DNA of 64,000 nucleotides. Origin: Acidobacteriota bacterium. GTDB lineage: Bacteria > Acidobacteriota > Terriglobia > Bryobacterales > Bryobacteraceae. The position numbers and the translations under genes are program-made. The notes under the pieces were generated by a model. It had not been told where the DNA came from. It searched no databases and saw only the letters and a list, made by a program, of their open reading frames with translations. The DNA lies in the NCBI GenBank assembly GCA_016185425.1, contig JACPNQ010000026.1, forward strand, positions 124,001-188,000, given 5' to 3'. This document shows positions 1 to 64,000 of this stretch, piece after piece. The stretch's first letter is position 1. The number at the start of each line of letters is the position of its first letter.

Positions 1-572
1 AGGTCGCCAACGTTCGCGCGCCGGTGAATAATATCTGCTGGTCCGCTGACGGCGAAACGATCTGGTTTACACAGCCGGGCCATCTCATGAAAGTCGCGAG
101 CCTGGGCGGAGAACCCGTCGCCGTGCGCGAAATCCGCGGCCAGCAAGTCGATTGCGCGCCGGATGGCCGCTGGATCGCCTATCCCAACGAAAAAGGCCTC
201 CACCTGATGACACCGGAGGGGAAGGAAGATCACATCCTCATCCCTGGTCCGCTTCTCAACGGTCGCGTCCAGTTCGGCGAGGGAAGCCGCGTGCTCTATC
301 AGCTCGAAACGGAGAAACGGGAGCTGGTTAGCTGGGACGTCGCTTCCGGCCAGAAGATTCGCAGCGTTTCCCTGCAACTCCCGCCCGGTGACATGGTGAA
401 TCGCTTCAACGTGCATCGGGACGGCAAGCGGGTTCTTTTGCAGGCTGGCCGCATCGCTTACGATCTCTGGATCGCCGAAGGCTTCGCCCAGCCAGCGCCG
501 CTGTGGCGCCGCTGGGTGCGCCACTGGATCGTTCCGTCAAAACCGGTCCCGGCGCGCCCGGAATCGCAATAA
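1..572 (+). CDS. PD40/TolB-like beta-propeller protein, C-terminal part
   Basis: The reading frame is open from the left edge of the window to a TAA at 570-572, so this is the 3' part of a longer gene. A GTG at 24 is an in-frame codon rather than a convincing start. The visible residues contain propeller-type blades with 'CWSADGETIWF' and 'CAPDGRWIAYP' motifs, as in the PD40/TolB repeats that follow a kinase or winged-helix domain in acidobacterial regulators. The last 35 residues (RRWVRHW...) are basic and non-repetitive. The N-terminal effector domain lies outside the window, so kinase, winged-helix regulator and free propeller all remain possible. Confidence 0.75.
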   Translation, partial: VANVRAPVNNICWSADGETIWFTQPGHLMKVASLGGEPVAVREIRGQQVDCAPDGRWIAYPNEKGLHLMTPEGKEDHILIPGPLLNGRVQFGEGSRVLYQLETEKRELVSWDVASGQKIRSVSLQLPPGDMVNRFNVHRDGKRVLLQAGRIAYDLWIAEGFAQPAPLWRRWVRHWIVPSKPVPARPESQ

Positions 573-593
573 CCGTGTTATGCTGCTTCCGAC

Positions 594-1655
594 ATGTTTT
601 GCCGGTCTTTGTTGTTGGCTCTGTTCTGCGGTGCAGCTTGGGCCGCGGACTGGAAGATTGAAACGATTGCGGGGAATGGCAGACCGGGCTACGCAGCCGA
701 CCAACTGAACAATCCGTACGGCCTCGCCATCGGTCCGGACGGAGCGCTCTATATCTGCGACATCGACAACCACGTCGTTCGCCGCCTCGACCTCCAGACC
801 CGCAAACTCACCACCGTCGCCGGCAATGCGCGCATGGGTTTTTCCGGCGACGGCGGGCCCGCCACGGCGGCCAGCCTGAATCAGCCCTACGAAGTCCGTT
901 TCGACAAAGCCGGCAACATGTATTTCGTCGAAATGAAGAACAATGTCGTCCGCCGCGTCGATGCAAAGACGAAGATTATCACTACCATCGCGGGCACGGG
1001 CAAGCCCGGTTTCTCCGGCGATGGCGGCCCGGCGGAGAAGGCGCAACTCAACCAGCCGCACAGCATCCAGTTCGATCCGGCCGGCGACCTTCTCATCTGC
1101 GACATCGCCAACCATCGCATCCGGCGTGTCGACATGAAGACCGGCATGATCGCCACTTGGGCAGGTAACGGCGAGAAGAAGGCCACGCCCGACGGCGCGC
1201 CGGTTTCGGGCACTCCCCTTTACGGCCCGCGTGCGATTGATGTCGATCCGAAGGGCAATCTCTATCTCGCCCTGCGCGAAGGCAACATGGTCTATTCCAT
1301 CGATTGGAAGACGCAGACACTGCACCATATCGCGGGCACGGGCGTGAAGGGTTGGGCAGGTGATGGCGGCCCCGCGAAGCTCGCATTGCTCAATGGCCCC
1401 AAAGGCATCAGTTGGTCGAAAGACGGTGGCGTCTATCTCGCCGACACCGAGAGCCACACCATCCGCCGGATCGATTTGAAGAGCGGCACAATCACTACCG
1501 TTGCCGGCGACGGCAAGCGCGGCGACGGCCCGGAGACTTCCCCGCGCCTTTGCGAAATGTCCCGCCCGCACGGCATCTTTGTCGACAGGAAAGGCGTGGT
1601 TTACATCGGCGATAGCGAAGCGCACCGCGTCCGGCGCCTGGCTATTTCGAAATAA
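594..1655 (+). CDS. Secreted NHL-repeat beta-propeller protein
   Basis: This is a 353-residue protein with a signal peptide (residues 1-18, ending 'CGAAWAAD'), so export to the periplasm or beyond is expected. The rest is built of about five NHL-type units with the recurring pattern 'AGNG..G..GDGGPA..A.LN.P..I..D..GN.YI.D...H.IRR.D', for example near residues 75-95, 130-150 and 250-270. Such propellers bind ligands or partner proteins, and no catalytic signature is visible. The gene follows the PD40 gene by 21 bases on the same strand and its end overlaps the convergent membrane-protein gene by 14 bases. The function is unknown beyond the fold. Confidence 0.85.
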   Translation: MFCRSLLLALFCGAAWAADWKIETIAGNGRPGYAADQLNNPYGLAIGPDGALYICDIDNHVVRRLDLQTRKLTTVAGNARMGFSGDGGPATAASLNQPYEVRFDKAGNMYFVEMKNNVVRRVDAKTKIITTIAGTGKPGFSGDGGPAEKAQLNQPHSIQFDPAGDLLICDIANHRIRRVDMKTGMIATWAGNGEKKATPDGAPVSGTPLYGPRAIDVDPKGNLYLALREGNMVYSIDWKTQTLHHIAGTGVKGWAGDGGPAKLALLNGPKGISWSKDGGVYLADTESHTIRRIDLKSGTITTVAGDGKRGDGPETSPRLCEMSRPHGIFVDRKGVVYIGDSEAHRVRRLAISK

Positions 1656-3462
1656 ATCCGGCGCCCGCCAACACCAGACCCAGGTGCCGGTTATCGTTGG
1701 GCGCCTGGAACGTCCTGTCGATCGTGATCGTCAACTGTACGTGCTCGCCTTTCGCCGCGAAAGGTGGCGTTGTCAGCGTGTAGGAACCCGTTGACGGAAG
1801 CGTCTGCGTCAACACCGTCTCCCCATCCAGCGCAACAGTGACCACGCGTCCCGGCGCTTGCTCCGGCACATAGATCTTCACTTCAACCGGCATCGGCGCC
1901 GCGGGTCGTTTCAACAGCACCACACCGCGCGCGTCCATCCATCGCCATTGCTGATTCTCCAACTCATGCACGCCCGAAACTATCTGCGAACCCGCCTCTG
2001 CCGATCCCATCCGCAAATACGAAAGCTCCGGCTTTCTCGCCACGACGGACACGGTTCGCACCACGTCAATCGGCGCCGCCGTCACATCGAACGCCCGTAG
2101 TCCTGCCGCCGCCGACGAGTACGCCGATTTCGAATGCAGGCCGATCAACCGCAAAGGAATCGGTGACGAAATGACTGTCTCACTCACCGGCGCCGCCACG
2201 CCGCCTCCCGTCGTGAACCGCAAAGAGGCAAGCTCGCTCGATACGACATACTCACCCGGCTGCACCGATTGCCCGCGCAGCAACGGCAACGCTCCGCGCG
2301 ATTCCAGATAGAACCGCAGCCCCCACTCCCCGTTCACCCACACGCGCTTATCCTCCGGCGCGGCCACACGGCGATATCCATCCCAGTGCTGATAGTTTAC
2401 GGTCGCCAGCAACAGTCCGAGCACCAGATTGGCGCCCACCGCCCAATAGCCCGTGTGCTCCGCAACGGCGATACAAACCGGAAGCGCCAGCGGAAGCAGA
2501 TATCGCGCGGAGCCGGCGAAGAACAACGCCAATGAAGCCGCGAAGAACAACAGGATCCACTGTCCCAGCCACTCCTTCTTCCTCGCTCCAGCCAGGATCA
2601 GCGCGCCCGCAAATATCGAGCCCCAGCACAACGGATTCGTATCGAACCAGGCGGCAATCGCCGCTGGAACAATCGCCCACATCCACTCGCTACGAAACAG
2701 CGGAACCGCGGCGAGCGGTGTCACAAGCCACCCCAAATGCGCCGTCAAAGCCGCGGCGTTCCGCAGTTTGTTTTCCAGCCGGTGCAATCCATACGTCGAG
2801 AAGTACCCGTTCAACACTTGTGCGGGCATAGTGCCGGACGTCGCCCGCTCCCACAGCTCATAAACCGCCAGGGTCACAGGGATCACCGCCAGCACCCAAT
2901 GCAGCCGTCGCCGCCAAAAAAATAAGACCGGCACCAGCACCACGCTCTGATACCCGCACATGGCCGCGCACACCATCGCCAACGCCGCCAACACCATTCG
3001 TTCCGCCAGAAACAACGCGATAGACAGCAGCCAGAACGCCGCCAGCGGCAGGTCGCTCTCGAGCGATGTGCCATTCACTACAAACGCCGGCACTGCACAG
3101 AACAACAGCGCCGCCAGTAGCGGCTTGCCGGTAAAACGCCGCGCGATCGATAGCGCCGATAGAGCCGCGATCAACGAAAACGGAACATATGCGGCATGGA
3201 ATGGCGCCTCATACACGTCTCCCATCAGCGCCAGCAACAGCCCCAGATACCAGGCGTTAAACGGTGGATGCGGATGCCCCTGCATCGAGACGACATCGCC
3301 CTGGAAGGCGTAGGCCGTGTGTTTCGGATGCAGCGGCTCGATCTGCGCGTGCTGCGCACCGAAAAGGTAGTAGATATCGTCACCCTGGATGGGCTGAGAC
3401 AAAAACGGCAGGCGCAGCGCCAGCACGAATGCAATGACGATCAACGCCTGCCGTTTCCACAT
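1642..3462 (-). CDS. Polytopic membrane protein, GT39/ArnT-like glycosyltransferase
   Basis: A 606-residue integral membrane protein. It opens with one transmembrane helix and then 'LSQPIQGDDIYYLFGAQH', the acidic-pair loop after TM1 that is typical of the PMT/ArnT (GT39/GT83) superfamily, where Asp residues act near the polyprenyl-phosphate sugar. A 'GHPHPPFNAWYLGLL' segment around residue 60 and about ten more hydrophobic helices follow to about residue 370. The last 200 residues are soluble and beta-rich, probably periplasmic. A polyprenol-linked sugar transferase is the best inference, but donor and acceptor cannot be read. It lies 9 bases downstream of gcvH on the same strand, probably only by transcriptional proximity. 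Confidence 0.7.
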   Translation of the reverse strand: MWKRQALIVIAFVLALRLPFLSQPIQGDDIYYLFGAQHAQIEPLHPKHTAYAFQGDVVSMQGHPHPPFNAWYLGLLLALMGDVYEAPFHAAYVPFSLIAALSALSIARRFTGKPLLAALLFCAVPAFVVNGTSLESDLPLAAFWLLSIALFLAERMVLAALAMVCAAMCGYQSVVLVPVLFFWRRRLHWVLAVIPVTLAVYELWERATSGTMPAQVLNGYFSTYGLHRLENKLRNAAALTAHLGWLVTPLAAVPLFRSEWMWAIVPAAIAAWFDTNPLCWGSIFAGALILAGARKKEWLGQWILLFFAASLALFFAGSARYLLPLALPVCIAVAEHTGYWAVGANLVLGLLLATVNYQHWDGYRRVAAPEDKRVWVNGEWGLRFYLESRGALPLLRGQSVQPGEYVVSSELASLRFTTGGGVAAPVSETVISSPIPLRLIGLHSKSAYSSAAAGLRAFDVTAAPIDVVRTVSVVARKPELSYLRMGSAEAGSQIVSGVHELENQQWRWMDARGVVLLKRPAAPMPVEVKIYVPEQAPGRVVTVALDGETVLTQTLPSTGSYTLTTPPFAAKGEHVQLTITIDRTFQAPNDNRHLGLVLAGAGFISK

Positions 3463-3471
3463 CGAAACCGG

Positions 3472-3849
3472 CTATTCGCCTAGGTAGGCCTGGTAATCGG
3501 CGGCCGACATCAACCCGTCTAGCTCCGCCGGATTCGCCAGCCTAATCTTCACCAGCCACGCCTCGCCATGCGGGTCGGCGTTCAGCTTCTCCGGCGCGCC
3601 TGTCAGGATTGTATTCGATGCAATGACCTCGCCGGTAACCGGAGAATAGATATCGGACACTGCCTTTACCGACTCCACCGAGCCCAGCGCCTTCCCCTGT
3701 TCCACCGCCGCGCCTTCCTTAGGCAAATCGACATACACAATGTCGCCCAGCTCATGCTGGGCGTGGTCCGTTATGCCAATCGTTCCCGTGTCCCCTTCAA
3801 CCAGGATCCACTCGTGTTCTTTGGTGTACTTGTAGTTTTCCGGATACAT
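3472..3849 (-). CDS. gcvH: Glycine cleavage system H protein
   Basis: A 125-residue lipoyl carrier protein of the glycine cleavage complex, which shuttles the aminomethyl group between the P, T and L proteins. The N-terminus 'YKYTKEHEWI' and the lipoylation motif 'GSVESVKAVSDIYSP' with Lys62 are diagnostic, and the length is normal for the family. Its ATG overlaps the gcvT stop by one base (TAATG), so translation is probably coupled. The P protein and lipoamide dehydrogenase genes are not in the window. Confidence 0.97.
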   Translation of the reverse strand: MYPENYKYTKEHEWILVEGDTGTIGITDHAQHELGDIVYVDLPKEGAAVEQGKALGSVESVKAVSDIYSPVTGEVIASNTILTGAPEKLNADPHGEAWLVKIRLANPAELDGLMSAADYQAYLGE

Positions 3850-4964
3850 TATTTCGCTCGCTTGTAGAAGGGTGTCCCGATCACTTCGGCATCCGCCGCC
3901 TGATTGCGAATCATAACTTGGATCGGCTGCCCGATGTTAGACTTCTCTACCGGCAGATAGCACATGCCGACATTCATGTTCACCGTGGGTCCCGGTCCGC
4001 CGGACGTCACCCACCCGGCCTCCGCGCCGTCCACTTGAATCGGATATCCGTCGCGGCCGATCCCCCGTCCCGTCATCTTGAATCCGCACAGCTTCCGCTT
4101 CAGGCCCGCCGCCTTGATCTCTTCCAGTTTCCGCTTGCCGAGGAAGTCGCTCTTGCCGAGCTTCACAATCCAGCTCAAGCCCGCTTCCAGGGGATTCAGC
4201 TCATCGGTAATCTCATGTCCGTAAAGCGCCATTGCCGCTTCCAGCCGCAGTGTGTTTCGCGCGCCCAAGCCTGCGGGTTTAATGCCGAACTCTTCTCCAG
4301 CCGACAATAGTTCGCCCCAAAGCCGCGGCGCTTCGCTGTTGGCGATGTAGATCTCGAAGCCGTCCTCGCCCGTATATCCCGTCCGCGCGATCGTCGCCGG
4401 CGCGCCGGCGACTTCGCCAGTGGCGAACCAGTAATACTTGATCGGCGCCAATTCCGTCTTCGTTAACTTCTGCAGTGTCTCCACAGCCCGGGGGCCCTGC
4501 ACGGCGATCTGCGACAGCGTTGGGCCGATATTCTCAACGCGGGCATCGAACTTCTTCAACGTGTTCTGCTCTTGAATGTGAGCGAAGTCTTTGTCCTGGT
4601 TCGATGCATTGACGCACAGGAAGTAGTGATCGCCGGCGAACTTGTGGACCAGAATGTCATCCACGAATCCGCCGCCTTCCAGAATCAGCCCGCTATAGTG
4701 CGCCTGTCCCACTTGCAGTTTGCCGGCATCGTTGCACGACACCCAGTTCACCAGCTCCAGCGCCTGCGGACCCGTCACCTGGATTTCGCCCATGTGCGAT
4801 ACATCGAACAGCCCCACGCGAGTGCGCACCGTCGCGTGCTCGTCCAGAATCCCGCTGTACTGCACCGGCATGTCCCACCCGCCGAAATCCACCATCTTTG
4901 CGCCCGACGCGCGATGTACCGCGTTTAGCGGCGTTTTCAGAAGGACTCCGGAGGCGCTTTCCAT
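3849..4964 (-). CDS. gcvT: Glycine cleavage system aminomethyltransferase (T protein)
   Basis: A 371-residue tetrahydrofolate-dependent aminomethyltransferase. It releases ammonia from the H-protein-bound aminomethyl group and makes 5,10-methylene-THF. The folate-binding GcvT fold is evident from 'VDFGGWDMPVQYSG', 'GLFDVSHMGE', 'GFVDDILVHKF', 'NASN' and the C-terminal barrel 'WVTSGGPGPTVNMNVGMCYLP'. The length is typical. It is first in the gcvT-gcvH unit and is divergent from the UGA-containing gene at 5031. A GAGG sits just before the ATG. The 66-base divergent spacer is too short for, and shows no sign of, a glycine riboswitch. Confidence 0.97.
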   Translation of the reverse strand: MESASGVLLKTPLNAVHRASGAKMVDFGGWDMPVQYSGILDEHATVRTRVGLFDVSHMGEIQVTGPQALELVNWVSCNDAGKLQVGQAHYSGLILEGGGFVDDILVHKFAGDHYFLCVNASNQDKDFAHIQEQNTLKKFDARVENIGPTLSQIAVQGPRAVETLQKLTKTELAPIKYYWFATGEVAGAPATIARTGYTGEDGFEIYIANSEAPRLWGELLSAGEEFGIKPAGLGARNTLRLEAAMALYGHEITDELNPLEAGLSWIVKLGKSDFLGKRKLEEIKAAGLKRKLCGFKMTGRGIGRDGYPIQVDGAEAGWVTSGGPGPTVNMNVGMCYLPVEKSNIGQPIQVMIRNQAADAEVIGTPFYKRAK

Positions 4965-5030
4965 GAAACCTCAAGGATAGCGGCCCCGGTCGCAGTCGCG
5001 CAAATTCGGACAGCGTGCTAGCGTCGAAAG

Positions 5031-5372
5031 ATGAAATCGATTGACTGGTCCTATCACCGTCAAGGTTGAACCACCTGCGGACGCACGCAGGAGTTTCTTG
5101 CGAAGAATAAGGTGAACGTCGTCACTCGCGTTGATGCCAGGAAGCGCGCCATCGGCCGTGAGGAGGCTATCCGGATCGCTCGCGGCGCTCGTGAAATCGT
5201 CTCCGCCAAAGGCAAGTTGGTGAAACGCCTGCTCACGAAGGATGCGGACGACGATGCCATCGCCGCCCTGATCATCGGCCCCAGCGGCAACCTCCGCGCG
5301 CCCGCGTTTCTCACCGGCAAACGGCTCGTTGTCGGCTTTGAAGAGGGCGCGTACCGCGAGCTGCTCACTTAG
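5031..5372 (+). CDS. ArsC/Spx-like thioredoxin-fold selenoprotein (in-frame UGA = Sec13)
   Basis: Reading from the ATG at 5031, codon 13 is TGA (5067-5069) and the same frame then stays open to TAG at 5370. If the TGA is decoded as selenocysteine, the product is 113 residues starting 'MKSIDWSYHRQG-U-TTCGRT', giving a redox motif U13-T-T-C16 exactly where ArsC/Spx/YffB-type proteins carry CxxC. The remainder ('EFLAKNKVNVVTRVDARK', 'GPSGNLRAPAFLTGKRLVVGF') has the ArsC-like order of helix, beta strand and Arg-Ala-Pro loop. A 7-bp hairpin with a GUU loop starts 17 bases after the TGA. Starting at GTG 5112 instead would remove the active site. The gene is divergent from gcvT and overlaps the convergent neighbour by 8 bases. 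An ArsC-family (seleno)protein is the best call, substrate unknown. No Sec-insertion genes are in the window, so decoding is inferred. Confidence 0.82.
5086..5102 (+). promoter_or_regulatory. SECIS-like hairpin downstream of the UGA codon
   Basis: Bases 5086-5092 (CGCAGGA) pair with 5096-5102 (TCTTGCG) in seven pairs, one of them G-U, closing a three-base loop GTT at 5093-5095. The loop begins 23 bases after the TGA and has G then U at its top. This agrees with the general bacterial SECIS model, in which the apical loop lies roughly 16-37 bases downstream and has a G in its first positions. An alternative 6-bp stem (5074-5079 with 5086-5091) would compete with it. Function is inferred. Confidence 0.6.
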
Positions 5373-5997
5373 GCGGCGGAACCGTCTCTCCCTTGCGCCG
5401 CAGCGTTGGAGCCTTCCGTTTGCCCTGCTCCTCGGCCTCTTTCTTTTCGCTGACTTTCTTCTCCGCCTGCTCCTTTGTCGAGAGCAACGCATCGCGCTCT
5501 TTCTTCTCTCTCGCGTCGCGGTCGATCACACCCTGCCCGCGCGCCGCCAAGTCTTCCTGCGCCAGATCCACCGAGTCCTTCGTGGCCTCTATCGCCGTCT
5601 CCAGCGCCAGTTCGTACCGCGCCATGTCCTTCGGCTGAGCCTCGCGCACCTTTTGCAGCCGCGCCAGCAAGCCCTTCTCCGTCTCGGCCACCGCCTTTAC
5701 GCCCGCCAGCACGTCCACCTTCCGTTTCAGCGCGTCGTCCGTCACAGTATCGGCGGCCTCAACGATCTTCGTGTACTGCTCCAGCAGATCGTGGATCAGT
5801 ATGCTGCGGCCTGCCTTCTCCCGTTTCAATAAGCTTTCCACCTGGTCCACGCGCTGCTTGGCGAAATGCATGTAGAGCTGCAGCCGTTCATTCCGCTCTT
5901 GCACCAGCCGCACCTGGTCCACTTCATCGGCGGTCAGGAAGTCGCGGTCCTGCGCCGCCGCCGTCATCGCTATTACAAACAGTAGAACCCTCATCAC
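5365..5997 (-). CDS. Secreted charged helical protein of unknown function
   Basis: A 210-residue product with a short signal peptide (residues 1-15, 'VIAMTAAAQD') followed by almost entirely helical, heptad-like sequence rich in Glu, Lys and Arg. It ends in a strongly charged tail (residues 160-210, 'EKKERDALL', 'KKVSEKKEAEEQGKRK'). No enzyme motif is visible. Its start overlaps the end of the preceding gene by 4 bases, so it is the last gene of a translationally coupled set behind uvrA. It is probably a periplasmic coiled-coil protein acting with its two upstream neighbours; I do not recognise a family. Confidence 0.75.
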   Translation of the reverse strand: MMRVLLFVIAMTAAAQDRDFLTADEVDQVRLVQERNERLQLYMHFAKQRVDQVESLLKREKAGRSILIHDLLEQYTKIVEAADTVTDDALKRKVDVLAGVKAVAETEKGLLARLQKVREAQPKDMARYELALETAIEATKDSVDLAQEDLAARGQGVIDRDAREKKERDALLSTKEQAEKKVSEKKEAEEQGKRKAPTLRRKGETVPPPK

Positions 5998-6419
5998 GAC
6001 CCCCGCAGCGTGGCTTCCACCAGCTCGTCAATCCTCTTGCCCACATGCTCCGTCACCCCATCCAGCACCGGCCTGTCGTCGAGACTCAAATCCCGCCGGA
6101 ACGTCTCCAGCCTCCGATTCAACTCCCGCAGCCGGAGCTCCGCGCGCTTGAAGTATTTCGGGCTCTTGCGGGCATTCTTGCCTGTTGCCTTCAGCGAATC
6201 GACCGACAGGTCCACCGCGGCCTGGAACTCGGTGAGCTGTTCCTTGATCTTCTCCAGGCCGTTCCGGTCCAGTTCCGTGCGCATCGCGGTGACGATCTCG
6301 CCCGCCGCGATGAGCGCCTTCTCCGAGCGCCGCTCCAGGTTCGGCTCCGCCTTCGCGGCAGCCAGGTCGGAGCCGTGCGCCATCATCGAAAACAACACCA
6401 CTGCAATCAGTCGCGTCAT
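5994..6419 (-). CDS. Small secreted helical protein of unknown function
   Basis: A 141-residue protein with an N-terminal signal peptide (residues 1-16) and a helical body with regularly spaced hydrophobic residues ('EKIKEQLTEFQAAVDLSVDSL', then 'AELRLRELNRRLETFRRDL'). There is no recognisable catalytic or metal-binding motif. It overlaps the upstream TPR gene by 4 bases (ATGA) and the downstream gene by 4 bases, so the three are probably translated as a set. Its function may depend on the TPR neighbour, which is inference from context only. Confidence 0.75.
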   Translation of the reverse strand: MTRLIAVVLFSMMAHGSDLAAAKAEPNLERRSEKALIAAGEIVTAMRTELDRNGLEKIKEQLTEFQAAVDLSVDSLKATGKNARKSPKYFKRAELRLRELNRRLETFRRDLSLDDRPVLDGVTEHVGKRIDELVEATLRGS

Positions 6420-7627
6420 TTCTTTTCCAACACTTTCTTCACCACTCGGATTCGCTGCCGGGCCTTGAACTCTTCCTCCGGGCTCTTACCATCGCTCACC
6501 GCCAGGAATTTTTCATACGCCGGCAGCGCTTCCTTGTAGAGCTGCATCCGGTCGTAGCATAGCGCTCGGAGATACCATTGTGCCGGTGTCTCCTCACCCA
6601 GCGCGCGCAGCTTGTCGAACGCTCCCAGTGTGCCCTGGTAGTTGCCGAGCAGAAACAGCGTCGACGCCAGCTCGCGCCATGCGGCCGTTGCCTTCGCGTC
6701 TGCCTGGGCCGCATTGTAGAACTCCTGCGCCGCCGCCGGCAGGTTTTTTGCCTCGCGCAGCAAACGCCCCAGGGTTAGCCGCAGTTCAACGTTTCGCGGC
6801 TCCTGCTGCACCGCCGCGGCGATCAGTGGAAGGGCCTTGTCGTTCTGCTTCGCCTTCAGGTACGCCGTCGCCAATGCGAAACGGTTCGCCGCCGTCGGCG
6901 ACGTCTTCACCGCGCCCTCCAACTCCGCCACCGCGTCCGCCGCCTGTCCGCTCTCCAGCAGCAGCACGCCCATCCGCTCTCGTGCGCCGGCATTGTCTGG
7001 AAATTGCTTATAGATCGCGATCGCTCCTTCACGGTTCTTGGACTGCTCATAGTGCGAAGCCAGTTCCAGCAGCGCATCCCGATAGGAGGCCTCCGTCTGC
7101 GCCGCGCCCTCAAACCATGTCGCGCTCTCCTTCACGCGGCCTTGCCGCGCCAGCGCGCGGCCCATCGCAACCATCGCTTCCGGGCGTTTCGCATCGGCCT
7201 GCAAAGCCGCGCGCAGCGGAGCTTCTGCCTCCTCCGGCTTGCTCAATCCAAGCAGCGCCTCGCCCATGTAATAGTTTGGACGATACTCCGCCGGCTTCTG
7301 TTTCCGCGCCTCATCGAGAAGCGCAGCCGCTTCGGCAAACTGTTTCTGCCGCAGGTGTAGAACGCCGAGATTCAACTGTGCTTCATAGAGCCCCGGTTTC
7401 GCCGCCAGGACTTTTTTATAAGCAGCAATCGCCTCCCCATCGCGGTTCAACAGACTCAGCGACAGCCCCAAATGAAACTGCGCCGAGAGGTCGTCTTTGT
7501 CTTTCTCGACAGCCTGCGCAAACAGCTTCGCCGCCTCGTCGTACCTCTGCCCTTCCAATGCCTTCATCCCCTCGGCCGCGGGGTCGGCCGCCTGGAGCCA
7601 AAACGCCAGTAACAATAGGGGGAGCAT
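6416..7627 (-). CDS. Secreted tetratricopeptide-repeat protein
   Basis: A 403-residue protein with a signal peptide (residues 1-14, 'LLLLAFWLQAADPAAEG') followed by about ten TPR units running to the C-terminus, for example 'GMKALEGQRYDEAAKLFAQAVEKD' and 'YEAQLNLGVLHLRQKQFAEAAALL'. TPR arrays are scaffolds for protein contacts, so an envelope assembly or lipoprotein-like role is possible. The gene starts 11 bases after uvrA ends and overlaps the next gene by ATGA, so it is likely cotranscribed with uvrA although the functions look unrelated. Confidence 0.85.
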   Translation of the reverse strand: MLPLLLLAFWLQAADPAAEGMKALEGQRYDEAAKLFAQAVEKDKDDLSAQFHLGLSLSLLNRDGEAIAAYKKVLAAKPGLYEAQLNLGVLHLRQKQFAEAAALLDEARKQKPAEYRPNYYMGEALLGLSKPEEAEAPLRAALQADAKRPEAMVAMGRALARQGRVKESATWFEGAAQTEASYRDALLELASHYEQSKNREGAIAIYKQFPDNAGARERMGVLLLESGQAADAVAELEGAVKTSPTAANRFALATAYLKAKQNDKALPLIAAAVQQEPRNVELRLTLGRLLREAKNLPAAAQEFYNAAQADAKATAAWRELASTLFLLGNYQGTLGAFDKLRALGEETPAQWYLRALCYDRMQLYKEALPAYEKFLAVSDGKSPEEEFKARQRIRVVKKVLEKK

Positions 7628-7638
7628 ACGCCTTTAGT

Positions 7639-10437
7639 CTAAGCCCCCAAAACTTCCCGCAAAAACCTCCCGGTATACGACCCGTCCAGGGCCGCGATCT
7701 CCTCTGGCGTTCCCGCTCCCACAATGCTTCCTCCGGCCGCTCCCCCCTCCGGGCCCAGATCGATCACCCAATCCGCCGCGCGAATCACTTCCAAATTATG
7801 CTCGATCAGCAATATCGACCCGCCATTATGGATCAGCCGCTGAAATGCATCCAGTAACTTTCGGATATCGTCAAAGTGCAGCCCCGTCGTCGGCTCATCA
7901 AACAGAAACAACGTCCCCTCACTCGACGATTGCGCCAGATGAGCCGCCAGCTTCACACGCTGCGCCTCGCCGCCCGATAATGTCGTTGCGCTCTGCCCAA
8001 GGCGCAGATACCCCAACCCCACGTCCTGCAGGACTTTCAGCTTATTCACCAGCTTCGGCGTCTCGTGGAAGAATCGCAGCGCCTCCGCCACCGTCATGTG
8101 CAGGACCTGGTTCACATTCATGCCCTTATACTTCACGTCCAGAATCGACTGCTTGTACCGTGTACCTTTGCAGTCTTCGCAGATCAACTCCACGTCCGCC
8201 AGAAACTGCATCTCCACCGTCACCGTTCCGTCGCCCTGGCACGTCTCACATCGTCCGCCCGGAATATTGAACGAGAAATGCCCCGCCGTGTACCCCCGCC
8301 GGTCTGACTCCACTGTCGACGCGAACAAGTCGCGAATGATGTCGAACGCCTTCACATACGTCACCGGGTTCGAGCGCGGCGTCCGCCCAATCGGGCTCTG
8401 GTCCACCAGCACCACCTGGTTCAACAGGTGCGCCCGCTCCAGCGTCTTCCAGGTCTGTTTCTCCGCCGCCCCCGGCGCTTCGCTCTCGTCCTCCATCGGG
8501 CGGCCCTCTTGCGACAACTCCCGGTCCAGGGCCCGATAGATCACCTCGTGCACCAGGCTCGACTTCCCCGAGCCCGACACGCCGGTCACGCCTACCAGCA
8601 TATGCAGCGGAATCGTCACATCTACGTGCTTCAGGTTGTTCGCCCGCGCGCCAACAATCCGTACCGTCTTCTTCGCCACTACCGGCCGCCTGGCCATCTT
8701 CGGCGAAGTCTCCATCTCGTTCCGCAGGTATCGACCGGTCAGTGAGCCGTTTGCCAGCAGTTGCTTGTACGACCCCTCGAACACTACTTTCCCGCCGTTC
8801 TCGCCGGCGCCCGGTCCGAGGTCGACAATGTGATCCGCCGCCCGCATCACATCCGGATCATGCTCTACCGTCAGGATCGTATTCCCCAGGTCGCGCAGCT
8901 CGTGCAGGATTTTGATCAGCCGTTCGGTGTCCCGGCTGTGCAGCCCGATCGACGGCTCATCCAATACGTAGCAGGCCCCCACCAGCCGCGACCCCAAACA
9001 TGTCGCCAACTGAATCCGCTGCGCCTCGCCGCCGGACAGCGTTGCCGACAAGCGGTCGAGCGTCAGATACTCCAACCCCACATCGTTCAGGAACTGCAGC
9101 CGCTGACGGATCTCCACCAGTACCTTGCCAGCAATCGCCTGTTGCTCCGCGCCCAGGTTCAACGATTGGAAAAACGCGAACGATTCGGCGATATTCAGCC
9201 GAACGAGATCTGCCATCGTGAACCCGCCCACGCGCACATTCAGTGCTTCTTTCCGCAGCCGCGATCCCTGGCATTCGGTGCATTCCGCATACCCGCGATA
9301 CCGGCTCAAAAACACCCGCACCTGAACTTTGTACTTCTTCTCCTCCACCGCTGGAAAGAACACGTTGCGGATGTAGTTCAGCAGCAGTTCCCGCTCGGCC
9401 TTCTTTAATTCCGAGACTGGCGCCTCGCAGCGCACGCTCTTCGCGTAGAGCTTGATGAACTTCCCCTGCCATGCGTGATAGGCGGGCTTCGTCCATGGCT
9501 GCACGGCGCCGGTCGCAATCGATAGCGACGCGTCCGGAATCACCAGGTCCATGTCGTAATCGATCACGTTTCCAAATCCCTGGCAGCGCGGGCACGCCCC
9601 CACCGGATTGTTGAAGCTGAACAACTGCGGCTCCGGCGTTTGGTATTCGATATTGCACTTCTTGCACGCGAACTTTTCGTTGAACTTTCGCGCCGGCGGA
9701 TCCGGAACGCCCGCCTGCTCGAACAGCACTTCTCCCGCTTCCCGGTAACACGTCTCCACCGTGTCGGCCAGCCGCGACCGCAGTTCCGCCGATCCCGATA
9801 TCGCCACGCGATCCGCCATCACAAACACGGGCTTTGCAAAGTCGATATCCAGCAGCGATTCGGGCGTGGAGAACTCGAACACGTTGCCGCCCTGATAGAG
9901 CCGGTTGAATCCCTTCCGCCGCAGCTCGAACAAGTGATCCCGCAACTGCCCCGCGTCCTTCCCCGCTGCATGGACCGGGAACAACGCATACCATCGGGAA
10001 CCGTCCGCTTCCGCCGTCATAGTCTCCGCGACGACATCCACCGTGTCCTTCCGCACTGGCTCGCCGCAATTCGAACAGTAGGTGGTTCCGGCGCGGGCAT
10101 AGAGCAGGCGAAGGAAATCGTAGACTTCCGTGGATGTCGCCACCGTCGATCGCGGATTCCGCGTCGTATTCTTCTGCCGGATGGCGATCGGCGGTGCCAA
10201 GCCCAGAATCTCCTCGACCTCCGGCTTTTCCATCCGGTCCAGAAACTGCCGCGCATAAGCCGACAACGACTCGACATATCGCCGCTGCCCCTCCGCGTAG
10301 ATGGTGTCGAAGACCAGCGACGACTTACCGGAGCCCGATACCCCGGTAACGACGGTTAATTGGTTGTGCGGCAGCGCCAACGTAACATTCTTCAGGTTGT
10401 GCATTCGCGCGCCGCGAATGAAAATGGAATCTTCCAA
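7639..10437 (-). CDS. uvrA: Excinuclease ABC subunit A
   Basis: A 932-residue DNA-damage sensor ATPase of nucleotide excision repair, which loads UvrB at lesions. It has two ABC modules: Walker A 'GVSGSGKSSLVFDTIYAEGQRRYVESLSAYARQF' split over residues about 32-66 (first) and 'GVSGSGKSSLVHEV' in the second half. Signature motifs are 'LSGGEAQRIQLA' and 'LSGGEAQRVKLA'. Zinc-binding CxxC pairs include 'CSNCGEP', 'CKKCN', 'CPRCQGFG', 'CETCQGDG' and 'CEDCKGT'. I chose the TTG at 10437 (MEDSIFIRGAR) because a GGAAGG sits at the right distance upstream. A TTG at 10455 would add six residues. It is divergent from mutY with a spacer of about 20 bases. Confidence 0.97.
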   Translation of the reverse strand: MEDSIFIRGARMHNLKNVTLALPHNQLTVVTGVSGSGKSSLVFDTIYAEGQRRYVESLSAYARQFLDRMEKPEVEEILGLAPPIAIRQKNTTRNPRSTVATSTEVYDFLRLLYARAGTTYCSNCGEPVRKDTVDVVAETMTAEADGSRWYALFPVHAAGKDAGQLRDHLFELRRKGFNRLYQGGNVFEFSTPESLLDIDFAKPVFVMADRVAISGSAELRSRLADTVETCYREAGEVLFEQAGVPDPPARKFNEKFACKKCNIEYQTPEPQLFSFNNPVGACPRCQGFGNVIDYDMDLVIPDASLSIATGAVQPWTKPAYHAWQGKFIKLYAKSVRCEAPVSELKKAERELLLNYIRNVFFPAVEEKKYKVQVRVFLSRYRGYAECTECQGSRLRKEALNVRVGGFTMADLVRLNIAESFAFFQSLNLGAEQQAIAGKVLVEIRQRLQFLNDVGLEYLTLDRLSATLSGGEAQRIQLATCLGSRLVGACYVLDEPSIGLHSRDTERLIKILHELRDLGNTILTVEHDPDVMRAADHIVDLGPGAGENGGKVVFEGSYKQLLANGSLTGRYLRNEMETSPKMARRPVVAKKTVRIVGARANNLKHVDVTIPLHMLVGVTGVSGSGKSSLVHEVIYRALDRELSQEGRPMEDESEAPGAAEKQTWKTLERAHLLNQVVLVDQSPIGRTPRSNPVTYVKAFDIIRDLFASTVESDRRGYTAGHFSFNIPGGRCETCQGDGTVTVEMQFLADVELICEDCKGTRYKQSILDVKYKGMNVNQVLHMTVAEALRFFHETPKLVNKLKVLQDVGLGYLRLGQSATTLSGGEAQRVKLAAHLAQSSSEGTLFLFDEPTTGLHFDDIRKLLDAFQRLIHNGGSILLIEHNLEVIRAADWVIDLGPEGGAAGGSIVGAGTPEEIAALDGSYTGRFLREVLGA

Positions 10438-10459
10438 TGTGCAGGTCCTTCCCAATTAT

Positions 10460-11482
10460 ATGAAGGTGTTCACCCCGGCCCGAGTACGGGCCATTCGGCG
10501 TACGCTCGGTACGTGGTACCGGCTGAACAAGCGCGATCTCCCATGGCGCCAGACGCGCGACCCATACCGGATTTGGATCTCCGAGATCATGCTGCAGCAG
10601 ACTCGCGTCGCCGCCGTCATTCCTTACTACCAACGCTTCTTTCAGCAGTTTCCCTCCATCGCGGCGCTTGCGGAAGCGTCCGACGACGCGCTTCTCTCCG
10701 CCTGGGCCGGTCTCGGTTACTACAGCCGCGCGCGCAACCTGCGTGCCGCCGCACGAAAGATTGTCGAGGCCGGCGCGTTTCCAGCCACCTTTGACGATAT
10801 CCTCGCGCTCCCGGGCGTTGGACCGTATACCGCCGCTGCGATAGCCAGCATATGTTTTGATGCGCCTCATGCCGTTCTCGATGGCAATGTGATGCGGGTG
10901 CTCGCGCGTTTGACCCGTAATAAGGGCGACATTCTTTCGTCCCGTACACGTGCCGCGCTGCAGGAGTCGGCCCAGACGCTTCTGGACGCCGGAAGTCCCG
11001 CCGAGCACAATCAGGCCATGATGGAGCTGGGGGCTGTCATCTGCACCCCCCGCGACCCTGCCTGTGAAGAATGTCCGCTTCTTAAGTACTGCCTCGCTCG
11101 CGTTGCCGGTTTGGAGAGCGAATTGCCTATAAAAGGACGAAGGGCCGAAATCCGCCGGGTTCGGCGGTCGCTTCTGGTCGCCATACGAAACGGGAATATT
11201 CTCCTCTGGCAACGCGCGCAGGACGCCGCAATGCTGGGTGGATTCTGGGAACTTCCCGAACCGCATCAGCTCCCAGAAGCGAAGACTGCAAAACTTCTAC
11301 ACAAGTTCTCACACGCTATCACCAATCACGTCTATGACTTCCATGTGATGGCGGTGCGTGTGAGTCAGGAGCCTTCCACTCTCCAATGGACGCCCCTGAA
11401 TCAGCTCTCGGCCCTTCCTTTGAGCACGGTAACCCGAAAGGCATTGCTCGCACTCCGCGTGCTTCCATATGACACTACATGA
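10460..11482 (+). CDS. mutY: A/G-specific adenine DNA glycosylase
   Basis: A 340-residue base-excision enzyme that removes adenine mispaired with 8-oxoguanine. It shows 'RDLPWRQTRDPYRIWISEIMLQQT' in two parts, helix-hairpin-helix 'LALPGVGPYTAAAIASICF' with the catalytic Asp in 'AVLDGNVMRVLARL', and the iron-sulfur cluster motif C-x6-C-x2-C-x5-C in 'CTPRDPACEECPLLKYC'. A C-terminal NUDIX-like domain, which recognises the oxidised guanine, starts near residue 225. The ATG at 10460 gives the conserved N-terminus; longer upstream reading would overlap uvrA. The pairing with uvrA as divergent repair genes suggests shared promoter space. Confidence 0.96.
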   Translation: MKVFTPARVRAIRRTLGTWYRLNKRDLPWRQTRDPYRIWISEIMLQQTRVAAVIPYYQRFFQQFPSIAALAEASDDALLSAWAGLGYYSRARNLRAAARKIVEAGAFPATFDDILALPGVGPYTAAAIASICFDAPHAVLDGNVMRVLARLTRNKGDILSSRTRAALQESAQTLLDAGSPAEHNQAMMELGAVICTPRDPACEECPLLKYCLARVAGLESELPIKGRRAEIRRVRRSLLVAIRNGNILLWQRAQDAAMLGGFWELPEPHQLPEAKTAKLLHKFSHAITNHVYDFHVMAVRVSQEPSTLQWTPLNQLSALPLSTVTRKALLALRVLPYDTT

Positions 11483-11556
11483 CAGTTGTGTCATTGTTTG
11501 GGCTAGGAGTTGTGAACTTTTGATCTGGAAATAATTACATCCACGGGATATCGAGT

Positions 11557-12936
11557 ATGCTAAATCCAATTCGTGTTTGCTCTCGCATGAGAATGCACTC
11601 ATCTTTTAAAGGTAGGGGACGGTTAATAACCATCTTGGTCGCAGGTTCGATGCTCGCTTGGGCGAATGTCAGCGGCCCGGTCCCCTTTTCGGAAGGTGGT
11701 CCCGGTGGACCGTCCCAATCTTGCGCCCAATCGTCCTGCCACACCGGGACCAACGTGAACGCCGGTGGCGGCAAAGTGGAACTTCAGTTTCCCGATGGCC
11801 TCACCTACACGCCGGGGCAAAAACAACGAATTAAGATCGTCATCACCGACAGCACGGCGCGCGGCTATGGCTACCAGGTCTCCGCACGTCTGGCAAGTAA
11901 CGAGACGCGTGGCCAGGGAGGAACTTTCTCTACTGTCGGCACCGGGCAGTTGATCATTTGTCAAAACGATAGCCAGCGCAGCGCCACGGGGAGTTGTCCC
12001 GCGGCAAGTCCGCTCGAATTTATTGAGCACTCCACCCCGAGTTCTGCGAATACGATCGAAATCGATTGGACCCCGCCTGCCGCCGCCACCGCTGGCAATG
12101 TTCGTTTTTATGTGGCGGGTAACGCCGCTAACTTGAATGGCCAAAACACCGGCGACAAGATATACACAGCCAACTACACTCTCACTCCCAAAGCCGCCGG
12201 TAACGGACCCGCCATTACCCCAGCCAATGGCGTGACGAACGGCGCTTCTTTTAGCCCGGGCTTGGTCAGCGGTTCCTGGACTACTATCTTCGGAACGAAT
12301 CTCTCGACAACGACTCGGGACTGGACCGGCGCCATTGACGCCCAGGGCAACTTCCCCACCAGCCTCGATGGCGTAAGCGCCACTATCGACGGCAAGCCCG
12401 CATTTGTCTATTTCATCTCACCCACGCAGATCAATGTGCAGGCCCCCGACCTGGCTGGGAAGACCGGGCCCATTCAAGTCATCGTCAAAAATTCGGCGGG
12501 TGAATCCGCCGCCGTCAGTGCGAATGCGGCCAAGGAACTCCCGGGCCTCTTCCTCTTCACCCAGGCGCCCAAAAAATACCCTGCCGCCGTTCGTTCCGAC
12601 GGCGTCTTTATCGGTCCCGCCGCGCTCTTCCAGGGCGTCACCACCGCCCCCGCTAAGCCCGGCGACGTGGTCCTCTTCTTCGGCACTGGCTTCGGTCCAA
12701 CCAATCCAACCGTCGCGCCAGGCAAGGTCTTCAGCGGCGCCGCCCCGCTTGTTGACGGAGTGGTTATGAGAATCGGCGGCACCGCAGTTACACCCTCCTT
12801 CGCCGGGCTTTCCAGCTCCGGACTTTACCAGTTCAATGTCACCATTCCCGATCTTCCGAACGGGGAGCATGCCATTGAAATGGTAATCAACAGTGTGTCA
12901 ATCCAATCGGACGTCGTTCTCGCCGTCCAACGATGA
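11557..12936 (+). CDS. Secreted choice-of-anchor V/Reeler-like protein with TIGR03437 C-terminal domain
   Basis: A 459-residue exported protein with a signal peptide at about residues 20-36. The mature N-terminus carries 'SCAQSSCHTG', a CX4CH motif (C56, C61, H62) in the place where related proteins have CxxCH. A beta-sandwich with Reeler/choice-of-anchor V features follows at about residues 70-205 ('LTYTPGQKQRIKIVI', 'GYGYQVSARL', 'EIDWTPP', 'NVRFYVAGNAANLNGQNTGDKIY'). Residues about 215-459 are the Solibacter-type TIGR03437 domain ('GASFSPGLVSGSWTTIFGTNL', 'PTQINVQAP', 'LYQFNVTIPDLPNG'). It is first of a run of three TIGR03437 genes. Whether haem is attached cannot be read; a metal- or haem-bearing surface protein is an inference. 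Confidence 0.85.
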   Translation: MLNPIRVCSRMRMHSSFKGRGRLITILVAGSMLAWANVSGPVPFSEGGPGGPSQSCAQSSCHTGTNVNAGGGKVELQFPDGLTYTPGQKQRIKIVITDSTARGYGYQVSARLASNETRGQGGTFSTVGTGQLIICQNDSQRSATGSCPAASPLEFIEHSTPSSANTIEIDWTPPAAATAGNVRFYVAGNAANLNGQNTGDKIYTANYTLTPKAAGNGPAITPANGVTNGASFSPGLVSGSWTTIFGTNLSTTTRDWTGAIDAQGNFPTSLDGVSATIDGKPAFVYFISPTQINVQAPDLAGKTGPIQVIVKNSAGESAAVSANAAKELPGLFLFTQAPKKYPAAVRSDGVFIGPAALFQGVTTAPAKPGDVVLFFGTGFGPTNPTVAPGKVFSGAAPLVDGVVMRIGGTAVTPSFAGLSSSGLYQFNVTIPDLPNGEHAIEMVINSVSIQSDVVLAVQR

Positions 12937-12949
12937 GGAATCAGGAATC

Positions 12950-14317
12950 ATGAACCGGCTCAATAAACTCTTTCAGATTTTTTTCACGGGCGCCATTCTA
13001 GCGTCGCCCGCCCTATTTGCATTCTCCACAGGTCCGCGCGTACCCGCTGCCGGCGTACCCACGGACTTCAATGGGCAGACCTGCACCATCTGCCACCAGA
13101 CATTCGCCCCGGTCAACTCCGACCCGCGCGGCAAGGTGGAGATCCTGCTCGACAAGCTGACTTACACCCCCGGGGTAACGAAGAAAATCCGCATTCACAT
13201 CGAGCATCCGGAGGCCAGCCGCTGGGGCTTCCAATTCACCTCTCGCGTATCCTCAGATACCAGGATCGGCGCAGGCACGATGGTCGGCAACGAAACTGTC
13301 CTCGTTCGCTGCGGCCTTGGCATCGCCGTTCCCCCCTGCGCCGGCGAACCGGAACCGCAATTCGTCGAGCACAATCAACCCTCCACGCGTGCCGGTACCA
13401 CAGGCGGCGTCGATTGGGAATTTGAGTGGAATCCTCCCGCGAATGAAGTCGGCGACATCACCTTCTACGTCTCCGGCAACGCCGCCAACAACAGCGGTAC
13501 CAATGCCGGCGACCGTATCTACAACACCAGTATTACGCTCAAGGCGGAAGGCGCGTGCAATCTCACCAAGAAGCCGACCGTGCGCACCATCGGCAACGCC
13601 GCTTCGTTCTCTCGCGAGGTCTCCCCGAACGTCATGGCCAGCGTCTTCGGTCTCGACTTTGAAGTCGCCGGCCGTTCCCGCGCAGCCACAAGCGGCGACT
13701 TTGTCAACGGGGCCTTCCCGCAACAGCTCGCCTGTGTAGCCGTCGAGATTGGAGGACTCCGCGCACCAATTACGTATGTCCAAACCGACCAGGTCAATTT
13801 CCAGGTGCCCGCCGGCACCGGAACGGGCGCAATTCCGCTAACCGTCATTCTCAATCCAGGACGGCCCAACGAACTCCGGTCCGACCAGGCAACCGTAACG
13901 GTGAACAGTTATGCGCCCGCGTTCTTCACCTTCAACGGCAAGTCGATCGCGGCGCTCTCCAGTGACTTCAAGATCATTGCCGACCCAACCGTGGTCCCGA
14001 ACGGAGTGTCGGCGCGGCGCGGCGATGTTGTCCTACTCTACGGCACTGGTTTCGGTTTCGGCGATCCTGTCTACCAGGCGGGCGAAATTCCCTCCGGCCA
14101 GGCGCGTCTCCGCGATAGCGTCACGATCACCGTAGGCGGCACCGCGTTGGCTGCATCGGATATTCTCTACGCAGGTCTCGCTCCCGGAAATATCTCCGGC
14201 CTGCAGCAGTTCAATATTCGCATCCCGCAATCCGCCGCAACCGGAAACCTGGCTATCTCAATCACGATCGGTGGCGTTTCGACTCCGGCCACCGGCGCTG
14301 TTATCCCGGTTCAGTAA
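12950..14317 (+). CDS. Secreted choice-of-anchor V/Reeler-like protein with CxxCH motif and TIGR03437 domain
   Basis: A 455-residue paralogue of the preceding product, starting at ATG 12950 with an AGGAA just upstream and 13 bases after the previous stop, so it is cotranscribed. The signal peptide is about residues 1-24. 'FSTGPRVPAAGVP' is followed by 'CTICH' (C45, C48, H49), a c-type haem-binding motif. The Reeler-like sandwich is at about residues 60-205 ('LTYTPGVTKKIRIHI', 'WGFQFTSRVS', 'DITFYVSGNAANNSGTNAGDRIY'). The TIGR03437 domain follows at about residues 215-455 ('GNAASFSREVSPNVMASVFG', 'TDQVNFQVP', 'QQFNIRIP'). Expected to be surface or periplasmic. The two proteins differ most in cysteine spacing. 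Confidence 0.87.
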   Translation: MNRLNKLFQIFFTGAILASPALFAFSTGPRVPAAGVPTDFNGQTCTICHQTFAPVNSDPRGKVEILLDKLTYTPGVTKKIRIHIEHPEASRWGFQFTSRVSSDTRIGAGTMVGNETVLVRCGLGIAVPPCAGEPEPQFVEHNQPSTRAGTTGGVDWEFEWNPPANEVGDITFYVSGNAANNSGTNAGDRIYNTSITLKAEGACNLTKKPTVRTIGNAASFSREVSPNVMASVFGLDFEVAGRSRAATSGDFVNGAFPQQLACVAVEIGGLRAPITYVQTDQVNFQVPAGTGTGAIPLTVILNPGRPNELRSDQATVTVNSYAPAFFTFNGKSIAALSSDFKIIADPTVVPNGVSARRGDVVLLYGTGFGFGDPVYQAGEIPSGQARLRDSVTITVGGTALAASDILYAGLAPGNISGLQQFNIRIPQSAATGNLAISITIGGVSTPATGAVIPVQ

Positions 14318-14349
14318 AACACCTGTTTGCTCGGGATTTTCTGGTCTAT

Positions 14350-14391
14350 CTCCTAGTCTCATTGAGGCGTAGCATTTAATGAGACTAGGAG
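14350..14391. promoter_or_regulatory. 14-bp perfect inverted repeat overlapping the ribosome binding site of the next gene
   Basis: CTCCTAGTCTCATT at 14350-14363 is perfectly complementary to AATGAGACTAGGAG at 14378-14391, with a 14-base loop. The right arm ends in AGGAG (14387-14391), which is the ribosome binding site seven bases before the ATG at 14399. In mRNA the stem would hide that site. No U-run follows, so a plain terminator is less likely. It could be an operator or an RNA switch. Confidence 0.6.
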
Positions 14392-14398
14392 TAGAATC

Positions 14399-15214
14399 AT
14401 GCCCGCAGTGGCTTGGCTGGCGGCCGCGTTGTTTCTTTGCCTTTCCATGGAGGCGGCCGAACCGGAAAGGCAGACGCCGGCCTACACCGCATCCAGCATC
14501 GTCAACGCCGCCACCAATGAGCCCGGCCCCCTCGCGCCGCTGTCGCTTGTGTCTCTCTACGGCAAAGATCTCTCCAACGTCACCCGTGCGATCTCCGAAG
14601 ACGACATTCGCAGCGGCCTTCTCCCTACTACTCTCATTGGCACGGGTGTCACGATCGCGATCGATAATATCGTCGTGCCGATTCTCTTCGTCTCTCCCAA
14701 CCAGATCAACTTCCTGATTCCCGGCAACATTCGGACTGGCCGCCGCATGCTTCGTCTTCTCTCCAACGGGAAGGCAGGCCCCGAGGTAGAGATCCAACTT
14801 GTCGAATCCTCGCCTGGCCTGTTTCAAATGGATACGGCCGCCGTTATCGCCACGCATACCAATGGTAGTCTCGTGACGCCGCAGTCGCCCGCTTCGCCGG
14901 GCGATGTATTGGTTGTCTATGCGGCCGGTCTCGGCGCTACGACTCCCGCGGTAACAGGTCTGGCCATTCCTCGCGCGGCGGCATCGATTACCGCGCGTGC
15001 CCAACTGGCTCTTCTGCTCAACGGCCAGCCCGTGCCTGATGAGAACATTCTCTATGCCGGCGTGACACCGGGCTTTGCGGGACTCTACCAGATCAATTGC
15101 CGCCTGCCGGCCGGCACGCCTTCCGATCCCGAGATCCGCGTCCGTATGCCCGCGCAGACCAGCCCTCCACGCTTATATTTGCCTGTTCGCGCCGTCCCGG
15201 CATCGGTACAATAG
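14399..15214 (+). CDS. Secreted TIGR03437 (Solibacter-type) domain protein
   Basis: A 271-residue protein with a signal peptide (residues about 1-20, 'AWLAAALFLCLSMEAAE') that consists almost only of the TIGR03437 domain: 'ASSIVNAATNEPGPLAPLSLVSLYG', in two parts, then 'VVPILFVSPNQINFLIPGN', 'PGDVLVVYAAGLGATTP' and 'LYQINCRLPAGTP'. It lacks the cysteine-rich Reeler-like module of the two preceding paralogues. ATG 14399 has AGGAG at the proper distance, but that sequence is one arm of the inverted repeat. The domain is Ig/IPT-like and extracellular; its partner is unknown. Confidence 0.85.
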   Translation: MPAVAWLAAALFLCLSMEAAEPERQTPAYTASSIVNAATNEPGPLAPLSLVSLYGKDLSNVTRAISEDDIRSGLLPTTLIGTGVTIAIDNIVVPILFVSPNQINFLIPGNIRTGRRMLRLLSNGKAGPEVEIQLVESSPGLFQMDTAAVIATHTNGSLVTPQSPASPGDVLVVYAAGLGATTPAVTGLAIPRAAASITARAQLALLLNGQPVPDENILYAGVTPGFAGLYQINCRLPAGTPSDPEIRVRMPAQTSPPRLYLPVRAVPASVQ

Positions 15215-15223
15215 ACGATTGCC

Positions 15224-15637
15224 ATGACCCCGCGTCTTTTGGGTGCCGTATTGTTTGTTTCGGCCGTTTCGCTACTGTCCGTCGGACGGTTTTTCTTCCA
15301 GATCGCGGACTTCTATCCCAAGGCGCCTTCGCCGGATGGCGTGACGGACTTTGACAGGCGGTTCCAGGCTCTCCGCTCGATGCTCCCGCCGAAAGGCATC
15401 ATCGGGTACATGACCGATCCGGACACGCCGGCCAACGACACCAATGCACAAGCCGAGTATTACCTCACACAGTACGCCCTCGCGCCGATCGTCGTGGTGA
15501 ACTCCCCGGACCAGCGGTTTGTGGTCGGCAACTTTCACAATGCGGTGACAACCGGCAGCCTTCGCGACCGCGGGTTCAAGCTGGTCCGTGAATTCGGCAA
15601 CGGTATCGCGCTGCTAGAGAATGAGAAGGCGCACTAA
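15224..15637 (+). CDS. Small membrane-anchored protein of unknown function
   Basis: A 137-residue protein with one N-terminal hydrophobic helix (residues about 5-28) that may be a signal anchor, followed by a soluble domain of about 105 residues ('PKGIIGYMTDPDTPANDTNAQAE' in two pieces, 'YYLTQYALAPIVVVN'). It resembles the soluble parts that accompany membrane glycosyltransferases in this phylum, but I cannot name a family. Its stop overlaps the ATG of the next gene (TAATG), so the two are translated together and probably act together. Confidence 0.8.
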   Translation: MTPRLLGAVLFVSAVSLLSVGRFFFQIADFYPKAPSPDGVTDFDRRFQALRSMLPPKGIIGYMTDPDTPANDTNAQAEYYLTQYALAPIVVVNSPDQRFVVGNFHNAVTTGSLRDRGFKLVREFGNGIALLENEKAH

Positions 15638-17046
15638 TGGGCGGATGGCTTCTGCTGTTCCTCCTGCCGGTGCTGGGCTTCGCATTTGCGCGCGCCGTCT
15701 GGCCCGCTCCCCGGCGCTGGTCCTCCGCGGATCCGATCCGAATCGCCGTCGCACCGCCGATCGGCTTCGGCATCGCCAGCGGATTACACTTCGCGCTCCG
15801 CACGGTTCTCCACCTCGACGCAGTTTTCGTCATCGGAGCCGTTGTGCTCGTCACGGCCTGTTTCGCCGCTCTCGCCAGATGGCGCACGCAATTCGCCGAG
15901 CCCGATGCTCCTGCCTCCAATGCCAACTCGGCTCCCGTCTGGTTACTGCTCTTGTGCGGCGCGGGAGTTGCGATGGCATTCCTGACATTCCTAATGCTCA
16001 GCGCCGCCGCGCCGCACGGCGAATGGGACGCGTGGTCGATATGGAACCTGCGAGCCCGATTCCTCTTCCGCGCCGAAGAGTTCGTCAGTCCGTTTTCCTC
16101 CGCAATGGATTGGGCCCACCCCGACTACCCGCTCCTCATGCCTGGCCTCATCGCTCTCCTCTGGCACGCCGCCGGAGCGGAACTTACCGCTCTCGCGGCT
16201 TCCGCGAATCTGCTCTTTCTCGCCTCGGCGGTCGCCGTGCCTTATTTCACGCTTCGTTTGCTGCGCGGTTCCGCTTTCGCCGCTCTCACGGCTTTGGCCA
16301 TTCTGGGCGCTACTACTTTAGTTCGCAACAGTGCTTCACAATACGCTGACGTGCCATTGGCGGCATATATCTGTATCGCCGGCATACTCCTCGTTTATCG
16401 GCTGGAAGTCGCGTCGGCCGGGTTCGGCCCGGTATTCCTCGCCGGACTTTCCGCCGGATTTGCCGCATGGACAAAAAACGAGGGCCTGCTCTTCTGCGCG
16501 AGCTTGATTATCGCCTTCCTCGTCTACCTGACTATAGGAAGAGATTTCGAACGCCGTGTCCTGTTACTGCTTCCGCTCGCCGCCGGGGCGCTGGCTGTGC
16601 TCGCTCTCGTTGGGCACTTTAAATTCCGTATCGCACCGCCCAACGACCTCGTGAATGTATCAAATAGCGCACTTTTTGGCGCTAGAATGCACGATTTTAA
16701 CCGCTATTGGGTCATATTTTGGGCCTTTGCGGGCGAGTTTTTGACGTTTGGACACATCCTTCTGCCGCCCGTGATCGTCTTCGGCGTCTGGTTCGCGATC
16801 GTTCGCCTCCGCCCTAACTTGACCGGCGCCGCCCTGCTTCCGCTCGCGATTGCGACTCTACAATTGGGTGGCTATTTCGCTATCTATCTGCTCACATCAA
16901 AGGACTTAGACTGGCATCTCAACACCGCGCTGCCCCGTCTGCTTCTGCACGTCTGGCCGCTCGCCGTCACCGGAGTCTTCCTTATCTCCGGCGATATTTT
17001 CGCTCAAACCCCGCAACCCGCCGCCACAAACTCGCGTTCAAAATAG
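15637..17046 (+). CDS. Polytopic membrane protein, GT39/PMT-like
   Basis: A 469-residue membrane protein with about eleven predicted helices. After the third helix lies 'AAAPHGEWDAWSIWNLRARFLFR', given here in two overlapping parts (PHGEWDAWSIWNLRARF; RARFLFR), the acidic loop common to polyprenol-dependent glycosyltransferases, then 'WAHPDYPLLMPGLIALLW', a HPDYP motif seen in such proteins. No soluble C-terminal domain is present. The gene is translationally coupled to the 137-residue protein before it. Sugar transfer to an envelope polymer is the best inference. It is shorter than and unlike the membrane protein at 1642-3462 beyond topology. Confidence 0.75.
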   Translation: MGGWLLLFLLPVLGFAFARAVWPAPRRWSSADPIRIAVAPPIGFGIASGLHFALRTVLHLDAVFVIGAVVLVTACFAALARWRTQFAEPDAPASNANSAPVWLLLLCGAGVAMAFLTFLMLSAAAPHGEWDAWSIWNLRARFLFRAEEFVSPFSSAMDWAHPDYPLLMPGLIALLWHAAGAELTALAASANLLFLASAVAVPYFTLRLLRGSAFAALTALAILGATTLVRNSASQYADVPLAAYICIAGILLVYRLEVASAGFGPVFLAGLSAGFAAWTKNEGLLFCASLIIAFLVYLTIGRDFERRVLLLLPLAAGALAVLALVGHFKFRIAPPNDLVNVSNSALFGARMHDFNRYWVIFWAFAGEFLTFGHILLPPVIVFGVWFAIVRLRPNLTGAALLPLAIATLQLGGYFAIYLLTSKDLDWHLNTALPRLLLHVWPLAVTGVFLISGDIFAQTPQPAATNSRSK

Positions 17047-17094
17047 GGTATGGCGTTTTGTGCGGGCCGCCGTACAATGAATGAGGAGCCCTGG

Positions 17095-17862
17095 ATGTCG
17101 CTATCTACATTTGGATTGTTGGGGTTATGCTGCGTGGCGGCCGCCGCGGACGAGCCGAAGCCGGTTCCGTTCAATGTGCCCGCCGGTACTCGCGTGCCGC
17201 TCGTGATGATTAACAGCGTCTCGACAAAACACGCCGCCGAGGGGGATCGCATCTATCTCGAAACCTCCTATCCCATCCTTGCCGACGGGCGCGTTGTTAT
17301 CCCGCCTGGTTCCTATGTTGCTGGAACCATTACCGCTTCCAAGCGCGCCGGGCGAGTGAAGGGGCGCTCCGAACTCTACCTGCGCTTCGATTCCCTCACG
17401 CTTCCAAACGGTGTCACGCGAGATTTCCGCGCGCGCATGGGAGGGCTTGACGGACGTGCGTCGGAGGACTTCGACCGGGCTGAAGGGAAGATCAAGGGCG
17501 AAGGCACCAAGGGACAGGACGCGGTAAAAGTAGCAACCGCGGCTGGCGCGGGTACTTCGGTTGGCGTAATCGCTGGCAGCGCGGCGGGGCGGCCAATCAT
17601 GGGAACAGCCATAGGCGCGGCCGCCGGCGCGGCGGCTGGAATGGCCGGTGTTCTGCTCTCGCGGGGACAGGACGTCGTGCTTGGGCGCGGTACCGTTGTT
17701 GAAATGGTTCTCGACCGCTCGCTCGAATTCTCCGAGTCCGATATCGATTTCAGCAGCGCACCGGGCGGGCGCCGGATGACAATCACCGAAGAAGGCCCGT
17801 CCCGGAGACGTTCGAACGGGTCCACGCTGCCTGGAAATCGCCCGGTCCTGGGTGTTCCCTAA
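17095..17862 (+). CDS. Secreted TrbI/VirB10-like small protein with glycine zipper
   Basis: A 255-residue product from ATG 17095, chosen because GAGGAG lies six bases upstream and the next residues form a signal peptide ('MSLSTFGLLGLCCVAAAAD'). Residues about 25-125 resemble the beta domain of TrbI/VirB10-like proteins ('VPAGTRVPLVMINSVSTK', 'GRVVIPPGSYVAGTIT'). Residues about 150-205 are a Gly/Ala-rich helix ('GTAIGAAAGAAAGMAGVLL') that could insert into a membrane. The C-terminal 45 residues are polar. No conjugation or type IV secretion genes surround it, so it is probably a stand-alone envelope protein. Confidence 0.75.
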   Translation: MSLSTFGLLGLCCVAAAADEPKPVPFNVPAGTRVPLVMINSVSTKHAAEGDRIYLETSYPILADGRVVIPPGSYVAGTITASKRAGRVKGRSELYLRFDSLTLPNGVTRDFRARMGGLDGRASEDFDRAEGKIKGEGTKGQDAVKVATAAGAGTSVGVIAGSAAGRPIMGTAIGAAAGAAAGMAGVLLSRGQDVVLGRGTVVEMVLDRSLEFSESDIDFSSAPGGRRMTITEEGPSRRRSNGSTLPGNRPVLGVP

Positions 17863-17982
17863 GAACTATTCCTCAGTGGTACTCTAGGCCCTGCTCTTTA
17901 CTTAGCCCAAAGTACCTAATGTTTTTGGGAACGAAGACCTATTCTCCAGCAGAAGATCGGCCGATAGACTTCTTGTGGAGCT

Positions 17983-19929
17983 ATGGACTTAGGATCTCTG
18001 GAACTCCAAATATTCGTTAGCCTTACCGTTGTCCTCGGCGGAGCGTTCGTTGCCTTAGTATGTGACTACTTAAAAGGTAACAACGAACAGTTGCGGGAAC
18101 ACAACATCGAGCTCCGCGTCCGCAAGGAAGAGCAGGAGCGGCGGATGATTCTCGATCCCGCGGGATTTGCCAGCCAGTTCGCCCCTCAACAAGCGGCCAT
18201 ACCCGACAGTGCCGTGACTGCGGCGCGCACGATTGCCGTGCACGAAGTCATGCAGTCGTTCGCGACCGACGAGGCACTCGCCGATGCCAAGGAACGCGCG
18301 GCGGCGTTGCACGCGCGAGTTGACGACGAGGCCTACAATGCAGCGGAGATTCCACCGGTAACGCAGCGCCGACGAGGGTGGAAGAGTACCCGGCGCAGGG
18401 CGGCTCGGAGCAGGAATGCCCGCCGGTCTGCGAATCCGTATCCGGATTGGGTGCGTCCTGAAACTATTGAACGTGTAGCACGCGATGCGGAGGCCGCCGC
18501 CGCTCCGGGCGGACTTCCCGTCCAGGATGAGCCCGCGTCTTTGAATGCGGAGGCTGAGCCGGCCGACGCGCCTGAGTTACATAAGGAGATTGAACGGGTC
18601 GCTCAGTTGCAGCAGTTACCCGTTGCGCCGGCGCCGCGAACGATTCTGCGGCCACTTACCGTTCCGGCGCTGAAGCTGGAAGAAGAGATACAGCGCATTG
18701 CCATCGCCACACCTGTTCCGGCACCCCCGCTTTCCGCGCCGTGGCACAGCCCGCTATTGGAGGAAGTGATCGCCGCGAGCGCTACGCGGCCTTTGCTGGT
18801 AAACGCCGAACAAGTGCCCGAGTTCGAGATTGTCTCGGAAGTGGTGGAAGAAACCGCTGCCTGGGAAGCGCGCGAAACCGTAGCCGCAGAAGAAGCCGCG
18901 CCCGCGGTTGCGGTTGTGGCGCTTGCGGCTGAGGTTGATGAGCCTACCGCCGCGCCAGTCGAAACGGAACCGCGGCTGTTTGAGTTTGCTGAACTCGCCG
19001 TACCTGCTGACGCGGCGGAAGTCGAACCGCCGCCCTTTGTTGCGATGCCTGTTGAGTTGGCCGCCGTTCATGAAACTGCCGCCGAGGAGATTGCGCTCGC
19101 TATGGAGCCGCCTCCTTTTGGCTTTGAACCGCAGCCGGACGTTGACCTTGACCTGGAACTCACGACCGCTTCGGAGATCATCTCGTACTACGATTTCCAG
19201 CCTCGGAGTTCTCCCCTCGCGGGCCTGGGCGGCGCTGCTCAGACGGACTATTTGGCGTGCGAGCCTTCGCTCAAGACTCCCGTTGCCCGAATTCCGCTAT
19301 CGGAGGAGCCGGCTCTGGCCCGCGCCGCCGAACCCGCATTCGAGCCGCTGCCGGAGCTCGCTCCCGTCGACCTCGAACCGCCGCCGTTCTGGGCCGAATC
19401 GGCCGCGATCGCGATTGTTCCCGAACCGATCGACATCTCCGAGGCCCGGCACGCCGAACCGGAGCCCGACGACCTGCCCCTGCCGCCCGGTATGCATGAC
19501 CTGCCCACCTGGACTTGCCTGGTGACACACTCGCATCTGTTGGACGGGATCGTGATTGTCATCGCGCTGCAGTCAAATACAGAAGCAGCCGTCGAAGAAG
19601 AGAATATACCGGGCATCGACAGACTCATGACCAGCTTCCTCCGCGAAGGCGAGTTCGGCTCCCGCATCTCCGCGACCGAATGGATCTTCGTCTACAGCCA
19701 CGACGCGGCCGGCTTCAATCAGCGTCGCGTCGGAATGATCTCGGAAAAACTCTGGGACTTCCAGCTTCGCCACCTGGGCATGGCCAACGTCACTTTCAAG
19801 TGGGGCGCGGTCGACGTTAAAGGAGAACCGCTCACCGCCGCGCTCAATGCCGCTCGCGACCGCATGAATCAGGGCCGGAAAGCCAGCAGACTCCATGGCG
19901 CCGATACCCGCCGCGCCGTGAACGCTTAA
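17983..19929 (+). CDS. Membrane-anchored Pro/Ala/Glu-rich protein with GGDEF-like C-terminal fold (degenerate)
   Basis: A 648-residue protein. It has one transmembrane helix (residues about 8-28), a short charged helix with 'REHNIELRVRKEEQERRM', a basic patch near residues 125-150 (RRRGWKSTRRRAARSRNARR), and then about 350 residues of Pro/Ala/Glu-rich low-complexity sequence with repeated 'EPPPF' and 'AEPA' elements (residues about 150-500). The last 130 residues are ordered: 'WTCLVTHSHLLDGIVIVIAL', 'IDRLMTSFLREGEFGSRISA', 'TEWIFVYSHD', 'FKWGAVDVKGEPLTAALNAA', an arrangement reminiscent of a diguanylate-cyclase fold without the GGDEF residues. The GGDEF link is my inference at modest confidence. 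It ends 4 bases into the convergent UPF0182 gene. Confidence 0.7.
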   Translation: MDLGSLELQIFVSLTVVLGGAFVALVCDYLKGNNEQLREHNIELRVRKEEQERRMILDPAGFASQFAPQQAAIPDSAVTAARTIAVHEVMQSFATDEALADAKERAAALHARVDDEAYNAAEIPPVTQRRRGWKSTRRRAARSRNARRSANPYPDWVRPETIERVARDAEAAAAPGGLPVQDEPASLNAEAEPADAPELHKEIERVAQLQQLPVAPAPRTILRPLTVPALKLEEEIQRIAIATPVPAPPLSAPWHSPLLEEVIAASATRPLLVNAEQVPEFEIVSEVVEETAAWEARETVAAEEAAPAVAVVALAAEVDEPTAAPVETEPRLFEFAELAVPADAAEVEPPPFVAMPVELAAVHETAAEEIALAMEPPPFGFEPQPDVDLDLELTTASEIISYYDFQPRSSPLAGLGGAAQTDYLACEPSLKTPVARIPLSEEPALARAAEPAFEPLPELAPVDLEPPPFWAESAAIAIVPEPIDISEARHAEPEPDDLPLPPGMHDLPTWTCLVTHSHLLDGIVIVIALQSNTEAAVEEENIPGIDRLMTSFLREGEFGSRISATEWIFVYSHDAAGFNQRRVGMISEKLWDFQLRHLGMANVTFKWGAVDVKGEPLTAALNAARDRMNQGRKASRLHGADTRRAVNA

Positions 19930-22664
19930 GGCTTCTTTTTCAGCTCGGCTTCAAGTCCCTCGAGTGCCTTGCCGGCTTCGATCCACTGTCCTTGCTGTGC
20001 CGCTTTCCGGTACTTGTCCATCCAGGAGCGCAGGGCGTCGATGCGCTTACCGGAATCCGGAGCCGTTTCGATAACCGGAGCGGATGGCGCGGCCGCGGTT
20101 TTCTGTCCCCCGGCAAGCTGGCGGAGCGCCTGTTCGTACGTGTCGGTGTAGATCAGCTCATTGCCGTAGGCCAGCACCACTTTCTTCAACTGCGGCATCC
20201 GCGCCTGCGAGGCCTGGAGATAGATCGGCTCCACGTATAAAAATGTATCTCCGATCGGGAGCACGACCATCTGTCCATGCAACACTTGGGAGCCCTGCTG
20301 GTTCCACAGCGTCAGGTCCTTTGAGATGTTCTGATCCTGATTGATGCGGCTCTCGATCTGCAGCGGCCCGAAGAACAACTCCTCTTTGGGAAGCTCCATG
20401 AGCGTCATCTGGCCGAGGTTTTGCCCGTCGCACCGCGCGATCAGAAGGCCGATCAGGTTGTCCTTCCCTCGCGGTGTGAAGGGCAACATCAGGAGGAACT
20501 CCGGCTCTCCGTTTCCTCCCGCCTCTTTCGGCAGCACAGCGACGATATAGTTCGCATCGAGCGGCGTCTTTCCGCGTGTGTCGCCGCCGGTGGAGCGGCG
20601 GGCAACGTCCCATACGTCCACCTTGTTGTAGAAGGCGTCGGCGTCGCTCATGTGGTAGGTCAGTAGCACTTCGGCCTGAATGTGGAAAAGCCATTCCGGG
20701 TAGCGGACGTGCTCCCGAAGATCGGCCGGCATGGCGGTCTGTTCAGCGAACAGCGCGGGGAAGAGGTTCTGGTAGGCACGGATCAGTGGATCCGCCGATT
20801 CGAAGATGTAGAGTTTTGTCTCGCCGGTATAAGCGTCGACGGTGGCCTTCACCGAGTTGCGAGCGTAGTTGATGGAACCTGCCTCCTTGGTGCTGACCGA
20901 CTCAGCGTACGGATGGCGGTTGGAGGTGGTAAAGCCATCGATAATCCACGTGAGTTTGCCATCCGCGCGAACCACAAGATAAGGGTCCGAATCCCAGAGC
21001 AGAAAAGGCGCAAGTTCTTCGACGCGATCGCGCACGCGCCGGCGGATCATCATGCGGCTGTCGTCCTGCAAGTACGAAGTCAGAATGATGTTCCAGTCCC
21101 CATAGGTCGCGGCGGCGACAGCGCGCATCGCCATAGAGCCAATCGGAATGCCGCCGGGGCCGTCGTAGTGGTTGTGCACGTTCGCGGTGCCGGAGGGGTA
21201 GTTAAATTCGGGTTGCGAAGTGCGAACGAAGACGGGCTCATGCTCCACTTCTCCGAAGTAGATTTCAGGCCGTGTGAGCTTGAGTTCCTGGGCGGTCACC
21301 TTCGGCGGCGCATCGTGGATGAACAGGCTCGGCAGGCCATCCGGCGTGATACGGTTGGCGTCGGCGGCGACGATGCCGTAGCCATGCGTGTAAATGACAT
21401 GCCGGTTTGGCCAGCGATTGCGCGCCTCGCCGAGTTGCTGGATTTCCAGCTCGCGCGGCGCGAGCAGCACCTGGCGGAGCTTTCCGCCGATCCGGTAGCG
21501 GTCGATATCGGTATCGACATAGGTGTAGGGCCGGAGAGGCTGGAGCTGCGTCACCGTGTCGTGAAACGCCTGCCAGTCCCAAAGGCGGATGTTTTCCAGC
21601 AACGGCTGATTGGCGGCGACGTCGATCTGTCCGCCCGGCGTGGCTTTGCCTTGCAATTGTTTGAGCCGCGTCTCGCCGAGGCTATATGCCGCGCGCGTGG
21701 CGCGCAGGTGATCGGCGATGTACGGTTTCTGCAACGTGATCTCATTCGGCCGCACATGCACGGAGTTGACGATGCCCGGCACAAAAGCGCGAACGAGGAG
21801 GAAGGCGAGGATCCACAGCGCGTACCGGCCGCGCCCGGCCGCAACGAGTACGGCGGCGACGGCGATCAGCCCAGCCCAAGCCATGGCGAGCGGAATGACG
21901 AGATTGACCGCGATGTAGTCGGCGCCGGTGAGGAAGGGATGTTCGCCGTAGAGCGGGTTATAACGCGCGAACCACTCGCGGGCCGCGAGAGCAAGCAGTG
22001 CCGCGGCGCCCAGCCAGCGCACGCCTGACAGATCGCCACCCGTGAGATCCTCCCAGTTGAGAGCGAACTGATTGCCGCTGAAACGGCCGCGCAGAGCCCA
22101 GAGGCGGCTTACGATCCAATAGCCGATGGTGCAAATCGCGAGCAGGAGAAACAGATAAGCAGTCAGGCTCTTGTAGACGGGCAGTTCGAAGAAGTAGAAC
22201 TCGATTGGGTTGTGGAAGACAGGATCGCGCCAGCTTGCCGAGGTATCGAGACGGCGGCTGCCCAGGTAGGTGGCTACGTCCCAGGAGGAGAACTGCGCGG
22301 CGGCGAGAATCCAGGCGAGCGGTATCAGCGCGAACGACGATACGCGCGCATACCACCGGTAGTGCGAGAGGCTCGCGCCGCCAGCTTTCAGCGCGCGCGC
22401 ATGCACTACCCAGAGCACCGCATAGCCGAACACCGTGGCATAGAAGATCGGCGCGGTATGGACATAGATCTGGCTCCACCACGTTTCGAGTTGTCCGAGC
22501 TCCCTCCACCACTGATAGTCGAGGATGGTCGACGCTGCTGTCCGCGCCACCATGAGCAGCACGAACAGCGCGATGAGCAACCCTCCGCAGCCTAGCCGGC
22601 GGCCGCGGCGCATTCCGCCGCCGTCTTCCTTATCCCCGCCGATATCGATCACTGGTCCCTGCAT
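19926..22664 (-). CDS. UPF0182 family membrane protein
   Basis: A 912-residue protein of the UPF0182/COG1615 family. A basic cytoplasmic N-terminus is followed by about seven transmembrane helices (residues about 24-310), with 'DYQWWRELGQLETWWSQI' after the first helix as in the family. A large extracytoplasmic domain (residues about 320-850) contains 'NIRLWDWQAFHDTVTQLQPLRPYY'-type sequence, here 'LQPLRPYTYVDTDIDRYRI', plus 'HGYGIVAADANRITPDGLP' and 'VRYPEWLFHIQAEVLLTYHM'. The C-terminal tail has a linker and a charged helix. Length is normal. The family has no agreed biochemical role. It is separated from the upstream ompA unit by a terminator, so it has its own promoter. Confidence 0.92.
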   Translation of the reverse strand: MQGPVIDIGGDKEDGGGMRRGRRLGCGGLLIALFVLLMVARTAASTILDYQWWRELGQLETWWSQIYVHTAPIFYATVFGYAVLWVVHARALKAGGASLSHYRWYARVSSFALIPLAWILAAAQFSSWDVATYLGSRRLDTSASWRDPVFHNPIEFYFFELPVYKSLTAYLFLLLAICTIGYWIVSRLWALRGRFSGNQFALNWEDLTGGDLSGVRWLGAAALLALAAREWFARYNPLYGEHPFLTGADYIAVNLVIPLAMAWAGLIAVAAVLVAAGRGRYALWILAFLLVRAFVPGIVNSVHVRPNEITLQKPYIADHLRATRAAYSLGETRLKQLQGKATPGGQIDVAANQPLLENIRLWDWQAFHDTVTQLQPLRPYTYVDTDIDRYRIGGKLRQVLLAPRELEIQQLGEARNRWPNRHVIYTHGYGIVAADANRITPDGLPSLFIHDAPPKVTAQELKLTRPEIYFGEVEHEPVFVRTSQPEFNYPSGTANVHNHYDGPGGIPIGSMAMRAVAAATYGDWNIILTSYLQDDSRMMIRRRVRDRVEELAPFLLWDSDPYLVVRADGKLTWIIDGFTTSNRHPYAESVSTKEAGSINYARNSVKATVDAYTGETKLYIFESADPLIRAYQNLFPALFAEQTAMPADLREHVRYPEWLFHIQAEVLLTYHMSDADAFYNKVDVWDVARRSTGGDTRGKTPLDANYIVAVLPKEAGGNGEPEFLLMLPFTPRGKDNLIGLLIARCDGQNLGQMTLMELPKEELFFGPLQIESRINQDQNISKDLTLWNQQGSQVLHGQMVVLPIGDTFLYVEPIYLQASQARMPQLKKVVLAYGNELIYTDTYEQALRQLAGGQKTAAAPSAPVIETAPDSGKRIDALRSWMDKYRKAAQQGQWIEAGKALEGLEAELKKKP

Positions 22665-22741
22665 TCGAGTCCCCTTTTCGGCCGCGGCGCCAGGGAAAGC
22701 TCGACGCGGGCTTCCCTATCATGGTAGCGGCTCGCGCGCGA

Positions 22742-22781
22742 GAAAAGAAAAAAGCCCCGGAACCCTTTGAGGTTCCGGGGC
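22742..22781 (-). terminator. Rho-independent terminator of the OmpA lipoprotein gene
   Basis: On the minus strand an 11-bp perfect stem (22771-22781 with 22754-22764; arm GCCCCGGAACC) closes a six-base loop and is followed by TTTTTTCTTTT. This is a textbook intrinsic terminator placed 30 bases after the stop codon of the OmpA gene and before the UPF0182 start. Confidence 0.93.
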
Positions 22782-22810
22782 GCAGCAGCACTACCAGTTA
22801 AGTACTGGAG

Positions 22811-23590
22811 TTACTCAAGCGATTTGGCGATGGCGGGTGCATGGGCACCGGCCGGGAGAGCATAGACCTTGATCTCCACACGGCGGTTCTGCATGCGGCC
22901 CTCGCGGGTCTTGTCGTCAGCGACCGGCTTCACGCTTCCAACGCCCAGCATCTGGATGCGGCGGAGCGGAATGTTGTGTTCAACCGACAGGTAGCGGGCT
23001 ACGGTCATGGCGCGGCGCTGGCTGAGATCCTGGTTGTAGGACGCATTGCCAACCTTATCCGTGAAGCCCTGCACTTCCACTACGAACTTCTTCTGGTCTT
23101 TCACCGTCGCGGCGAACGAGTCCAGCTTTTCCTTCATTTCCTTGTTGAGGTCCGCGCGGTTGAAGGCGAACGTGATGCTTTCAGACCGGCTCATCTGATA
23201 GTTGTCGACGTTCTCATAGAGATTGTCGATGGATTTGTTGAATGAGGTTTCGACTTCGCCGATGCGAGTGATCGACTTTTCCGCAAGAGCATTAGCGCTG
23301 TCCGCCCTCTGGCCCGCCGCAACGGCTTTGCCGTCGGCAGTGGTGGCCATGGACTTCGCGAGCTTGGCTTCGCGCTCAGCGCCGTTAGCGACCTCGGTGG
23401 TCTGGGACAATTGTTTTTCCAGAGCGTCAACATCGGCTTCCGCCTGCGTGGTACGCTTTTCAACCGCACCGACGCGGTTCTCTACCGGAGCGATCTGCGC
23501 CCGGACGTGGCGCTTGGTGGCGCACCCCGTGGAAAACAACATGAGCCCCGCCGCCGCCGTGCTCATCAGAACCGCCTTTTGCATGATCAT
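22811..23590 (-). CDS. OmpA-family peptidoglycan-associated lipoprotein
   Basis: A 259-residue outer-membrane lipoprotein. The signal peptide ends in the lipobox-like 'FSTGC' with Cys23 as the acylation site. Residues about 30-115 form an alanine-rich coiled coil resembling Lpp repeats ('VENRVGAVEKRTTQAEADVD'). Residues about 130-245 are an OmpA C-terminal domain with 'FAFNRADLNKEMKEKLD', 'VEVQGFTDKVGNASYN' and 'LSQRRAMTVARYL'; the conserved Asp in GFTD and the Arg pair bind diaminopimelate. It is a monocistronic unit with its own promoter (23652-23680) and terminator. It likely ties the outer membrane to the wall. Confidence 0.92.
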   Translation of the reverse strand: MIMQKAVLMSTAAAGLMLFSTGCATKRHVRAQIAPVENRVGAVEKRTTQAEADVDALEKQLSQTTEVANGAEREAKLAKSMATTADGKAVAAGQRADSANALAEKSITRIGEVETSFNKSIDNLYENVDNYQMSRSESITFAFNRADLNKEMKEKLDSFAATVKDQKKFVVEVQGFTDKVGNASYNQDLSQRRAMTVARYLSVEHNIPLRRIQMLGVGSVKPVADDKTREGRMQNRRVEIKVYALPAGAHAPAIAKSLE

Positions 23591-23651
23591 TTGTGAGTCA
23601 GACTCCTTTCATGTTCCTTAATAGCAAGATGGGTGCCAAACTTCTAAGTCC

Positions 23652-23680
23652 TTTATAATCAATTTTTGTTTGAGTGTAAA
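23652..23680 (-). promoter_or_regulatory. Sigma-70-type promoter of the OmpA lipoprotein gene
   Basis: On the minus strand TTTACA (23675-23680) and TATAAA (23652-23657) are separated by exactly 17 bases. Each hexamer differs from consensus at one position. The predicted transcript starts about 50 bases before the gene and includes an AAGGAG. Visible by eye; start site not measured. Confidence 0.72.
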
Positions 23681-23778
23681 CACCTCAAATGTAGGGATTT
23701 TTGACAAGGTGCTCTAGGTAAGGTGTTTTAGGATTGAACACTCTACCCACCTTTCGCGGCGCAGTGCCCAATTCCCGG

Positions 23779-25032
23779 TCAAACCGACATTGTGGCCAAC
23801 TCGACGTGACTGCGGTGCCCTTCCACGACGACAATCCCGGTCTCGGTGACGTAATATTTCTTCGCGTCCTCCACTGGGTCGTAGCCGATGGCGGTACCTT
23901 CCGGGATGCGGACGTTCTTATCCAGGATGGCGCGGCGGATTTTGGCATGCCGGCCGATATCGACGTTGTCGAACAGAATGGAATCCTCCACCAGCGCTCC
24001 GGTATGGACGCGAACGCCTCGGCCGAGGATGGACCCCTTCACGGTGCCTCCGGAGAGAATCGAGCCGCCCGAGACAATCGAATCGAGCGCACTACCGCGC
24101 CGGCCTTCTTCATCGAAGACGAACTTGGCGGGAGGATCCTCAAATCCCGCGGTGCGGAGCTTCCATTCGCGGTTATAGAGGTTCAGCGCCGGCGCCACGT
24201 AGCGAAGGTCCATGTTGGCGTCGTAATAGGCATCGATGGTGCCCACGTCGCGCCAGTACGCCTCGGAGTTCGGCGGGTCGCCAGGGATGCGGTTGGTATT
24301 GAAGTCGTAGGCGAACATGTCTACGCGGCCGACGAGCGACGGAAGGATATCGCGGCCGAAGTCGTGGGACGAATTCTCGTCGGCGGCATCGCCGTAGAGC
24401 TCCTTCAGCAACAGGCCGGTGGAGAAGATGTAGTTACCCATGGAGGCCAGGCACATGTTCGGGTTGCCGGGCATGGTGGGCGGATCGGCGCTCTTTTCGT
24501 GGAAGCCGGTGATGCGGCCGTCGTGCGAACACTCGAGAACGCCGAATTCGCGAGCCTCTTCCTTCGGGACAGGAATAGCGGCGACGGTGATCTGCGCGCG
24601 CTTCTGTTCGTGGAACTCGATCATCTCGCGGATGTTCATGCGATAGATGTGATCGGCGCCGAAGATGCAGACCAGATGTGGGTCGGCCTGTTCGATGAGA
24701 TTGATGTTCTGGTAGACGGCATCCGCGGTGCCGCGGTACCAGGTTTCGCCGGCGGATCGCATCTGCGCCGGTACCGGGATGATGAACTGGTTTTTCAGCA
24801 AGCCGCCGAAATCCCAGCCGTCGCGGATGTGCTGGAGGAGTGATTGGCTTTTGAACTGAATGAGAACGTATGTGGAATAAATGCCGGAATTGATGAGGTT
24901 GGATAAGACGAAGTCGACGATTCGATATCGTCCGCCGAAGGGTACGGCCGGTTTGGCGCGTTCCTTGGTCAGCGGATACAAGCGGGTCCCTTTACCGCCC
25001 GCGAGTACAAAGGCCAATACGCGAAGTTGCAT
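23779..25032 (-). CDS. glgC: Glucose-1-phosphate adenylyltransferase
   Basis: A 417-residue ADP-glucose pyrophosphorylase, the first committed step of glycogen synthesis. The nucleotidyltransferase domain shows 'VLAGGKGTRLYPLTKERAKPAVPFGG' in two overlapping parts ('GGKGTRLYPLTKERAKP', 'KPAVPFGGRYRIVDF'), 'WYRGTADAVYQNINLI', 'FGADHIYRM' and 'YWRDVGTIDAYYDANMDL'. The C-terminal left-handed beta-helix starts about residue 300 ('SIVSGGSILSGGTVKGSIL'). I start it at ATG 25032 with GGGAG eight bases upstream; a GTG at 25041 would have no spacing. No glgA or glgB is adjacent. Confidence 0.96.
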   Translation of the reverse strand: MQLRVLAFVLAGGKGTRLYPLTKERAKPAVPFGGRYRIVDFVLSNLINSGIYSTYVLIQFKSQSLLQHIRDGWDFGGLLKNQFIIPVPAQMRSAGETWYRGTADAVYQNINLIEQADPHLVCIFGADHIYRMNIREMIEFHEQKRAQITVAAIPVPKEEAREFGVLECSHDGRITGFHEKSADPPTMPGNPNMCLASMGNYIFSTGLLLKELYGDAADENSSHDFGRDILPSLVGRVDMFAYDFNTNRIPGDPPNSEAYWRDVGTIDAYYDANMDLRYVAPALNLYNREWKLRTAGFEDPPAKFVFDEEGRRGSALDSIVSGGSILSGGTVKGSILGRGVRVHTGALVEDSILFDNVDIGRHAKIRRAILDKNVRIPEGTAIGYDPVEDAKKYYVTETGIVVVEGHRSHVELATMSV

Positions 25033-25185
25033 GTTAGACACTCCCGCCAGGAACGAAAACGATCCCGGCTTTCCTGCGCCCGGATCGGGGGAACTACAGG
25101 CGAGAGCGGGCGCGCCCTCAGGTACAGCAACACTACATATACCTCAGTATGTGCCGAACGCAAGAGGGCACGCCGCGAAAAATAC

Positions 25186-25998
25186 TTAACCTTTCGGCTG
25201 CCGGAGCGTGATCTGCTGTTCGGGCGCGGGATAGCCGGCTTCACCAAACGAATCGCGTAATAGTTTGTTGGTGTCGAAATAAACCTGCCAGTAATGGTCC
25301 GTATGTGTATAGGGGCGTACCGCGAGCACGGGACCGAGCAAATTGAAGTCGAGTATTTCAACGTCGGGCGGCGGGCTGCTGACGACATTGGGGATGGTCA
25401 GCAGCTTCTGCTTCAGCAGCGCGATGGCGGAGTTGGCATCGACGGAGCCGTGGAGTTGCGCAGTGCGGTCGACGCGGCGGAACGGGTTGGCGGAGTAGTT
25501 CTGAATCGTATCGCCGAACACCTTGTTGTTGCCGACGAAGGCGGAGACGTTCTCCGGTGTGATGATCGTCGTGGCGAACAGGCCGATCTCATGCACGGTA
25601 CCGGTAACGCCGCCGGCTTGTACGAAATCGCCGGCCTTGAATGGCCGCAGAATCACCAGGAACACGCCGGCCGCGAAGTTGGCCAGCAGTCCCGCCCACG
25701 CGGCGCCGATGGCGATGCCCGCCGCGGCGATCAGGGCGGCGAATGTGGTGGTCTCGACGCCGAAGTAGCCGAGGATAGCGACGACGAGGGCGATGTTCAG
25801 CGCGACGCCGACACTGGCGATCAGCCATTGAATGAGGGTCTCTTCTATCTTCTGGCGGCGCAATGCACGCCCGAGAATGTTGATGGAGATTCCGATGAGC
25901 CAGCGGCCGATTATCCAGAGGACTATGGCGCCGAGCACTTTGAGTCCGGCGGCAATAAGTATAGGTAGCGCAGCGTTTGCTAGATGTTGAAAATCCAT
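25186..25998 (-). CDS. mscS: Small-conductance mechanosensitive channel (MscS family)
   Basis: A 270-residue inner-membrane channel protecting against osmotic downshock. Three N-terminal transmembrane helices (residues about 10-110) end in the pore-lining helix 'ALIAAAGIAIGAAWAGLLANFAAG' (in two parts: ALIAAAGIAIGAAW, GLLANFAAG). The beta domain follows with 'RPFKAGDFVQAGGVTGTVHEIGLFATTI' features (RPFKAGDFVQAGG; GTVHEIGLF). A C-terminal alpha/beta domain ends near residue 262. Length matches short MscS proteins. It lies 153 bases downstream of the divergent cupin gene end-to-start region, and no operon partner is evident. Confidence 0.95.
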   Translation of the reverse strand: MDFQHLANAALPILIAAGLKVLGAIVLWIIGRWLIGISINILGRALRRQKIEETLIQWLIASVGVALNIALVVAILGYFGVETTTFAALIAAAGIAIGAAWAGLLANFAAGVFLVILRPFKAGDFVQAGGVTGTVHEIGLFATTIITPENVSAFVGNNKVFGDTIQNYSANPFRRVDRTAQLHGSVDANSAIALLKQKLLTIPNVVSSPPPDVEILDFNLLGPVLAVRPYTHTDHYWQVYFDTNKLLRDSFGEAGYPAPEQQITLRQPKG

Positions 25999-26024
25999 GG
26001 ATCGTAGTGTTGCATGATATTGGG

Positions 26025-26381
26025 ATGAGATACCTATTCATTGCGCTAAGCGCGTGCCTGCTAACGGTGGGCGCGCTCCACCTGATGGGATGGGCGCCGC
26101 CGATACAGGAGACCGTGAAACTGGATAACAAGCGGGTGCGGGTGAAGGAAGTGGTCTATCAGCCCGGCGTGCCGCGCGAACGTTACATCCGGCCGACGGA
26201 CCAGGTCATCGTATTTCTGGACGATTCGAAGTACGAGCGAATCGACTCGGCGACGAAGGAACGCACGGTGCGCGAACGGAAGAGCGGCGACCTGATCTGG
26301 CATGACAAGGGCGAGGATGCGCCTGTGCTGAAGAACCTGGGAACGAAGCCCTATCGCGCGCTGGTGATTGAGCTGAAATGA
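26025..26381 (+). CDS. Small secreted cupin-like protein
   Basis: A 118-residue product starting at ATG 26025, which places a hydrophobic signal segment ('MRYLFIALSACLLTVGALHL') at the N-terminus. The rest has the strand pattern of a small cupin barrel: 'RVRVKEVVYQPGVPRERYIR', 'DQVIVFLDDSKYERID', 'GDLIWHDKGEDAP' and 'RALVIELK'. Only some of the usual metal-binding His/Glu residues are present (His in 'IWHDKG'), so catalysis is doubtful. Its stop overlaps the start of the dehydrogenase gene (ATGA), indicating coupled translation. Confidence 0.75.
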   Translation: MRYLFIALSACLLTVGALHLMGWAPPIQETVKLDNKRVRVKEVVYQPGVPRERYIRPTDQVIVFLDDSKYERIDSATKERTVRERKSGDLIWHDKGEDAPVLKNLGTKPYRALVIELK

Positions 26382-27313
26382 AGGCGGCCGTCGTTGGCAC
26401 GGGCATGATGGGCCCGGGCATCGCGATGACGCTGACGCTTGGCGGCATCGACGCGGTGATCCTTGGCCGCACGCCGGAGAGCGCCGAAGCCGGGTTGGCA
26501 ACGGCGCGGCGGCAACTGGCGCTGCTGGCGGAGAGCGACCTGGTAACACCGGAACAGCGGCAGTTTTCCGAGGAGACCCTGCGCGCTTCCACGGCCTTCG
26601 ATGACGAAGTTAGCGCGTCGGAGCTGGTGATTGAGTCCGGACCGGAGAACATGGCGTTCAAGCAGGACCTGTTTGCGCGCATGGATTCGCTGACGCGGCC
26701 GGAGTGCCTGCTGACTTCGAATACAAGCGGGCTGAGCATTACGTCGATCGCGGAGCGTTGCGTACACCCGGAGCGGGTGATGACAACGCATTTCTGGAAC
26801 CCGCCGCACTTAATGCCGCTGGTGGAGATTGTGATGGGCGCGAAAACCGCGCCGGACGCGGCGGCGCGGATGCGAGGCCTGCTCGAACGGTGCGGGAAGG
26901 TTCCGGTGTTGGTGAAGAAAGACACACCGGGCCAGTTGGGCAACCGCCTGCAGATGGCGATGGTCCGGGAAGCCGCTCACATTGTCAGTGCGGGAATCGC
27001 GGATGCCGAAGAGGTGGATCTGGCCGTGCGGATGGGCTTCGGGATGCGCCTGCCCATGTATGGGCTGCTGGAACACATGGATATCGTCGGGCTCGATATG
27101 GCGATGGCGATTCTGCGGTACGTTTCCACGGATCTTTATAACGATGTGGAGCCGCCGGAGCGGTGCAGGGAACTGCTGGAGAGCGGGAACCTGGGCGCGA
27201 AGACGGGGAAGGGCTTTTACGATTGGTCCGTGAAGAGCGCCGACGAGACGCGAGCCCGCCGCGACGCGTTCGTGCTGCGGATGCTGCGATGGCAGCGGGC
27301 CGGGAGGAGTTAG
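26378..27313 (+). CDS. 3-hydroxyacyl-CoA dehydrogenase family protein
   Basis: A 311-residue NAD-dependent dehydrogenase. The Rossmann motif 'VVGTGMMGPGIAMTL' (residues 5-19) is at the N-terminus. Other family marks are 'ELVIESGPENMAFKQDLFARM', split here as ELVIESGPE and MAFKQDLFARM, 'LTSNTSGLSITSIAE', 'THFWNPPHLMPLVEIV' with the catalytic His in 'THFWNPP', and 'GQLGNRLQMAMVREA'. The C-terminal 3HCDH domain ends with 'GNLGAKTGKGFYDW'. It could act on a short hydroxyacyl-CoA or a related hydroxy acid such as in carnitine or gulonate metabolism. The coupled cupin-like gene hints at a small catabolic unit; substrate not readable. Confidence 0.9.
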   Translation: MKAAVVGTGMMGPGIAMTLTLGGIDAVILGRTPESAEAGLATARRQLALLAESDLVTPEQRQFSEETLRASTAFDDEVSASELVIESGPENMAFKQDLFARMDSLTRPECLLTSNTSGLSITSIAERCVHPERVMTTHFWNPPHLMPLVEIVMGAKTAPDAAARMRGLLERCGKVPVLVKKDTPGQLGNRLQMAMVREAAHIVSAGIADAEEVDLAVRMGFGMRLPMYGLLEHMDIVGLDMAMAILRYVSTDLYNDVEPPERCRELLESGNLGAKTGKGFYDWSVKSADETRARRDAFVLRMLRWQRAGRS

Positions 27314-28792
27314 TTACTTGCTCCAGTTGCAGGCGAGATCGACAAAGCTGCGCACGCAGACGCCGGACGGACCTTTGGGCATGTACGGTTTACTGTCCTC
27401 GATCCAGCCGGTGCCGGCGATGTCGAGGTGGACCCAGGGCGTGTCGCCGACCCACTCTTTCAGGAAATAGGCCGCCGTGATGGAGCCGCCCCACCGGCCA
27501 CCGATGTTGGCGATGTCTGCGAACGGCGATTTCAGGTACTCGCGATAGTCGTCATCAAGCGGCATGTGCCACATTTTTTCGCCCTGCCGCGCGGCGCTGG
27601 CCTGGAACTGCTGGCGGAACCCGTCATCGTTGGAGAACAGCCCGACATGAATGTGGCCCAGCGCGACGACGATCGCGCCCGTGAGCGTCGCGACATCCAC
27701 CATGTGCGTCACGCCCTGGCGCTTCGCATATTCGATGGCATCGACGAGGATGAGCCGGCCCTCGGCGTCGGTATTGAGGACTTCAATTGTCTTGCCGCTG
27801 AGACTGGTGACAATATCGCCCGGGCGTTGCGCGTTGCCGCCGACGGCATTTTCGACAATAGGAACGAACGCGGAAACCTGGACATCCGGTTTCAATTGCG
27901 CGATCGCGCGCATTGCGCCCAGAACGGCCGCGCCGCCCGCCATGTCGTACTTCATCTTCTCCATGCCGTCGGCGGGTTTAATGGAAACGCCTCCCGTATC
28001 GAACGTGACCGCTTTGCCGACTAGCGCGAGATGGTCCTTCGAGGGATTGGCCGGTTTGTAGCGGACGACAATGAGAAACGGTGGCTGTGGTGAGCCCTGC
28101 GCAACGCCGAGCAGCGAGCCCATGCCGAGTTGTGCCATACGGTCCCGGTCGAGAACTTCCATTTCCAGCCCTTCGGAAGCCCGCACCATCGCGCGGGCGC
28201 GCTCGACGAGCACAGGAGGTGTAAGAATGTTGCCCGGCTCATTGGCCAGTCCGCGCGTGAAGTTCTGGGACTCACCGAGGATGTTGCCACGCCGAACGGC
28301 GCCGGCGTCGCCCGAGGCGGCAAGGATCCGGAACGATGCCAGCTCTGTCCGCTCGTCCTTCTTCGATTTGTGCGTGTCGACTTCGTACGCGCCGATATGT
28401 ACGCCTTCGGCCGCAGCCGACAGGTACTCCGGCGTCGCATACGCGGTGTCCAGCGCCAAGGCGAGATCCGCCGCGCCGTTCTGCTTCGCTTTGCGTACAG
28501 CGGCGCCGACCAGCCGCCGCAGCCCGGCCGGGTCAAACTTCGCCGCGTCGCCCGCTCCGGCCAGCGCGATGCGCTTCGCGGCGAAGCCTTGCGGGCGGTG
28601 GAGGATCGTCGTCTCGAATAGTTTGCCCTTCGCTTCGCCGGAGGATTCGACCTCGTTCAACCAATCGGCATTGGATGCGCGGACGGCGTCGTAGCTGGCG
28701 GTGGCGGGGCGGCCATCGGCTTCAAACTGGAGGATCAGCAGCGCGTCGGCGCTGACGGCGGTAATAGGTTGGTTGGAAAGTGTGACCTGCAT
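27314..28792 (-). CDS. pepA: Leucyl aminopeptidase (M17)
   Basis: A 492-residue cytosolic aminopeptidase with a two-metal centre. The C-terminal catalytic domain carries 'LVGKAVTFDTGGVSIKPADG', 'MKYDMAGGAAVLGAM', 'PGDIVTSLSGKTIEVLNTDAEGR' (in two parts) and 'NTDAEGRLILVDAI', giving the metal ligands Asp/Lys/Asp/Asp/Glu of the family, plus 'GGSITAAYFLKEWV'. The N-terminal macro-like domain is residues about 1-155. The M17 family forms hexamers and some members also bind DNA; nothing here shows that. It ends one base after the convergent dehydrogenase gene and follows smpB by 9 bases. Confidence 0.96.
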   Translation of the reverse strand: MQVTLSNQPITAVSADALLILQFEADGRPATASYDAVRASNADWLNEVESSGEAKGKLFETTILHRPQGFAAKRIALAGAGDAAKFDPAGLRRLVGAAVRKAKQNGAADLALALDTAYATPEYLSAAAEGVHIGAYEVDTHKSKKDERTELASFRILAASGDAGAVRRGNILGESQNFTRGLANEPGNILTPPVLVERARAMVRASEGLEMEVLDRDRMAQLGMGSLLGVAQGSPQPPFLIVVRYKPANPSKDHLALVGKAVTFDTGGVSIKPADGMEKMKYDMAGGAAVLGAMRAIAQLKPDVQVSAFVPIVENAVGGNAQRPGDIVTSLSGKTIEVLNTDAEGRLILVDAIEYAKRQGVTHMVDVATLTGAIVVALGHIHVGLFSNDDGFRQQFQASAARQGEKMWHMPLDDDYREYLKSPFADIANIGGRWGGSITAAYFLKEWVGDTPWVHLDIAGTGWIEDSKPYMPKGPSGVCVRSFVDLACNWSK

Positions 28793-28801
28793 GGGATTCG
28801 T

Positions 28802-29287
28802 TTAGTGGGATTTGGAACGGGCGAGGGCGGCGCGGGCTTCGGCGTTCTGCTCGCGCGTGCGTTCGGCTTCGCGCTTGTCGTGAAGCTTCTTGCCGCGCGC
28901 GACGGCGAGCTCCACTTTGATTTTTCCGTCCTTGAAGTACATTTTCGTCGGAATCAGGGCGAGACCTTTTTCGCGCGTCTTCCCGTGGAGCTTCTCGATC
29001 TCCTGGCGATGAAGCAGCAGTTTGCGTTTGCGGCCGGGAAGGTGGTTGGCAATGTTTCCGTGCGAGTATTCGCTGATGTGGGCGTTGACCAGCCACGCCT
29101 CGCCGCCCTCTACGGCGCCGAATCCGTCCTTTAACTGGACGCGCCCGGCGCGGCAGGCCTTCACCTCTGTCCCGGTAAGGACCAGGCCGGCTTCAAACCG
29201 TTCCATGAGTTCATAGTCATGGCCGGCCGACCGGTTATCGCTGATGATCTTGAATCCGTTGGCGGATTTGGCCTTCGCGGCGCTCAA
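28802..29287 (-). CDS. smpB: SsrA-binding protein
   Basis: A 161-residue trans-translation factor that delivers tmRNA to stalled ribosomes. Family motifs are '[13 protein letters not shown]', '[20 protein letters not shown]', '[20 protein letters not shown]', '[20 protein letters not shown]' and the C-terminal tail '[20 protein letters not shown]' that folds in the decoding centre. I place the start at TTG 29287 because AGGAG lies seven bases upstream and the length becomes normal; longer in-frame reading adds a non-conserved basic extension. It is 9 bases before pepA. Confidence 0.95.
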
Positions 29288-29413
29288 AACGAATCTCCTG
29301 CACTTTGTTCTCAACGGGGCCGCGGTGCGCGCCGTCATTGACTAGTAGGGGGCAGTCTGCCAGCCCCCGAAACCGCTATTTTAGCACGCGACGAAAACGG
29401 AACCCTCTGCAAG

Positions 29414-31741
29414 ATGCTGAATATTCGACAGTTAAGCAGCCTTCTGGCCTGCGCCACCATCCTCTGGACGAGCATCGTCCCGGCGGAGGCAAAATCCCGG
29501 AAGGGCGACAAATTCTACAATGCGGGGCACAAAGCGGAGTTCGCGCGCGATTTTGAAAAGGCGCTGGAACAATACGAGCTCGCAATAAAAGAGGACCCCA
29601 CCGACACGGCTTACCAGATGGCGGTGCGGCGGACTCGATTTGCGGCGGCGGCCGCACGGATCGACCGCGCGCAGAAAATGCGCGAGGCAGGGAAGGTGGA
29701 GGATGCGCTGTTGGAGTTCGAGCGGGCGTTCTTGATCGACCCGTCGAATTCGCTGGCGGTGCAAGAGATTCGCCGGACCAAGGCGATGGTTGATTACCAG
29801 AGGCGGCAGGGCGCGGCGCTTCGGCCGGACGAGAAGGGACAGACGCCGGCGCAGATCGCACGGAGGCGGAACGAGGAAAAGATCGGCACCATCCAGCCCG
29901 TGCCGGAACTGAAGCCGATTTCGCGGCAGGTGACGTCGCTCAAGATGAATAACCAGAACGTCAAGGTGTTGTATGAGACGCTCGGTAAGGTGACCGGCAT
30001 CAACGTGATCTGGGATCCGGAGTACCAGCAGCCGTCAAAGAACTACAACGTCGACTTGGCGAATACGACCCTGGAAGAGGCGCTGGACCATCTCTCGGTG
30101 ATGACGAAGACGTACTGGAAACCGCTCTCGGCGAACACGATTTTCCTGACCAACGACAATATCACCAAGCGCCGCGACTACGAAGACAATGTCGTGAAGG
30201 TCTTCTATCTGCAGAACATCACTTCGGTGCAGGAACTGAATGAAATCGCCACTTCGGTACGTTCGGTAACGGAAATTCGGCGGCTATATACCTACAACGC
30301 GCAGAACGCCGTAATCGCGCGCGGGACTGTGGACCAGGTGGCGCTCGTCGAAAAGCTGCTGACGGACCTCGACAAGCCGAAGCCGGAAGTGCTTGTGGAT
30401 GTGATCGTGATGGAAACCACGACGGGCCGTACACGCGACCTGGCCGCGACCGTGACGACCGGCGATACGCCGGGATTGAAGTTCGGCCTATCGCCTGTGG
30501 GCACGTCCTCCACATCCGGCACGACGACCACCACATCCTCTACGAAAACGCTCGGCCAGTTGAAATCGCTCGGCGAAAACGATTTCTCCGTGAACCTGCC
30601 GGGCGCGCTGCTGCAGGCCGTGATGACGGACCGTAACAGCAAGGTGCGCCAGACGCCGCAGATCCGCGCGGCGGACGGCCAGAAGGCTCAGTTGCGCATC
30701 GGCGAAAAAGTGCCGACGGCGAGCGGCAGCTTCCAGCCGGGTATCGGCGCCGTTGGCGTCAGCCCGCTAGTGAACACGCAGTTCCAGTATCTGGAAGTCG
30801 GTGTGGTCATGGACATGGTGCCCCGCATACACGGCGATGACGAGGTGTCGATGCACGTTGAAATCGAAATCTCGAACGTGACGGAGCGCATCGATATCGG
30901 CGGCATTAAGCAGCCGGTAATCGGGCAGCGGAAAGTCGTCCACGATGTGCGCCTCCGCGAAGGCGAGATGAACCTGATAGGCGGACTGGTGAAGACTTCG
31001 ACGTCGCGGAATGTCTCGGGTATTCCGGGATTGATGTCGATCCCGTGGTTCGGCCGGCTGTTCTCAAGCGAGAACACCGACGTATCCAACAGCGAACTGG
31101 TGATCGCGCTGGTGCCGCATATAGTCCGGACACAGGAGATCACGCCTGCGAATCTTCGCGGCGTGGCCGCGGGTAATGATCAAACGGTCCGGCTGATCTA
31201 TGCGGCGCCGGAAGACGAGAAGGCCGCGGCGGCGCCCGGCGCTCCAGGCGCTGCCGTTCCGGCGCCCGGTGTGCCCGCGCAACCGGAACCCACAACACCC
31301 GCCAAGCCATCCCTGCCGCCAGCCGCTCCCGTGAAATTGACGTTCCAACCGGAAGGTGTGGTAACACGCGCGGGCTCGCCTGTCGTGGTCACGGTGCATG
31401 TTGGCGATGCGGTGGACCTGTTCCAGGCGCCGATGCGGATCAAGTACGATCCGAAGAAGCTGAAGTTGTTGGCGGCCACGCCGGGCGCGTTCCTGTCTAA
31501 CGATGGCCAGCGCGTGAACTTCTCCTCCGATGACCAGGCGGCGAAGGGGGAAGTGGCTATCCAACTGAGCCGCGCAGCGGGCGCGCCAGGCCTGACGGGG
31601 AATGGAGCGCTGCTATCGTTGACGTTCCAGACGCTGGAAGCGGGAACGACGCAGATCGGTGTCATTGACAGCGCTATGCAGAATTCGAAGTTGCAGTCAG
31701 TGCCCGCACAGACGCCGACGGTGGGTGTGGAGATCCGGTAA
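29414..31741 (+). CDS. Secretin (GspD/PilQ-like) with N-terminal TPR and C-terminal cohesin-like domain
   Basis: A 775-residue outer-membrane secretin. The signal peptide is residues 1-26. Residues about 28-130 are TPR-like helices, with a linker and then STN/secretin N-domains at about 172-325 ('SLKMNNQNVKVLYETLGKVT', 'VVKVFYLQNITSVQELNEIA'). The secretin core is about 325-575 with 'VLVDVIVMETTTGRTRDL', 'RIHGDDEVSMHVEIEISNV' and the lip motif 'VSGIPGLMSIPWFGRLF'. After a Pro/Ala linker (600-640) comes a cohesin-like beta-sandwich ('VTVHVGDAVDLFQAPMRIKY'). It overlaps the next pseudopilin gene by TAATG. It should form the outer-membrane gate of a type II/IV pilus-like system; other components are not in the window. 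Confidence 0.93.
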   Translation: MLNIRQLSSLLACATILWTSIVPAEAKSRKGDKFYNAGHKAEFARDFEKALEQYELAIKEDPTDTAYQMAVRRTRFAAAAARIDRAQKMREAGKVEDALLEFERAFLIDPSNSLAVQEIRRTKAMVDYQRRQGAALRPDEKGQTPAQIARRRNEEKIGTIQPVPELKPISRQVTSLKMNNQNVKVLYETLGKVTGINVIWDPEYQQPSKNYNVDLANTTLEEALDHLSVMTKTYWKPLSANTIFLTNDNITKRRDYEDNVVKVFYLQNITSVQELNEIATSVRSVTEIRRLYTYNAQNAVIARGTVDQVALVEKLLTDLDKPKPEVLVDVIVMETTTGRTRDLAATVTTGDTPGLKFGLSPVGTSSTSGTTTTTSSTKTLGQLKSLGENDFSVNLPGALLQAVMTDRNSKVRQTPQIRAADGQKAQLRIGEKVPTASGSFQPGIGAVGVSPLVNTQFQYLEVGVVMDMVPRIHGDDEVSMHVEIEISNVTERIDIGGIKQPVIGQRKVVHDVRLREGEMNLIGGLVKTSTSRNVSGIPGLMSIPWFGRLFSSENTDVSNSELVIALVPHIVRTQEITPANLRGVAAGNDQTVRLIYAAPEDEKAAAAPGAPGAAVPAPGVPAQPEPTTPAKPSLPPAAPVKLTFQPEGVVTRAGSPVVVTVHVGDAVDLFQAPMRIKYDPKKLKLLAATPGAFLSNDGQRVNFSSDDQAAKGEVAIQLSRAAGAPGLTGNGALLSLTFQTLEAGTTQIGVIDSAMQNSKLQSVPAQTPTVGVEIR

Positions 31742-32232
31742 TGTTCGCGGTGAGTGCAGAACGGCGGCGGAGCCAGCGGGGCATGACCCTGGTGGAGTTG
31801 ATCGTGGCGTTCACGATATTGGCGCTGTTGGCATCCATGGCAGTGCCGTTGGCGCGTAGCCGTGTGCGCCGGGAGCGGGAGAAGGAGTTGCGCTGGGCGC
31901 TGCGGGAGATTCATCACGCGATCGACAAGTACAAGGACATGGCGGACGCGGGCCAGCTCGGCCAGCAGAATGCGGCGAAGGAAGGATATCCGGAAACGCT
32001 CGAAGTGCTGGTGGAGGGCGTCAAAGTGAATGGGCAGGGGACGGAGGGCGAGAAGAAGGTCCGTTTCCTGCGCCGCGTTCCAAAGGACCCGTTTACAGGT
32101 AGTACCGACTGGGGCAAACGCAGCACGCAGGATGACCCGAAGTCCAGCGCCTGGGGCGGGCAGAATGTGTTTTCGGTTTATTCGAAAACGATGGAGAAAG
32201 CAGCCGATGGGACGCCGTATTCGGAGTGGTAG
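31741..32232 (+). CDS. Type II secretion pseudopilin (GspG-like)
   Basis: A 163-residue prepilin-like protein. A basic leader 'MFAVSAERRRSQRG' is followed by the processing site G14|M15 and the type III prepilin motif 'MTLVELIVAFTILALLASMA' with Glu19 at +5. The soluble part has the GspG order 'KELRWALREIHHAIDKYKD' then 'KVRFLRRVPKDPFTGSTDWG'. It ends with 'GTPYSEW', exactly as the next protein does. Peptidase processing by PilD and assembly into a pseudopilus with the preceding secretin are expected. The pilD gene is not visible. Confidence 0.9.
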   Translation: MFAVSAERRRSQRGMTLVELIVAFTILALLASMAVPLARSRVRREREKELRWALREIHHAIDKYKDMADAGQLGQQNAAKEGYPETLEVLVEGVKVNGQGTEGEKKVRFLRRVPKDPFTGSTDWGKRSTQDDPKSSAWGGQNVFSVYSKTMEKAADGTPYSEW

Positions 32233-32617
32233 GCGCGGGCAGACCGGCTTCACCATCATGGAGCTGATGGTCGCTATGGCGATCGTGCTGGTGGTGTTGT
32301 CGGTGGCGGTCCCGCTGTATCAGAAATCGGTGATCCGCGCGCGAGAGAGCGTGTTGCGGCAGAATCTCTCCTCGATCCGCCTGGTGATCGATGAATATAC
32401 CTACGACAAACAGAAAGCGCCGCAGCAGTTGGAGGACCTGGTGAAAGAGGGGTATCTACGGCAGGTTCCGTTGGATCCGATCACCGGGAACCGGTCGTGG
32501 AAGATCATCATGGAAGACGCAGGGACGTCGACGAGCCAATCCGAGCCGGGAATCTTCGACGTGCGAAGCGAGTCTTCAAAAACGAGCCTGGAAGGCACAC
32601 CGTATAGTGAGTGGTGA
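32207..32617 (+). CDS. Type II secretion pseudopilin (GspG-like)
   Basis: A 136-residue prepilin-like protein starting at ATG 32207, inside the end of the previous gene (26-base overlap). The leader 'MGRRIRSGRRGQTG' is cut before F15, giving 'FTIMELMVAMAIVLVVLSVA' with Glu19 at +5. The soluble domain includes 'RQNLSSIRLVIDEYTYDKQK' and 'LRQVPLDPITGNRSWKIIME', as in GspG, and terminates in 'GTPYSEW'. The two pseudopilins may be paralogous subunits of one filament. It is the last gene before the tRNA. Confidence 0.9.
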   Translation: MGRRIRSGRRGQTGFTIMELMVAMAIVLVVLSVAVPLYQKSVIRARESVLRQNLSSIRLVIDEYTYDKQKAPQQLEDLVKEGYLRQVPLDPITGNRSWKIIMEDAGTSTSQSEPGIFDVRSESSKTSLEGTPYSEW

Positions 32618-32652
32618 GGCTTGTTGATGGTAAACTGAGGTTTTGCCCCTGT

Positions 32653-32726
32653 TCCCCGATCGTTCAATGGTAGGACACCGGCCTTTGACGCCGTGAATCG
32701 TGGTTCGAGTCCATGTCGGGGAGCCA
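32653..32726 (+). tRNA. tRNA-Gln (UUG)
   Basis: A full cloverleaf. The 7-bp acceptor stem is TCCCCGA (32653-32659) with TCGGGGA (32716-32722), discriminator G32723 and encoded CCA at 32724-32726. The anticodon loop CTTTGAC holds TTG at 32685-32687, which reads CAA (and by wobble CAG). The T arm is 32699-32715 with TTCGAGT. The anticodon stem has a C-U mismatch at its outermost pair (32678/32694); the other four pairs are standard. Confidence 0.95.
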
Positions 32727-33253
32727 CAGATCTTCGCGTTGATTCTATTGGACGTCTGGCCTCCAAGACCACCAACCCTTTTGTTCTCAGGTTCTAATCC
32801 TATCTGGCCCCTGGGCTCGAGGGCGAGAAATCAACCTCAACTTCCGATAGCGAAATTGTCAGCAGGTGCTCGACGGGGGGCGGCCCGACACTTTGGTCTT
32901 TGCACCGGCGGCCCTGGTCCGTGCCGCCAGGGGTCCCTGTCTGGCTTGTGGCGAGGTCCAGCTTCCACGCGCCCACAAACCAGGAGTGCTCTCTTTGCAA
33001 CCACCACGATACCCCGCGCGATGCCGCCACTCTTCGTCTCATCTCATCTGGCTTGGCGACACACGATGTAAGGTTCTTCTTGCGACCAGCGTCGCTGCTC
33101 AACTTAAGAATCACCTCAACAGAAAGTCGACAGAAGCACGTGCCCGCTCATGGTCGAGTCTCAGTATCCACGCAACATATTCGAGGGAGCATGATCTGTT
33201 CGCCGAAAAGAATATCTAGCGCCTCCTTTGATCGCGCGAAACAGTGGGCTGAT
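32727..33253. other. Gene-poor stretch after tRNA-Gln
   Basis: About 530 bases with no supported gene. Open frames exist on both strands (for example minus strand 32800-33114) but none has a ribosome binding site, a recognisable motif or a convincing composition. It may be degraded sequence. Its position directly at a tRNA 3' end is a common site for integration, but no integrase or repeated tRNA end is visible. Confidence 0.5.
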
Positions 33254-33772
33254 TTAAGCTGCACGGCCCGCAACCCGCGAGGGCGCAGCGGCATCTTTCC
33301 GCATCAGCAGCCTGAACACAAGAACATGGGTCACCAGGAGGAGAGGGACTCCAAAGACCGGGATGAAATAGGCCGCACCCAGCGACCCCGGCGTTTCCGG
33401 GAGCGAAAGGAGGCTACCTTGGTAAAACGCATTCAACAGGTCGGCAGTCCCAAAAATGTTGAAAATCCAGACCAAAGCTCCTGCCCATCTGGTCCTCAGA
33501 GCGGCGAGCCCGATGAGGGCCAAGGTCGCGGCCGCCAGATCACCATAGGCGAGTCCGCGAGCAAATACAGTGGCGGACAATTCCGGCGAAACGACACCGG
33601 GGACTAGCACTGCGAGACCGATATACCTGAATCCGTGTAACATGAGGATCGGCCGGAGTGCTTCTGCACGTTGCCATTTACTTATCGCCGGCCAAATATA
33701 TTGTGCGGCGAAAACTCCCCAAGATAGAAGACCGAAGGCTACGGTTACGCCCCAGATCAGAGGGATAGTCAT
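33254..33772 (-). CDS. Small polytopic membrane protein of unknown function
   Basis: A 172-residue protein starting at ATG 33772, with AAGGAG six bases upstream. Five or so hydrophobic helices span it ('LIWGVTVAFGLLSWGVFAAQ', 'YIGLAVLVPGVV', 'AAATLALIGLAAL', 'WAGALVWIFNIFGTADLLNA', 'AAYFIPVFGVPLLLVTHVLV'). I know no function for this kind of protein. It stands alone between gene-poor stretches, which with the neighbouring toxin-antitoxin remnant suggests an accessory region. Confidence 0.75.
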   Translation of the reverse strand: MTIPLIWGVTVAFGLLSWGVFAAQYIWPAISKWQRAEALRPILMLHGFRYIGLAVLVPGVVSPELSATVFARGLAYGDLAAATLALIGLAALRTRWAGALVWIFNIFGTADLLNAFYQGSLLSLPETPGSLGAAYFIPVFGVPLLLVTHVLVFRLLMRKDAAAPSRVAGRAA

Positions 33773-34139
33773 GATGCGCTCCTTTCTTCGCCTCGCCTGT
33801 GAAACCTCGTACATTTCATGGGGAAAGTCATCACGCTCCTAGCTTAGCTAGCTAGTTGATGATTCAAGGCGCCTCCGAGATTCCTGCGAACGCGGCGATC
33901 CCAGCCCAATCCATTTTCAGTATTCTGGAACCGGAAGCCCACGAAATCCTCTCCATTCGGGAACTGTAGTTTTCTGTCACGGTTCGAAAGACATTCGAGA
34001 TGGGAACCCAGACTTGGGGGCATGCGCCATCGGAGCCGCTATACCTAATCTCGTCAATGGGTTGATCCGGCTCGAGCAAACGGGGTTTCACCGCAAAAGT
34101 TCGAAACGTGTCCAAGGTGGGGAGCCAAGTTCCAGAGAG
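33773..34139. other. Gene-poor stretch left of the broken toxin gene
   Basis: About 370 bases. An 83-codon frame on the minus strand (33864-34115) has no known motif and no clear ribosome binding site, so I do not call it a gene. It could be the displaced end of the DUF5615 toxin gene region or unrelated inserted sequence. Confidence 0.4.
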
Positions 34140-34280
34140 CTAATTCTCTCCCGCTGTTATCGTTGACAACTCACCATTCTTTTTGCCAGCCCAGCCGCAT
34201 TTCGCGACGGTCCGGCACTCATGAACCTTGAAGTGACCTGCGAGTTTGCGCGGAAGGTTCTCATCTATCGGGACCTTCAT
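34140..34280 (-). pseudogene. DUF5615 PIN-like toxin, truncated
   Basis: From ATG 34280 the minus strand encodes 46 residues beginning 'MKVPIDENLPRKLAGHF' and containing 'CGWAGKKNGEL' before a TAG at 34140-34142. This matches the N-terminus of DUF5615 PIN-like proteins (typically about 110-120 residues, opening with a conserved LDENLP-type motif and GWAGxKNGELL), but the second half with the remaining acidic residues is missing. The ATG overlaps the stop of the antitoxin frame (ATGA), the usual toxin-antitoxin arrangement. Probably inactive. Confidence 0.7.
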
Positions 34281-34478
34281 CGCGAGTTGGTGAGGAGTGC
34301 TTTGGCTTCTTCCAGCGCCGCGATCGCAGCCTCTCTGCTAACCGAAGGGAAGTCGTCCAGGAATTCGTTCAGGGTATCGCCGGCTTCGAGGTAGTCTGTC
34401 GATGAGCGAGTCGACCGGAACACGGGTCCCCCGGAAGTACGACGTACCTCCCAGCATTTCCGGATCGCGGATGATCAC
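34277..34478 (-). pseudogene. DUF433 antitoxin with 4-base frameshift
   Basis: From GTG 34478 the frame reads 'VIIRDPEMLGGTSYFRGTRV' and 'PVDSLID', the DUF433 N-terminus, then is disrupted. From the next frame the sequence continues 'YLEAGDTLNEFLDDFPSVS' and 'REAAIAALEEAKALL' to TGA at 34277-34279. The break coincides with the plus-strand string GTCTGTC (34394-34400), a four-base tandem duplication. Removing four bases would restore a 65-residue DUF433 protein. It could be a true pseudogene or a sequencing error, but the truncated partner favours decay. Confidence 0.75.
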
Positions 34479-34534
34479 CGACTGGCGTTCCCGAACCGGG
34501 AACGCCAACGCGCATATCGCTCTCCGGTTGCCGT

Positions 34535-35605
<1,071 letters not shown>

Positions 35606-35680
35606 TTATTGCCCATTTCTGTCGCTTCTCATTGGAACTGTTCCCATTCGGCGATTCCATTCGTTATTCTGAGGCAGACG

Positions 35681-36661
35681 TTGAGCGCAATCGTGACCGC
35701 AAGAAATCACAGCGGAGGCGCTGCTCCGGCACTCGATCGGGGACGCCTCGTGCTACGGGATGAGCTGGCTCGCAAGATTGCCTCGTTCGTGGGGCCGGCA
35801 GTGAAGCGGGTAACAGACATTCCTGGCCTGACGCTCGTACGGCGGACAGTATCGACCGCTCCGGCATGCTTGACCTATGAACCGAGTCTGGCCGTGATCG
35901 CCCAGGGACGAAAGCGGGTGGATCTGGGCCGAACCACGTTCATCTACGACGAGTCGCGGTTCCTGCTCACGTCGCTCGATCTGCCGATCGTCAGCCAAGT
36001 CATCGAAGCCAGTGAAGAGTCGCCCTTCATCGGCTTGGCGCTTAAACTCGAAATGCCTGTGGTCCGGGAACTGCTCAGCAAGGACGAGATTCAGGCACCC
36101 CCGGCGCTACCTGACAGTCCTGCCATGGCCATCGGTGAGACCACTGTCGAGTTACTCAGTGCATGCTGCCGCCTCGTGGACCTTCTGGATTCTCCGGAGG
36201 ACATTCCCTTTCTCAGTGGCTTGATTCAGCGGGAAATCATTTATCGCCTTCTGAGGGGAGTCGAGGGGTCACGCCTTCGAGCGATTGCAACGCTCGGAGA
36301 TCAGAGCCACAGGACGGCAAAAGCGATCGCTTGGCTTCGGGACAACTACGCGCAGCCGCTACGTGTGGAACATCTCGCGCAAATCGCGGGGATGGGCCTG
36401 TCCACGCTCCACCATCATTTCCGGGCGCTGACCGCGATGAGTCCTCTTCAATACCAGAAGCAACTTCGGTTGCAGGCAGCGCGGGGACGCATGCTCATGG
36501 ATGGCCTGGACGCCGCAACCGCGGCCTTTGAGGTCGGATACGAGAGCGCCAGCCAGTTCAATCGTGAATACAGCCGTTTCTTCGGTCAGCCACCGATGCG
36601 GGATATTCGGACTCTTCGCTCGCCAACCGCTCCGGCATTGGAGTCGCTCGGCAATGGGTAA
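35681..36661 (+). CDS. AraC-family transcriptional regulator
   Basis: About 326 residues from TTG 35681, which has GAGG seven bases upstream; an in-frame GTG at 35693 is an alternative and reading to 35609 gives an unlikely extension. Residues about 25-190 match the AraC-type N-terminal ligand domain ('PSLAVIAQGRKRVDLGRTTF', 'FLLTSLDLPIVSQV'). The last 100 residues are the double helix-turn-helix: 'AIAWLRDNYAQPLRVEHLAQ', 'MGLSTLHHHFRALTAMSPLQ', 'AAFEVGYESASQFNREYSRF'. It is divergent from the aldo/keto reductase, its likely target. Confidence 0.9.
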   Translation: MSAIVTARNHSGGAAPALDRGRLVLRDELARKIASFVGPAVKRVTDIPGLTLVRRTVSTAPACLTYEPSLAVIAQGRKRVDLGRTTFIYDESRFLLTSLDLPIVSQVIEASEESPFIGLALKLEMPVVRELLSKDEIQAPPALPDSPAMAIGETTVELLSACCRLVDLLDSPEDIPFLSGLIQREIIYRLLRGVEGSRLRAIATLGDQSHRTAKAIAWLRDNYAQPLRVEHLAQIAGMGLSTLHHHFRALTAMSPLQYQKQLRLQAARGRMLMDGLDAATAAFEVGYESASQFNREYSRFFGQPPMRDIRTLRSPTAPALESLGNG

Positions 36662-36684
36662 AACTATTAAGATAGGCGGCCGGC

Positions 36685-37557
36685 CTAGTGGCCCCCGTCA
36701 TAACGGTGATCGCAAGACGGGCACTTGGCTGCCGCTTCGAGCGTCCAATAAACATGGGTGACAGTCTTCGAGCCGTCCCGGTTAAAGCGTTCGTAACTCG
36801 AGCTGCGTCCCCCATTGGACTGACTCACGAGCATGCCCCAGCTATTGGGATCGTCGTCGTTCACGTCCACGTCGGCGTTCGGCGAAGGCTTCGTTGCCGG
36901 GGATGAGGATACGGTCGAGCTGCTATCCAAATGAGCGTAGATGATGGCCAACTCCTCGAAGTCATGATAGTTGGGTGTCGTGCTGGCCGGGTTCTCGGCA
37001 TTGGCGCCGGTGTTCGAGTAGTAGTCCATGCACGTGTTTTGTGAAGTGCCGTCGGTCGACTGATGGTCGAGCCCGAACGTGTGGGCGATCTCCTGGCACA
37101 TGACGTGTTGCTTCTCGTTTGGATTATTATAAGTGCCCAGATTGAAGTAGCTGTTATTCATCTTGGCCGAACCCTGCGTAATGTGCTGGCCGTTTATGAT
37201 ATTGATGCTTGCCAGACCGAGCCAGCCGTTATAGCCGTAGTTGGAATCGCACACCTGCGTTGTCCCCGAAACCATCGAGCAACGCCGGTTGGACGCGCCC
37301 GCAACGATCGAAGTAAGCAGTGGCTGGGCTCCGGTCCACCCGGTCGCTTGTGGGCTGTTCCAATCCGAAGAAGCCTTGGAAAGATACACCTGCCATCCGG
37401 AAGAGACATTGTTCCCCAACTTCAGAGTGAACTGGGGAGTCGTGCGCGCCCAATGGTAACCACCCCACGAGTGCGTCGCCGACGCGACATTGACAAACAC
37501 ACCAAGCGCCAACACGACACCGGCCGATAAGGCCCAACCTTGCTTCAAACGTGTCAT
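36685..37557 (-). CDS. Secreted matrixin-like metalloprotease with QExxH motif
   Basis: A 290-residue exported protein with a signal peptide (residues about 1-27, 'VFVNVASATHS'). The catalytic region reads 'MCQEIAHTFGLDHQ' (residues 153-166), the metzincin pattern HExxHxxGxxH with Gln155 in place of the first His; Glu156, His159 and His165 are intact. The following 'CMDYYS' serves as the Met-turn (Met178 region). The C-terminal 70 residues are Ser/Asp-rich and contain 'KCPSCDH', a CxxC pair. Related bacterial proteins with the Gln variant are known to me, so it is not necessarily inactive, but metal binding needs a test. It stands alone. Confidence 0.82.
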   Translation of the reverse strand: MTRLKQGWALSAGVVLALGVFVNVASATHSWGGYHWARTTPQFTLKLGNNVSSGWQVYLSKASSDWNSPQATGWTGAQPLLTSIVAGASNRRCSMVSGTTQVCDSNYGYNGWLGLASINIINGQHITQGSAKMNNSYFNLGTYNNPNEKQHVMCQEIAHTFGLDHQSTDGTSQNTCMDYYSNTGANAENPASTTPNYHDFEELAIIYAHLDSSSTVSSSPATKPSPNADVDVNDDDPNSWGMLVSQSNGGRSSSYERFNRDGSKTVTHVYWTLEAAAKCPSCDHRYDGGH

Positions 37558-37861
37558 AACGCCTATAGCCTCCGATACATTATATTGCCTGCGGTTACAG
37601 TGTACACCCGACTCGAGCCGTTCGCTCCGCTCTAAGGTATTTTAAGGTGCAATCTTAAGCGGGAAACGCGCCGGTCGATCGCAGGCGCGACCAAGCCGCG
37701 GCAAGCGCGCCGGCTTGGAAATCACTGTGATTCGAGAGCCTCTGCCAGTGGAAAGCACGAAGCGCCGAATGGCGGCCTGGTGCCCGGGCTCTTCCCGCAG
37801 GTAGTAAACTCGGTCCGAAGTAATGGCAAAAGATTCGATACGGCAGAGCCCCGGGTTGCCG
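37558..37861. other. Intergenic region with no supported gene
   Basis: About 300 bases between the metalloprotease start and the end of the membrane protein gene. The sequence holds the metalloprotease upstream region. A minus-strand frame running through it (to 37722) overlaps the membrane protein out of frame and looks spurious. No repeat or RNA was recognised. Confidence 0.5.
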
Positions 37862-38515
37862 CTACGGGACTGATCGCTCCCGTGAGCATGGGCGGTGACT
37901 CAGGGTTGTTTGCAGCCTGCGGACAAGTAATCCGGCGAATAGGCCCAGAACCCCACCGATAACGCCGAAACGGGAGCCGCCGAGCGTCATGGGATCGCCG
38001 AGGGTGGTTGAGAACCATGCGCCGAGGCTGGCCATGGACAGCGCGCCGAGTCCGGCAAAGAAGGCGACGGGATATTTCCCGATTGCGGTGCGAGCGAAGG
38101 CTGAAACCTTCCGCTGGCCGAAGAGTACGAACACGAACAGCCCAAACCCCAGTGCCGCTCCGGCGAGGAGGTTCGCGCCGAGCGTGAAGGCGACCCAAGC
38201 CCCGGCGACAAAACCGGGAAGGGCGAGCAGCAGCAGGACCAGGGTCCGCAGGCTGCGGACGGCCGTGCCAAGGGTCAAGAACACGACGAACCCCACGCCC
38301 CCACCCACAACAACGTTACGCCCAATCAGATCGGCAACCCAGGCGCCCGCCGGAACGCCAAGGAAACCGAGCAGCATTGCCTTGGAATCGATGTACACGC
38401 CTCCCGGTGCGCCACCTGCGCTACCTGCTTGCCACGGCTTGGGGAGGTTTTGGTCCCAATAGTTATTCCACATGTCGCGGCGTTGCTGTTCCCGCTGGAA
38501 TTGCTCGTCCCACAT
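37862..38515 (-). CDS. Polytopic membrane protein of unknown function
   Basis: A 217-residue protein. The first 40 residues are polar and aromatic ('MWDEQFQREQQRRDMWNNYW'), followed by six to seven short hydrophobic helices separated by Gly-rich turns ('VGGGVGFVVFLTLG', 'ALGFGLFVFVLFGQRKVSAF', 'FGVIGGVLGLFAGLLVRRL'). No signature of a transporter or enzyme is seen. It is divergent from the alpha/beta hydrolase. Function unknown. Confidence 0.75.
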   Translation of the reverse strand: MWDEQFQREQQRRDMWNNYWDQNLPKPWQAGSAGGAPGGVYIDSKAMLLGFLGVPAGAWVADLIGRNVVVGGGVGFVVFLTLGTAVRSLRTLVLLLLALPGFVAGAWVAFTLGANLLAGAALGFGLFVFVLFGQRKVSAFARTAIGKYPVAFFAGLGALSMASLGAWFSTTLGDPMTLGGSRFGVIGGVLGLFAGLLVRRLQTTLSHRPCSRERSVP

Positions 38516-38610
38516 ACGCTACATGATTGCATTTCCTGCCACAAAACAAAGCAACGGTATGGCGAGTCGTGGCTCCTCCATGTGGAGGCGTTTTGGATTA
38601 TAGTCTAGCG

Positions 38611-39405
38611 ATGCGCGGTTCCGCTCTCCTTGGCTTGCTCCTGCTCCCATCCGCCTTCGCCGAATATGCCACCGTCAACGGCGTCAGGATGTATTACGAA
38701 GTGCACGGTCAAGGCCGCCCCGTCGTTCTACTCCACGGCGGCATGAATTCCATTCAGACATCGTTCGCCAGGCAAATCCCGGCATTCAGCGGAACCCACC
38801 GCGTCATCGCCATTGACCAAATGGCGCACGGCCGAACGGCCGATGTTTCCGGCCGCGCGCTTTCCTACGAGCAAATGGCTGAAGATACCGCCGCTCTTCT
38901 GGTTCACTTGGGCATTCGCGATGCCGATCTCGTCGGCTGGAGCGATGGCGGCCAGATTGCCCTCCGCCTCGCCTTCACCCATCCGGAATTGATTCGCCGC
39001 GTCGTCGCCTCCGGCGTCGGGTTCGGCGCCAGCCCCAGTATGCGGCGCAGTATGGCGGACGACAAGTGGTGGGACAGATTCTCCAATAATGGCTTCCCCG
39101 AAGGCCGCGCCGAATACAACCGTGTCTCCCCCGATGGTCCCGAGCATTGGAGGGTCTATGCTGAAAAGGCACGGTCGATGTGGGGCGCGCCCACCTGGGG
39201 CTTTGCTGAAGCCGACCTCGTGAAGATCAAGCTGCCAGTGTTGATCATATCGGGCGATGGGGAGAAGGTCGAGGAGATGGCTCGAATCTTCCGCGCCATT
39301 CCCAAGGCAAAGCTGTTCGTCTTGCCCGGCACCGGGCATTCCACCTTCCAGGATCGTCCGGACTGGCTTAACCGCGTCGTGCTCGACTACCTCGATAGGG
39401 ACTGA
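38611..39405 (+). CDS. Secreted alpha/beta hydrolase
   Basis: A 264-residue protein with a short signal peptide ('MRGSALLGLLLLPSAFAEYA'), started at ATG 38611. The alpha/beta hydrolase core shows the oxyanion segment 'VVLLHGGMNS', 'RVIAIDQMAHGRT' and the nucleophile elbow 'LVGWSDGGQIALRLA', in which the G-x-S/D-x-G position reads G-W-S-D-G-G with Ser as the nucleophile. The acid is likely Asp in 'LIISGDGEKV' and the base His in 'LPGTGHSTFQD'. It resembles esterases or C-C bond hydrolases. The substrate cannot be told. Confidence 0.9.
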   Translation: MRGSALLGLLLLPSAFAEYATVNGVRMYYEVHGQGRPVVLLHGGMNSIQTSFARQIPAFSGTHRVIAIDQMAHGRTADVSGRALSYEQMAEDTAALLVHLGIRDADLVGWSDGGQIALRLAFTHPELIRRVVASGVGFGASPSMRRSMADDKWWDRFSNNGFPEGRAEYNRVSPDGPEHWRVYAEKARSMWGAPTWGFAEADLVKIKLPVLIISGDGEKVEEMARIFRAIPKAKLFVLPGTGHSTFQDRPDWLNRVVLDYLDRD

Positions 39406-39591
39406 AGCCGCACCGATGCGTCCCGGACTCGGTCATGGAAGAGGGCGGCCAAGTTCGAGCGTTCAACAGCACGCGCCGCGATTCGCCGTCGCGAATGATT
39501 GCTCACGACCAGACCGGAGGCGGCCGTTCAATCGAGTTGCAGCCAAGCGGCTTTGATTGACGTCCAACCTCCGCGTGAGATAAATATCGCG

Positions 39592-42417
39592 CTATTGCAG
39601 TGCTGGAGCGAGTGCCCCATACTTCATGCGCGCCGACGGTCCGCTATGGGCGGAGTCCTTTTGTTGACCGGGAGCGTTGTCTTTTCCGTTGGCGTGCTGG
39701 TTCACCTTGGGCAGTGCGGGTCCGGCGACGTTTTGTGCGAACGCCGGCATCACCCAAAGCTCGCGGCCGCGAATGCCGTCATCGGCGACGAAGAAGATGT
39801 CCTTTCCGTGCTGGGCAAACTTCGCGGGGCTGGAGGATCCCGGTCCTCCGGCGATGTCCTGCATGAGGAATGTCGACTGCGCCGTTCCGCCAGACCTCCA
39901 GAGTTCCAATCCGGAACTGGCGTCCGCGGCGGCCATCAGCATCGTGTGGCCGGCGTCGAAGAGGCTATTCTCGTAGGAGTCAACCGACGAAGATAGGTCA
40001 CCGTTGAAGTCGCGCACCAGGGCGGCACTAACAGAACTCTCCTTAGCCATCCACAGTTCCCAGCCGCTACCGCCGTCGGTGAAGAAATACAGGGAATCGC
40101 CCTGCACCGTCAGTTGGGATGGATAAGACGATTCTGCGCCGGGACGGGCGTCAGCCACCAACACTGTGCCCTGCTGCGTGCCATCCGTCGACCACAATTC
40201 GAATCCGTGCGAGCCGTCGTTTGCACTGAACCAGAGTCTGTCCTTGCCGGCAACCAATCCACCCGGTAAGCTCGAGCACGTTCCCGGACAGATGTCCTTA
40301 AACTTATAGGTGCCGGGCGCGGTACCGTCGCTGACATACAGTTCCTGGTCGGTTCCGTCGTACGCCGCAAAATAGAGCTTTCCCTTAAAATCCACAAGCC
40401 ATATGGGGAATGAGCCGCCGTTCGGATTGATCTCGATAACCTTCTGTGTGCCCGCCGCGGTTCCGTCGGATTTCCAAATTTCGTTGTTGGTTCCGACATC
40501 GGCGGCGACGAAGAAAATAGTGTTGCCGACCGTCGTCATTTGGTTCGCGCGGCCGACGGCCTTGACTAGGTAGGTCCCAGCCGCCGTACCGTCGGTGCGC
40601 CAGAGACCTCTTGTCGCCGGATCACCGAGACCGGGAAAATAGATAACACCGTTGGAGACGGCGGAGTAGCCGATCATTCCGCCAAGGATCGCGCCATTTC
40701 CAGGACCCGGATTGATATCCTTCAGGAGCGTTGTTCCCGGGCCGGTTCCATCGCTGACGAAGATCTCATATCCCGTGGATGGCGTATATGCGTTCACGAT
40801 GAGTTTGCCATTCACCACGAGGATCAAGGGGAAATGCGATGAGCAGGAACCCGGACAGAAGTCCTTCACTAGAGTCGTTCCGGCTGCGGTGCCATCGGTG
40901 CGCCAAAGCTCCCGCCCATACTGCGGCGTAGCTGCGGTGAAGTAAAGGAAGCCGTTGTAGGAAACGAGGTTGTCTGGTGTGGACGAGCCGGAGCTGTTGC
41001 AAATGTCCTTCAGCATCCACGTGCCGGCTTCGCTGCCGTCGGTGCGCCAAAGCTCGGCACCGTACGCAGTCGTCACGGCGCGAAAAATGACTTGGCCGCC
41101 TGTGACGAGGTAATTGCCGGGGTATGACGATTCGGCGCCGGGCTCGATGTCACGAACGCGCATCGTGCCTTCCGGCGTGCCATCGCTCTTCCAGACCTCG
41201 ATGCCGGAGCCTGTCACGGGCCCGCCGCGTCCGGAGTCAACGTTGTCGGTGGCGCTGAAGATCACACCGCCGTTGAATGGAGTAATGCTAAACGGTGACG
41301 ATGATGCCGGGCCAGGCGCGATGTCCTTGGTCATCACGGTGCCAGCGGCCGTCCCGTCGGTACGCCACAGTTCGTCGCCGGCGGCGGCATTCGTAGCGAC
41401 AAAGAACAATTGTGCGCCCGACGCCGTGAGTTGGCGGGGGTACGCCGCGGCAGGAAGCGCCGGTGCGACGACGGGAACTGTGCCGGCGGCGGTGCCGTCG
41501 CTCTTCCAAAGTTCCGGACCCCGCACCCCGTCGTCGGCGGAAAAATAGACCTGGCCATTAAATGCCGCAAGATTGGCTGGGTTGGAACCGCCGATGGGCT
41601 GGATCGCCTTAACGAGCACAGTGCCCCCCGTAGTACCATCGCTTTTCCAGAGTTCGTAGCCGAAGGAGCCGGCGCCACGTCCGCCCACGGAAGCATAACC
41701 GGAAAAATACAAAACGCCGTTCACGTTGACTAAGTACGAAGGCGCGTACGGATCAGCCTCTGTCTGGCCCGTCACCATGACGGTACCGCCAGGCGTCCCA
41801 TCGCTCTTCCACAACCGCGGGTTGTTGAAACCGGAAGACGCCTGGAAAAACAGTGTGCCGTTGACCGCGGTGAGAAACGCCGGAAGCGATCCTGCAGGGC
41901 CGGGTGTGATGTCCTTGAGCAGCCATGTTCCCGCGGTGGTCCCATCGGTGCGCCAAATCTCACATCCGGCACTATCCTCGCACGCGATGAAATAGACCAC
42001 ACCGTTGATCTCCACAAATTCACCAGGGTTGGAACTGGCGGAGCCCGCGCGTATGTCTTTCAGCGGCAGAGTGCCTTGTGCCGTTCCGTCGCTCACCCAA
42101 AGTTCGCGGCCCAGATTGGGAACATACGCCGAAAATAGGAATTTCGCCCCGAGCTTTGTCAGGTTTTCCGGTTGCGAGGATGTGACTCCGGGCGCGATGT
42201 CTTTCACCAGTGATGTTCCCGCCGCGGTTCCGTCGGTCCGCCATAACTCGCCACCGTTCGGTGCGTCGTAGGCGGCGAAATAGGTAATTCCATTAACCTG
42301 TACCAGGTAATTGGGGAAGGACGATCCGCCGGTTGGAGTCGTGTTGAGGTCGGTGACGATTTTTGCGGGTTGAGCTAAAGCCGCGCAAGCAATGAGAAGT
42401 ATAGGTAGTGTACGCAT
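39592..42417 (-). CDS. Secreted ELWxxDGT-repeat protein
   Basis: About 941 residues from ATG 42417 (GAGGA upstream; a GTG at 42429 is the alternative). The signal peptide is 'MRTLPILLIACAALAQPA'. The body is a tandem array of about 17 units of roughly 50 residues, each with 'ELWRTDGTAAGT' or a close variant followed by 'LVKDI.PG', as in the ELWxxDGT/hyalin-like family. Units near the C-terminus degenerate ('ELWMAKESSVSA', 'ELWRSGGTAQST'). The last 50 residues are low complexity. These form beta-propellers on the cell surface or are secreted. Partner unknown, and no anchoring signal was seen. Confidence 0.88.
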   Translation of the reverse strand: MRTLPILLIACAALAQPAKIVTDLNTTPTGGSSFPNYLVQVNGITYFAAYDAPNGGELWRTDGTAAGTSLVKDIAPGVTSSQPENLTKLGAKFLFSAYVPNLGRELWVSDGTAQGTLPLKDIRAGSASSNPGEFVEINGVVYFIACEDSAGCEIWRTDGTTAGTWLLKDITPGPAGSLPAFLTAVNGTLFFQASSGFNNPRLWKSDGTPGGTVMVTGQTEADPYAPSYLVNVNGVLYFSGYASVGGRGAGSFGYELWKSDGTTGGTVLVKAIQPIGGSNPANLAAFNGQVYFSADDGVRGPELWKSDGTAAGTVPVVAPALPAAAYPRQLTASGAQLFFVATNAAAGDELWRTDGTAAGTVMTKDIAPGPASSSPFSITPFNGGVIFSATDNVDSGRGGPVTGSGIEVWKSDGTPEGTMRVRDIEPGAESSYPGNYLVTGGQVIFRAVTTAYGAELWRTDGSEAGTWMLKDICNSSGSSTPDNLVSYNGFLYFTAATPQYGRELWRTDGTAAGTTLVKDFCPGSCSSHFPLILVVNGKLIVNAYTPSTGYEIFVSDGTGPGTTLLKDINPGPGNGAILGGMIGYSAVSNGVIYFPGLGDPATRGLWRTDGTAAGTYLVKAVGRANQMTTVGNTIFFVAADVGTNNEIWKSDGTAAGTQKVIEINPNGGSFPIWLVDFKGKLYFAAYDGTDQELYVSDGTAPGTYKFKDICPGTCSSLPGGLVAGKDRLWFSANDGSHGFELWSTDGTQQGTVLVADARPGAESSYPSQLTVQGDSLYFFTDGGSGWELWMAKESSVSAALVRDFNGDLSSSVDSYENSLFDAGHTMLMAAADASSGLELWRSGGTAQSTFLMQDIAGGPGSSSPAKFAQHGKDIFFVADDGIRGRELWVMPAFAQNVAGPALPKVNQHANGKDNAPGQQKDSAHSGPSARMKYGALAPALQ

Positions 42418-42562
42418 AGGTTTCCTCACCTGCTCAGTGCGGAACGCCTGTGCAAATCTTGTCAGCGTCCGGGAAATTCTTTTTGTGCTCCGCCGCGTTC
42501 CATCCGGCCCACAAAGAAATTACGGAACAAACGGCTCGCGGCGGGAGTATACATAAACGGAC

Positions 42563-44374
42563 ATGACCGATTCGCAGACCGAAAAGCCGGATACCCGGAA
42601 GCCACTCCGGTTGTGGCCCGGAGTGGTCGCCGTGGCGCTGCTATGGCTGGTAAGGTTTGTCGTCCCGATCGTCGTGCCCGGGGCCATGGTGGTTTCGGTG
42701 CTTGGCGGACTCGCCGGCGGGTTGGTTGTCCTGGTGTGGTGGCTTTTCTTCAGCCGGGCGCCTTGGTCCGAGCGGTTGGGCGCCGTGCTCCTGATGATCG
42801 CAGCGCTGTTCGCTACCTCGCGCATCGTCCACGAGTCGATTGCGACAGGGGCACAGAGGGTGCTGCCCTACATCCTGGCGATCCCGGTCCTGAGTCTTGC
42901 CTTCGTCGTCTCGGCTGTAGTCAGCCGCCGTCTTTCCGTCACGTCTCGCCGCGTGACGATGGCCGCCGCCATTCTCCTCGCGTGCGGATCGCTGACGCTC
43001 GTCCGGACCGGCGGCTTTACCGGCGACTTCAAGAACGATTTGCACTGGCGATGGACGAAGACTCCCGAGGAACGGCTCCTCACCCAAGCCAGCGCGGAAC
43101 CCCCACCAGCGCCCGTGCCGGCCGCGACCGCCCCGGATCCGGCAGCCGCGAAGACGCCGGAGAAACTGCCTCTAGTCAAGGCCGGCGCCGAGCTGCCGCC
43201 GGTTCCAGCAGCAACTGGCAACGTTGTCGAATGGCGCGGATTTCGCGGACCCGGTCGCGACGGCGTCCTCCCCGGTGTGCGGATCAAGACCGATTGGTCG
43301 TCCTCACCGCCTGTCAAACTGTGGCGCCGGCCGATTGGACCGGGCTGGTCGTCGTTCGCGGTCCGCGGAGAGTTCATCTACACCCAGGAGCAGCGCGGCC
43401 CCGAGGAAGTCGTCGCCTGCTACAAGCTCGTCACTGGCGAACCGGTCTGGACGCATCGCGACACGGCCCGGTTCTGGGAGTCCAACGGCGGCCCCGGTCC
43501 GCGCTCGACGCCAACCCTTGGCAACGGTCGCGTATACACTTTCGGTGCGACCGGAGTCCTGAACGCGCTTAACGCCGGCAGCGGCGCCGTCGTTTGGTCG
43601 CGCAATGCGGCGTCCGACACTAAGACAAAGATCCCCGATTGGGGCTTCGCCAGCTCGCCGTTGTTGTTCGAGGACGCGGTCATCGTCGCCGTCAGCGGGC
43701 AACTCGTCGCCTACGACATCGCAACCGGCACCCCTCGCTGGTTCGGCCCGCGCGGCGGCACGAGCTACAGTTCGCCACATCGATTGACCGCCGGCGGAGT
43801 CGAGCAGATCCTGCTGCTCAGCGCGACCGGTGCCACCAGCGTCGCGCCGGCCGACGGCAAGGTGCTCTGGCAGCACGCGTGGCGAGGGTATCCCATCGTG
43901 CAGCCGGCTGTGACCGCGGACGGAGACGTTTTGATCAGCGTCAGCGAACGCAGCGGCACTCGCCGCCTCGCCTTAGCGCATGGACCCGCCGGATGGAGCG
44001 TCGAAGAGCGCTGGACGTCGGCCGGCCTGAAGCCTTACTTCAACGATTTCGTGCTCCATAATGGCCTTGCCTTCGGTTTTGACGGCAACATACTCGCATG
44101 CATCGACCTCAAGGATGGCAAGCGCAAATGGAAGGGCGGCCGCTATGGCAACGGCCAACTCGTTCTACTACCGGACCAGGACCTGCTGCTGGTGTTATCA
44201 GAGGAGGGAGAGCTCGCACTGGTCAGGGCGGCCAGCGACCAGTACACGGAGATTGCGAGGTTCCCGGCAATTGAGGGCAAGACCTGGAATCACCCGGTGC
44301 TGGCCGGCGATATCCTGCTGGCTCGCAATGGCGAAGAGATGGCCGCGTTCAAAGTGTCGCGGCCTGGCCGCTGA
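42563..44374 (+). CDS. Membrane protein with PQQ-type beta-propeller
   Basis: A 603-residue protein. Residues about 15-150 contain four hydrophobic helices ('LWPGVVAVALLWLVRFVVPI', 'VVSVLGGLAGGLVVLVWWLF', 'VLPYILAIPVLSLAFVVSAV' and one more). A Pro/Ala-rich linker is at 170-215. The rest is a PQQ-like propeller with blades such as 'EEVVACYKLVTGEPVWTHRD', 'VYTFGATGVLNALNAGSGAV', 'GKVLWQHAWRGYP' and 'ILACIDLKDGKRKWKGG'. The propeller is BamB-like in sequence pattern and has no dehydrogenase residues that I can see. It is convergent with, and overlaps by 26 bases, the MBL gene. Confidence 0.85.
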   Translation: MTDSQTEKPDTRKPLRLWPGVVAVALLWLVRFVVPIVVPGAMVVSVLGGLAGGLVVLVWWLFFSRAPWSERLGAVLLMIAALFATSRIVHESIATGAQRVLPYILAIPVLSLAFVVSAVVSRRLSVTSRRVTMAAAILLACGSLTLVRTGGFTGDFKNDLHWRWTKTPEERLLTQASAEPPPAPVPAATAPDPAAAKTPEKLPLVKAGAELPPVPAATGNVVEWRGFRGPGRDGVLPGVRIKTDWSSSPPVKLWRRPIGPGWSSFAVRGEFIYTQEQRGPEEVVACYKLVTGEPVWTHRDTARFWESNGGPGPRSTPTLGNGRVYTFGATGVLNALNAGSGAVVWSRNAASDTKTKIPDWGFASSPLLFEDAVIVAVSGQLVAYDIATGTPRWFGPRGGTSYSSPHRLTAGGVEQILLLSATGATSVAPADGKVLWQHAWRGYPIVQPAVTADGDVLISVSERSGTRRLALAHGPAGWSVEERWTSAGLKPYFNDFVLHNGLAFGFDGNILACIDLKDGKRKWKGGRYGNGQLVLLPDQDLLLVLSEEGELALVRAASDQYTEIARFPAIEGKTWNHPVLAGDILLARNGEEMAAFKVSRPGR

Positions 44375-45767
44375 GCGCGGATTCTCGATAAGGAAGCCCC
44401 GCCGCTTTCCATGCGTCGAACCCGCCGATCAGGTTCGCGATGTTGCGGAAACCTGCGCGTCGCAGCAGACTGGCCGCGATGGAACTTCGATAGCCGCCTT
44501 TGCAGTGCACCACCAGAAGTTTCTCGCGATCCAGCTCCGCAATTCGAGATTTGAGCTTTCCGAGCGGGATGCACAACGACTCGTCGATCGCCCCACCGCT
44601 CAGCTCCCCGAACTCCCGCACGTCCAGCACGGCGATCCGGTCCGGCTCGTTGCTCCGTAGTTCGGCGAAATCCTGAACGGTGATCTGCGGAATCGAGTCC
44701 AGCGCATAGCCGCCTTCGACCCAACCGGCCACGCCGTCCGCCAGATAGCCGGCCACACTCTCCAGTCCGACGCGAGCCAGGCGCAACTGCGACTCGCTCA
44801 CATGTTCGGGATCTTCCCCCACGATGATCAGTTGTGTGCTCAGCCCGAGAATTCGCGCCGCCCAGGAGGCGTACTGTCCGGTGAGGGCGATATGAACCGA
44901 GCCGGGCACGTGCGCCGCGGCAAACTGCGTTGTGGGCCGCGTGTCGACTACCACCGCGCCTTCGTTCTGCCGCCGCAGGACTTCCAGGGCTGTGAACGCC
45001 GCCAGTGCAGGCAGTTGCGATAGAGGCGCGGCGCCTCTCCGGTTGAGGTCCACTTCCTGCGCGAAATATTCAGGCGCCGCGGGAAGGTTGTCGGTCAGGA
45101 GATGCACGAATTCTTCACTGGTTCGCGCGAGCAGGGCATAGTTCGACTGCCGCTGCTTACCAATGGTGGAGGAACTTTCCGAACCCATTTGACGGCCGCA
45201 GAGCGAGCCCGCGCCATGGGCGGGAAAAATCTGTGTGTCGTCCGGGAGCGTCAACAGTTTCTGCTGAATGCTCCGATACATGATCGCGGCGAGCTGCTGT
45301 GGCGTGTGGGTGGCCGAGAGATCCGGCCGGCCCACGTCGCCGACAAAGAGAGTGTCTCCCGTGAAGACAATGGCTGGCCGATCCGGTTGGCCGCAATCGT
45401 TCATTAAGATGCAGATGCTTTCAAGCGTATGGCCGGGAGTTTGCAGGAACCGGAGGCGGCACTGTCCGAACTGAATCTCGTCTCCGTCCTTCACGGCGAT
45501 GTGAGGGAACTGAGCTCCGGATCCAGTGCCGAGATAAATGCGCGCACCGGTACGCTCCGCAAGTTCGCGATGACCTGAGACGAAGTCGGCATGGACGTGA
45601 GTCTCGATGATATGTTCGATTTTCCACGCCATGCGATCCGCCGCCTCAAGATAGATATCGACATCGCGCTGTGGGTCGATGATGGCTGCGACGCCTCCTG
45701 ACCCGGCCATGTACGATGCGTGGGCCAGACAGCCCAGATAGAATCGCTCCACTTGTACCGGTTCCAT
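44349..45767 (-). CDS. MBL-fold hydrolase fused to two rhodanese domains
   Basis: A 472-residue protein. The metallo-beta-lactamase domain (residues about 8-230) has 'ETHVHADFVSGH' (H57, H59, D61, H66), H113 in 'PGHTLES', D138 in 'FTGDTL' and H184 in 'FPAHGAG', as in ETHE1-type persulfide dioxygenases. Rhodanese domain 1 (about 262-350) lacks the catalytic cysteine ('QLIIVGEDPEH'). Domain 2 (about 360-460) has an intact loop 'VVHCKGGYRS' with Cys422. The protein may oxidise or transfer sulfane sulfur. It lies just beyond the peroxiredoxin gene on the same strand. Confidence 0.92.
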   Translation of the reverse strand: MEPVQVERFYLGCLAHASYMAGSGGVAAIIDPQRDVDIYLEAADRMAWKIEHIIETHVHADFVSGHRELAERTGARIYLGTGSGAQFPHIAVKDGDEIQFGQCRLRFLQTPGHTLESICILMNDCGQPDRPAIVFTGDTLFVGDVGRPDLSATHTPQQLAAIMYRSIQQKLLTLPDDTQIFPAHGAGSLCGRQMGSESSSTIGKQRQSNYALLARTSEEFVHLLTDNLPAAPEYFAQEVDLNRRGAAPLSQLPALAAFTALEVLRRQNEGAVVVDTRPTTQFAAAHVPGSVHIALTGQYASWAARILGLSTQLIIVGEDPEHVSESQLRLARVGLESVAGYLADGVAGWVEGGYALDSIPQITVQDFAELRSNEPDRIAVLDVREFGELSGGAIDESLCIPLGKLKSRIAELDREKLLVVHCKGGYRSSIAASLLRRAGFRNIANLIGGFDAWKAAGLPYRESALSGQAATL

Positions 45768-45794
45768 GCTATTTCCCCTGGTAAAGCTCGTTCT

Positions 45795-46454
45795 TTATTG
45801 CGGCTGCGCCACGAGGCGCAAATAGGGGAGGACTGGCGTCCAACCCATCGGGTATTTCTGCTTTGCCTCTTCGTCGGACACGGCGGGCACAATGATCACG
45901 TCGTTGCCCGGCTTCCAGTTCACCGGCGTCGCCACCTGGTGTTTCGCGGTGAGTTGCATGGAATCAAGCACGCGCAACACTTCGTCGAAGTTGCGGCCGG
46001 TGGTCATCGGATAGACCAGCATCAGCTTGACCTTCTTGTCCGGACCGATCATGAAAACCGTGCGAACCGTGGCGTTGGTGGCGGCGGTCCGGCCGGCGCA
46101 CGTCTCCCCGGCATCGGCGGGCAGCATCCCGTAGAGCTTGGCGACTTTCAGGTCGAAATCGCCGATCATCGGATAATTCACCTTATTGCCCTGTGTCCTC
46201 TCGATATCGGCCGCCCATCTGCCGTGATCCGCCACCGCATCGACGCTGAGGCCAATGATCTTGCAGTTACGCTGTTCAAACTCCGCCTGCAGTCCCGCCA
46301 TGTAACCCAACTCCGTGGTGCAGACAGGTGTGAAGTCCTTCGGGTGAGAGAAAAGCACGCACCAGGAATTACCGAGCCACTCGTGGAAACGAATGGGCCC
46401 CTGGGTCGTTTCGGCCTCGAAGTCAGGCGCTATGTCATTGATTCGCAATACCAT
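45795..46454 (-). CDS. 1-Cys peroxiredoxin (Prx6-type)
   Basis: A 219-residue thiol peroxidase. The peroxidatic Cys45 is in 'FSHPKDFTPVCTTELGYMA', the Prx6-type extended protein has 'VRTVFMIGPDKKVKLMLVYP' and 'TTGRNFDEVLRVLDSMQLT', and the C-terminal dimer arm ends 'WTPVLPYLRLVAQPQ'. A resolving cysteine is not obvious (Cys118 in 'GETCAGRT' is not at the standard 2-Cys site). GAGGAG lies seven bases before the ATG. It is 28 bases upstream of the MBL-rhodanese gene, so likely a thiol/sulfur stress operon, and divergent from the winged-helix regulator. Confidence 0.94.
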   Translation of the reverse strand: MVLRINDIAPDFEAETTQGPIRFHEWLGNSWCVLFSHPKDFTPVCTTELGYMAGLQAEFEQRNCKIIGLSVDAVADHGRWAADIERTQGNKVNYPMIGDFDLKVAKLYGMLPADAGETCAGRTAATNATVRTVFMIGPDKKVKLMLVYPMTTGRNFDEVLRVLDSMQLTAKHQVATPVNWKPGNDVIIVPAVSDEEAKQKYPMGWTPVLPYLRLVAQPQ

Positions 46455-46577
46455 AAAAGTCTCCTCTGGAAGAATTTCAGCGGCTGCAAAGTGTTTGCGT
46501 TACGCTGATATGATTCGTTGTACAGCACAAGCTGGAAGGCATCCATAGACGCGCCATGAGGGCGAGATGAGTTTTCG

Positions 46578-48338
46578 ATGAGTGAACCTGCAACTATCCT
46601 TCGCTTCGACTCATTCGAGCTCGATACCGGGTGCGGCGAGCTGAGAAGGCATGGGGATCGCGTCAAGCTGCCGCCGCAACCGTTCCGGGTCCTTGAACTG
46701 CTGGTTCGCCGCAGCGGAGAAGTCCTGACGCGCGCCGATATCCGCGAGCGCGTCTGGTGCGACGACACCTTTGTCGACTTCGAACAGGGCCTGAATTTCT
46801 GCATCCGGCAAATCCGCGAGGCTCTGGGGGATGCCGCCGACGCGCCCCGTTTTATCGAAACCTTGCCCCGGCGGGGCTACCGTTTTCTTCTTCCCGTGGA
46901 AATGCCCGCTCCCGTAAAGCCGAAGGCGGCCACACGCCTGATTGTCTTGCCGTTTCGCATACTCCGTCCGGACCAGGGAACCGATTTCTTAGCGTTCAGC
47001 CTGCCGGACGCGCTGACAACTTCGCTGTCTTGCCTGAAATCGCTGGTCGTGCGTTCCAGCCTGGTTGCTTCACGATATTCCGCAGAGGCCCAGGACCTTA
47101 AGACCATCGCGGATGCGGCTGACGTCGATTTGATCGTAACCGGCACTCTGCTCTCGGCCGGAGAGGAGATACGCGTTACCGCACAGCTTACCGAAGCCGC
47201 GAGCGGGACGCTTGTGTGGTCCCAGTCCACGCAGACCTCGATCGGCAACGTGTTTCGCCTGCAGGACGAGCTTACCGAGCGTGTGGTCAACGCCCTCTCT
47301 CTGCCGCTTACGACGGGCGAACAGCGGATCCTCAGGCAGGATGTTCCCTCCAACGCGAAGGCGTATGAGTATTATTTGCGCGGTAATCAGTTCAGCCATG
47401 ATCCGAAACAGTGGGGCGCGGCGCGCGACCTCTACTTGCGATGTGTGGAAGCCGATCCATGCTACGCGCCCGCCTGGGCGCGCCTTGGACGAATCCACCA
47501 TGTGATGGCGAAATACCTGACCACCGGGGCAAGAGAAGGACTGGAGCGAGCGGAAGCGGCGTTCCGGCAGGCTCTCGACCTGAACCCCGATCTGGCCATC
47601 GCCCACAAGTCCTACGCGCAGTTGGAAGTCGATCTCGGCCGGGCAGCCGACGCAATGATACGCCTGCTACCGCGGGCGCGGGATACGGCCGATCCGGAGG
47701 TATTTGCGGGGTTGGTCAGCCCCTTGCGCTACTGCGGCTTGCTGGAGGCGTCGATCGCGGCGCACCGGCGCGCGGTTGCCCTGGAGCCGAAGATCCGCAC
47801 GAGCGTCCCTCACACGTGGTTCCTGCAGAGAGATAATGCGCGCGTCGCGACAGCCAAGGTGGATGACTTTCCCTATATCGTGGCAGTGTCGCTGGCGGAA
47901 CTGGGACGGCAGAGAGAAGCGCTGCCGGTGTTGCGGGCCCTGGAAGACAAGATAAAAACGCGACTACGCGATTTCATCATGGCCGCCCGGGCGATGATCG
48001 AGGGGGATACGGCGGAGAGTGTCGCCGCGGCCACGCGCATTGTCGCCTCTGAGTTCAGCGACCCCGAAGGGCTCTATTATCTGACGCGGCATCTGGCACG
48101 GTTAAACCAGGCCGATGCCGCCCTCGAACTCCTGGAGCGCGTGGTCGGCGGCGGGTTCTTTTGTTATCCGGCCATGGTGAGCGATCCATGGCTGGAGACG
48201 CTCCGGAACAACCCGCGGTTTGCGATGCTGCTGGAGAAAGCGGAGCGGCAGCATCAGGTGGCGGCACGGGAGTTTGCCCGGCTGGAAGGGGATCGAATAC
48301 TGGGTGTCGCAAACCGGAACTCCGGCAATCCGGCGTAG
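46578..48338 (+). CDS. Winged-helix transcriptional regulator with FlgO-like and TPR domains
   Basis: A 586-residue one-component regulator. The OmpR/CadC-type winged helix is residues about 5-108 ('RFDSFELDTGCGELRRHGDR', 'FRVLELLVRRSGEVLTRADI', 'IETLPRRGYRFL'). Residues about 118-225 match the FlgO/adenylate-cyclase-associated domain ('RLIVLPFRIL', 'DLIVTGTLLSAGEEIRVTAQ'). TPR repeats fill about 260-560. There is no transmembrane helix, unlike CadC. It is divergent from the peroxiredoxin (123-base spacer), which makes that operon a candidate target. The signal is not visible. Confidence 0.88.
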   Translation: MSEPATILRFDSFELDTGCGELRRHGDRVKLPPQPFRVLELLVRRSGEVLTRADIRERVWCDDTFVDFEQGLNFCIRQIREALGDAADAPRFIETLPRRGYRFLLPVEMPAPVKPKAATRLIVLPFRILRPDQGTDFLAFSLPDALTTSLSCLKSLVVRSSLVASRYSAEAQDLKTIADAADVDLIVTGTLLSAGEEIRVTAQLTEAASGTLVWSQSTQTSIGNVFRLQDELTERVVNALSLPLTTGEQRILRQDVPSNAKAYEYYLRGNQFSHDPKQWGAARDLYLRCVEADPCYAPAWARLGRIHHVMAKYLTTGAREGLERAEAAFRQALDLNPDLAIAHKSYAQLEVDLGRAADAMIRLLPRARDTADPEVFAGLVSPLRYCGLLEASIAAHRRAVALEPKIRTSVPHTWFLQRDNARVATAKVDDFPYIVAVSLAELGRQREALPVLRALEDKIKTRLRDFIMAARAMIEGDTAESVAAATRIVASEFSDPEGLYYLTRHLARLNQADAALELLERVVGGGFFCYPAMVSDPWLETLRNNPRFAMLLEKAERQHQVAAREFARLEGDRILGVANRNSGNPA

Positions 48339-48343
48339 CGTCG

Positions 48344-51070
48344 TTATTTCGTAACTGCGTGAACGCGCTCGGCTAGCCAGATGTTCGCATTCAACTCGAA
48401 GCTCGCATAGAACATCTGCCCGCCAGCCACAGACATCCCCACCGTCGCGGGGTCGCCTACGTCGATGAGATTGTGGCGCAGTTGATGCATGTGGTGGACG
48501 GCGAACGGTGCTCCGGCCGGCTTCCGCGTGGCGGCGTCGACGCGCTGCGCCCAGATACACCTCGATCCATCCCGATCGGAGAGAAAGTAAATGAGGTTCC
48601 CGGACGGCGCCCAAAATGGCTGCCGGTCAAGGTCGGAGCCATCAATCAGCACCGTCCATTCCTTCTCCGGAATCGCTTCTCCCGTAAACGCAGCGAGATA
48701 AATGCGGCGCGCCCGTCCCGGACGGAGCGCCGTGAAGCTGAGAAGCCTTCCGTCCGGCGAGAGACGCGGCATGGTGAGTCCAAATTCGGGATGTCGCAGC
48801 AAAGCTTTGCTCTGGCCGGTTTTCACATCCAGAATGTGGATTTCACGGCGCTGCGGCCCGGCGTTGTCGAACAGAAGCCTTGCCCCGTCCAATGACCACT
48901 CGACGGGACGGCCGCAGGCGGCACAGATCTTCTTCGGAATTCCTCCCGCCGCCGGAACAGTGTAGATGGCGCTGTTGTCGCGCTGATCGGAATGGAAAGC
49001 GATCGTTGAGCTATCTCGCGAAAGAGCAACGTAGCTCCACTCCTTGGCGGCTGCCAGTCGCAGGTCTGTCCCGGATTCGAGGTTCCGGATTCGGATCTCC
49101 GACGCTCTTAGTGAACCTCCCACATAGGCGAGGCGCTTGCCATCTGGGGAAGGGGACGGACTTCGGCTGGGATCCACGCCGCTGGTCACACGGATCGGCT
49201 CCCCGGATACTTTGCCGGAAACGGGATCGACCGGCGCGCGCCATATGTTCGTCGAGATGTTGTTGCCGACAGCGAAGGCAATGCGGCCGCCGTCCCGAGA
49301 AGCTGTTGGCGAGAAGTTGAAGCCTGCGCCAATAATGATCGGCACCGGGTCGCCGGATGCTTTCCGGTATGCCGCGTCGAACGGCATCCGGTAGATATTC
49401 GTGCTGTCGAGATTGCCTTCGGCAAACAACAGGCCGCCTGTCGTCACGGCGATGTTGCGCCCAAGCCCCAATTCCGCCGCCTGCAATCGCGCTATAGCGC
49501 CAGTCGGTGTGACGGAGGCGCCGTCAACAGACATGTAGTACCAGTCGCGATCGTCTTTGCCGTCCTCCGGATCGCCAAAGCCCAGGTAAAGGATGCCCTT
49601 GCCGTCGGGGCTCCAGACCGGCGTATCGCTTAGAACTTTATTCGGCTTTAACTCTTTTCCAGTCCCGCCACCCGCGGGTACGATCCATATCGATGGCGCG
49701 GCTCCGCGGCCGGATGGGGCTGACGACATGTAAGAGACCTGAGAACCGTCCGGCGAGAACTGCGGCCTTTCCCCTTCGCCCAGTCTCTTCGGCAGCCCAC
49801 CGAGTGTCGAGACGACATAAATCCCGCCGGGCTCCGCGCCGCAGTGGACTACAATCTTGCTGCCATCGGGTGAGAACGCCGGATCGCGGCAGGAGCCCAG
49901 TCCTTGCGTAAGTTGTACGGGATCGCCCCCCTCAATCTGTCGCACCCAAAGCTCCATCGTGTCTCCGGCCGCTCGATCCGATACGTAGGTCACGAGCTTT
50001 CCATCTTGCGAGATTGCCGGAAACAGGCTCACCCCGGAATCGGCCGTCAACCGGGCGACTCGCCAAAGCTCTGGCGCCGGAACCGTACGCCTCGTCCACC
50101 ACGCTGCGATTCCAAATAGAAGGAGAGCCGCAGCGGCCGTAGCGGCCGCAATCATCATCCACCGCTGGCGCGGTACCGCGGAGCGCGGCTGATCCGCTGC
50201 GATCTGCCCGGACTCCAGGTCCTGATTGAATTCCTCAATTGCGATTCGGACGTCGGCGATACTTTGCCAGCGCCTTTCCGGCAGTTTTCGTAAACACCGC
50301 GATACAATCCGGACCAGCTCGGCGGGCAGGCCCGGAGCCTCCGTAGTCAAGGACACAGGCTCGGCGGTAAGAATCGCCGCGAGTGTCGAAACAGTCGACT
50401 CTCCATGGAATGCGCGCCGGCCGGTGAGCATTTCATAGAGCAACGCACCGAAGGAAAAAATGTCCGACCGATGGTCCACTGGTTTGCCTTCGGCCTGTTC
50501 CGGAGACATATACGAAACCGTGCCGATGATGGCCCCTTCTTCGGTTTTGGGTCCTTCGTTCACCAGCGTTTGCGTCGCGTCAGAGATACTGGAAGGTCCC
50601 GCAACGAGCTTCGCGAGCCCGAAGTCGAGTACCTTCACGAGGCCTGAGTCTGCAATCATCACGTTGCCGGGCTTGAGATCGCGATGGACAATACCGGCGG
50701 AGTGGGCCGCTGCCAGCGCATCCGCGATTTGGATGGCATAGGTGATCGCTTTTCCGGTTGGAAGCGGTTTCCGGCCTATTAACTCGGCCAACGACCGTCC
50801 CTGTACCAACTCCATAGCGATGAAGTCGCGCCCGCCGGACTGCGTGATCTCGTAGACCGTGATGATGTTCGGGTGGTTCAGCGCCGAGGCGGATTGAGCT
50901 TCCTGGAGAAAGCGGCGGCGCTTGTCGTCCGTCAACGCGCTGTCGGCCGACAGGAATTTCAGCGCGGCGACACGGTTAAGGAGCACATCACGGGCCTTAT
51001 AGACCATGCCCATCCCACCCTCGCCCAGCTTTTCGAGAATCTCGTAATGGCCGACCGTCGTCCCGGTCAT
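48344..51070 (-). CDS. Serine/threonine protein kinase with PD40 propeller
   Basis: A 908-residue Pkn-type receptor-like kinase. The kinase domain (residues about 8-270) has the Gly loop 'LGEGGMGMVYKA', Lys38, Glu57, 'IVHRDLKPGNVMI' with Asp131, 'VLDFGLAKL' with Asp149 and 'SYMSPEQAEGKPVDHRSDIF'. A transmembrane helix sits at about 306-328 ('MMIAAATAAAALLLFGIAAW'). The extracytoplasmic part holds TolB/PD40 propeller blades ('DPAFSPDGSKIVV', 'TPVWSPDGKGILYLG', 'PSPSPDGKRLAYVG'), likely ligand- or protein-sensing. It is convergent with the winged-helix gene. Its substrate is unknown. Confidence 0.93.
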   Translation of the reverse strand: MTGTTVGHYEILEKLGEGGMGMVYKARDVLLNRVAALKFLSADSALTDDKRRRFLQEAQSASALNHPNIITVYEITQSGGRDFIAMELVQGRSLAELIGRKPLPTGKAITYAIQIADALAAAHSAGIVHRDLKPGNVMIADSGLVKVLDFGLAKLVAGPSSISDATQTLVNEGPKTEEGAIIGTVSYMSPEQAEGKPVDHRSDIFSFGALLYEMLTGRRAFHGESTVSTLAAILTAEPVSLTTEAPGLPAELVRIVSRCLRKLPERRWQSIADVRIAIEEFNQDLESGQIAADQPRSAVPRQRWMMIAAATAAAALLLFGIAAWWTRRTVPAPELWRVARLTADSGVSLFPAISQDGKLVTYVSDRAAGDTMELWVRQIEGGDPVQLTQGLGSCRDPAFSPDGSKIVVHCGAEPGGIYVVSTLGGLPKRLGEGERPQFSPDGSQVSYMSSAPSGRGAAPSIWIVPAGGGTGKELKPNKVLSDTPVWSPDGKGILYLGFGDPEDGKDDRDWYYMSVDGASVTPTGAIARLQAAELGLGRNIAVTTGGLLFAEGNLDSTNIYRMPFDAAYRKASGDPVPIIIGAGFNFSPTASRDGGRIAFAVGNNISTNIWRAPVDPVSGKVSGEPIRVTSGVDPSRSPSPSPDGKRLAYVGGSLRASEIRIRNLESGTDLRLAAAKEWSYVALSRDSSTIAFHSDQRDNSAIYTVPAAGGIPKKICAACGRPVEWSLDGARLLFDNAGPQRREIHILDVKTGQSKALLRHPEFGLTMPRLSPDGRLLSFTALRPGRARRIYLAAFTGEAIPEKEWTVLIDGSDLDRQPFWAPSGNLIYFLSDRDGSRCIWAQRVDAATRKPAGAPFAVHHMHQLRHNLIDVGDPATVGMSVAGGQMFYASFELNANIWLAERVHAVTK

Positions 51071-51100
51071 CGCGCGATTATAGCAGGGGAGCGCTGTCTT

Positions 51101-52360
51101 CTAGCCGCGCGAAGCCAGCCATTCGCGAAGCTGACCGGCATTGTCGGGCAAATGGAAGAGCGTCCAGAGGTTTGTCCGGAACGTCCACAATTCTTCCTTC
51201 GACGCGAGGGCTTCGATCACCGGGCGCTGCATTGCATTGAGCGGCGCCGGAATTTGCGGCGCCTCGCCATTAAGACCCCAATACTCGATCTTTTGGATGC
51301 CCGGAGGCTTCGCGCCGGCCTGCTTCCTGGTATGCCGGCGCAGCAGGAAGGGAAACAGTTTCCACAGAATCGGTATGCCGAGGGCCCGAAACGCCGTTCG
51401 AAAGAGATTGGCCCCGGCGGGTGTGCTACCGTCCGCATTCACGTAGGAACAGGCAGTCTGGTCCCAACCTGTCCGGGAGTCGTCGAATAGGACCCGGAGG
51501 AGATGTTCAGCGAGCGCGAGCAACAATCCCTGATTGGACCCGAGGTCCAACGCCCGCAGGAGTGCGGCCACTTCCCGTTCTCTTCCAAGAAGTGCCGCCG
51601 CTTCGAAGCAGCGCTCATCGACAGGCGTCGCGCAGTCGCAGCCTTCGAACCCGCGTACAAAGGTCGTGATCAGTTCTTCAACGGCAGAGTCATCCACTGT
51701 CGCGCCGGCTTCGAGAACTTGGGCGTAGCGAAGGGAGAAGCGGCTTTCCCGATCGTCTTCCCGGTTGAGAGCGCTCCTAAGGAAATCGGCCCAGCCATCC
51801 TGCAACCGGCTCGTGCGCGTCAGGCCGGTCAGCATCACGCGCCGGACTTCCGGGCCGCGCTCCGCGAAGTAGCGGTTGCGGACGATCCGCGCCGAATCTG
51901 GTTCTCCATCGGCGAACGCGGTGAGAAGCCGGACGGCGTCGCTTCGGATGCTCGTATTGGCATGCTCGACATCCGCGGCGAATGCGGACTGCGCCGCGAG
52001 GATCGTCTGACGAATCGCGCTTCCGTGCACCGGGTCGCCGCCAGCGTGACAAGGGATGGCCCTCCCGTCGGCGATCGCCTTGCGCGCGGCTTCGGCAAAC
52101 CCGCTCAACATGCCGTAGCAGAACGCCTTATGTTCTGTGGAGGCGTCTCTGGAGAAATCAATCAGTATTTGCGTGACCGGAGGGGAAGCGCTGTAGATTG
52201 TCCCCTGATGCAACACCCGCGAATAGAGTTCATCGGTCGCTTCGTATAGCGTGTTTCCCTTCGCCGTTCGAATCTTCTTGAGGAGCGCTGGGACATTGGA
52301 TGCGGGGCCGTAAGCGTCCTCCAGCTTGTCCCAGGGAATGGAGGTCAAGGTTTCGGACAT
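51101..52360 (-). CDS. Helical repeat protein of unknown function
   Basis: A 419-residue cytoplasmic protein starting at ATG 52360, which has the strong site AAGGAGGA just upstream. It is helical with HEAT-like pairs ('NTSIRSDAVRLLTAFADGEP', 'VRRVMLTGLTRTSRLQDGWA', 'FEAAALLGREREVAALLRAL'). A single hydrophobic stretch ('FRTAFRALGIPILWKLFPFL') is near residue 340. No catalytic motif is visible. It stands 30 bases before the kinase gene on the same strand, so it may be a partner or substrate of that kinase. Confidence 0.75.
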   Translation of the reverse strand: MSETLTSIPWDKLEDAYGPASNVPALLKKIRTAKGNTLYEATDELYSRVLHQGTIYSASPPVTQILIDFSRDASTEHKAFCYGMLSGFAEAARKAIADGRAIPCHAGGDPVHGSAIRQTILAAQSAFAADVEHANTSIRSDAVRLLTAFADGEPDSARIVRNRYFAERGPEVRRVMLTGLTRTSRLQDGWADFLRSALNREDDRESRFSLRYAQVLEAGATVDDSAVEELITTFVRGFEGCDCATPVDERCFEAAALLGREREVAALLRALDLGSNQGLLLALAEHLLRVLFDDSRTGWDQTACSYVNADGSTPAGANLFRTAFRALGIPILWKLFPFLLRRHTRKQAGAKPPGIQKIEYWGLNGEAPQIPAPLNAMQRPVIEALASKEELWTFRTNLWTLFHLPDNAGQLREWLASRG

Positions 52361-52464
52361 AACTTCCTCCTTCCGGTTCAAATCGACGCGGTTATGGCGG
52401 AACCTTACCCAGTCCGAAACGAGGATTGCGCCGAAGCCTGTCGCGGCCGACATTCACTCTACCG

Positions 52465-54252
52465 CTATTTCCTGTTTCTCCGCAGCCATCGAGAAAGTTC
52501 AATATCTGCGGCTCTTATCTCTTCCGCTCGCTCGAACCGGTCGCTCAGTCTCCGGACGCACTGGATCGCCAACGCCGCGGCCCGCTTCCCGAGCTCACTC
52601 GGCCCCTCGTCTCTTACTACCTCCCGAAGTATCAAATGCGCGCGCCAAAGCTCTTCCTGGTCGTCTTTCAACTTCCGTTCGATTGCGATCTGCCGTTCGC
52701 GCTCCGGGCGTGTGAATCGAGAGTCGGAACCGGCCGCGAGAGCATGGCGTTGGTAACCGTTCCACAGCCGGTCGTTGAAGTAGATCCGGTCGGAGTTTCC
52801 GCTCAAGTACGCCGCGAGCCTGAACTTGGCGGCTACCTCTCCAGCACTTGCCGTTTTGTATAGAGCGGCCATCTGCCGCATTCGGCCCGCCCGCAGCCGC
52901 GCGCCAATGCTCGCAAATACCTGGGCCGCTTCCTCGTAACGATTCTCCCGTGCCAGTCGCACAGCAAGGCTATATCGCACCGTTTGCATGTGATTGGTCC
53001 TCGGATACTTCTCGATGAATTCCTGTATCGACTCGATCGAGGCTTCGCCGTCCAACAGCAATCCCGCGTCCCAGCCGGACGATGCCCAATATACAGTCTG
53101 ATTTGCAATTGCCGGGATCGCGTCGTAGAACTGCCCCGCATGCAGGCTTGGGTCATTCAGCAGTAACGCGTAGCGGAGCTGTTCCATTTGGTTGCCAGTC
53201 TTCATGTAGACGCCGCACAGACCGTAGGCGGCGGCCGATTTCTGATTGCCCGTCGCGCGGCTCGACGCATATAGCTGAAGCAGGGGTGCCTCCGCTCCTG
53301 CATAGTCTTTCGACAGGAATCTCGCCGAAGCAAGCATCCACAGGAAGTCCGGCTCCACGCGAATGGCGGCACGTACCGGTACATTTGCGGCAAGCCGCAA
53401 TGCCGCTGGTGGATCGCCCGCCCGCAGCGCTGTACGCATCGCGAGCAGTGCCAAGGCGTTAGAACCATTCTCGGACCGGAGCAGGCTGGCGTTCTTCTCA
53501 AGCAGCGATTTGATTCGCTTGTACGGAATGGCGGGGTCTTCGTCATTCTCTCCGCCATATGCCCCCCGCTGCCAGTGTGGATTTGTGACCAGTTGAATCG
53601 CGAACGCGGCATGGGACGGCGTATCGAAATACTCGTGCAGGTGTTCTCGAAGTTTCGGACCTCCATCATAGCCGTAAGTCATTCGAAGCGAATTGATCAA
53701 GACCTCGTAGCTCAAGTTCGAATCGCTGCGGTTCAATTCGTCCAGATAGACCTTCCCCGCGGCGGTCTGGTCACCAAGTCGGTAATGAATGTGCGCCAGC
53801 CAACCTCTCGCTTCGCTCAAGAACTCTGGCGTGCGTGCCGATCGCAGGAATTGTTCCAGCTTTTTCCGGGCCAGCAACCGCGGCGCGGGGTTCTCGTCCG
53901 ACGCCGCCCACATATCGAGCTTGGCGTCGATCAATTCCACTTCTTCCTGTTCGCGCCGCGACAGATTCGGAGCGGAGCGCGCTTGGGCGAGAATCCTCTG
54001 CACAGTCGGGCCCTCCGCCGCCTGCGGCTGCTGATATACCTTTCGCAGTCGAGCCAGCGGATCCTCCCCATCAGCCTTATCCATCCCCGCATACGCCGCC
54101 TTGAGCCGCTTCACGCTCTTTTTCGCAAAGTCGCCGCCCACCTTCGAGAACGGCAGCCAGAAGTGTCCGTTTAAGTACTCCCGCAGCGTCGTATCGAACG
54201 GACAAGCGAATAACACGCCCAACGCGAGCGCCATCCATAAAATTTTGCTCAC
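52465..54252 (-). CDS. Secreted TPR-like solenoid protein
   Basis: A 595-residue protein started at GTG 54252, whose codon overlaps the TGA of the upstream gene (GTGA) and has GAGGGA at proper distance; upstream in-frame codons are inside the other gene. The signal peptide is about residues 1-18 ('KILWMALALGVLFACPFD'). The mature protein is almost all helical with TPR/Sel1-like pairs ('ARGWLAHIHYRLGDQTAAGK', 'FLSKDYAGAEAPLLQLYASS', 'NRYEEAAQVFASIGARL'). Related function unknown; translational coupling with the DUF3142 lipoprotein suggests a shared envelope task. Confidence 0.85.
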   Translation of the reverse strand: MSKILWMALALGVLFACPFDTTLREYLNGHFWLPFSKVGGDFAKKSVKRLKAAYAGMDKADGEDPLARLRKVYQQPQAAEGPTVQRILAQARSAPNLSRREQEEVELIDAKLDMWAASDENPAPRLLARKKLEQFLRSARTPEFLSEARGWLAHIHYRLGDQTAAGKVYLDELNRSDSNLSYEVLINSLRMTYGYDGGPKLREHLHEYFDTPSHAAFAIQLVTNPHWQRGAYGGENDEDPAIPYKRIKSLLEKNASLLRSENGSNALALLAMRTALRAGDPPAALRLAANVPVRAAIRVEPDFLWMLASARFLSKDYAGAEAPLLQLYASSRATGNQKSAAAYGLCGVYMKTGNQMEQLRYALLLNDPSLHAGQFYDAIPAIANQTVYWASSGWDAGLLLDGEASIESIQEFIEKYPRTNHMQTVRYSLAVRLARENRYEEAAQVFASIGARLRAGRMRQMAALYKTASAGEVAAKFRLAAYLSGNSDRIYFNDRLWNGYQRHALAAGSDSRFTRPERERQIAIERKLKDDQEELWRAHLILREVVRDEGPSELGKRAAALAIQCVRRLSDRFERAEEIRAADIELSRWLRRNRK

Positions 54253-55631
54253 AGTTTTTCCCTCAATTTGTACAGCGCCGGTGCGGCAGTCACCGCCCGG
54301 CCAATGTGTAGCTGCGTTCGCCCGCAATACGGCGGTACCGTCAGTTCCAAACTCACCGGACCTGTCATCTTCACCGGCATATCCTTTTCGGGCAGGAAAT
54401 ACTCCAGCGCCGTTGAGATCTCGATGACATAAACGATCGCCTTCTCCCGCAGCGCGGGTGCGCCGTTTAAATACAAATCCGCGCAGTGAACCGCCGCGCA
54501 ATGTTCATCGATCGCGCGTATTTCCACCGGCCTGTCGATGGCCTTCGCCGCCCCGGCCGCGGCCAAAACTTCGTCCGGCCGCGCCGCCATCGATTCGTGG
54601 AAAGACGGCCAGCGGAAGAACACCACTCCACCGCAATACTGGCCCATCTGCCGCGCTTGCTCAACCGCCGCGCGGATCGATTCGGGTGTCGACAGCACGA
54701 ACTCAAACGCCGTGCCGGCCTCGAATCCGGTATATCCAACGACTGTCTTCCGCTGCGCACGATAGCGCAGCACCAGCTCCTTTGCCTCCGTCGTCGAAGT
54801 CTCCAAAGCAAATGCTGAATTCACCCCAACATCGAACGGCTTCAAATCTCCATAAGACCGTATCCCCGGATACATGCCGGATGGCCGCTCCGGCCCCAGC
54901 ACCCGCGAACGCCCGAATGTCGAGATACCAATCCGGTATCGCTTGCCGAAGCGGTTAAACGTTGGGCTCCATTTCGCGGCGTCAATTGGCGCCGCAATCG
55001 CCGGCGAGTGGAATACACTGCCCGGATTCCGCAGGTCGTAAAACTGGGGAACGAATTCGTCCACCGCATCGACCACTTCGCCGATGGCCGTCCCGGGCCG
55101 GAACCAGTCCAGCAGCGCGGTGATTGACAGTGAACTTCCCGCCGGCAGGTGTTTCCGTACGGCGCGCAAGTACGCCCCATATGCAGCCAGGGATCGCGAC
55201 GGACTGTCGATGTCCAACTGCACGCCGGCAAGCCGCAGCCCGCGCCTCCGCGCCTCACGTTGCAGCTCTTCGACTGCATGGCCAAGCACCGGTGTCGACA
55301 TCGCGTCCGGCACCGCTTGCCTTTCAAATCGGAAGACTGCCCAATACTCCCGTGCCGCTGGTATCTCCGGCGGCCACGTCCCCGGCGCATGCCACTGCGG
55401 CTTCTCCCCGCGAAAGCGGAAGAGAGAAATCGTGCCTGCCTGAAAATACAGTGCGTCCAGCGGCGCTGACCCGGCTTCGGTGGCGGCTGAGCTGCCATTC
55501 CAGAACCAGTAACCGAACTGCCATTTCGGCAGCGGTTGACGCGAGGACGTGCGTCCTCCGCAGCCCGCCAAAACCAGCAGTTCCGTCACTAGAACCAACC
55601 GCACTATCCGCGCGGATCCCCCGCTAAGCAT
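54249..55631 (-). CDS. DUF3142 lipoprotein
   Basis: A 460-residue lipoprotein with signal peptide and lipobox 'LLVLAGCGG' (Cys24). The DUF3142 domain (about residues 40-330) reads like a TIM barrel of the GH18 type: 'FGYWFWNGSSAA', 'GLRLAGVQLDIDSPSRSLAA', 'LSITALLDWF', 'VDAVDEFVPQFYDLRNPG', 'RIGISTFGRS' and 'GGVVFFRWPS'. The Asp in 'QLDIDSP' is a possible catalytic position, but the usual DxxDxDxE is incomplete. The C-terminal 100 residues are beta-rich. It is the first gene of a pair with the coupled TPR protein. Cellular role unknown. Confidence 0.87.
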   Translation of the reverse strand: MLSGGSARIVRLVLVTELLVLAGCGGRTSSRQPLPKWQFGYWFWNGSSAATEAGSAPLDALYFQAGTISLFRFRGEKPQWHAPGTWPPEIPAAREYWAVFRFERQAVPDAMSTPVLGHAVEELQREARRRGLRLAGVQLDIDSPSRSLAAYGAYLRAVRKHLPAGSSLSITALLDWFRPGTAIGEVVDAVDEFVPQFYDLRNPGSVFHSPAIAAPIDAAKWSPTFNRFGKRYRIGISTFGRSRVLGPERPSGMYPGIRSYGDLKPFDVGVNSAFALETSTTEAKELVLRYRAQRKTVVGYTGFEAGTAFEFVLSTPESIRAAVEQARQMGQYCGGVVFFRWPSFHESMAARPDEVLAAAGAAKAIDRPVEIRAIDEHCAAVHCADLYLNGAPALREKAIVYVIEISTALEYFLPEKDMPVKMTGPVSLELTVPPYCGRTQLHIGRAVTAAPALYKLREKL

Positions 55632-55781
55632 AAGTAGCTTAAGCTTCAGAATACAGCGGAGCTGGGTAAGCGCAACCGAAAATTGTCAGGCTTTGCGTAA
55701 TGCCAGTATCTACTCCCTCCCGCTCACCGGCAGCTCACCAGGACGGCCGTGTGCAGTTTCACTCCGTCGCGCATTGTGACT

Positions 55782-55819
55782 TAAACCATAACTTTGCCGT
55801 TTGGCAAGGTTATGGTTTA
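55782..55819. repeat. 17-bp inverted repeat (hairpin, 4-base loop)
   Basis: TAAACCATAACTTTGCC at 55782-55798 pairs with GGCAAGGTTATGGTTTA at 55803-55819 in 17 pairs, one of them G-U in RNA and a mismatch in DNA, around a four-base GTTT loop. No long T-run follows on either strand, so it is not a typical terminator. It may be an operator or a cruciform element. Confidence 0.7.
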
Positions 55820-55961
55820 TTCGGGCTCTACTTGGGACTCGGCCCTTTCGATGCGGAAGCGGAGCGCAGCCTCCAGAACGTTTTTAAATACATGCCGACA
55901 AGCGGCGATCCATCTCGGGGTTCACGGGTCCGGCTGTTCACGTTCACTTGGATATCACATC

Positions 55962-55991
55962 TTGACAGCCAAGATAAACATAAGCTACACT
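55962..55991 (+). promoter_or_regulatory. Probable sigma-70 promoter of padR-ADOP
   Basis: TTGACA (55962-55967, full consensus) and TACACT (55986-55991) are 18 bases apart and end 36 bases before the padR ATG. The -35 box is inside CTTG...CAAG (55961-55973), a short dyad that could be a PadR operator, but the latter is inference. Confidence 0.6.
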
Positions 55992-56027
55992 GGGCCACTG
56001 GGCCATACATTGCCCTTCGAGCATCCC

Positions 56028-56363
56028 ATGGACGACTTAAATACAGACGTAATCCCCGGTACGCTGGACATGCTCATCCTCAAGACGCTCAGTCTGGAAC
56101 CGATGCATGGCTTTGGTATCGCTCGCAGAATTGAGCAGATTTCGCGCGGTGTATTCAAAGTCAATCCCGGGTCCCTCCTTACGGCGTTTCAACGGCTGGA
56201 GCGCGTCGGGTGGCTGCATTCCGAGTGGCGCCAAACGGACAACTCGCGGCGAGCCAAGTTCTATTCGCTCACTCGCTCTGGGCGAAAACAACTTGAACTC
56301 GAAACGGCTGACTGGAACCGCCGCGCGTCTGCTATCGCGCGGCTGCTGAAAGCTGAGGGGTAG
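56028..56363 (+). CDS. PadR-family transcriptional regulator
   Basis: A 111-residue repressor with a winged-helix fold. The motif 'GTLDMLILKTLSLEPMHGFG' at the N-terminus, 'VNPGSLLTAFQRLERVGWL' and 'RRAKFYSLTRSGRKQLELE' are typical of the short PadR proteins paired with acidobacterial permeases. The ATG at 56028 gives the usual start; longer upstream reading is not conserved. It lies four bases before the permease start and probably controls that operon and itself. Confidence 0.95.
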   Translation: MDDLNTDVIPGTLDMLILKTLSLEPMHGFGIARRIEQISRGVFKVNPGSLLTAFQRLERVGWLHSEWRQTDNSRRAKFYSLTRSGRKQLELETADWNRRASAIARLLKAEG

Positions 56364-56367
56364 GAGT

Positions 56368-59055
56368 TTGTCCCTTTGGCGCCAGCTTATCCGTGGCGTG
56401 CGCGTGCTCGGGAATCGGAGAGCCGCGGACCAGGAGATCGCCGATGAGGTAAGCCACTTTCTGGAAGAGGCTGAGTCCGCATTTGTGGCCGAAGGACTTT
56501 CTCCGGATGAGGCGCGGCGGACTGCGCGCCTGGAACTGGGCAATGCGACGGCGATTCGGGAGCAAGTGCGTTGGTATGGGTGGGAGAACAAAATGGACAC
56601 TCTATTTGCCGACTTGCGTTACGCCGCTCGGCGACTGAGCGCACGTCCGAGCTTTACGGCCGTTTGCGTGCTTACTCTAGGGCTGGGTATCGGCGCAAGC
56701 GGCGCGATATTCAGTGTCATCAACGCTGTCCTGCTAAAACCTTTGCCGTATCCGATCTCCGAGCGGCTGGTGGCGCTGACGCATACGGCGCCTGGGATCA
56801 AGATCGAAAGGCTCTCCCTGGCGACATCGCTCTATTTCACGTATCGCGAAGAAAGCCGCGTCTTCGAGGACGTGGCGATGTGGATGGGCGACTCATGGAC
56901 GGTAACCGGTTTGGCCGAGGCCGAAAAGGTGACGGGCCTGTCGGTGACGCACCGATTCCTCGATGTGCTGAAGGTTCCGGCGGCGCTGGGGCGCGGGTTC
57001 GCCGCCTCGGACGCAGACAGTACGAGCGAACGCACGGTGATGCTTTCTGACGGGTATTGGAGGTCCCGCTTTGGAACCGATCCTAGGGTACTTGGGCGGT
57101 CAATCGTGCTCGACGGAAATGCTTACCGGGTGATTGGCGTGCTGCCCCCGTCGTTCCAGTTCATGGACCAGAGAATCTCATTGCTGGCAGCGATGCGAAT
57201 TAGTCGCGCGGGCGTACGCCTCATCAGCTTCTGCTGTCAGGGCATCGCTAGGCTCAAGCCGGGTGTGACTCTGGCTCAAGCTGACGCCGACGTAGCGCGC
57301 ATGCTACCCATGGCCCCGGCGAAATTCGCGATGAATCCCGGGTTCGCTCGCAATGCATTCACGGATGCCCGCATCGCTCCGCGGCTTCGATTCCTCAAGG
57401 ACGATCTCGTCGGAGAAATCGGTGCCACGCTGTGGGTGCTGCTGGGCACTGTGGCGATTGTTCTGGCGATTGCATGCGCTAATGTGGCCAATCTGCTTTT
57501 GGTGCGGGCCGATGGACGGCGGCAGGAGCTTGCCATTCGCTCGGCGCTGGGAGCGGGGCTTGGACGAATTGCTCGAGATTTGTTGCTCGAGAGCGTGCTC
57601 CTGGGAGCAGCAGGAGGTTTGCTGGGGCTTGCATTAGCGCAAATCGCGCTGAAGGCGCTGGCGGTCTCTGAATTGCCGAATCTGCCCCGTATCGACGAGA
57701 TCTCGATCGACTCCACCGTGTTGGCATTCACTATGGTCGTTTCGCTCGGAGCGGGCCTCTTGTTCGGCCTGATTCCGGTCATCAAGTATGCGCGGCCCGA
57801 GCTAGCCGTGGGACTGCGTAGTATGGGCCGATCGCTCACTGGGAGCAAGGAACGGCATCGCGCACGCAGCCTTCTGGTCGTGGTGCAAGTAGCGCTTGCG
57901 ATGGTGCTTCTCGTCGGGTCCGGCCTGATGATCCGCACGTTCCGCGTGCTGCGCGCCGTGGATCCCGGCTTCTCCGCTGCGGCGGAGTTGGAGACGATGA
58001 GCATTTCTATTCCCGAAACACAGGTGAAAGATCCGGAGGGCGCGATTCGAATGGAGGAGGCAATTCTCCGGAAGATCGAGGCGCTGGGGCAGGTTTCCGC
58101 AGCGGCGATCATCAGCACGCTTCCGCTCGAAGGAGGCGGGGACAACCCTGTCTACGCGGAGGATCAGCCGATGGCGGAGGGAGCAATCCCTCCCATCCGG
58201 CGCTTCAAGTACGTTTCGCCTGGATACGTTTCGGCGATCGGCAGTCGGCTGATTGCTGGCCGCGATATGACTTGGGCGGAGATGTACAACCGCGCTCTGG
58301 TGGCGCTGGTCTCGGAGAACATGGCGCGCGAGATTTGGCGCGATCCCCGCATAGCCGTCGGGAAGCGCATCCGCGCCTCACTCAATGACGATTGGCGGGA
58401 AGTGATCGGGGTGGTGGCCGACCTGCGGGATAACGGCGTGAATCAGAAACCGCCCACCATCGTTTACTGGCCGCTATTGCAGAAGAGCCTGGCGGCCCGC
58501 GACATCGCGGTCCGTGATGTGGCATATGTGATCCGCACCCCCAGCGCCGGATCTTCGGGATTGCGTCAGGAGATCCAGCAGGCCGTTGCGAGCATCAATG
58601 CGAACCTGCCGGTGGCAGATGTGAAGACGCTCCAATCGGCTTACGAGCGGTCGCTCGTCCGTACCTCTTTTACAATGGCCTTGCTCGCGATCGCCGGTGC
58701 CATGGCGCTCCTTCTGGGCGTGGTGGGAATCTATGGAGTTATCTCCTATTCGGTCGCGCAGCGGTCTCGGGAAATCGGGATACGCATCGCATTGGGATCT
58801 CCTCGTCACGAGGTTACGGGGCTGTTCGTGCGCTATGGCGTAATGATGTCTGGCATTGGGGCGATATGCGGGTTGAGCGGGGCGCTTGTGCTGACGCGCT
58901 TCATGAAGTCGGTACTCTTTGAAGTGAGCCCCGCCGACCCCGTGACGTATGTCGCGGCAGCAGCGGGGTTGATTCTTGCCGCGCTCTTTGGCAGCTATCT
59001 GCCAGCGCGGAGAGCTGCCCGGGTCGACCCGTTAGAAGCTCTACGCGCAGAGTAG
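56368..59055 (+). CDS. ADOP-type ABC transporter permease (FtsX/MacB family)
   Basis: An 895-residue permease of the acidobacterial duplicated orphan permease type. A helical permease prefix (residues 1-75, 'EIADEVSHFLEEAESAFVAE') precedes the MacB periplasmic core domain (about 105-330). There are two FtsX transmembrane bundles ('LWVLLGTVAIVLAIACANVA' to about residue 480, and 'ALLAIAGAMALLLGVVGIYG' to the end), each with 'G.R.ALG....I' type coupling motifs ('LAIRSALGAGLGRIARDLLL', 'IGIRIALGSPRHEVTGLFV'). It starts at TTG 56368, with GAGGGG at suitable distance. No ATP-binding subunit is adjacent, as is usual. The exported substrate is unknown. Confidence 0.94.
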   Translation: MSLWRQLIRGVRVLGNRRAADQEIADEVSHFLEEAESAFVAEGLSPDEARRTARLELGNATAIREQVRWYGWENKMDTLFADLRYAARRLSARPSFTAVCVLTLGLGIGASGAIFSVINAVLLKPLPYPISERLVALTHTAPGIKIERLSLATSLYFTYREESRVFEDVAMWMGDSWTVTGLAEAEKVTGLSVTHRFLDVLKVPAALGRGFAASDADSTSERTVMLSDGYWRSRFGTDPRVLGRSIVLDGNAYRVIGVLPPSFQFMDQRISLLAAMRISRAGVRLISFCCQGIARLKPGVTLAQADADVARMLPMAPAKFAMNPGFARNAFTDARIAPRLRFLKDDLVGEIGATLWVLLGTVAIVLAIACANVANLLLVRADGRRQELAIRSALGAGLGRIARDLLLESVLLGAAGGLLGLALAQIALKALAVSELPNLPRIDEISIDSTVLAFTMVVSLGAGLLFGLIPVIKYARPELAVGLRSMGRSLTGSKERHRARSLLVVVQVALAMVLLVGSGLMIRTFRVLRAVDPGFSAAAELETMSISIPETQVKDPEGAIRMEEAILRKIEALGQVSAAAIISTLPLEGGGDNPVYAEDQPMAEGAIPPIRRFKYVSPGYVSAIGSRLIAGRDMTWAEMYNRALVALVSENMAREIWRDPRIAVGKRIRASLNDDWREVIGVVADLRDNGVNQKPPTIVYWPLLQKSLAARDIAVRDVAYVIRTPSAGSSGLRQEIQQAVASINANLPVADVKTLQSAYERSLVRTSFTMALLAIAGAMALLLGVVGIYGVISYSVAQRSREIGIRIALGSPRHEVTGLFVRYGVMMSGIGAICGLSGALVLTRFMKSVLFEVSPADPVTYVAAAAGLILAALFGSYLPARRAARVDPLEALRAE

Positions 59056-59128
59056 TGGGGCTTTCTCCGGCCTGACGGCGTAGCGTACGCCGATCCTGCA
59101 AGGGACTAAGCCTCACGTCCGCGGTAAG

Positions 59129-60733
59129 CTACCCCCATAGCTTCGAACGGTTACGCCGATGTGGACCTTCCGACTCGCGAGTGCCGCTGGAAACCCCGGA
59201 TGACCCTCGGCTCAGCTTTTTCCGGGACTGTTCCGCAAACTCACGTCTTCGAGCGGCGAGCTTTGCGCATAAATGAGGTTCCCGGTCACATATGCTTGAG
59301 TCTGAACTGTAGCCCAGCCGGTGGGCGACCTGCTCCAACGTGGGAGGAGGCTCTTCATTAAGAGCTGCTTCGAGCTCTACCGGGAGCGTGTTTCGCCGGA
59401 CCGCCCAGACCTCAGCACGCTTCGCTTTGATCGCGCGGCAAAGATCGGGAAATCTCGCCCTTAGAGGGTCCTCGGTCTGATATCCAAGCGACAATGCGCT
59501 CCGATGAAGTGGGATCGGCATTGCGAGCGATAGCGATTCTTCCAGCGTCTTCAGTATTATCGAATCGTCGAGCAACTTCGCTCCACGCCGGCGCCACCAG
59601 TGATTACGCCCGGACTTGTTGAAGTTTCGGACGATGCCTTTGCACAGATCGCTATCTGCAATGTACAGCCGAGTTGGTGTCGAGTACCCCAGTCGCTGTG
59701 CGACCTCACGAATACTCGGAGCCGGTTGTTCTTTCAAGGCCAACAGAAGTGCAGCGCGGATCTGGTCTGCGGGTCGATTGGGCGCGATACCGCGTTGATG
59801 CCTCGCCTCTATAACTGTCTTCACTGCAACGGTAGCCTCCAGACCCGAGATAGCACCCGTAACAAGGGAAGTCAATGGAATTTTCAAGTTGTAGCACGCT
59901 CGCAACATTGGGCCGATCCGTCCGATCGTCGCACCCGTGCACCAGTTGAGAAACGAACTTCGGCGGCAACCCGCCATTTCGGCTGTAGCGATTCTGTTTC
60001 CATCAGAAAATGAGTCCACGTAATAGACGAGGACCTTCCGAATGTTCTCTTTTCCGACTGACTTGACGTCCGGAGCGATCGCCAAAAGTCTTCCGAACTC
60101 CTGCGCAACCCAGACCTGGTATTCCGTTGCCAGTACCTCTGGTGTTGAACCCCTCGCTGTTCCGAGCCACTGGCGGCAGCGGGAACAGAAACCGGACCGC
60201 GATACAGCACAGATCGGCCGCAGTTCGCGATGACATGCGGGGCATGAAGTCTCCAGAGATACTCTGTGCAAAGGGCAGATCTCCACGCATTGCAGACACC
60301 ATATCAACTGCTCGTAGACTTCTTGCCCTTGTGCTGCGCTTGATTCGTAACAATGGGGGCACCACGCTCTTTCGGGGCGCATCAGACTGGCGGTATCGAG
60401 GACTGACTCAAACGGCAACAGCGTCAGGAAGCGAAGATTATCGCGTAGAGTAAACCGTTCGACCGCAGAGACCCAGTTCTGGGCGCCCTCTCTGACGCCA
60501 TTGATTGCGTTCGAAATTCCCGCTGGCACGTGATAGTAAGGAACGCCCGTCCGAAGCTCGTGTTCGATCAGGTCGCTTACACGCACCGCGTGCGAAGCGG
60601 CAAGCCGGATCATGTAGCCAGTTAAGCTTTCGACGAACGGCGTACCGACCCCGATCGGCTCGATCGAATGAAGACGGCTTCGGGCCGGGATTGGGACCGG
60701 TAACATATTCCACGAATCAAGGGCCTCCTGCAT
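59129..60733 (-). CDS. tniQ: TniQ/TnsD-like target-selection protein with three C-terminal HTH-like repeats
   Basis: A 534-residue TniQ family protein of a Tn7-like element; TniQ/TnsD directs the transposase to its target. 'TPFVESLTGYMIRLAASHAV' opens the TniQ domain. The zinc motifs are C125/C128 ('WCPHC'), C146/C149 ('CLQC'), C153 with H156 ('CPLHRVS'), C164/C167 ('CPAC') and C183/C186 ('CSRC'). Residues about 325-372, 391-440 and 451-500 are three repeats sharing 'LGYS/QT' and 'LC' positions ('VAQRLGYSTPTRLYIADSDL', 'ALSLGYQTEDPLRARFPDL', 'VAHRLGYSSDSSICDREPHL'), resembling the TnsD DNA-binding tail. It overlaps tnsC by 17 bases. Confidence 0.9.
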   Translation of the reverse strand: MQEALDSWNMLPVPIPARSRLHSIEPIGVGTPFVESLTGYMIRLAASHAVRVSDLIEHELRTGVPYYHVPAGISNAINGVREGAQNWVSAVERFTLRDNLRFLTLLPFESVLDTASLMRPERAWCPHCYESSAAQGQEVYEQLIWCLQCVEICPLHRVSLETSCPACHRELRPICAVSRSGFCSRCRQWLGTARGSTPEVLATEYQVWVAQEFGRLLAIAPDVKSVGKENIRKVLVYYVDSFSDGNRIATAEMAGCRRSSFLNWCTGATIGRIGPMLRACYNLKIPLTSLVTGAISGLEATVAVKTVIEARHQRGIAPNRPADQIRAALLLALKEQPAPSIREVAQRLGYSTPTRLYIADSDLCKGIVRNFNKSGRNHWWRRRGAKLLDDSIILKTLEESLSLAMPIPLHRSALSLGYQTEDPLRARFPDLCRAIKAKRAEVWAVRRNTLPVELEAALNEEPPPTLEQVAHRLGYSSDSSICDREPHLCAKLAARRREFAEQSRKKLSRGSSGVSSGTRESEGPHRRNRSKLWG

Positions 60734-61865
60734 TGACCGACACTCCTATTGGATCGCGCTGGGGCCGACGCATTCCCGGCCGCCTGGTGTTTCGCGGTGT
60801 TTTCGGTTTAGCTGCGTCGCCTATGTTGTGCACAGCGCCTCGGAGCCCCAACCGTATCTGAAGCGCGTCTCGCGCTTCTGCTGGTTCCGCAGCACGCGAC
60901 TCTCCCTCAGCCGTTTCTGAGAGGATCTTCTCGCATTGCAGAACGGACAGTGCTTGAGCCTCCAGATCCTTCCGGACGATTGTCTTTCCTTCACGCCGCA
61001 GTACCGAATGCAACGCCCTAGTGAGCCACTGTTTCAGAATGCCAATGCAGCCAAGACTCCTCTCGTAAAGAAACTCCCATTCCCCGGCGAGATCAGGCTG
61101 ATCGGGCAGAGGTATGTGGTGGGCGAATGAGCCCACCACATTGATGAACACCTGCCGCTCCGAAAGCGACTCCGCCCGGTACCGCGGGAAGTGGACATCC
61201 AGGCTCCGCCTGCTGAGCTGCCCGTTGAGATTTCTGAAGGAGAGCAAATCATAGGTGCCGAACAACACGTGGACGATTCGCGTCTGATTGGCTATCGATT
61301 TGACGACGTCTAGTTGATCGAGCAGCCGGCGCCCGGATGCCATCTTCGACAAGTGCTGCGCTTCATCGATCATGACGGCGGCAGGCCGTCTAAACCGCAA
61401 TGCCTGCTCGACTGCGTGGCGATACTCGGCAGTAGTCGATTTCGAACCGAATGTCGAAGAACGCTTCACATAGAGCGTTTCCGCGTCGCGCTTACAGTCC
61501 GTCAACGGCTCGTTCATGGCGACCAGTAATCTCCTGAAGTGATCCGACCAGCAGAACCGGCCAGATTCCGGCGCGATCGCCTCCACACCAATTACCGGAA
61601 TGCGGCCGCGGTCCTGCTCCAAGCCAGACCGAAGCTCATTATTGATGACTTGCTCGGCCTTGAGTCTAAGCGTTGTTTTGCCGACGCCTGTCGGCCCAAA
61701 CACGAATACCAGCGAGTTTGGCTCTGACTCCGAGATGGCGGCCATGAGCTTCTCTTTCGCTTCCGCGAGCAGAGGGTGGGCCACCGTATACGCTCGAAAG
61801 TAAGCCAACCTTTCCTCGGATGGCCTTGCCAGTAGTTCGCGTGGAAAGCCGGCCGCCACGGTCAT
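60717..61865 (-). CDS. tnsC: TnsC/TniB-like AAA+ ATPase
   Basis: A 382-residue AAA+ regulator of transposition. Walker A is 'GPTGVGKTT' (residues 57-65), Walker B 'VMIDEAQHLSKM' (about 164-175), and a sensor region 'HVLFGTYDLLSFRNLNGQL' follows. The tail (320-382) is Pro/Arg-rich and low complexity. It should form ATP-dependent filaments that link the TniQ-marked target with the TnsB transposase. The ATG at 61865 follows the transposase stop directly (TGAATG), so the three genes form one translationally coupled unit. Confidence 0.93.
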   Translation of the reverse strand: MTVAAGFPRELLARPSEERLAYFRAYTVAHPLLAEAKEKLMAAISESEPNSLVFVFGPTGVGKTTLRLKAEQVINNELRSGLEQDRGRIPVIGVEAIAPESGRFCWSDHFRRLLVAMNEPLTDCKRDAETLYVKRSSTFGSKSTTAEYRHAVEQALRFRRPAAVMIDEAQHLSKMASGRRLLDQLDVVKSIANQTRIVHVLFGTYDLLSFRNLNGQLSRRSLDVHFPRYRAESLSERQVFINVVGSFAHHIPLPDQPDLAGEWEFLYERSLGCIGILKQWLTRALHSVLRREGKTIVRKDLEAQALSVLQCEKILSETAEGESRAAEPAEARDALQIRLGLRGAVHNIGDAAKPKTPRNTRRPGMRRPQRDPIGVSVNAGGP

Positions 61866-64000
61866 TCAGAATTCTCCATAGATCTCGTACGGCAGCGGAG
61901 TCGCCACGCATGGGTTTGGATCCGTCCACGGAGCGGCCTGTACTTCGGCACCGCCGTTATCAGGTCGATCGGGTACAGCGACCAGCGATGCCCGGCGCGC
62001 TGACTGGCTCTCCCGGTCCCGCATGCGTTGTTCCAGCAAGAGCTCTTCGCTTTCCACGGATTGCAGGAAGTCCGCAAGCTTCCTGGCTGTCGTGGCTTTC
62101 CCTCCAGCGACCTGATTTCGGCGGCGCAGTTCGTGCGTCGCCAGGAGGATCTCTTTCTCGGATCGGCCCTGAAACATCGTGTGGTACTCCGAGTAGCAGC
62201 GCACCCATTGCCGCTCCACGAAAGCGTAAGCGGCGCCGGCGTCGAAGGGATCGTAGCGCACCGCCGCGCAAGTGCCTTCCACCGCCGGGTTCCGAAAGCG
62301 ATCCGACCAATAGTAGATCTGGTTCACCTTCACTCCTCGGCCTGGCGCAACCTTCGCCACGCCTTTTGCGGTCGTCGGCAGTGTTGCCATCAGGAAGTCC
62401 TCGTCATAAGGGATCATCCGCTGAAGGCGCAGACCGGAAGATTCAAGTCCGGCCGCAAATGCGTCCCGTGGGCTGAGGCTCAACGTAGGATGGACTATGG
62501 TGTCGTAAACCTCAAAGACGTATTCGCTGAGCCGTTTCGCCAGCGCACCCAAGGTCCATACGGCCTGTCCTTGCGGGCTAACTGACTTCGTCACCTGACG
62601 CACGTTGCGAGTGATCTGCGTGTTGCCGCGCAGATTGTGAATGAACTGCGTGTTGGTGGTGCCGAATAGCCGTTCACAAACCGACCCGAAGCGGGCCTTT
62701 GCAGGTGGTCGAGTTTTCTTGATGACTTCGTAGCGGGCCAGGAGAGTCTCGAAATAGGTGCTCTGGAACTCGGGACCGCCGTCGATAACAAGGATCTGGG
62801 GCAGTCGTCCATGCTCCCCGACGCATTCCCGCAGGATCATCATGCAGGATCTGTAGCTCGGTGCGTCGAATGTCAGGTAGAGTGAAAGACCGCGGCGCGA
62901 AAAGGCGTCTGTGAGAATCGTCATCCATGGTCGCCCGAGTGGGCGGCCCGTGTGGGAGCAGACGACCTCAACGTCCAACTCAGTATGGTCGATGTGGCCA
63001 ATCTCGAAAGGGCGGTCTCCATGACGCGGCGTGGTGGGCTGCAACTCGAAATAGAATTCCGCGTGAGCATAGGCTGCGCGTCGGCCCTGCCGCTTCAGTG
63101 TCTGCTCGAACGCCGGGCGTTCGCGGACCGCAAGGCAGAAGGTCACGTAGCTCGGCGCGACAATGCTCCGCTCCTCACAAGCCCGTTTCAGCGCCGCCCA
63201 TGAGGCTGCCCGCGTCTTCTGCTTGAGATTCTCATAGTCGCTCTCGACGAACTCGGCAAGCAGTTTTCGCGATGCCTCCGGTAGCCGGAGATCGCGGTTG
63301 CCCCGTTCGCTTGTTTTCGGTAGCAAGCCGACATATCCGTTGCCGTACTTTTCCCTGGCAAGGCGATACCGGGCCAGCCACAAACGAAGCGTCCGTGCTG
63401 CAACTCCTGCAGGAGCAACTTCGCCCTCCAGATGACGCCGGACAAAATCGAAACGCTCATTCGCAATCTTCAAATCCTGCTCGCTTGCCGCTCTCAAAAG
63501 CAAGAAGGCTTCACCGTGCACCTTAGCCGATGCCGTTGTGATTCCGCTTGTCCCGACGGTTCGCTGCAAGTCAGGGCGGGCGCGCTGATATGCATTGGCG
63601 CTTTCCGGGTTGGCAAAGACGTGAACCCGCTCGGGCTCGACGACCGCCGCGGCGCTGAGGTCCACATAGATTTCGCCGGACGCGATCAACAGAAAGATGT
63701 CGTCACGGTTCGCCACATGTTTCGCCCGTTCCAAGAGATCGCTTAGAAGGATTCCCGGTACCTCCCGCACCGCCGCTTTAACCGCTTTGTCGACGAATCC
63801 GGCTACGCTCGCAGAATCGAATCTGAGATAGTCCTCCAGGAAGTGGAGGTTTCTTTGGAGGACCCAGTCAATCTCCCCGGAACTCCGGACCCGATAGTAG
63901 AGTCCCGTCGCCAAAGCGTACGCCTGACCGGGCGGACAGCACCACTTGCGTTCGCTATCCCGGCAGTAGCGGTTTGGACTCTTGATCGCCAGCTTCTCGA
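61866..64000 (-). CDS. tnsAB: TnsA-TnsB fusion transposase (partial, runs off right edge)
   Basis: The frame is open through the window edge, so the TTG at 63914 is not the start. Residues before and after it ('PPGQAYALATGLYYRVRSSG', 'RNLHFLEDYLRF') look like the end of the TnsA nuclease domain, and 'REVPGILLSDLLERAKHV' to 'LLIASGEIYVDLSAAAVV' resembles the TnsA C-terminal winged domain. TnsB follows: HTH 'GVAARTLRLWLARYRLAREK' and an integrase core with the catalytic triad D309 ('GHIDHTELD'), D378 ('VIDGGPEF') and E414 ('SVCERLFGTTN'), numbered from the TTG at 63914. The 35-residue D-E spacing is standard. Joining TnsA to TnsB predicts cut-and-paste movement. The N-terminal nuclease motif is outside the window. 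Confidence 0.88.
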   Translation of the reverse strand, partial: EKLAIKSPNRYCRDSERKWCCPPGQAYALATGLYYRVRSSGEIDWVLQRNLHFLEDYLRFDSASVAGFVDKAVKAAVREVPGILLSDLLERAKHVANRDDIFLLIASGEIYVDLSAAAVVEPERVHVFANPESANAYQRARPDLQRTVGTSGITTASAKVHGEAFLLLRAASEQDLKIANERFDFVRRHLEGEVAPAGVAARTLRLWLARYRLAREKYGNGYVGLLPKTSERGNRDLRLPEASRKLLAEFVESDYENLKQKTRAASWAALKRACEERSIVAPSYVTFCLAVRERPAFEQTLKRQGRRAAYAHAEFYFELQPTTPRHGDRPFEIGHIDHTELDVEVVCSHTGRPLGRPWMTILTDAFSRRGLSLYLTFDAPSYRSCMMILRECVGEHGRLPQILVIDGGPEFQSTYFETLLARYEVIKKTRPPAKARFGSVCERLFGTTNTQFIHNLRGNTQITRNVRQVTKSVSPQGQAVWTLGALAKRLSEYVFEVYDTIVHPTLSLSPRDAFAAGLESSGLRLQRMIPYDEDFLMATLPTTAKGVAKVAPGRGVKVNQIYYWSDRFRNPAVEGTCAAVRYDPFDAGAAYAFVERQWVRCYSEYHTMFQGRSEKEILLATHELRRRNQVAGGKATTARKLADFLQSVESEELLLEQRMRDRESQSARRASLVAVPDRPDNGGAEVQAAPWTDPNPCVATPLPYEIYGEF

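Follow-up and report, generated by a model that had tools for sequence, protein, structure and literature searches.

A UGA-containing ArsC-like gene of the NF041106 family in an Acidobacteriota genome, very probably read with selenocysteine at its reactive site

A short ArsC-like reading frame in the genome of an Acidobacteriota bacterium is interrupted by a TGA, which raises the question of whether this codon is a stray stop or a site of selenocysteine (Sec) insertion, and what the protein would then do. The frame lies in the window, a stretch of 64,000 nucleotides of contig JACPNQ010000026.1. It runs on the forward strand from ATG (5031–5033) to TAG (5370–5372), and reading it through confirmed what had been noticed from the letters alone, namely that it is open except for one in-frame stop, the TGA of codon 13 (5067–5069, forward strand). 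With the TGA read as Sec, the gene (5031–5372) encodes a protein of 113 aa that begins MKSIDWSYHRQGUTTCGRTQEFLA, with Sec13 in a U-T-T-C motif whose last residue, Cys16 (TGC, 5076–5078, forward strand), is the proposed resolving residue. The TGA thus falls on the UxxC redox position of an ArsC/Spx-type protein, as the sequence-only reading had it. That reading had also predicted that ordinary gene finding would start at GTG 5112 and lose the active site; in this frame, our mechanical ORF lister returned only GTG 5112–5372 on the forward strand (86 aa, starting at codon 28), a truncated ORF without the U-T-T-C motif, which is the likely call of ordinary gene finding and not the real gene start. 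A plain ORF lister therefore loses the active site of this selenoprotein family.

The explanation that we consider highly probable as a whole combines Sec decoding through SelB, tRNA-Sec, and a hairpin with a redox protein that uses Sec13 and Cys16. The UGA at codon 13 would be decoded by SelB and tRNA-Sec under the direction of a hairpin starting 16 nt downstream, and the product would be a one-domain ArsC/Spx-type protein with a thioredoxin fold. In this protein, the Sec13 selenolate would attack an oxidized substrate, Cys16 would resolve the intermediate as a selenenylsulfide, and a cellular thiol reductant would then reduce the selenenylsulfide. The part of this explanation that concerns decoding (the UGA, the SECIS hairpin, and the machinery) draws on comparative sequence evidence.

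The gene had been taken for a new selenoprotein, which was not borne out at the level of the family. The protein scored 118.9 bits (cut-off 85) against the NCBIfam model NF041106, "ArsC family (seleno)protein" (ArsC_rel_Se_1), with a match spanning profile positions 1–107 of 107. No difference from NF041106 was found: the full-length profile match, the UxxC motif (U13-T-T-C16), and the coexistence of Sec and Cys forms (the best 80 public homologues comprise 74 UxxC and 6 CxxC proteins) are all the same. The protein is one more member of a known family, a confirmation and not a discovery. Table 1 of a 2026 review places "Arsenate reductase-like protein NF041106 UxxC" among the families predicted with high confidence and cites for it, as reference 61, the 2008 Global Ocean Sampling (GOS) paper (PMC13188914), where the entry "Arsenate reductase 2, cd03032, UxxC" comprises 42 sequences (PMC2398784). 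Both have an ArsC/Spx-type domain with UxxC, and because the GOS sequences are known here by their description, their oneness with NF041106 rests on the citation in the review. A 2006 survey lists ArsC-like selenoproteins and, for Acidobacteria, four selenoproteins of three families (PMC1794560). The passages of the deep-Sep paper on an Acidobacteriota genome with three selenoprotein genes, all of known kinds, make no mention of ArsC (PMC12013277). In the open-access literature, NF041106 was found by name only in the 2026 review, and no functional study of the family was found among the listed titles and beginnings of abstracts.

We compared the family profile with solved structures, where Spx proteins came first (3l78, 6ghb, 1z3e, 3gfk, and 7f75; about 40 bits, E = 3e-9), followed by 3ihq (also Spx), 2m46, yffB 1rw1, and 2kok. 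The residues invariant in a 40-row alignment include W6, R10, the Sec/Cys position 13, C16, and G83, P84, G86, N87, L88, R89, A90, and P91. The last eight belong to GPSGNLRAP (residues 83–91; 5277–5303, forward strand), the family's longest conserved stretch, where we propose that the cis-Pro loop of a thioredoxin fold may lie.

A thioredoxin-fold selenenylsulfide oxidoreductase of the ArsC/Spx type with a UxxC motif is the most likely function, its redox chemistry being predicted from the motif and the family. A true, glutaredoxin-dependent arsenate reductase (ArsC) with Sec as the catalytic residue appears unlikely, even if the Pfam ArsC model (PF03960) is passed, just over its cut-off (25.8 bits versus 24), and the names used in the review and the GOS entry, "arsenate reductase-like" (PMC13188914) and "Arsenate reductase 2" (PMC2398784), point that way. 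The arsenate reductase model TIGR00014 (cut-off 106.05 bits) had no match to the protein up to E = 1. The Sec arsenate reductases described in the 2005 Sargasso Sea paper (PMC1088965), assigned to TIGR00014 in the tabulation of the review (PMC13188914), belong to the same ArsC superfamily and also carry Sec first in the motif, but their motif is UxxS, whereas that of the window protein is UxxC. Nor did a general clustering of ORFs reveal a conserved set of neighbors within up to 5 kb.

Divergent from the selenoprotein gene on the reverse strand are gcvT (3849–4964; 438.7 bits, cut-off 300) and gcvH (3472–3849; 169.5 bits, cut-off 117). Three reverse-strand genes converge on it: those for proteins of 210 aa (5365–5997) and 141 aa (5994–6419), both without an NCBIfam match, and that for a TPR-type protein of 403 aa (6416–7627) for which no model exceeded its cut-off. 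The ORF clustering, which covered up to 5 kb around 80 homologues and the first 12 kb of the window, yielded no conserved partner; its largest neighbor cluster held 12 loci, and a cluster of 21 turned out, by place and sequence, to be the 3′ part of the selenoprotein gene itself called as an ORF. The ORF caller is crude in G+C-rich DNA, and the genes of the window fell into none of the clusters shown. A tblastn search of 99 loci (19 from family genomes with 1.5 kb flanks, our own included, and 80 public loci), in which short flanks may hide further cases, placed the divergent gcvT-gcvH pair beside the gene of the window and of two near relatives only. The three downstream genes recurred at 12, 9, and 9 of the 99 loci, our own included, all of them loci of close homologues, with the same species apparently sampled twice in some cases; the block from 5365 to 7627 reflects local synteny of close kin. 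With these two methods, no neighbor conserved beyond near kin was found, and none names a substrate or points to the function.

Likewise unlikely is an Spx/MgsR-like regulator, an RNA polymerase-binding redox switch in which a selenenylsulfide replaces the CxxC disulfide. The Spx proteins are the best structure matches by sequence profile, and their CxxC occupies the same place as the UxxC of the window protein, with Sec where Spx has Cys; however, the protein reached only 32.4 bits with the Spx/MgsR model TIGR01617, far under its cut-off of 75.05. A selenium-dependent Spx-like redox switch or another signaling role, taken more broadly, seems unlikely to us; if it held, an Spx-type protein would use its selenenylsulfide to sense the cellular redox state or the selenium supply itself.

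The claim that this acidobacterium decodes Sec was upheld by a search of its assembly, in which SelA (462.1 bits, cut-off 267.9), SelB (360.6 bits, cut-off 242.25), SelD (370.4 bits, cut-off 125), and tRNA-Sec (70.1 bits, gathering threshold 47) all exceeded their curated cut-offs. Among 14 control genomes, the cut-offs were passed by SelA in 1, SelB in 2, SelD in 2, and the tRNA-Sec model in 5. The tRNA model lacks full specificity, as a tRNA-Ser of the window's genome scores 48.8 bits, but ARAGORN called the best tRNA a tRNA-SeC with anticodon tca (UCA), which settles its identity. SelA was over its cut-off in 124 of 150 family genomes, so its presence alone discriminates little. The ArsC-like gene is not the sole use of this machinery, since the same genome encodes a formate dehydrogenase alpha (FdhA) with one internal TGA in U-H-G-P (L161:1501–4497, at G000:C2:143189–146185; TIGR01553, 1350.7 bits), and a hairpin with a GUU loop is predicted after its UGA. 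UHxP is the motif that the review tabulates for formate dehydrogenase alpha (PMC13188914).

We then followed the TGA through the relatives of the gene. In a survey of 150 family genomes, the window's own included, 27 matched the protein. All 20 close homologues (E ≤ 6e-14; our own among them, and one truncated at a contig end) carried TGA at the same codon. In the seven distant homologues (E from 1e-5 to 1e-3), the homologous codon was TGA six times and TGT once, the latter in genome G089; neither a SelA match nor a tRNA-Sec above the cut-off was seen in G089, which fits the expectation for a Cys form. Two of the 20 genomes with close homologues, the fragmented drafts G131 and G143, lacked a SelA over the cut-off, and both had a tRNA-Sec match of at least 70 bits. 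At the level of the phylum, 61 of 396 genomes matched the family profile; a single TGA, counted whatever its place in the gene, was present in all 37 matches above 60 bits and, by the same count, in 7 of the 24 weaker ones, with none in the other 17. These weaker matches will include other ArsC/Spx families.

A scan of a public genome collection confirmed relatives for 564 of at least 587 pattern matches, and the best 80 were kept. Of these best 80 of at least 564, 74 had TGA at the Sec position and 6 had TGC, although near kin are favored when relatives are ranked by similarity to a query from an acidobacterium. Two search patterns were used, one of which spans the Sec position with Cys; if back-translated to Cys codons only, this pattern finds no Sec forms, so the scan should not favor TGA. 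A check for homologues with Cys or TGA at position 13 had been suggested, and every homologue read carries Sec or Cys there. Neither outcome named beforehand as a refutation was observed, since selB and tRNA-Sec are in the genome and the homologues read keep a redox residue at this position. The record names of the public relatives include Acidobacteria, Planctomycetota, Melainabacteria/Cyanobacteria, Verrucomicrobiales, Wallbacteria, Methylomirabilota, Gemmatimonadetes, Actinobacteria, Proteobacteria, Minicystis rosea (a complete genome), and others, with the reservation that most records are metagenome-assembled genomes (MAGs) whose taxon names may be wrong. Among the relatives found, the family is thus carried mostly as the Sec form, in many records named Acidobacteria and Planctomycetota. 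The nearest named homologues of the window protein are from Acidobacteria MAGs, and the protein of a genome of the same genus (G004) is identical to one from a Candidatus Sulfopaludibacter MAG. One MAG record with the gene is labeled Klebsiella pneumoniae (L083); in the tree it groups with a "Proteobacteria" MAG, near Minicystis rosea, and its label is probably wrong.

The six Cys forms (L076, L088, L091, L098, L121, and L133) are scattered among the Sec forms in a 99-row tree. The fewest Sec/Cys changes on this tree, built from few columns and giving no direction of change, is six, of which at least two are forced by well-supported branches. Because shuffled labels required about the same number (5.9), the tree is only suggestive of repeated Sec/Cys exchange in the family.

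The hairpin proposed to direct decoding, a bacterial SECIS element, lies at 5086–5102 on the forward strand. It has a 7 bp stem (CGCAGGA/UCUUGCG) and a GUU apical loop, and it begins 16 nt after the UGA. The bacterial SECIS model given in the review calls for a loop of 3–9 nt with a G within its first two positions, a stem of 4–16 bp, a UGA-to-loop distance of 16–37 nt, and a minimum free energy of at most −7.5 kcal/mol (PMC13188914). The window hairpin agrees with it in its loop of 3 nt with G first, its 7 bp stem, and its distance of 23 nt from the UGA to the loop. Its energy was −7.1 kcal/mol for the bare 17 nt and −8.2 kcal/mol for 23 nt with 3 nt of flank on each side (z = −2.17, with 3 of 200 shuffles as good), so the energy limit is reached only with the flanks. 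Taken alone, the window hairpin is only moderately stable.

Among the best 80 public homologues, all seven pairs were possible in 59 of the 74 TGA genes (six pairs in 10, four or five in 5) and in none of the six Cys genes, one of which kept six pairs. We tested covariation on 67 rows, the window and 66 of the 74 public TGA genes, against 500 shuffles that ignore relatedness. Hairpin cells were paired in 94.9% of cases, compared with 90.0% in the shuffles and, after a shift of the partner by 1–3 columns, 29 to 68%; 19 cells had changed on both sides of the stem, compared with 2.9 in the shuffles. None of the 500 shuffles, with relatedness again ignored, reached the observed pairing share, the number of both-side changes, or the covariation score, while the three covarying pairs and eight further pair types were reached by 9 and 10 of the 500, respectively. 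Sliding the structure by −2 columns also gave 13 cells changed on both sides. Columns 21 and 35 pair as GC, CG, UA, AU, or UG. Columns 26 and 30 pair as AU in 51 rows and GC in 8 and are unpaired in 8. The eight GC cases read GGG TTC where most genes read GAG TTT (8 of 74 TGA genes), which combines a Glu/Gly difference with a silent difference in the Phe codon and keeps the closing pair as G-C; in another 8 of the 74, GAG is combined with TTC and the closing pair is broken. This alternation, with the base pair kept, offers a clean example of RNA structure constraining the coding region of an active site.

Synonymous sites within the hairpin were frozen as well. Among the 19 near homologues, ACG was used in 18 of 18 (expected share 0.27), GAG in 19 of 19 (0.51), TTT in 18 of 19 (0.21), CTT in 19 of 19 (0.15), and GCG in 18 of 19 (0.39), the expected share being that of the codon in the same genes outside the hairpin stretch. 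At the positions listed outside the hairpin with more than one codon, the commonest codon had a share of 0.37 to 0.84 in these 19 genes. The one Gln codon that varies inside the hairpin (CAG in 13, CAA in 6) exchanges a G-U for an A-U pair. Separately, the Gly codon directly before the TGA (5064–5066) was GGT in 16 of the 19 near homologues (expected 0.29), the highest share at those listed positions outside the hairpin, and this preference may reflect an influence of codon context on how the UGA is decoded.

When the 45 nt following the UGA were folded as single sequences, the SECIS hairpin was predicted in 14 of 20 close homologues, 50 of 74 public TGA genes, and none of the six Cys genes. 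An alternative hairpin closer to the UGA (CCUGCG/CGCAGG, 5074–5091) was preferred in 6 of 20 close homologues, 11 of 74 public TGA genes, and 2 of 6 Cys genes, and 13 of the 74 had neither. We did not adopt this nearer hairpin, which was preferred by fewer folds than the later one in both the close and the public TGA genes and whose loop begins 10 nt after the UGA, outside the 16–37 nt interval stated in the review (PMC13188914). A SECIS model (R1) was also run against the window's own genome, with 150 of 4615 candidates scored. The selenoprotein gene scored 54.3 bits and the next best candidate 17.8 bits; the window sequence is part of the model and owes its score to this construction, which leaves only the gap as informative. 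The formate dehydrogenase hairpin was absent from the model's matches among the 150 candidates scored.

The selenocysteine reading of a working selenoprotein gene is strongly supported by these sequence comparisons, which indicate that the UGA at codon 13 is very probably used to insert selenium at the reactive site. A pseudogene or sequencing error, with a stray nonsense codon at position 13 and translation, if any, from the GTG at 5112 that the ORF lister offers, would account for the single in-frame stop, but its probability is close to negligible. The sequence-only reading had judged a stray mutation unlikely, and we reject this explanation in view of a TGA kept at the same codon in the close homologues and in most of the best 80 public ones, under record names from several phyla, of the frozen synonymous sites downstream of it, and of the covarying hairpin.

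A second ArsC/Spx-like family was observed in the relatives (loci L029, L030, L032–L035, and L135–L146, for example L135:1501–1842 and L139:1501–1830); the window's own genome gave no match to it. At E ≤ 1e-29, 47 of 150 genomes matched it, with one TGA in 39 and none in 8. All 10 distinct TGA genes that were read have the codon within K-P-[TP]-U-T-[TS]-C-R-K, and two other genes read have Cys there. None of five distinct genes scanned reached an NCBIfam selenoprotein model; two of the five narrowly passed TIGR01617 (80.2 and 81.8 bits versus 75.05), and three passed no model listed. The Sec machinery offered no simple fit in several genomes with this family. Two of them have no SelA match, G112 (Cys form; tRNA-Sec match of 71.8 bits) and G148 (TGA form; 58.5 bits). 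G139, counted with a TGA, has SelA, but its tRNA-Sec match reaches just 47.4 bits and could be a tRNA-Ser, and G002, G030, and G074, without a stop in the gene, score 70 to 79 bits for tRNA-Sec. The second family may represent Spx/MgsR-like proteins in a Sec form for which no dedicated model exists, or it may correspond to the "Arsenate reductase 2" group of the GOS paper. Most of its TGA genes that were read have a predicted hairpin downstream of the TGA that resembles the one in the window gene.
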